Origin: a virus
DNA length: 21,652 nt
Virus record (IMG/VR): IMGVR_UViG_3300025168_000793
Span: 1-21,652 of that record
Reading direction: 5' to 3' (one strand)
The stretch's first letter is position 1; each line of letters begins with the position of its first letter. Both the position numbers and the translations under genes were made by a program. A model generated the notes under the pieces. It worked only from the letters and a program-made list of their open reading frames with translations. It did no database searches and was not told the origin of the DNA. This document shows positions 1 through 21,652 of the stretch, in pieces.

Positions 1-43
1 CTAGATGCAGAGAATTGTTTGTACGATATAGAAAGGAAAGAAC

Positions 44-541
44 ATGAATAGATTTATTATAGAAGAGTCACCACAAAAGATTGCACAATCTTTATGCGAC
101 CAACACATAGTCAAGATGCCATTAGAAGAAGCACAGATGTTATGTACTGCACTGTGGCATGTTGCACCTAAGTATGCAGAAGAGAAGAACTTATATAAAC
201 CTGTGCATCAGAAACATCCTTGTACCCTATGGGCTATGAAGAGTCATACCAATTATAAGTTTGCTTTTAGATTGTATCATCATATGCTAGAAGAATATAC
301 AAATAGGTATGGTAGAATACACGGAGCAAAAAAACATTACAATTCTTTGATGAATGGTGTATCTTTAATACCTGAAGGTCAGATAACACAACACCCACAA
401 TGTTTTAGTGGGATGGATGATTTAAAAACGGATGAGTTCTTTCCAATAAAAGCATATCGTAAATTTTATATTGTTGACAAGTTAAGATTTGCAAGGTATA
501 AGTATACAGATAAACCCAAATGGTTACAGGAGATAGCCTAA
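44..541 (+). CDS. Conserved phage protein of unknown function
   Basis: A 165-residue protein of a type I recall from marine and cyanobacterial phages, without an established activity that I can name. Visible conserved-looking residues are Cys18-x2-His21-x2-Lys24, then Glu28 and Gln31, then His55-x2-His58-Pro-Cys60 and Trp63, followed by an EYTNRYG segment. Such Cys/His pairs could bind metal or be catalytic, but this is inference. Some related phage proteins have been labelled pyrimidine-dimer glycosylase; I cannot confirm that here. There is no signal peptide or membrane segment. The start at 44 follows an AGGAAAG ribosome site at about 34-40. The stop TAA (539-541) shares its last base with the ATG of the methyltransferase gene, so the two are likely translated together. 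Confidence 0.8.
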   Translation: MNRFIIEESPQKIAQSLCDQHIVKMPLEEAQMLCTALWHVAPKYAEEKNLYKPVHQKHPCTLWAMKSHTNYKFAFRLYHHMLEEYTNRYGRIHGAKKHYNSLMNGVSLIPEGQITQHPQCFSGMDDLKTDEFFPIKAYRKFYIVDKLRFARYKYTDKPKWLQEIA

Positions 542-1704
542 TGATTAAGTACAATAACTATTATGCATCAGAGTTAGACAAGCATCCAATAGCTATAACA
601 CAATATCAACACCCAAATACTATACAACTAGGAGATGTTAATAGTATTGATGTTTATAATGATAAGTATAGTGATGTAGATTTACTGTTAGCAGGTTCAC
701 CTTGTACATCATTCTCTGTTGCAGGAAAACGAGATGGTTTCAAAGCAGAAAGTGGACAGTTATTCTACAGATTTGTTGATGCACTCAAAGCAATCAAACC
801 TAAATACTTTCTACTTGAAAACGTCAAGATGTCTAAGGCAAATCAGGACATCATGGTAGATGCAATAAGAGAGGTAGTAGGAGACACCTTTGGTGTACAC
901 ATAGTCAATAGTGCATTAAAAAGTGGGCAGAATAGAGTAAGAATGTATGTCACAAACATACCATTTGATCCATCTAAAATAGAAGATGAGGGCATTGTAC
1001 TAGGAGATGTACTAGAAGAAGATGGTATCTCCAATCCCTTGATGACCAACAAAAATGGCAAGTCGCATTGTCTTACGGCACGATATAATGGTGCAGTATG
1101 GTGGAATAGTATTGAACGTAAGCAACGTACTATGGTGCAGATAGGTGAAACGGCAGAGATAAAAGGATATGATATACTCAAAAGAGTCTACTCTCCTAGT
1201 GGGAAGTCTCCCACTCTTACTACTATGGGTGGTGGGCATAGAGAACCTAAAGTAGCTACGTTCAATCCTAAAGGTGGTCGTATTGTTAACCGTAGACTTG
1301 ATAAGTTGGGTGTACGAAAAGACAATCAATTAGAGATACCTTTTACAGAAAAGATTGAAGTTAGGGAAGATGATAAAACAAATTGTTTAAGTACCATTCA
1401 AAAAGATAACATAGTTGTAGATGATTTAAGATGGAGAAAGTTATTGGTTACAGAAATGGAATCATTACAAACTTTACCTAGAGAGTATACATCTATGGGT
1501 AGGTATAGAAAAGAAGGAGAAAAGTCTATAGCCTATATGCCTGTTGCTAAATCTAATCGAATGAAAGCGATTGGTAATGGGTGGACAGTAGCCATCATCA
1601 AAGAAATATTCAAAGGTATTGATGGTGATTTAAGAGATGTTATGTCATTGTTTGATGGCATATCATGTGGACAACAAGCACTAAAAACAACCAAAAGGAA
1701 CTAA
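541..1704 (+). CDS. DNA (cytosine-5) methyltransferase, circularly permuted
   Basis: C5-methyltransferase of 387 residues that would transfer a methyl group from S-adenosylmethionine to cytosine in DNA. Visible motifs in order: motif II-like YYASELD near residues 7-14, motif IV GSPC with catalytic Cys55, motif VI ENV 93-95, motif VIII QNRVR 130-134, a target-recognition region containing the phage-typical SPTLTTMGGGHREPK segment, motif IX around LLVTEMESLQ, motif X AIGNGWTV 343-350. The SAM-binding motif I, normally at the N-terminus, is here the last part of the protein: VMSLFDGISCGQQAL at 367-381, six residues before the stop. The chain therefore starts just after where motif I normally ends. 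The ATG at 541 is chosen because AGGAGA lies at 528-533. An in-frame ATG at 520 would lie inside the preceding gene and would still add no motif I. No cognate restriction enzyme is visible, so it is probably an orphan enzyme protecting phage DNA. Confidence 0.93.
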   Translation: MIKYNNYYASELDKHPIAITQYQHPNTIQLGDVNSIDVYNDKYSDVDLLLAGSPCTSFSVAGKRDGFKAESGQLFYRFVDALKAIKPKYFLLENVKMSKANQDIMVDAIREVVGDTFGVHIVNSALKSGQNRVRMYVTNIPFDPSKIEDEGIVLGDVLEEDGISNPLMTNKNGKSHCLTARYNGAVWWNSIERKQRTMVQIGETAEIKGYDILKRVYSPSGKSPTLTTMGGGHREPKVATFNPKGGRIVNRRLDKLGVRKDNQLEIPFTEKIEVREDDKTNCLSTIQKDNIVVDDLRWRKLLVTEMESLQTLPREYTSMGRYRKEGEKSIAYMPVAKSNRMKAIGNGWTVAIIKEIFKGIDGDLRDVMSLFDGISCGQQALKTTKRN

Positions 1705-1705
1705 T

Positions 1706-1999
1706 ATGAAAGATACAAATAAAAAGTTTACAGTTAATTTAGATATGAAAGATATTTTAGTTACAGAGGAACAGCGAATGAAATTTTTATTTTTATTCAA
1801 CAAACTACATGATACCTTACAATATGTACATGGTTGTAGTGACATAACTCTATCACAGATAGCAAGTCTAGAGGAATTAAAATGTCATATGCATAAAGCA
1901 TTAAAGTTTTCTCCACAGAGAGATAAGGATGGTATCGGTTCAAATTGGTATAATGATTGGGTCTTATCGTCAGATGAAACGGCATACAAAGATGACTAG
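1706..1999 (+). CDS. Hypothetical protein, 97 aa
   Basis: I do not recognise this gene. It encodes 97 residues, mixed charged and hydrophobic, with no membrane segment and no clear motif. A central stretch (about residues 22-60) looks helical, with FLFLFNKLHDTLQYV followed by SLEELKCHMHKAL. It starts one base after the methyltransferase stop, with AAAAGGAA at 1693-1700 as a good ribosome site. Its last bases overlap the proposed start of the integrase by 8 bp, so it sits in the same message as methyltransferase and integrase. It could be a small accessory to either neighbour, such as an excisionase or regulator, but nothing in the sequence shows that. Confidence 0.7.
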   Translation: MKDTNKKFTVNLDMKDILVTEEQRMKFLFLFNKLHDTLQYVHGCSDITLSQIASLEELKCHMHKALKFSPQRDKDGIGSNWYNDWVLSSDETAYKDD

Positions 2000-3137
2000 A
2001 GCATTACCAAAATATGTATCCAAAAGAAAACAAGCAGATGGGTTAGAACATTATCGCTTTAATCCATCTCAAAAGTATATAGACATGGGTATTGTTAAAC
2101 GAATGTCTCTAGGTGCAGATTATAGTAAAGCTATACTTGATGCCGATGAAATGAACTCTATAATAGATGAATATGAATCCTGTCAAGTAGTCGATACTAA
2201 ATCTAATCTACAAGATTTGTTTAACAACTACATACAATCAAATGATTTTAGTATGTTAAGAGATAAGACACAGAAAGATTATATCTATAACCTTAAAACT
2301 CTATTAGAGACGGATTACATGGGTAGAATTAAGTTAGGTAGTATAACAACACCTATGATGAAGAAAGCCTATGAGAAGTGGGTTAAAAGAGGAATATCTT
2401 TTGCTAATCATATCATGGCAGTTGCCAATACTTTATTCTCTTATGCAATAGAGATGGGATATACACAGATAAATCCTTGTCGAGATGTCAAACGTAAAAT
2501 GACGGAGTGCGACAGAATTATATGGACAAATGAAGAAGTTAAACAGTTTTTAAATGTTGCCTATAGTGAATTTAAGTATAGGAGTATTGGTTTAATTGTC
2601 CACATGGCATACGAATGGGGTCAACGAATTGGTGATATGCGATTATTGCATTGGAGTAACATACAATTTGATACTCAGAGACTCTATCTTAAACAATCAA
2701 AGAAAAGAAAAGAAGTTTTTTTACCTATCAATGATAATTTATTTAGAGTGTTGCAAAAACAACACAGTGATTTTGGTTTTCAAGACTATGTAGCACCAAG
2801 ACCCTACCCTATTAATGACGGATATCGACCATATTTATTGCAGAATGTATCCAAAGCAGGTAAAAGAGTTATGGACAAGGCAGGTCTACGAAAAGAGTTG
2901 CAACTCATGCATCTTAGAGCAACTGCCATAACTGAAATGAATGACTCAGGTGTAGACATTAATCAAATTATGTCTGTGTCAGGTCATGCTAATCCACAGA
3001 GTGTTAAACCATATATAAAGCATACTTTTACAAGTGCTAATTATGCATTAGAAAAAAGAAATGAAAATAAAACACTTGACAAGACATCAAATTCGTGGTA
3101 CAAGCATTCAAATGCCGACAAGGAAACAGTAGTATGA
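1992..3137 (+). CDS. int: Tyrosine recombinase / phage integrase
   Basis: Site-specific tyrosine recombinase of 381 residues, which would insert phage DNA into, or excise it from, a host chromosome. The N-terminal part (about 1-60) is basic. A core-binding helical domain follows (about 70-170, with FNNYIQSNDFS and KAYEKWVKRGISFANH). The catalytic domain shows Arg212 in GQRIGDMRLLHW, Arg309 in MHLRATAIT, His332 in SGHANPQS and the nucleophile Tyr341 in KPYIKHT, eight residues after that His gap. In the second box the usual H-x-x-R reads M-H-L-R, so the His is displaced by one position. The start at 1992 overlaps the preceding stop; upstream in-frame ATGs at 1929 and 1974 lie deep in the previous gene. 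The ribosome site is weak, suggesting translational coupling. The stop TGA overlaps the next ATG. No repressor or attachment site was recognised. Confidence 0.92.
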   Translation: MTRALPKYVSKRKQADGLEHYRFNPSQKYIDMGIVKRMSLGADYSKAILDADEMNSIIDEYESCQVVDTKSNLQDLFNNYIQSNDFSMLRDKTQKDYIYNLKTLLETDYMGRIKLGSITTPMMKKAYEKWVKRGISFANHIMAVANTLFSYAIEMGYTQINPCRDVKRKMTECDRIIWTNEEVKQFLNVAYSEFKYRSIGLIVHMAYEWGQRIGDMRLLHWSNIQFDTQRLYLKQSKKRKEVFLPINDNLFRVLQKQHSDFGFQDYVAPRPYPINDGYRPYLLQNVSKAGKRVMDKAGLRKELQLMHLRATAITEMNDSGVDINQIMSVSGHANPQSVKPYIKHTFTSANYALEKRNENKTLDKTSNSWYKHSNADKETVV

Positions 3138-3928
3138 TAGATATATATAAACATATAAATGGTATAGACATTAGTATGGGAGAAACAAAAAGAATGAATT
3201 GTCCTGTATGTAATGGTTATAAAACTTTTACAATTACAAGTAACATGGGTCAGAAACTATGGAACTGTTACAAAGCAAGTTGTAGTGTTGGTGGTAATGT
3301 GAAAGTAAACTTATCTGTAGATGAAATAAAACAAAGTTACACAGATGTAGATAATGCGAAAGAGAAGTTTGAGTTTCCTGAATATATTGTAGACTTTAAA
3401 AAGGAAGTGATAGATTTTATTGCACCTAAAAGATACCAAGAAATATATGAACAGTTTTGTATGCACGATATCCGTGAAGACAGAGCTGTATTTAAAGTGT
3501 ATAATAATGATGGAGATGTAGTAGATGCTGTAGGTAGAAGCATCTTTAACAGACTTCCTAAGTGGAAAAGGTATGGTAAAAGTAAACATCCATTTGTAAG
3601 AGGACAGTACAATGCTATGACAGGAGAGCGTAATATGACTTGTATATTAGTAGAGGATTGTATTAGTGCTTGTGTCGTGTCTAACTATGGTATTGCAGGA
3701 GTAGCATTACTAGGTACTAGCCTATTAGATGAACACAAAGATATTTTATCAACTTATTTTGATAAGGTGATTGTAGCATTAGACCCTGATGCACTACCAA
3801 AAACTTTGCAGATAGCGAAGGAATTAAAAGGTTGGGTAAAAGATGTCAAAGTTTTAAAGTTGACAGATGACTTAAAGTATGGTAAGAAGAGAGACATTAC
3901 TAAATTAAAGGAGATAGTATGGAACTAG
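3134..3928 (+). CDS. DNA primase (zinc finger plus TOPRIM, T7 gp4 N-terminal half)
   Basis: Primase of 264 residues, which would synthesise RNA primers for lagging-strand replication. An N-terminal zinc ribbon has Cys23-x2-Cys26 (CPVC) and Cys45-x4-Cys50 (CYKASC). The TOPRIM fold follows, with the catalytic Glu174 in ILVEDC and the metal-binding Asp217-x-Asp219 in ALDPDA. This corresponds to the primase half of T7 gp4, but the helicase half is a separate gene that starts inside its last 10 bp. The ATG at 3134 overlaps the integrase TGA (ATGA) and has AAGGAAA at about 3119-3125; an upstream in-frame ATG at 3095 would add 13 residues inside the integrase and is less likely. Confidence 0.9.
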   Translation: MIDIYKHINGIDISMGETKRMNCPVCNGYKTFTITSNMGQKLWNCYKASCSVGGNVKVNLSVDEIKQSYTDVDNAKEKFEFPEYIVDFKKEVIDFIAPKRYQEIYEQFCMHDIREDRAVFKVYNNDGDVVDAVGRSIFNRLPKWKRYGKSKHPFVRGQYNAMTGERNMTCILVEDCISACVVSNYGIAGVALLGTSLLDEHKDILSTYFDKVIVALDPDALPKTLQIAKELKGWVKDVKVLKLTDDLKYGKKRDITKLKEIVWN

Positions 3929-5142
3929 CATTAGTAAGAAGCCTGATGGACAAAGATTTTTATGATGACCATCGTGGAGCAAGATGTCCTAATAGACTGT
4001 TTAGTAAAGATGTTAGGAAGGTAAAAGAAGTATTAGACCTAGCAATAGATAAGTATAATAGGTCTGTTACACCTGATGAAGTTGAAGCATTGTTTGTATC
4101 TAATAATCCATCAATGACTACGGCACAAAAGAACGCATTTCTTTCTATGTTTATGAAGATAAAGAAAGAACAATGTCTTGGTAAAGATGTAGCACAGGAT
4201 GTATTAGCAAAATTGTTTCAGCAGATTGTTGGAGAAGACATTGCTAATCTAGGATTTGATTATGTGAATGGAACGAAGGCAAACCTAGAACCTTTACGTA
4301 ATATATTAGAGCAGTATGGTGATGACTTTACACCTAATCTAAATATAGAATGGGATGATATAGATATCAAAACACTACTTGATAAGAATGACCTAGAAGC
4401 TAGATGGACATTCAATATACCATCTTTGACTAGAAAGGTAGAGGGTATCAATGCAGGACATCTTGTTGAGATAGGTGCTAGACCTAATACAGGTAAGACA
4501 TCTTTTCATGCATCTTTGATTGCATCCCCAAATGGATTTGCATCACAAGGTGCTAAATGTATTGTGTTATGTAATGAAGAAGGTAGTCACAGGGTGGGTG
4601 CAAGATACCTGACATCTGCTACAGGAATGACATTGCATGAAATTAAAAACAACCCAAAGAAAGCACACGACTTGTATTCAAAAGTCAAGGACAACATAAA
4701 AATAAAAGATAGTTCTATGCGAGATATGAATTGGGTAGAGTCTGTTGTTAAATCATTCAAGCCTGACATTGTTGTGTTAGATATGGGCGATAAGTTTGCT
4801 ACGACACAGGGATTTGCTAGAGCAGATGAAGCACTCAAAGCCTGTGCAGTTCATGCAAGACAGATAGCTAAACAATATGATTGTGCCATGCTCTATATGT
4901 CACAGCTATCTGCTGAAGCAGAAGGTAAGATTATTCTTAATCAAAGTATGATGGAAGGTAGTAGAACAGGAAAAGCTGCAGAAGCAGATTTGATGATACT
5001 GATAGCAAAGAACCCACCTGTAGAAGGACAGGATGAAGAAGATGCACAGAGACATTTAAATATTGTCAAGAATAAACTGTCAGGTTGGCATGGTAATGTT
5101 CACTGTGAATTAGAATATAAAACAGCTAGATACATAGCTTAA
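3919..5142 (+). CDS. DnaB/T7 gp4-type replicative DNA helicase
   Basis: Hexameric RecA-fold replicative helicase of 407 residues that unwinds DNA ahead of the polymerase. The N-terminal about 150 residues look like a DnaB-type helical domain (MELALVRSLMDKDFYDD at the start). The ATPase core has a Walker A loop GARPNTGKTS at 186-195, Walker B-like IVVLD ending at Asp288, a helicase-type YMSQLSAEAEG segment, and a final basic region NKLSGWHG. It overlaps the primase gene by 10 bp, and AAAGGAGA at 3907-3914 gives a strong ribosome site four bases before the ATG. Primase and helicase made as separate, coupled products would replace the single bifunctional T7 gp4. Confidence 0.92.
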   Translation: MELALVRSLMDKDFYDDHRGARCPNRLFSKDVRKVKEVLDLAIDKYNRSVTPDEVEALFVSNNPSMTTAQKNAFLSMFMKIKKEQCLGKDVAQDVLAKLFQQIVGEDIANLGFDYVNGTKANLEPLRNILEQYGDDFTPNLNIEWDDIDIKTLLDKNDLEARWTFNIPSLTRKVEGINAGHLVEIGARPNTGKTSFHASLIASPNGFASQGAKCIVLCNEEGSHRVGARYLTSATGMTLHEIKNNPKKAHDLYSKVKDNIKIKDSSMRDMNWVESVVKSFKPDIVVLDMGDKFATTQGFARADEALKACAVHARQIAKQYDCAMLYMSQLSAEAEGKIILNQSMMEGSRTGKAAEADLMILIAKNPPVEGQDEEDAQRHLNIVKNKLSGWHGNVHCELEYKTARYIA

Positions 5143-5152
5143 AGGAGATACT

Positions 5153-5407
5153 ATGATAAAAAAATATATTTTAGCAAGGGAATATGATGAAGAAGGTTTT
5201 GATTATGATGGAGCAGGAGATTATATCTATACTGCTACAAACTATAGAGAACATGAAACTAAAGAAGAAGCCTTAAAAGACCTACAAAAAAATATATACT
5301 ATGATGATTTTGGTAGGTATAGACATAAAAAGAAAAAACCTAATTTTAGTAGCATAGAAGAGTATTGTAAAGAGTTTGACTTTCGTTTGTATGAAAGAAA
5401 GATATAG
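5153..5407 (+). CDS. Hypothetical protein, 84 aa, Tyr/Asp/Lys-rich
   Basis: I do not recognise this gene. The 84-residue product is very rich in tyrosine, aspartate, glutamate and lysine (for example EYDEEGFDYDGAGDYIY near the N-terminus and HKKKKPNF in the middle). There is no membrane segment or cysteine motif. It lies between helicase and DNA polymerase in the same direction, with one of the best ribosome sites of the window (AAAGGAGA, 5141-5148, four bases before the ATG), so it is probably well translated. It ends two bases before the polymerase start. A small replication accessory or host-interaction protein is possible but unsupported. Confidence 0.75.
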   Translation: MIKKYILAREYDEEGFDYDGAGDYIYTATNYREHETKEEALKDLQKNIYYDDFGRYRHKKKKPNFSSIEEYCKEFDFRLYERKI

Positions 5408-5409
5408 AT

Positions 5410-7461
5410 ATGAAACTAGTACTTGATGTAGAGAACACAGTTACGGATAGAGATGGTAAGAAACATTTTGATCCATTTGAACCAACAAATAAGTTAGTTA
5501 TGGTTGGTTGTCTGACAGAAGAAGGTGAAGAACATTTATATAGGTTTGATGATTATGTGTTTGGAACACACTGTGTCGGTACAAAGCAGAAGATACAAGA
5601 TTTATTAGACAAAGCAACTGTACTGATAGGACATAATATTGTACACGATTTACTTTGGTTATGGGAATCAGGATATGAATATACAGGCGATGTATTTGAT
5701 ACTATGCTAGGAGAATATGTACTACAGTGTGGTCAGAAGAAACCTCTGTCTCTTGAAGCATGTGCTGAAAGATATAATTTAGATACAAAGAAACAAGACA
5801 CACTTAAAAAGTATTTAAAAGATGGCTACGGAGTAGATGAAATACCAAAGGAAGAGTTATCGTCTTACCTATCAGCAGACTTAAAAGCGACACAGGAGTT
5901 ATACAATGAGATTACTAAAAAACTTGCTACCGAAGAATATTCTAGACTTAACGATACAGTCAATCTTACTAATAGTGTTGCCCTCACTTTGGCTAATATA
6001 TATAGCAATGGTTTTTCTGTTGACATAGATGAATTGAATAGAGTTAGAGAAGAGTTTACAAATGAAAGAAAACAGATAGAAGAATACCTAAAGAAAGAAG
6101 TTGTCGATTTGATGGGTCACACACCTATTAATTTAAATAGTCCTGAACAGTTATCTTCTGTAATATATAGTCGTAAACCCACAAGTAAAACAGAATGGTC
6201 TGTAATCTTCTCTCCCTATATGCCTATTAAAGGTTACAGGGAAAAGGTTAAAGATAATTCTACTATTGTGTATAAAACAGAAGCAAAGAAATGTACTACC
6301 TGTAATGGTGCAGGTTCAATAAGAAAGGTAAAGAAAGATGGAAAACCATATGCAAGACCCACAAAATGTTCTGTATGTAATAGTCTTGGGTATATGTTTA
6401 TACCTACTAATAAGGTAGCAGGACTAAAGTTCACACCACCTAATGCTAAATGGATATCAGCACATGGGTGGAGTACGAGTAAGACTAATCTTGAGTTTTT
6501 ATGCATGGTTGCTAAAGAAAAGAATATGAAACAAGCTGAAGAGTTTTTATCTAAAGTAATAAGATTATCAGCCCTTGACACATACCTATCTTCTTTTGTG
6601 GATGGCATACAAACTAATATAAAGCCTGATGGTAAGTTACATGTTAAGTTATTACAACATAGAACATCTACAGGAAGGTTTAGTGGAGCAGACCCTAACA
6701 TGCAGAACATGCCTAGAGGTGGCACGTTTCCTGTAAAGAGGGTGTTTGTTTCACGATGGGAAGGTGGCAAGATACTTGAAGCAGACTTTGCACAATTAGA
6801 GTTTAGAGCTGCTGCATATTTGTCACAGGATGAAACTGCAATAAAGGAGATAGAAAATGGTTTCGATGTTCATGCGTATACTGCTGAAGTTATTTCAAAG
6901 GCAGGACAGAAGACGGCTAGGCAAGAAGCAAAAGCCCACACGTTCGCCCCACTCTACGGAGCTACAGGGTTTGGGAGGACAACTGCTGAAGCAACGTATT
7001 ATAAACAGTTCACAGAAAAGTACAAAGGAATCGCATCTTGGCATTCCAGATTGGCTAAGGAGGTTTTAAATACAGGCAAGATAACTACACCATCAGGGAG
7101 ACAATTTTCTTTTCCTGATGTGAGAAGAAAGAGGGATGGTTCAGTAACTTACTTTACACAGATAAAGAATTATCCTGTACAATCATTTGCTACAGCAGAT
7201 ATTGTACCACTAATACTTATGTCTATTCATAAAAGATTGAAGTGGTGGAAATGTAAATCATGTGTTGTTAACAGTGTGCATGATTCTATAGTTATAGATG
7301 TACATCCTGATGAAATAGACTTTGTATTAGCCACAATAAAACAAGTCAATGGAGATATGAAAGTTGTAATAAATACACACTTTGATATAAATTTAAATGT
7401 TCCATTATTATTAGAAGCAAAAATAGGTAATAATTGGCTTGACACGAAAGATGTTATATGA
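5410..7461 (+). CDS. Family A DNA polymerase with DnaJ-like zinc insert
   Basis: Replicative DNA polymerase of 683 residues, T7/Pol I type. The 3'-5' exonuclease has Asp6-x-Glu8 (DVE), GHNIVHD at 74-80 and YLSAD at 153-157. Between exonuclease and palm lies an insert with two Cys-x2-Cys pairs, CTTCNGAG at 295-302 and CSVCNSLG at 320-327, resembling half of a DnaJ cysteine-rich domain. This arrangement is the hallmark described for HMO-2011-type phages. The polymerase domain shows motif A DFAQLEFR (459-466), motif B ending KAHTFAPLYG (508-517) and motif C VHDS with His624-Asp625. The residue equivalent to E. coli Phe762 is Phe512. No 5' nuclease domain is present. The ribosome site is weak (AAAGAAAG just upstream), and the gene starts two bases after the preceding stop. 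Confidence 0.95.
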   Translation: MKLVLDVENTVTDRDGKKHFDPFEPTNKLVMVGCLTEEGEEHLYRFDDYVFGTHCVGTKQKIQDLLDKATVLIGHNIVHDLLWLWESGYEYTGDVFDTMLGEYVLQCGQKKPLSLEACAERYNLDTKKQDTLKKYLKDGYGVDEIPKEELSSYLSADLKATQELYNEITKKLATEEYSRLNDTVNLTNSVALTLANIYSNGFSVDIDELNRVREEFTNERKQIEEYLKKEVVDLMGHTPINLNSPEQLSSVIYSRKPTSKTEWSVIFSPYMPIKGYREKVKDNSTIVYKTEAKKCTTCNGAGSIRKVKKDGKPYARPTKCSVCNSLGYMFIPTNKVAGLKFTPPNAKWISAHGWSTSKTNLEFLCMVAKEKNMKQAEEFLSKVIRLSALDTYLSSFVDGIQTNIKPDGKLHVKLLQHRTSTGRFSGADPNMQNMPRGGTFPVKRVFVSRWEGGKILEADFAQLEFRAAAYLSQDETAIKEIENGFDVHAYTAEVISKAGQKTARQEAKAHTFAPLYGATGFGRTTAEATYYKQFTEKYKGIASWHSRLAKEVLNTGKITTPSGRQFSFPDVRRKRDGSVTYFTQIKNYPVQSFATADIVPLILMSIHKRLKWWKCKSCVVNSVHDSIVIDVHPDEIDFVLATIKQVNGDMKVVINTHFDINLNVPLLLEAKIGNNWLDTKDVI

Positions 7462-7480
7462 TACAATTACAAACTCAACA

Positions 7481-7487
7481 AAGGAGA
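7481..7487 (+). promoter_or_regulatory. Ribosome binding site fixing the start at 7493
   Basis: The sequence AAGGAGA lies six bases before the ATG at 7493. It decides between that ATG and an in-frame upstream ATG at 7439, which lies inside the polymerase gene and has no comparable site. The same strong site recurs before the helicase, the 84-aa gene and the gene at 12399. Confidence 0.75.
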
Positions 7488-7492
7488 AAAAT

Positions 7493-8401
7493 ATGAATAA
7501 TGATATAGCAACAATAGATACAAATAACTTTGCTAGTATGTCACAATCAATGGGCATGACAGCAGATGTATCACAGAAGAAACAAACATCAACACTTAAT
7601 AGGTTAAAGATATCCCATTCACCTATTATGGGAGAAGTAGAAGTCAAAGGTAAGAAGACCCAAGCTGCACTTGTTAATAGTGGGGTATACAAACTAGATG
7701 ATCTAGTTAATGAGACTTCTTACTATGCTGAAAGCGTAAAGATTAGACCTTATGTTCAGAGATTTATGTATAAAAAATATGTAAAGCCTGATAATGAGAA
7801 TGGTTTTTATGTTAAAACAGTTATGTCTGAAAGTCTTAACTCTGACTTGAAAGATAATATGGGTGGCTTTAACTGTGGCAAACCTGCTGGTTTTATTAAA
7901 GATTATAATGCGTTACCTGAAAAAACAAAGCAGTTAATTAAGGGCATAAAAAGAGTTCGTGCTATACTTGGTACTGTCGTTCTAGTTAATCCTGTAGATG
8001 CTAATGGGGATGAAGTAACAGTAGAAAAAGATATACCTTTTATTTGGGAAATAGATAACAGAGATGCTTTTAAAATAATGGGAGCACCTATTGCTAAAAT
8101 GCATGGATGGCAACACATATTACCACAACATTATATAGAGTGTGGTACTGAAGAAAAGAGTCTTCCTAATGGTAATTCTTTCTATCTACCTACAGCCGAA
8201 GTAGAGAGAGATGTTATTGAAATAGGAGACAAAGAGCATGTAATATTTGATGACTTCATACAGTGGATTAAAAATTATAATGTCTACATATTTAATACTT
8301 GGACAGATAAGCGTGGTTCAGAGAATGATATTACAGAAGACGAAGCAGATATTATTAACGACTTTGTAGATGTAGAGTTGGAAACAGATGCTAAAAAATA
8401 A
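7493..8401 (+). CDS. Putative single-stranded DNA-binding protein
   Basis: A 302-residue soluble protein that I do not recognise directly by motif. The idea of an ssDNA-binding protein rests on context and composition. It follows DNA polymerase and precedes exonuclease and endonuclease I, the neighbourhood in which T7-like phages keep their ssDNA-binding protein. It also ends in a strongly acidic tail (DITEDEADIINDFVDVELETD, roughly the last 25 residues), a usual feature of phage and bacterial SSBs that contacts partner enzymes. The middle holds mixed beta-like segments (ILGTVVLVNPVDANGDEV; KDIPFIWEID). It is larger than T7 gp2.5 (232 residues). It overlaps the next gene by 14 bp. Function confidence is moderate; the gene itself is certain. 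Confidence 0.6.
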   Translation: MNNDIATIDTNNFASMSQSMGMTADVSQKKQTSTLNRLKISHSPIMGEVEVKGKKTQAALVNSGVYKLDDLVNETSYYAESVKIRPYVQRFMYKKYVKPDNENGFYVKTVMSESLNSDLKDNMGGFNCGKPAGFIKDYNALPEKTKQLIKGIKRVRAILGTVVLVNPVDANGDEVTVEKDIPFIWEIDNRDAFKIMGAPIAKMHGWQHILPQHYIECGTEEKSLPNGNSFYLPTAEVERDVIEIGDKEHVIFDDFIQWIKNYNVYIFNTWTDKRGSENDITEDEADIINDFVDVELETDAKK

Positions 8402-9137
8402 TTCTTTTAAGACACACAATATCAATTACTTGTCACCTAGCAGTATTAATACCTACATAAGCGATGTGCCTATGTGGGTAGCTAGGTACTTGTTTGGTAT
8501 AAAATCAGGTAGTGGGGCAGGTGCAATTAGAGGTATTGTACAAGAAGCTGTATTAGCTGAAAAGTATCAGACAGGAAAGTTTAACTTTAATTTATTAGAG
8601 ATGAAGTTTCTTAATATGTGTACAGAAGCCAAGATTGATTTAGAAGATGTTAAAGTACAAAAAGAGAAAAAATCACTAGAAAACTTTGGTAAAGTTATTG
8701 ATACTAATTTTGACTATAAAGATTTAGAAGACTACCAAGAAAAGGTAGAAGTACAATTAGAAGATATGCCTATACCTATTATGGGTTACATAGATTTTAG
8801 ATTTAAGGATAAGATAGTTGATTTAAAAACAACTACAAGAATGCTATCTCAACCAACTGAAGCACAGAAGAGACAGATGGCATTTTATTCTATGGCATAT
8901 CCTGATAATAGTGTAGATTTATTTTTCGCTTCACCGAAAGATTATAAAAAGTTTACATTAAATAACTTATCTGTACACAAGAAGCAACTTAAACAAGTAG
9001 CCTTTAGTATACAGAAGTTCTTGTCTATTAGTGATGATAAGCATGAGTTAGCTTCTCTAGTATACCCAAACTTTGATTCATGGACTTGGGGTGGCAGGTT
9101 AAAAGCAGAAGCAAAAAAGATATGGGCAGACGTATAA
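8388..9137 (+). CDS. PD-(D/E)XK exonuclease (RecB/Cas4-like fold)
   Basis: A 249-residue nuclease of the PD-(D/E)XK superfamily, probably the 5'-3' exonuclease used in recombination and host-DNA recycling, replacing T7 gp6 in role. The N-terminus has the LSPSSINTYI and WVARYLFGIK pattern typical of the family, then RGIVQEAVL. The catalytic core is GYIDFRF with Asp136, then Asp145-Leu-Lys147 (VDLKTTT), followed by the QKRQMAFYSMA helix with its Gln and Tyr. The gene starts inside the preceding one and its TAA overlaps the ATG of endonuclease I. The start at 8388 has only a weak GGAAA site, so coupling with the upstream gene is likely. Confidence 0.85.
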   Translation: MLKNNSFKTHNINYLSPSSINTYISDVPMWVARYLFGIKSGSGAGAIRGIVQEAVLAEKYQTGKFNFNLLEMKFLNMCTEAKIDLEDVKVQKEKKSLENFGKVIDTNFDYKDLEDYQEKVEVQLEDMPIPIMGYIDFRFKDKIVDLKTTTRMLSQPTEAQKRQMAFYSMAYPDNSVDLFFASPKDYKKFTLNNLSVHKKQLKQVAFSIQKFLSISDDKHELASLVYPNFDSWTWGGRLKAEAKKIWADV

Positions 9138-9586
9138 TGTCAGCGTATAGTGCTACACAAATGGCAAGAAAGAATGGGTATAGGAGTGGTTTAGAGGATA
9201 CTGTAGCCAACTACTTAAAAGAGCATAAGGTAAAATTTCTTTATGAGAAAGTTAAGATAGAGTGGGAAGACCTTGCATATCGCACCTATACCCCTGACTT
9301 TGTTTTAAATAATAATATTATTATAGAAACTAAAGGTAGATTTATAGCATCAGACAGAAGAAAACATATTGCTATAAAGAAACAACACCCTGAATTAGAT
9401 ATAAGATTTGTATTTACAAACAGTAAAACAAAACTACGCAAGGGTGCTAAATCATCTTATGGCGAATGGTGCATTAAGTATGGGTTTAGATATTACGATA
9501 GAGTTATACCTGAAGATTGGTTGAAAGAAAAGAAAAAGAAAACTAAAATAGATAAATTTATAGCCTATAAAGGAAAAAGAAAATGA
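9137..9586 (+). CDS. Endonuclease I, T7 gp3-type Holliday junction resolvase
   Basis: A 149-residue endonuclease that cuts branched DNA such as Holliday junctions. It matches T7 endonuclease I in length (149) and in the placing of its active-site residues: Glu20 (YRSGLED), Glu37, Asp54 (YTPDF), Glu64 and Lys66 (IIIETKG), against 20, 35, 55, 65 and 67 in T7. Further family features are the DRRKHIAIKKQHPELDIRF stretch and the KGAKSSYGEWCIKYGF segment. The ATG at 9137 shares a base with the stop of the exonuclease gene; in-frame ATGs at 9080 and 9122 would extend the protein into that gene and give a longer N-terminus than the family shows. The C-terminus is strongly basic (EKKKKTKIDK). Confidence 0.93.
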   Translation: MSAYSATQMARKNGYRSGLEDTVANYLKEHKVKFLYEKVKIEWEDLAYRTYTPDFVLNNNIIIETKGRFIASDRRKHIAIKKQHPELDIRFVFTNSKTKLRKGAKSSYGEWCIKYGFRYYDRVIPEDWLKEKKKKTKIDKFIAYKGKRK

Positions 9587-9939
9587 CACCTGAAATGCAA
9601 CCTGAAGACTTTATAATACAAGTTAAACCTTTTATAGACCCTAAAACAAATCAATGGACAGGGGTTGTCAGTTTAAATATTATATCGTCTGACCATAGTC
9701 CTTTAAACAACGATGATATGGACAGCTTATGGCACATCTGTAAAATGATGTGCAGTACATTGCCTTTAATAGAAGAGGATAAAGAATTTGCTAGTATGTT
9801 AGATATGATTGCTAGAGAACATTCCGATGATATGTATTTAAATAGTAATGAAAATAATAAAAACCCATTGACATCTGTAGAAAAAGATGGTAATGTAATA
9901 AAACTTAATTTTAAATCAAACACAAAGGGGAATGCATAA
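9583..9939 (+). CDS. Hypothetical protein, 118 aa
   Basis: I do not recognise this gene. It encodes a mildly acidic 118-residue protein. The first half has alternating hydrophobic residues suggesting beta strands (FIIQVKPFID; GVVSLNIIS). A helical segment follows (DDMDSLWHICKMMC and ASMLDMIAREH), and the tail is Asn/Lys-rich. It overlaps the endonuclease stop (ATGA) and directly precedes the DUF3310 gene, so it belongs to the replication message. No domain can be assigned. Confidence 0.7.
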   Translation: MTPEMQPEDFIIQVKPFIDPKTNQWTGVVSLNIISSDHSPLNNDDMDSLWHICKMMCSTLPLIEEDKEFASMLDMIAREHSDDMYLNSNENNKNPLTSVEKDGNVIKLNFKSNTKGNA

Positions 9940-10221
9940 ATGGGTGCTAGTATAAAAGAAATGGTTGAATTTGAAGATGATAAAACTATGCAAAATAGAG
10001 AGTTAGTTAATGATATGGTTAATCATCCACCACATTACAATCAACGCAGTATCGAATGTATTGATGCAATAGAAGCTGCAACAGATTTAGGTTTTGAATA
10101 TTATCTACAAGGAAATATAATAAAGTACATGTGGAGATATAAATATAAAAATGGTATAGAAGATTTAAACAAAGCTAAATGGTATTTAGACAAACTAATA
10201 GAGATTAAAAATGCAGATTAA
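9940..10221 (+). CDS. DUF3310 family protein
   Basis: A 93-residue protein with the clear DUF3310 signature widespread in phages: VNHPPHYN at about residues 27-34, IECIDAIEA, then GNIIKYMWRYKYKNGIEDLNKAKWYLDKLI to near the end. The biochemical role of the family is not settled. Phage annotations sometimes call it a nucleotide kinase, which nothing seen here supports: there is no P-loop. The first about 25 residues are an acidic extension before the domain. It begins right after the preceding stop (TAAATG), with AAAGGGG at 9924-9930 as ribosome site, and its end overlaps the next small gene by 11 bp. Confidence 0.9.
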   Translation: MGASIKEMVEFEDDKTMQNRELVNDMVNHPPHYNQRSIECIDAIEAATDLGFEYYLQGNIIKYMWRYKYKNGIEDLNKAKWYLDKLIEIKNAD

Positions 10222-10390
10222 AGTTAAAGTATTTATGGAATTACAATTAGACTCTGATGAGTATACCATGCCATCAGATGGTGATGTGACAGAAGAACTA
10301 TCCGATTCTATAAGAGAGTATGTACATGAGATAGATGGTTTAAAAGTTGCAAATTTGCGTGTAGTACAGAGGAGAGAAGAACATGAATAG
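10211..10390 (+). CDS. Small conserved-looking phage protein, 59 aa
   Basis: A short gene of 59 codons between the DUF3310 and reductase genes. The product begins MQIKVKVFMELQLDSDEYT, continues with MPSDGDVTEELSDSIREY and ends with LKVANLRVVQRREEHE. The pattern is strand, acidic loop, helix, strand, as in a small alpha/beta fold. It starts within the end of the DUF3310 gene (11-bp overlap) and its stop TAG (10388-10390) overlaps the start of the ribonucleotide reductase by 8 bp, so both ends fit the chained-gene layout. I recall similar short proteins next to this position in marine podophages, but no function is known to me. Confidence 0.72.
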   Translation: MQIKVKVFMELQLDSDEYTMPSDGDVTEELSDSIREYVHEIDGLKVANLRVVQRREEHE

Positions 10391-12314
10391 TGTATCATTA
10401 CCATCAGATTATCAAACATTTATAGCCTTATCTAGATATGCTAGATGGCTTCCTGAAGAAAACAGAAGAGAAGAGTGGTCTGAAACAGTAGATAGATATC
10501 TTAATAATATGGGCAAACACCTAAAAGAAAAATACAATTATGACTTGACATTAGAAATGCATGATAGTTTATTTTCGCATATTACAGGTCTAGATATTAT
10601 GCCTAGTATGAGAGCATTAATGACATCGGGTATAGCACTTGATAGATGTCACGTAGCAGGATACAACTGTTCATATGTACCTGTCGATAGCCCACGTTCT
10701 TTTGATGAGACTATGTATATATTGATGTGTGGAACAGGTGTAGGTTTTTCTGTTGAAAGAGCAAACGTAGATAAACTACCTATAATTAATGAACACTTTG
10801 AAGATAGTGAGACTGTTATAAAAGTAGGAGATTCAAGACAAGGTTGGGCAAAAGCATTAAGAGAATTAATTGCTATGTTATATGCAGGACAAGTTCCTAA
10901 ATGGGACGTATCAGAAGTTAGACCTGCAGGTGCACGATTAAAAACATTTGGTGGTAGGGCATCAGGACCTGCACCATTAGTAGAGTTATTTGAGTTTTGT
11001 ATTGAGATGTTTAAAGGGGGAGCAGGTAGAAGATTATACCCTATAGAATGTCACGATATAATGTGTAAGATTGGTGAGGTAGTAGTCGTTGGTGGGGTAA
11101 GGCGATCTGCCCTCATCAGTCTTTCAAACTTAGGTGATGACCAAATGAGACATGCTAAGTCAGGTCAATGGTGGGAGAATGAAGGACAACGAGCACTAGC
11201 CAATAATAGTGTAGCGTATAAAGGTAAAGTACAAATGGAAACCTTTATGCGTGAGTGGCTATCCCTTGTAGAAAGTAAGTCAGGGGAACGTGGTATCTTT
11301 AATCGTAAGTCTGCCATTGAACAGGCAGGTAGGAATGGCAGAAGAAAGTCTGATTATTTATTTGGTTGTAACCCATGTAGTGAGATTATACTACGACCAT
11401 ACCAATTCTGCAATCTATCTGAAGTAGTTGTTAGAGAGAATGATGATTTAGAAATACTAAAACATAAAGTTACAATGGCTACAATACTAGGTACATTCCA
11501 ATCTACTCTTACAGATTTTAAATACTTACGTAAAGTATGGAAAGATAATACAGAAGAAGAAAGGTTGTTAGGTGTATCTCTTACAGGTATTATGGATAAT
11601 GAATTACTTAATGGAGGATCGGATGATTTAGATTATATTCTAACAATATTAAAGGAGACAGCAATTGCAGTTAATAAAAATTATGCAGAACAAATTGGTA
11701 TACCACAATCAACTGCCATCACTTGTGTCAAACCAAGTGGCACTGTTTCTCAACTCGTGGATAGTGCAAGTGGCATACATGCTAGACATAGCAACTATTA
11801 TATTCGCACTGTCCGTGGTGACAATAAAGACCCACTAACAGAGTTTATGATTGCTAGTGGTATACCTAGTGAACCTGATGTAATGAAACCTGAAAGCACT
11901 ACAGTATTTAGCTTTCCTATGAAATCACCTGAAGGTGCTATCACTAGAAACGAAATGTCTGCACTAGAACAATTGGAATTGTGGTTACAATATCAAAGAC
12001 ATTGGTGTGAACATAAACCATCTGTAACTATCACAGTTCGTGAAGAGGAATGGATGGAAGTAGGTGCATGGGTGTATAAACATTTTGATGAAGTGTCAGG
12101 AATTAGTTTCCTACCACACAGCGATCATAGTTATGCACAAGCACCTTATCAAGATATTACTGAAAAGGAGTATCAAAAACTACAAGAACAAATGCCTAGC
12201 ACTATAGATTGGTCTTTATTACAGAATTATGAGAAAGAAGACACAACAACAGGCTCAAAAGAGTTAGCCTGTAGTGCTGGAGTTTGCGAAGTCGTTGATA
12301 TACAGGCTTCATAA
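10383..12314 (+). CDS. nrdJ: Adenosylcobalamin-dependent (class II) ribonucleotide reductase
   Basis: Monomeric B12-dependent ribonucleotide reductase of 643 residues, making deoxyribonucleotides for phage DNA synthesis. The active-site residues can be aligned with Lactobacillus leichmannii RTPR: Cys96 (NCSYV) for Cys119; Cys332, Glu334 and Cys343 (NPCSE ... FCNL) for Cys408, Glu410 and Cys419 with identical spacing; and a C-terminal redox pair Cys630/Cys635 (CSAGVC) with the spacing of Cys731/Cys736. Other family segments include MCGTGVGFSVER, VRRSALISLSN and TCVKPSGTVSQLVDSASGIH. It is about 100 residues shorter than the Lactobacillus enzyme. No separate small subunit is needed, and it should work with or without oxygen, but it requires cobalamin made or imported by the host. 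GAGGAGAGAAG-like purines at about 10370-10380 provide the ribosome site. Confidence 0.95.
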   Translation: MNSVSLPSDYQTFIALSRYARWLPEENRREEWSETVDRYLNNMGKHLKEKYNYDLTLEMHDSLFSHITGLDIMPSMRALMTSGIALDRCHVAGYNCSYVPVDSPRSFDETMYILMCGTGVGFSVERANVDKLPIINEHFEDSETVIKVGDSRQGWAKALRELIAMLYAGQVPKWDVSEVRPAGARLKTFGGRASGPAPLVELFEFCIEMFKGGAGRRLYPIECHDIMCKIGEVVVVGGVRRSALISLSNLGDDQMRHAKSGQWWENEGQRALANNSVAYKGKVQMETFMREWLSLVESKSGERGIFNRKSAIEQAGRNGRRKSDYLFGCNPCSEIILRPYQFCNLSEVVVRENDDLEILKHKVTMATILGTFQSTLTDFKYLRKVWKDNTEEERLLGVSLTGIMDNELLNGGSDDLDYILTILKETAIAVNKNYAEQIGIPQSTAITCVKPSGTVSQLVDSASGIHARHSNYYIRTVRGDNKDPLTEFMIASGIPSEPDVMKPESTTVFSFPMKSPEGAITRNEMSALEQLELWLQYQRHWCEHKPSVTITVREEEWMEVGAWVYKHFDEVSGISFLPHSDHSYAQAPYQDITEKEYQKLQEQMPSTIDWSLLQNYEKEDTTTGSKELACSAGVCEVVDIQAS

Positions 12315-12330
12315 TCAGGTACTAGAACTA

Positions 12331-12356
12331 TCGGAGGGTGTGTTTCACCCCTCTGA
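12331..12356 (+). terminator. Stem-loop after the reductase gene, possible weak terminator
   Basis: TCGGAGGGTG (12331-12340) pairs with CACCCCTCTGA (12346-12356) around the loop TGTTT. This gives about ten pairs, including one G-U pair, with one bulged C. It lies in the 84-bp gap between the reductase stop and the next gene, the largest gap in the window and its most GC-rich short stretch. The run after it (CGGTCTTT) is too poor in T for a strong intrinsic terminator, so it may only attenuate transcription or protect a 3' end after RNA processing. Confidence 0.45.
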
Positions 12357-12398
12357 CGGTCTTTACATAAAGAAAATATTTTTAAAAAGGAGAAAATT

Positions 12399-12650
12399 AT
12401 GAGAGAATTACTAATTGGGGCATCAAGAACCTACTATGTTGGCTTAATTAACAAACATATAGCAAATGTAGAAGTTCTACTTACAAATCCTACAGGTATA
12501 GGAGAGCATCACGATATTCAGGCTTCTATAGAAGAAGAGCTTGGTAAGATTGCAGACTACAATGATAAGTTAGAGATGCTTATTAAATATTTTACTAAAC
12601 CTCAAGCAGAAGAACCTAAAGAGGGAAAGAAAGATAATGCAAAATCGTAG
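12399..12650 (+). CDS. Conserved marine-phage protein, 83 aa
   Basis: An 83-residue protein beginning MRELLIGASRTYYVGLINKH, followed by ANVEVLLTNPTGIGEHHD and a helical half ending in a charged, lysine-rich tail. I recall close relatives in marine phages, usually near structural or late genes, but not a function. It has a very good ribosome site (AAAAAGGAGA, just before 12399) after the hairpin-containing gap, so it may head its own small group with the two genes after it. It overlaps the next gene by 14 bp. Confidence 0.8.
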   Translation: MRELLIGASRTYYVGLINKHIANVEVLLTNPTGIGEHHDIQASIEEELGKIADYNDKLEMLIKYFTKPQAEEPKEGKKDNAKS

Positions 12651-12870
12651 ACAAAGATATGGTTTAAAAAAATATGATGCGCCTTTGCGTATTCAATACG
12701 ACAAGGGTGCGTTTGCATTTAAAAGAGGTACAAATAAAAGTCCGTATCACTTTAATACAATGCAACATCGTGAGTGGCAAAGAGGATATAACTTTGCATA
12801 CTTTGCTAACTTAAAGAAAGTAACTGAATATGAATCTAGAAACAGAGGTAAAAGAGTACATGGAAAATAA
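12637..12870 (+). CDS. Small basic phage protein, 77 aa, RMF-like pattern
   Basis: A 77-residue, strongly basic protein rich in Arg, Lys, Tyr and Phe. The central part, FKRGTNKSPYHFNTMQ followed by REWQRGYNFAYF, resembles the pattern of ribosome modulation factor (Gly, then C/S-P-Y, then an Arg-x-x-Trp-x-x-Gly-aromatic turn). The resemblance is weak and could be chance. No membrane segment or cysteine is present, which argues against a metal site. The gene overlaps both neighbours (14 bp with the 83-aa gene, 11 bp with MazG). A nucleic-acid or ribosome-binding role is plausible from charge alone. Confidence 0.72.
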   Translation: MQNRRQRYGLKKYDAPLRIQYDKGAFAFKRGTNKSPYHFNTMQHREWQRGYNFAYFANLKKVTEYESRNRGKRVHGK

Positions 12871-13201
12871 AGATAAAAGTATTATAACTGCAACAGCTTA
12901 TCAGGAACAAGCTAAAACTACAGCTATATTTCCTGCAGATCATGCATTGGAATATTTAACTTTAGGGTTGGTAGGGGAAGCAGGAGAAGTTGCGAATAAG
13001 ATTAAAAAGATATTTCGTGATAAAAAAATATTTAAAGCAGATGTTGAGGTAGCTGACGAAATAGGGGATGTGCTTTGGTACTGTGCTATGTTAGCTGATT
13101 ACCTTGATGTAGACTTGGGTAAGATAATGGAAAACAATTTAGAGAAGTTAAGCTCAAGAAAGAAACGTGGAACACTTGGGGGAAGTGGTGACCGTAGGTA
13201 G
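12860..13201 (+). CDS. mazG: MazG-like nucleotide pyrophosphohydrolase
   Basis: A 113-residue all-alpha NTP pyrophosphatase of the MazG family, which cleaves nucleoside triphosphates to monophosphates and may tune (d)NTP or alarmone levels during infection. The metal-binding signature is present: Glu40-x2-Glu43 in LVGEAGEV and Glu67-x2-Asp70 in DEIGDVLWY, followed by the helix LGKIMENNLEKLSSRKKRG and a GSGD end. The ATG at 12860 is preferred, with an AGAGGT ribosome site about ten bases before it; an in-frame ATG at 12830 would add ten residues and lie deeper in the preceding gene without a ribosome site. It is the last gene of the rightward block. Its TAG is one base from the stop of the opposing gene. 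Confidence 0.9.
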   Translation: MENKDKSIITATAYQEQAKTTAIFPADHALEYLTLGLVGEAGEVANKIKKIFRDKKIFKADVEVADEIGDVLWYCAMLADYLDVDLGKIMENNLEKLSSRKKRGTLGGSGDRR

Positions 13202-13202
13202 G

Positions 13203-16200
13203 CTATCGTATTTCTTTAACTATACTTAATAATTTGCTCATGTCTTCTATATCAGTTGACTTGGGCATTCTTTTATATTCGTCTTCAAAAAAAGACACTG
13301 CTAAAGCATGGTTCTCTTTTGTATAGGAATCCCATTTCATTAATTGCGATGTAGATAATAAACTTCTATTCCATTCATCATCCGACATATCCACAGGTTT
13401 TTTTATAAGACCTAGTAAATCAGATTTAGAGTTTGCTATTTTTATTTTATGTTTCGCTATACTTTTTTTAAGTTCATTTTTTATAAACAAAGTTATATAT
13501 CTATCTGATTTACCTTCTTTCTTAAATCTTTTTTCTAGCTTCATATATTCATCTACTTCCATAGGTAATATATCATTTAGTATATCGTTTATAATAACAT
13601 TTACTTCAGGAGAAGGAGTGTTACCAGAGAGTTCATAATCGTTAAAACCTAATCTTTTTAAAAAATCTTTTTGGGGGCTTTCTAAATTTGATAGTGTCAT
13701 ACCACCAAATAATCTTAATAATGCACCTTTTCTAATTTGTTGACCTTCTTCCATAGGGGATATCTTATCTAATAGCTTTTCTTCATCAGATGGCATTATT
13801 AATCCTCTAGCTTTAAAGGGTCTAAAAAAACCATCCTTAAAACCACCACCTGCTACGTCTGTTTCTTTTCTAGCTGTTGTTCGTACTCCTATACCCCTTT
13901 GTAAATCTACTGCCATAGTAAACGGCTGAAAATATGTTGTGGCTAGATTACCAACAGACTGACCAATTAGTTTCCTACCTTCATTTTCGTCTAACGAATT
14001 TGAAGCTGAAACTGCTTTTGAAAAACCAAAAAGTATATCTCCACCAAACATTCCCGGTCTAAAATTTGTTCCTGTAAATACTTTAGCAACCCCCTTAAAG
14101 CCACCCTGCGATTTAAACCAAAGGTCAAATGTACCTTTTCTTTTTTGCTTTATAGCTTCTCCAACCCACAAAAACTGTGCCATAGGAAAATTTGCAGTAA
14201 TGTCTATTAAAGATTTTCCTACTTTCATTTTAAAATATTCAGCAGGTGCATATAAAGACTCTCTATATTGATATGCAGCTCCTGCTGTAACTAAACCTAC
14301 GATATTTCTAGAAACCATAGTAGCATTATACTTTGTTTTATTACCTAAAACCATTCTATTTATAACGGCAGCGCCACTTCCTGCTGCATATTGCCCTAAT
14401 AACTCCATAGAACTTATCATAAATCTTGGGAAAGCAATTGGTATAGTACCACCCGGAAAATTATTTATAGTGTTTACTATATTTCTACCCATCTTTGTTC
14501 TAGGAGAAGAAGCATAAGTTAGTTCTAGAGATTTTTGTACTGCATCATCCACAATATTTAGTATGCTGTCTGCATTTTTTGGTTTAAGGTTTGGTGCATC
14601 ATTAATAATATCTCTCATCTTACCATTTTTTAATGCTTCATGTAAATCCATTCCCCATTCTCTGCGAAGAAGTCTTTGCATTTCCCCCATAAAAACTGCT
14701 CTACGCATTACGAATTCTTGCATTCTATTGGGGCTATTTAATAAATCAACTACATCTTCCATAGCTGTCATTGTATTATCCATAAGTTTTCCAAACTTTT
14801 TAGTTCCCGGAATACGTAGCAAACTAAAATCCATCTTACCTTTTCCCTGACCTAATCTTATTTCATTTACTTGATTATAAAATCTATTTATTTGGTCATC
14901 AAACTCTGGGTTTTCTAATATAAAATCTGTAAAATTCTTTGCTCTCCTTTGGTCATCAAACATGTACTTTAAATGTCTAAAACTATCTTGCCAATCTCTT
15001 TCAGTAAAAACAGTTCTAGCAGCTTTTTGGTATTCACCACTTGCTATTCTTAAAGATACAGTTTCAAATAAATTTACAAATCCTTCTGCTGGATTTCTTA
15101 TCATACCTGAATAAAGATTACGCATGGCTGTTCCTATTGTACCAACAAGACCCCCTCTACGAATATTTTCTGCTCTTTTCCAAGCCATTCCAAATGCACT
15201 ATCCATTTGTCTAGCTTTTTTTTCAGCTAAATCCCTAGCAGCACTCATAGGTCTAACACGTTTTAATTGAGATAGTTTATTTAACACTTTACCTGCTTTA
15301 GAACCAGAACCAACTACCATTAAAATATAATCCTCATAAGATACATTATATTTTGCTAATAATTCCATTAGCTCATCGTCTGCAAGAAGGTCTTTTTCAA
15401 CAGTCAATTTAAATATATTGTCAATTACTTTTCCATCTTTAAAAGCATCTTTATTTTTATCTTTAAGTTCTGATGCAATAGCAACTAGTTTATTAAATTT
15501 GTCTGGATTTAATATCGGCGATAGTAAATTATCCTCGCTTACATTTAAGCCTGTTACACCCTCTTCTATATCAACAGCATTTAACCTTTTAGGTGTGTCT
15601 GTTTGGGAATATAAAAGTTTCTGTGTCAGTCTTTCTTCAGGTGGTATTTCTAGTGCTTCTTTAGAAACATTTCTAGCTTTTTCATAGTCTATAACTTTTT
15701 TACCATTAACTATTCTAGATATAACTGTTGTTATATAACCACTTTCTTTTAAATGATTTTCAAATTCGTCTATCAAACCTGTTGCTATATCTTGATTTTC
15801 TGAAGCTACTTTTGATGCAGCATCTTTTCTAGCCTGTTCTACTGCGTTATTTATTCCTTTTACATTATATATATTTAGCCCTTCTTTCATCTCTAATTCA
15901 GCTAAATATTTTTCCTGTATAATATTGTCTAGGGCTTTCTCTGGTTTTTTTACAAGAGCTTTTACAGATTGCATACCAGCAATTTTAGCTGCTAACCCAC
16001 CTTCTGTTGACTCTATCATACCTATTAAATCAGAAGACATTTTTTTGCCACTTGTTGTAGGTGAAAATGGTAAAACATCTTTACCTGTAAAAGCAACACC
16101 AAACTTATCTAAAAATTTATATACATTAGAGTCTTCTGTAATACCGTCTTGGACAGCTTTGGTTAAACTTTCTGTCATCATTTCAACACCTTCTAAACCA

Positions 16201-16901
16201 CCTTTAACTGCTCCAACAACAGCCGTGCCACCTAACGTAATGATGGGTTTAATTATATATTCATCTGTACCACTTGCTACAACTCTAAATGAATTTAAAA
16301 AATATTTTGGTATGCCTCCACCATGTTTCATTATAAACTCTTCATTGCCTAACAAATCTACACCATCTTGATACAGAGCGTTAGAAATGTTTGTATAGGC
16401 TTCACCAAAGTTTCCTAGGATAGGTGTTCTAGTAGTTCTATAGCTTTTTTTTCCTTCAGGAAGAGTGAGTATGCCTTTTGGTAAATCTATTTCTTCAAGA
16501 CTACCATATCTTTTTTTCCATTCATTAGCAGATAAACCACTTTTTTCTATGGCATCCATTGTAGCCTGTGTTTTATCTGGAAGATATTCTTTCTTTTTAT
16601 ACATATAACTACCACCATCAGCTTCTAATGTTTCTGGATTAAACATTTCAGTTTTTAATTCAAATTGTTTAGGTAGTTCTCCTGTAAGCGTGTAGTATTC
16701 TACAGCTTCTTTTAGGTCTGTTATGTTATCAGGATTTAACTTTGTTACATCTTTTTTAGAAACGCCTTTATTACGATTTGCTTGATTAGTTCCCGGACCA
16801 GATAGAGGTATTTCTAATTCGTCTTCACCTATTATTTGGGCATCAACTAAATTAGAATTTGTGTCTTGATTTGTTTGACCTAGTAAGTCTAAATTTCCCA
16901 T
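13203..16901 (-). CDS. Very large putative internal virion protein, 1232 aa
   Basis: I do not recognise a named family with certainty. Size, position and neighbours suggest an internal core or ejected virion protein, comparable in role to T7 gp16. The first about 100 residues are charged and low in order. A hydrophobic stretch (around 220-245, PIITLGGTAVVGAVKGG) and another (around 860, NIVGLVTAGAAYQY) could contact membrane. Residues about 560-800 are dense amphipathic helices (RIASGEYQKAARTVF; LMDNTMTAMEDVVDLLN; RMQEFVMRRAVFMGEMQRL). A Gly/Pro-containing segment NNFPGGTIPIAFPRFMIS follows at about 830. No lytic transglycosylase or other enzyme motif is visible. It starts one base after the stop of the upstream gene, with AGGAGAG and a closer TAGG as ribosome site. 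It is the last gene of the leftward block. Confidence 0.7.
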   Translation of the reverse strand: MGNLDLLGQTNQDTNSNLVDAQIIGEDELEIPLSGPGTNQANRNKGVSKKDVTKLNPDNITDLKEAVEYYTLTGELPKQFELKTEMFNPETLEADGGSYMYKKKEYLPDKTQATMDAIEKSGLSANEWKKRYGSLEEIDLPKGILTLPEGKKSYRTTRTPILGNFGEAYTNISNALYQDGVDLLGNEEFIMKHGGGIPKYFLNSFRVVASGTDEYIIKPIITLGGTAVVGAVKGGLEGVEMMTESLTKAVQDGITEDSNVYKFLDKFGVAFTGKDVLPFSPTTSGKKMSSDLIGMIESTEGGLAAKIAGMQSVKALVKKPEKALDNIIQEKYLAELEMKEGLNIYNVKGINNAVEQARKDAASKVASENQDIATGLIDEFENHLKESGYITTVISRIVNGKKVIDYEKARNVSKEALEIPPEERLTQKLLYSQTDTPKRLNAVDIEEGVTGLNVSEDNLLSPILNPDKFNKLVAIASELKDKNKDAFKDGKVIDNIFKLTVEKDLLADDELMELLAKYNVSYEDYILMVVGSGSKAGKVLNKLSQLKRVRPMSAARDLAEKKARQMDSAFGMAWKRAENIRRGGLVGTIGTAMRNLYSGMIRNPAEGFVNLFETVSLRIASGEYQKAARTVFTERDWQDSFRHLKYMFDDQRRAKNFTDFILENPEFDDQINRFYNQVNEIRLGQGKGKMDFSLLRIPGTKKFGKLMDNTMTAMEDVVDLLNSPNRMQEFVMRRAVFMGEMQRLLRREWGMDLHEALKNGKMRDIINDAPNLKPKNADSILNIVDDAVQKSLELTYASSPRTKMGRNIVNTINNFPGGTIPIAFPRFMISSMELLGQYAAGSGAAVINRMVLGNKTKYNATMVSRNIVGLVTAGAAYQYRESLYAPAEYFKMKVGKSLIDITANFPMAQFLWVGEAIKQKRKGTFDLWFKSQGGFKGVAKVFTGTNFRPGMFGGDILFGFSKAVSASNSLDENEGRKLIGQSVGNLATTYFQPFTMAVDLQRGIGVRTTARKETDVAGGGFKDGFFRPFKARGLIMPSDEEKLLDKISPMEEGQQIRKGALLRLFGGMTLSNLESPQKDFLKRLGFNDYELSGNTPSPEVNVIINDILNDILPMEVDEYMKLEKRFKKEGKSDRYITLFIKNELKKSIAKHKIKIANSKSDLLGLIKKPVDMSDDEWNRSLLSTSQLMKWDSYTKENHALAVSFFEDEYKRMPKSTDIEDMSKLLSIVKEIR

Positions 16902-16902
16902 T

Positions 16903-18597
16903 TTAACCTATCAACTCTCCTGTAGAACCCATTACGTAATAGAGTACTTTTTTACCTCTTTTTATTACTACTACTTCACCTGTGTCTACAAAACCACTTG
17001 CTTCTATTTCTGCTAGTTTTTCAGTTACTTCTTCTACAGTATTTACTTCTATAGGTTTAATATCATCTTTTTCAAAGTTAAATTTATTACCTTTTGTGCT
17101 TTTATTATAGTCTATAATATTTACACTATCCGTTTGCAGAGAATAGTTTTTAATTGCTGTTCTTAAAGCAAACACTTCAGCTGCAACAAATTTATCTGCT
17201 GTTCCCGGTATACCACCACGGCTGTCTCCACCATATCTGCTACTAAAATTTTGTATACTTTGTTCTACGGCTGAAAAATATTGTGGCATCTTACCTGCTA
17301 CACTGTATCTTATAGTGTCTCCAAATGCTTGTAATTCTGCATCTGGAATAAAAGATTGAAGATTTCTATCTACTATAGAGTTAAATATACTTTCAGGACT
17401 AGATTTTGAAAATACATCATCTATATCAGGATTTGCTTGATTCATTTCATCTGCTAGTAAACCTATCTGATTCGCATAAAATTGTGCTTCATTTTCTAGT
17501 ACAGATTTTTCTGTTCCATCTTCAGTAACCCTAGCTTTTGCTTTTAGGTTAGTAGATTTATTTAATAAAGATACTTGAAATTGTTCTAGGTCTGTAAATG
17601 TAGAACCTTCTAGACTAATTATCTTTTGTTTAAGAAGTTGTATGCCAAGTTCTTTTTCTTGTTTGTTATAGTTATCAAAGTTATCTAGTTGATCTTTTAG
17701 TACATCTGTTTCGACAACAATTTTTTTACCTTGTTTAGTTCTTAAATTTGTATTTGCTTTAATTAGGTCAACATCAGCTTTTATTTTGCCTAAAGTTTCT
17801 TTGTTTATATCTATAGTGCTTTCAGTTAAGTTTATATCAGCATCAAGTTTACTTGTATATTTATTTATCTGACCTATTTCAGCAGTAGTTTTTTGTTGAC
17901 CTAACACAGCAGTCTGTGCAGCCAAAGTATCTGCAGCACCTACTGATGTAAGATTATCTACAGTATACATTGTATCTGAGCCAAAATCCATCTTACCTTG
18001 CTGTGGCATTTCTTGTCCACCCATCAAGGCATTAAATTCAGCATCAAAAGATGCCTTTGTAACACCTGCAGCTTGACCACCAAATAAGGCTGTTGTAGTT
18101 GCCTGTTTAACTTGGTTTGCTACAGAACCAAAGTCGTTATTTATCATTGGTGCAACACTCATTGCATAAGCATCAGCTTGGTCAGATAGAGATAGTTTAG
18201 ATATATTAGCCATATCAAAATCTTTTGTTTGTTTAAACACTTGTTTTTGTATAAAATCGACTCTGTTAAACTCTGTACCTTTATTTTTAGCGTCTGCATT
18301 ATGCATAAGTTCAGCTTGTTCTATTGTATTTTGAAAAAGGTCAGCCTGTTCTAGACCACCTGAAAGCAAAGCATATACTTGAGCATCATTTAAATTATAA
18401 TTTTTAGAAAGTCTATTGGCTATTTTAGAGTAAGAACCTCTTGAAGATATTCTAGCTTTACGAACAGCGTTAGCTTCTTCTGCAAATCTTTTAGCAGCTG
18501 TTTTAGTAATGTCATCTGCTTTAACTTGTAAAGCATCTAAATTAGCAGAAGTTTTTTTAGCAAAACCACCTATTGCTGAAGCTAATCTAAATCCCAT
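16903..18597 (-). CDS. Putative internal virion protein with coiled coil, 564 aa
   Basis: I do not recognise the family. The N-terminus (MGFRLASAIGGFAKKTS) has a short amphipathic Gly/Ala-rich stretch. Residues about 20-60 and 75-125 look helical and charged. A long helical region with regular hydrophobic spacing covers about 235-345 (INKYTSKLDADINLTEST through DQLDNFDNYNKQEKEL), probably a coiled coil. The C-terminal third is mixed, ending in VVVIKRGKKVLYYVMGS, a strand-like close. Lying between the 1232-residue and 166-residue products, it fits an inner-core virion component such as the T7 gp14/gp15 group in role. A clear AGGGAGAG ribosome site precedes the ATG, which overlaps the upstream stop by one base. 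Confidence 0.68.
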   Translation of the reverse strand: MGFRLASAIGGFAKKTSANLDALQVKADDITKTAAKRFAEEANAVRKARISSRGSYSKIANRLSKNYNLNDAQVYALLSGGLEQADLFQNTIEQAELMHNADAKNKGTEFNRVDFIQKQVFKQTKDFDMANISKLSLSDQADAYAMSVAPMINNDFGSVANQVKQATTTALFGGQAAGVTKASFDAEFNALMGGQEMPQQGKMDFGSDTMYTVDNLTSVGAADTLAAQTAVLGQQKTTAEIGQINKYTSKLDADINLTESTIDINKETLGKIKADVDLIKANTNLRTKQGKKIVVETDVLKDQLDNFDNYNKQEKELGIQLLKQKIISLEGSTFTDLEQFQVSLLNKSTNLKAKARVTEDGTEKSVLENEAQFYANQIGLLADEMNQANPDIDDVFSKSSPESIFNSIVDRNLQSFIPDAELQAFGDTIRYSVAGKMPQYFSAVEQSIQNFSSRYGGDSRGGIPGTADKFVAAEVFALRTAIKNYSLQTDSVNIIDYNKSTKGNKFNFEKDDIKPIEVNTVEEVTEKLAEIEASGFVDTGEVVVIKRGKKVLYYVMGSTGELIG

Positions 18598-19097
18598 TAT
18601 ATACTCTCCCTGCGTTGCATTATACCTTTTTTAGTGGGTACTTCTTCTATCTGTTCTTCTTCAGCTATATCTTCTATAACATTTTTTGATTTTTTTAATT
18701 CTCGCATAGCATACTCTAACATAAGGTCATCAGGTTTTTTATCATCAGAATCCGTATCACCTAATGTGTATTTTATATCTGCTATTTCTGCCATACCTTT
18801 CATAAACTCTACAAGTATAGGAGCAACCAACATACCTACATCTATACTGTGTATACCTTCCATAGCACCACCTGTGACAATTGTTTCAGCAAGAGAGGTT
18901 AAAGGTATACCTCTTTCTACAACATCTAATAATTGTGGTGCAAAATCAGGATCAGATAAACGAGGGAGATAATATTCCATTGCATCTTCAACAGTATCTA
19001 GTTGAGGTGCATTTCTCCAAGGTCTATTCTTTGGTTCAGATGTTAAAGATTGCCCCGGAATAGGTGCATCAAATGCAGGTGTTTTTCTAAACGACAT
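18597..19097 (-). CDS. Conserved marine-phage structural-region protein, 166 aa
   Basis: A 166-residue acidic protein. Its segments PGQSLTSEPKNRPWRNAPQ, EDAMEYYLPRLSDPDFAPQLL and GIHSIDVGMLVAPILVEFM resemble a protein I recall from structural regions of several marine phages, so it is probably a virion or assembly component. The function is not known to me. The hydrophobic part VGMLVAPILVEFMKGMAEIA is long enough for a membrane helix but contains charges toward its end. The C-terminal 50 residues are very charged (SDDKKPDD; EDIAEEEQIEEV). It starts inside the preceding 88-aa gene (11-bp overlap) with a weak ribosome site, suggesting translational coupling. Confidence 0.75.
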   Translation of the reverse strand: MSFRKTPAFDAPIPGQSLTSEPKNRPWRNAPQLDTVEDAMEYYLPRLSDPDFAPQLLDVVERGIPLTSLAETIVTGGAMEGIHSIDVGMLVAPILVEFMKGMAEIADIKYTLGDTDSDDKKPDDLMLEYAMRELKKSKNVIEDIAEEEQIEEVPTKKGIMQRRESI

Positions 19098-19353
19098 CTT
19101 GTTCTTTACTTTCTATTTGTTTTGCTTTATATTTAGCCATTTCTCTACGAATATTAACCATATAATTTCTAACTTTTTCTATCTCTGATAAGCCCTTTGC
19201 TTGTCTTACTCCTACACCCTGTTGTTTTACAGAACGTGTTAACAAACCCTTACCTGTTGGTGTGCTGTCTTCTTGGGGTGCATCAAACATTTTTTTAACT
19301 TCAGGCATTAAGTTTAAAGTCGCTAATCTTGTCGGTTCATTAAAATATGTCAT
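19087..19353 (-). CDS. Hypothetical protein, 88 aa, structural region
   Basis: I do not recognise this gene. The 88-residue product begins MTYFNEPTRLATLNLMPEV and has a Gly/Thr/Ser-rich middle (STPTGKGLLTRSVKQQGVGV). It ends in a basic helix (EIEKVRNYMVNIRREMAKYKAKQ). It sits two bases after the stop of the 724-residue gene, with an AGGATAG ribosome site, and overlaps the 166-aa gene. The tight chaining in the leftward block suggests it is made together with virion proteins. Confidence 0.7.
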   Translation of the reverse strand: MTYFNEPTRLATLNLMPEVKKMFDAPQEDSTPTGKGLLTRSVKQQGVGVRQAKGLSEIEKVRNYMVNIRREMAKYKAKQIESKEQDVV

Positions 19354-19355
19354 AT

Positions 19356-21530
19356 CTATCCTATTCCAAATATTCCACCCATTAGGGTCTTACCTATAGG
19401 CTTAAAGAATAAGTCAGACACTAGACCACCTATTGCTTCTGCTTCACCTATTTCAGCTTCTAGGTTTTTTAAGTCTGTTCTAACTTTAGCATCTAACTCT
19501 GCCATAGCCATTTGCATAACTCTTTCAGCATTGTTTTCAGATGATGTCCAAGCCCATTCCATAATATCGCCATAGTGTTGCCACAAGTTATTATAAGAGG
19601 TATTAGACAACCCTAATAATGCCGTAGCATTTAACTCATTAGCACGATTAATAGAAGCAGTATCGGCTGTACCAATCTGTCTTCTCCACTGTGCATTACT
19701 TTGATCTATTACTAATCTATTCTGTGCATTGAATTGTTCACGTTGATTGTTTAACTCTGCATTAAATCTTTCAATTGTATTAACTTGACCTGCATTGTAT
19801 TGCGATTGTGCATTAGCTTGTGATGAATTAAACTGCCCTACTTGAGATTGCATACCTGCAAAAAACTGATCGACCTGATTTTGTGAAGATGCATTAAACT
19901 GTGCAGATGCATTCATTGCAGCCTGATCTGTAAATATAGATTGCTGTCGAGCCTGTGCATTAAACAATTCAGTCTGCTGTGCATTAGATAAGTTAGTCAT
20001 ATCCATCTGCATAAAATTTTGAGCATTCATAACGGCAGCTTGTTGTCTATTACTTAGATTAGCCATATCCATATTAGATAGTGCTGATGCTTCAGCTAAA
20101 ACCATAGCCTGTCTATTACCTAGATTATTTAAATTAACTGTGTTTGCATTACGTGAGTTCTCTAATGCTACCTGTTGTTCTGCAGTAAAGTTCATATTAG
20201 CTATATCACCGATACGTGCAGAGTTTTGTACTCTAGCTTGAAATGCTTGGTCAAACTCTTGACCCATAAATGTAGCACGTTGCTGTGCCGCCAATACAGC
20301 TCTTTGTTGTCTGTTACTTAAATTCTGTGATTCAAACTGTGCCTGTACTTGTGCATCGGCTGATGCTATAGGTAATGCTGACTCCATTGCAGCTTGTACA
20401 ATAGCTTGTCCTGCCATACTTGATGCACCAACACCTCTTTGTATCATTGCGTGGTTGGCAGCTCGAATAGCTCCTGCCGCCCAAGCAGGTGTCTTACCAC
20501 CTTCAAACTGTTGCATCATTCCTGTTAATTGACCCTGTACAGTCGCTTGTTCAGAAGGTGTAGCTGTCGCAGCTTCTATTTTTTCGGTAAACTGTGATGC
20601 TGTCTGTGCATTTGCAACAGGGGATACAAGTTCTCCTTCTTGTATTTGTCTTTGCACAGGATTTTCCATTTTAATTGATGTTCCTTGTGCAGCATTTAAA
20701 TTAGATAGAGACGCTTCGTTTGATGTTTGAGCAGTCATAACAGGAACAGATGCACCTTGTTGTGCATCAGCTTGTAATTCTTTTATTTTTTCTTCTGTTG
20801 TTATTGGAGCTATCAATGCAGCTTGAGTTGTAACAGGTCCTTCTGCTAGTGACGTTGTAGCTTGAGCTATAGGTGTTTGTATTGCACCTGTTAGCTGTCC
20901 TTGAGCAGGGTTAATCATCTGTCCTTGCTCTTGTAATGTACCTTGAGGTACAACAGTAGCACCTGTAGGTAATGCAGGAGCTTGTGCCTGTTTAGCCATT
21001 AGTTCATTTACAGTTTGCCCCGGTTCATATTGTGCTTGAGGAATATATTGTTGAGGTAGAGGTTGTGCTTGTCCACCTGCAGGAATAGGAGGAAGAGTTA
21101 AATTTCCTTCACTAATAGGGGGTACAGGCATAGTTGTAACTATTTTTGATACAGGTGTTCCATCGGCATACACATTTCCTAGATTACCTTGACTTCCATC
21201 TGAAGGAAATCCGGGAGTTGTTACATACTGATTGCCAACTAGAGATCTTGGAGATCTTGCAACACCACCTTCTTGCATTTTAACAGGGTCAAATGTCTGT
21301 GTAGGTGGTGGTACAAATGCACCAACTGTATTTTGAGATTGTTTTTGAGATTGTTTAATAGTTCCGTTCTTGGACATCTCCATAGCAGAATCTTCTAGCT
21401 GTTTCATTCTTTGTTTTAAAGAAACATTGCTATCTAAATACTGATTAAAGTTACCCATATCTCCTGAATAACCCATAGTTCTAGCTATACGTTCCATAGC
21501 TTGTGGCTTAAATGCCTTAAACTTTGCCAT
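19356..21530 (-). CDS. Asn/Gln-rich virion structural protein with 11-residue repeats
   Basis: A 724-residue structural protein of a kind I recall from several marine phage groups. Residues 1-60 are charged and helical. About 85-250 is a Pro/Gln/Thr-rich linker (VPPPTQTFDP; PPIPAGGQAQPLPQQYIPQ), probably unstructured. About 335-400 holds a Gly/Ala-rich helical part (RGVGASSMAGQAIVQAAMES). Residues 403-644 are 22 uninterrupted 11-residue units. After them come SYNNLWQHYGDIMEWAWTSS, a helical stretch (MQMAMAELDAKVRTDLKNLEAEIGEAEA) and a hydrophobic Gly-rich end (FFKPIGKTLMGGIFGIG). Cysteine is absent. An AGGAAG ribosome site precedes the ATG, which overlaps the upstream stop. A tail, neck or tail-fibre-associated role is possible; nothing seen here decides between them. 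Confidence 0.8.
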   Translation of the reverse strand: MAKFKAFKPQAMERIARTMGYSGDMGNFNQYLDSNVSLKQRMKQLEDSAMEMSKNGTIKQSQKQSQNTVGAFVPPPTQTFDPVKMQEGGVARSPRSLVGNQYVTTPGFPSDGSQGNLGNVYADGTPVSKIVTTMPVPPISEGNLTLPPIPAGGQAQPLPQQYIPQAQYEPGQTVNELMAKQAQAPALPTGATVVPQGTLQEQGQMINPAQGQLTGAIQTPIAQATTSLAEGPVTTQAALIAPITTEEKIKELQADAQQGASVPVMTAQTSNEASLSNLNAAQGTSIKMENPVQRQIQEGELVSPVANAQTASQFTEKIEAATATPSEQATVQGQLTGMMQQFEGGKTPAWAAGAIRAANHAMIQRGVGASSMAGQAIVQAAMESALPIASADAQVQAQFESQNLSNRQQRAVLAAQQRATFMGQEFDQAFQARVQNSARIGDIANMNFTAEQQVALENSRNANTVNLNNLGNRQAMVLAEASALSNMDMANLSNRQQAAVMNAQNFMQMDMTNLSNAQQTELFNAQARQQSIFTDQAAMNASAQFNASSQNQVDQFFAGMQSQVGQFNSSQANAQSQYNAGQVNTIERFNAELNNQREQFNAQNRLVIDQSNAQWRRQIGTADTASINRANELNATALLGLSNTSYNNLWQHYGDIMEWAWTSSENNAERVMQMAMAELDAKVRTDLKNLEAEIGEAEAIGGLVSDLFFKPIGKTLMGGIFGIG
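19599..20324 (-). repeat. 33-bp periodic coding repeat (22 units of 11 residues)
   Basis: Residues 403-644 of the 724-residue protein divide into 22 consecutive 11-residue units without any insertion or deletion. Examples are NLSNRQQAAVM, NAQNFMQMDMT, NLSNAQQTELF, NAGQVNTIERF and NAELNNQREQF. Position 1 is Asn in 16 of 22 units and Asp or Glu in four more. Position 2 is mostly Ala or Leu, and position 11 is aromatic (Phe/Tyr) in six units, mostly in the second half. In the DNA the + strand hexamer TGCATT recurs at 19692, 19725, 19758 and 19791, exactly 33 bases apart. Confidence 0.88.
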
Positions 21531-21652
21531 TATTTACTTCCTATTATTATCTTATCTAATTTATCTTCTAGTCTTTGCATAGCATCCATAATGTTATGCA
21601 TATCTTCTTTAACATCGTCACGCTTAGCATACTCTTCTCGTGTTTTATTGAG
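21530..21652 (-). CDS. C-terminal end of a gene running off the window
   Basis: An open frame reads from the right edge for 40 codons and ends with TAA at 21532-21530, overlapping the ATG of the 724-residue gene (TAATG), the same junction type as elsewhere in this block. The visible end contains EYAKRDDVKEDMHNIMDAMQ and LEDKLDKIIIGSK: a highly charged helix with heptad-like hydrophobic spacing, probably a coiled coil. Similar short charged tails occur in small phage proteins near lysis or structural genes, but too little is present to name it. The 5' end lies beyond base 21652. Confidence 0.6.
   Translation of the reverse strand, partial: LNKTREEYAKRDDVKEDMHNIMDAMQRLEDKLDKIIIGSK

Follow-up and report, generated by a model that had tools for sequence, protein, structure and literature searches.

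Natural circular permutations of the C5-cytosine DNA methyltransferase fold include M.BssHII, M.Alw26I, M2.Eco31IC, M.Esp3I and M2.BsaI. In the M.BssHII type the break lies in the variable region, the motif order is IX-X-I-VIII and both domains stay whole, and a 2018 survey of REBASE gives 27 natural permuted enzymes, all broken in the variable region (PMC5944983). The same text proposes that evolution favours permutation routes that keep both domains intact, designates a break between motifs II and III as class B, and suggests weaker SAM binding as a possible reason why this II/III break is absent in nature (PMC5944983). Two enzymes engineered in that work, cp35M.MpeI and cp33M.SssI, are active in E. 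coli, and cp35M.MpeI protects plasmids fully or almost fully after induction, so the topology with a break between motifs I and II can work; the paper reports no natural counterpart of these man-made enzymes (PMC5944983).

Here we describe a natural enzyme with this break, encoded in a window of 21,652 nucleotides (the whole stretch of viral DNA that was analysed, IMG/VR record IMGVR_UViG_3300025168_000793). The gene is very probably that of a complete orphan C5-cytosine DNA methyltransferase of natural, circularly permuted form, carried by an HMO-2011-like marine phage, with motif I encoded at its 3′ end. All catalytic motifs are shared with canonical C5-methyltransferases (M.HhaI, M.HaeIII and the DNMT3 catalytic domain; PF00145), but motif I of the phage enzyme stands at the C-terminus. 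Like M.BssHII and the enzymes listed with it, this is a natural circular permutation of the same fold; unlike them, it does not place motifs IX-X before I-VIII: motif II comes first in the chain, and it is the SAM-binding domain that is divided, between motifs I and II. Its N-terminus is equivalent to the new N-terminus of cp35M.MpeI (M.MpeI 35) and, judging from the number in the name, to that of cp33M.SssI. Plant DRM methyltransferases have a different break point, with motifs VI-X before I-V. They too are natural circular permutations of a C5 enzyme, but eukaryotic (PMC3227630).

Results

The gene occupies positions 541-1704 on the plus strand and translates into 387 residues with the motif order II-III-IV-VI-VIII-TRD-IX-X-I. 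An AGGAG ribosome-binding site (528-532, plus strand) is found 8 nt 5′ of ATG541, and the stop codon of the upstream gene (539-541) shares one base with this ATG. The longest open reading frame starts at 520, a start that was rejected as unsupported: homology begins at Met541, and in one relative (L009) an in-frame stop precedes that Met. The upstream gene, at 44-541 of the window, matches the Pfam family of pyrimidine dimer DNA glycosylases (PF03013, 26.2 bits), and a gene of this type is present in many related phages, either upstream or downstream of the methyltransferase.

All motifs are encoded on the plus strand. The N-terminus opens with motif II (MIKYNNYYASELDKHP), and motifs II-III together take up residues 1-33 (YASELDKH...QLGDV; 541-639). 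The codon of the catalytic Cys55 in motif IV (AGSPC) is at 703-705, motif VI (ENV, residues 93-95) at 817-825, and motif VIII (QNRVR, residues 130-134) at 928-942. In a 29-row alignment ENV and the motif VIII residues Q130, N131, R132 and R134 are invariant, and PC of motif IV, ENV of motif VI, QxRxR of motif VIII and GNG of motif X are each near-invariant or invariant. The alignment and the structural model place the target recognition (variable) region at approximately residues 150-298 (988-1434), most of which is modelled with low confidence. Motif X (GNGWTV, residues 345-350; 1573-1590) is followed by a linker, DGDLRD (residues 361-366; 1621-1638), which leads from the motif X helix to the relocated motif I, a strand and a helix at residues 367-383 (VMSLFDGISCGQQALKT; 1639-1689). 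Residues 367-381 read VMSLFDGISCGQQAL, and the protein ends in VMSLFDGISCGQQALKTTKRN. Within the last methyltransferase codons lies AAAAGGA (1693-1699, plus strand), judged from the sequence to be the probable ribosome-binding site of the next gene (ATG 1706).

The Pfam profile PF00145 matches residues 3-360 at profile positions 21-322 (E 3.4e-31); because the match begins only at position 21, the first 20 profile positions are absent at the N-terminus. Models of motif I and of the full-length enzyme were built solely from canonical enzymes, 120 in all, of viruses and bacteria. The motif I model matches residues 367-382 with 31.0 bits, the best score in 2000 shuffles of the 387-residue protein being 3.7 bits, and the match is therefore not due to chance. 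The full-length model splits, its positions 22-304 falling on residues 2-360 and its positions 3-19 on residues 367-383. Rotation of the tail to the front yields a single unbroken match over positions 3-304 (323.2 bits, against 292.3 bits without the tail), while four arbitrary rotations leave it in two pieces. These results bear out an earlier note on this DNA, which had read the 387-residue product as beginning at motif II, with Cys55 early in the chain and motif X followed by motif I at the C-terminal end, and had reasoned that the joined ends give the normal transition from motif I to motif II. No second motif I block was found elsewhere in the window, which is itself a fragment, so that partner genes may lie outside it. 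With motif I after motif X, the protein is a permuted member of the C5-cytosine DNA methyltransferase family (PF00145); it departs from the usual linear order with motif I first, though the family also admits natural permutants.

Relatives were collected by scans of IMG/VR and classified by motif order. Motifs II to X followed by I were found in 34 full-length open reading frames on distinct viral contigs from many metagenomes, in three sequence groups: that of the window (n = 12 full-length, including the window), the L016/L020/L030 group (n = 14) and the L268/L482 group (n = 8). Identity between groups is ~50-60% where compared, and canonical relatives are far commoner than the I/II-permuted forms. 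The marine phage homologues of like motif order for which the earlier note had proposed a search thus exist. Since 34 full-length genes on distinct contigs share the order, it is not an assembly error, and with independent contigs in agreement and the tail conserved, the assembly rearrangement that had been considered is ruled out. Close homologues retain the tail and have no upstream motif I, contrary to the tail-less form also considered there.

At all 33 loci classed as I/II type the neighbouring genes (integrase, primase, hydrolase, nucleotidase and others) are like those of HMO-2011-like phages, and the DNA polymerase of the window shares 63% identity with its counterparts in Roseobacter phage CRP-345 and SAR116 phage HMO-2011. 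CRP-603 carries a canonical methyltransferase upstream of its integrase. When 50,697 phage records were searched with the junction, no I/II permutant from a cultured phage stood among the matches listed. One junction scan of bacterial genomes (66 loci), which as a single scan does not prove absence, likewise gave no I/II permutant and recovered only canonical genes, tandem genes and a single fused duplicate. In a phylogenetic tree the I/II form falls in three places, which suggests more than one origin, but the test is weak: its placement as one clade is only weakly rejected (AU p 0.035), and none of the pairwise groupings is rejected (p 0.106-0.216). The permuted group L477-L484 has an unusual active site: its motif IV reads PPC or VPC, and its motif VI has EET instead of ENV.

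One contig of 110,914 bases (IMGVR_UViG_3300029448_000003; L009, L554, L555) carries two methyltransferases ~59 kb apart, both of which have an integrase-like gene, a primase, a helicase and a polymerase of their own nearby. The contig appears to join two different, related HMO-2011-like phages, by an assembly join or as a concatemer, whose DNA is 72-81% similar. Both genes sit well within their respective phage segments, so the comparison of the two is unaffected by the join. They occupy the same locus, and one is canonical (L554, reverse strand, 3196-4365) and the other permuted. Upstream of the two alleles the DNA shares 81% identity, and the alignment runs on through ATAGAGGAGAAGTAAATG and the start codon, after which the canonical allele reads KDVVSLFDGMSCGQIALNRVGIDYRNYYACEIE and the permuted allele IKYNNYFASELD. 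A 63-base motif I segment is cleanly absent, in frame, after the ATG of the permuted allele, and its equivalent is found 3′ of motif X. At the protein level, the canonical allele continues with MKDVVSLFDGMSCGQIALNRVG, while the permuted allele begins with MIKYNNYFASEL and ends with VMALFDGISCGQQAL.

Structure prediction was conducted with AlphaFold2 and 29 sequences. In class I methyltransferases the motif I strand of the sheet is flanked by those of motifs II and IV, and we take strands 6-10 and 46-52 of the phage enzyme (motifs II and IV) to be these two neighbours. The full-length model has a pTM of 0.70 and a mean pLDDT of 65, a mean lowered by the poor prediction of the target recognition domain (164-298); over the first 50 residues the average is ~90, and residues 361-387, at about 85-95, form a strand (366-370) and a helix (376-383). 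When the tail is left out, confidence drops from 93 to 71 at residues 1-10 and from 94 to 88 at residues 41-50, residues 81-150 are barely altered, and pTM goes from.70 to.66. Loss of confidence at the flanking motif II and IV strands is what would be expected if the tail fills the place of motif I, and this indirect test leads us to expect the tail in that site. A structural aligner, which is sequential and spans residues 1-365 in nearly all rows, matches the fold of canonical C5-methyltransferases with Z 20-23 over residues 1-365, and pairs residue 1 with M.HhaI 30 and M.MpeI 35 (4dkj).

Permuted enzymes of gut phages (nd4, MT835513 and relatives) also carry motif I after motif X, with breaks between motifs III and IV or II and III. 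The II/III break is seen in gut and rumen-type phage contigs (MT835513.1, L396, gene at 534-2327; L402, L424, L433, L470, L474 and others), whose enzymes start at motif III (MKHLGDI) and have motifs I and II at the C-terminus (FDGIGGFP...WASEIEEFPIAVTK). In phage nd4 (OR777945; L083) the gene at 966-2642 starts just before motif IV and carries motifs I-III at its C-terminus; this III/IV break recurs in L085, L089, L091, L126 and L248-L259, a group not found in HMO-2011-like phages. Two observations go beyond the earlier note: the I/II arrangement recurs across HMO-2011-like marine phages, and II/III and III/IV breaks are phage-borne as well.

Substitution patterns indicate that the tail is under purifying selection. 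Between the window and L003, the core has 31 nonsynonymous differences over 852 sites and 106 synonymous differences over 228 sites, and the tail has no nonsynonymous and one synonymous difference; between the window and L011, the core is 61% and the tail 91% identical. The last codons of the tail partly overlap the probable ribosome-binding site of the next gene, and given this overlap and the few synonymous changes, some tail conservation may act at the DNA level. An inactive relic, in which the N-terminal motif I was lost and the tail is left over from a neighbouring duplicated gene, would also lack motif I in its usual place and would agree with the presence of tandem copies in phages; the strong purifying selection on core and tail, the intact catalytic motifs of the aligned homologues and the order retained across groups only ~50-60% identical make it very improbable. 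Less probable still is a permuted enzyme that transfers a group other than methyl, like CmoX with carboxy-SAM: phage C5-family enzymes of this kind exist, but CmoX candidates require SPPC together with an Arg at the position of SpCmoX R350 (PMC12783734), and the phage protein reads AGSPC, with GNG in motif X. Least probable is a split enzyme that obtains motif I in trans from another protein, or donates its tail to a partner in the manner of two-subunit C5 enzymes. Fragments of C5 enzymes can complement each other (PMC5944983), but exactly one motif I block, inside the permuted open reading frame, occurs in 24 of 24 sequences (the window and 23 same-type loci), and the tail is predicted to fold onto its own chain.

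Discussion

The circular permutation with a break between motifs I and II, as proposed in the earlier note, is supported by sequence, by homologues of the same order, by an allelic canonical gene and by structure prediction. Its suggestion that such a break may be undescribed holds within the open-access literature searched, where, as far as we found, an I/II break was previously known only from engineered enzymes.

In the complete permuted methyltransferase that we favour, the tail would take its place between two strands, that of motif II, which opens the chain, and that of motif IV, and so restore the normal SAM pocket. We infer that the enzyme is active on a target site, where Cys55 would attack the flipped cytosine as in M.HhaI. 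Its role is likely methylation of phage DNA against host restriction, a protection that has been proposed for such genes in the HMO-2011-like phage group (PMC6918029).

The permuted gene probably arose in situ, from a canonical allele that would have lost ~21 codons directly behind its ATG and gained an equivalent motif I segment after motif X. The simplest route would be tandem duplication followed by truncation of both copies, which PMC5944983 cites as the usual route to permutation. Tandem C5 genes occur in phages, consistent with this route. Two or three tandem canonical C5-methyltransferase genes per phage are found in L129, L139, L145, L082 and L084. A single open reading frame of a Lachnospiraceae MAG (JAILGL010000030.1, 2272-4074; L340) fuses two complete C5-methyltransferases in head-to-tail order whose target regions differ; permutation by duplication would be expected to pass through such an intermediate. 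C-terminal ends reading YNNNKE-V and WDERWT- are common to permuted and canonical genes (L016 3′ end, L079, L040, L030, L044); these identical ends were dropped as evidence for duplication because they overlap ribosome-binding sites of the next gene and may only mark exchange at the gene junction.

We lean towards the view that permutation within the SAM-binding domain has occurred repeatedly among phage C5-methyltransferases, more than once between motifs I and II as well as between II and III and between III and IV, and that selection has kept these forms. If true, this contradicts the published rule that natural permutation is confined to the variable region. Marine and gut phages hold permuted forms missed by the 2018 REBASE survey (PMC5944983). 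Canonical and permuted alleles at the same locus in related phages offer a matched comparison made by nature, in which the price or advantage of permutation could be measured and its origin traced.
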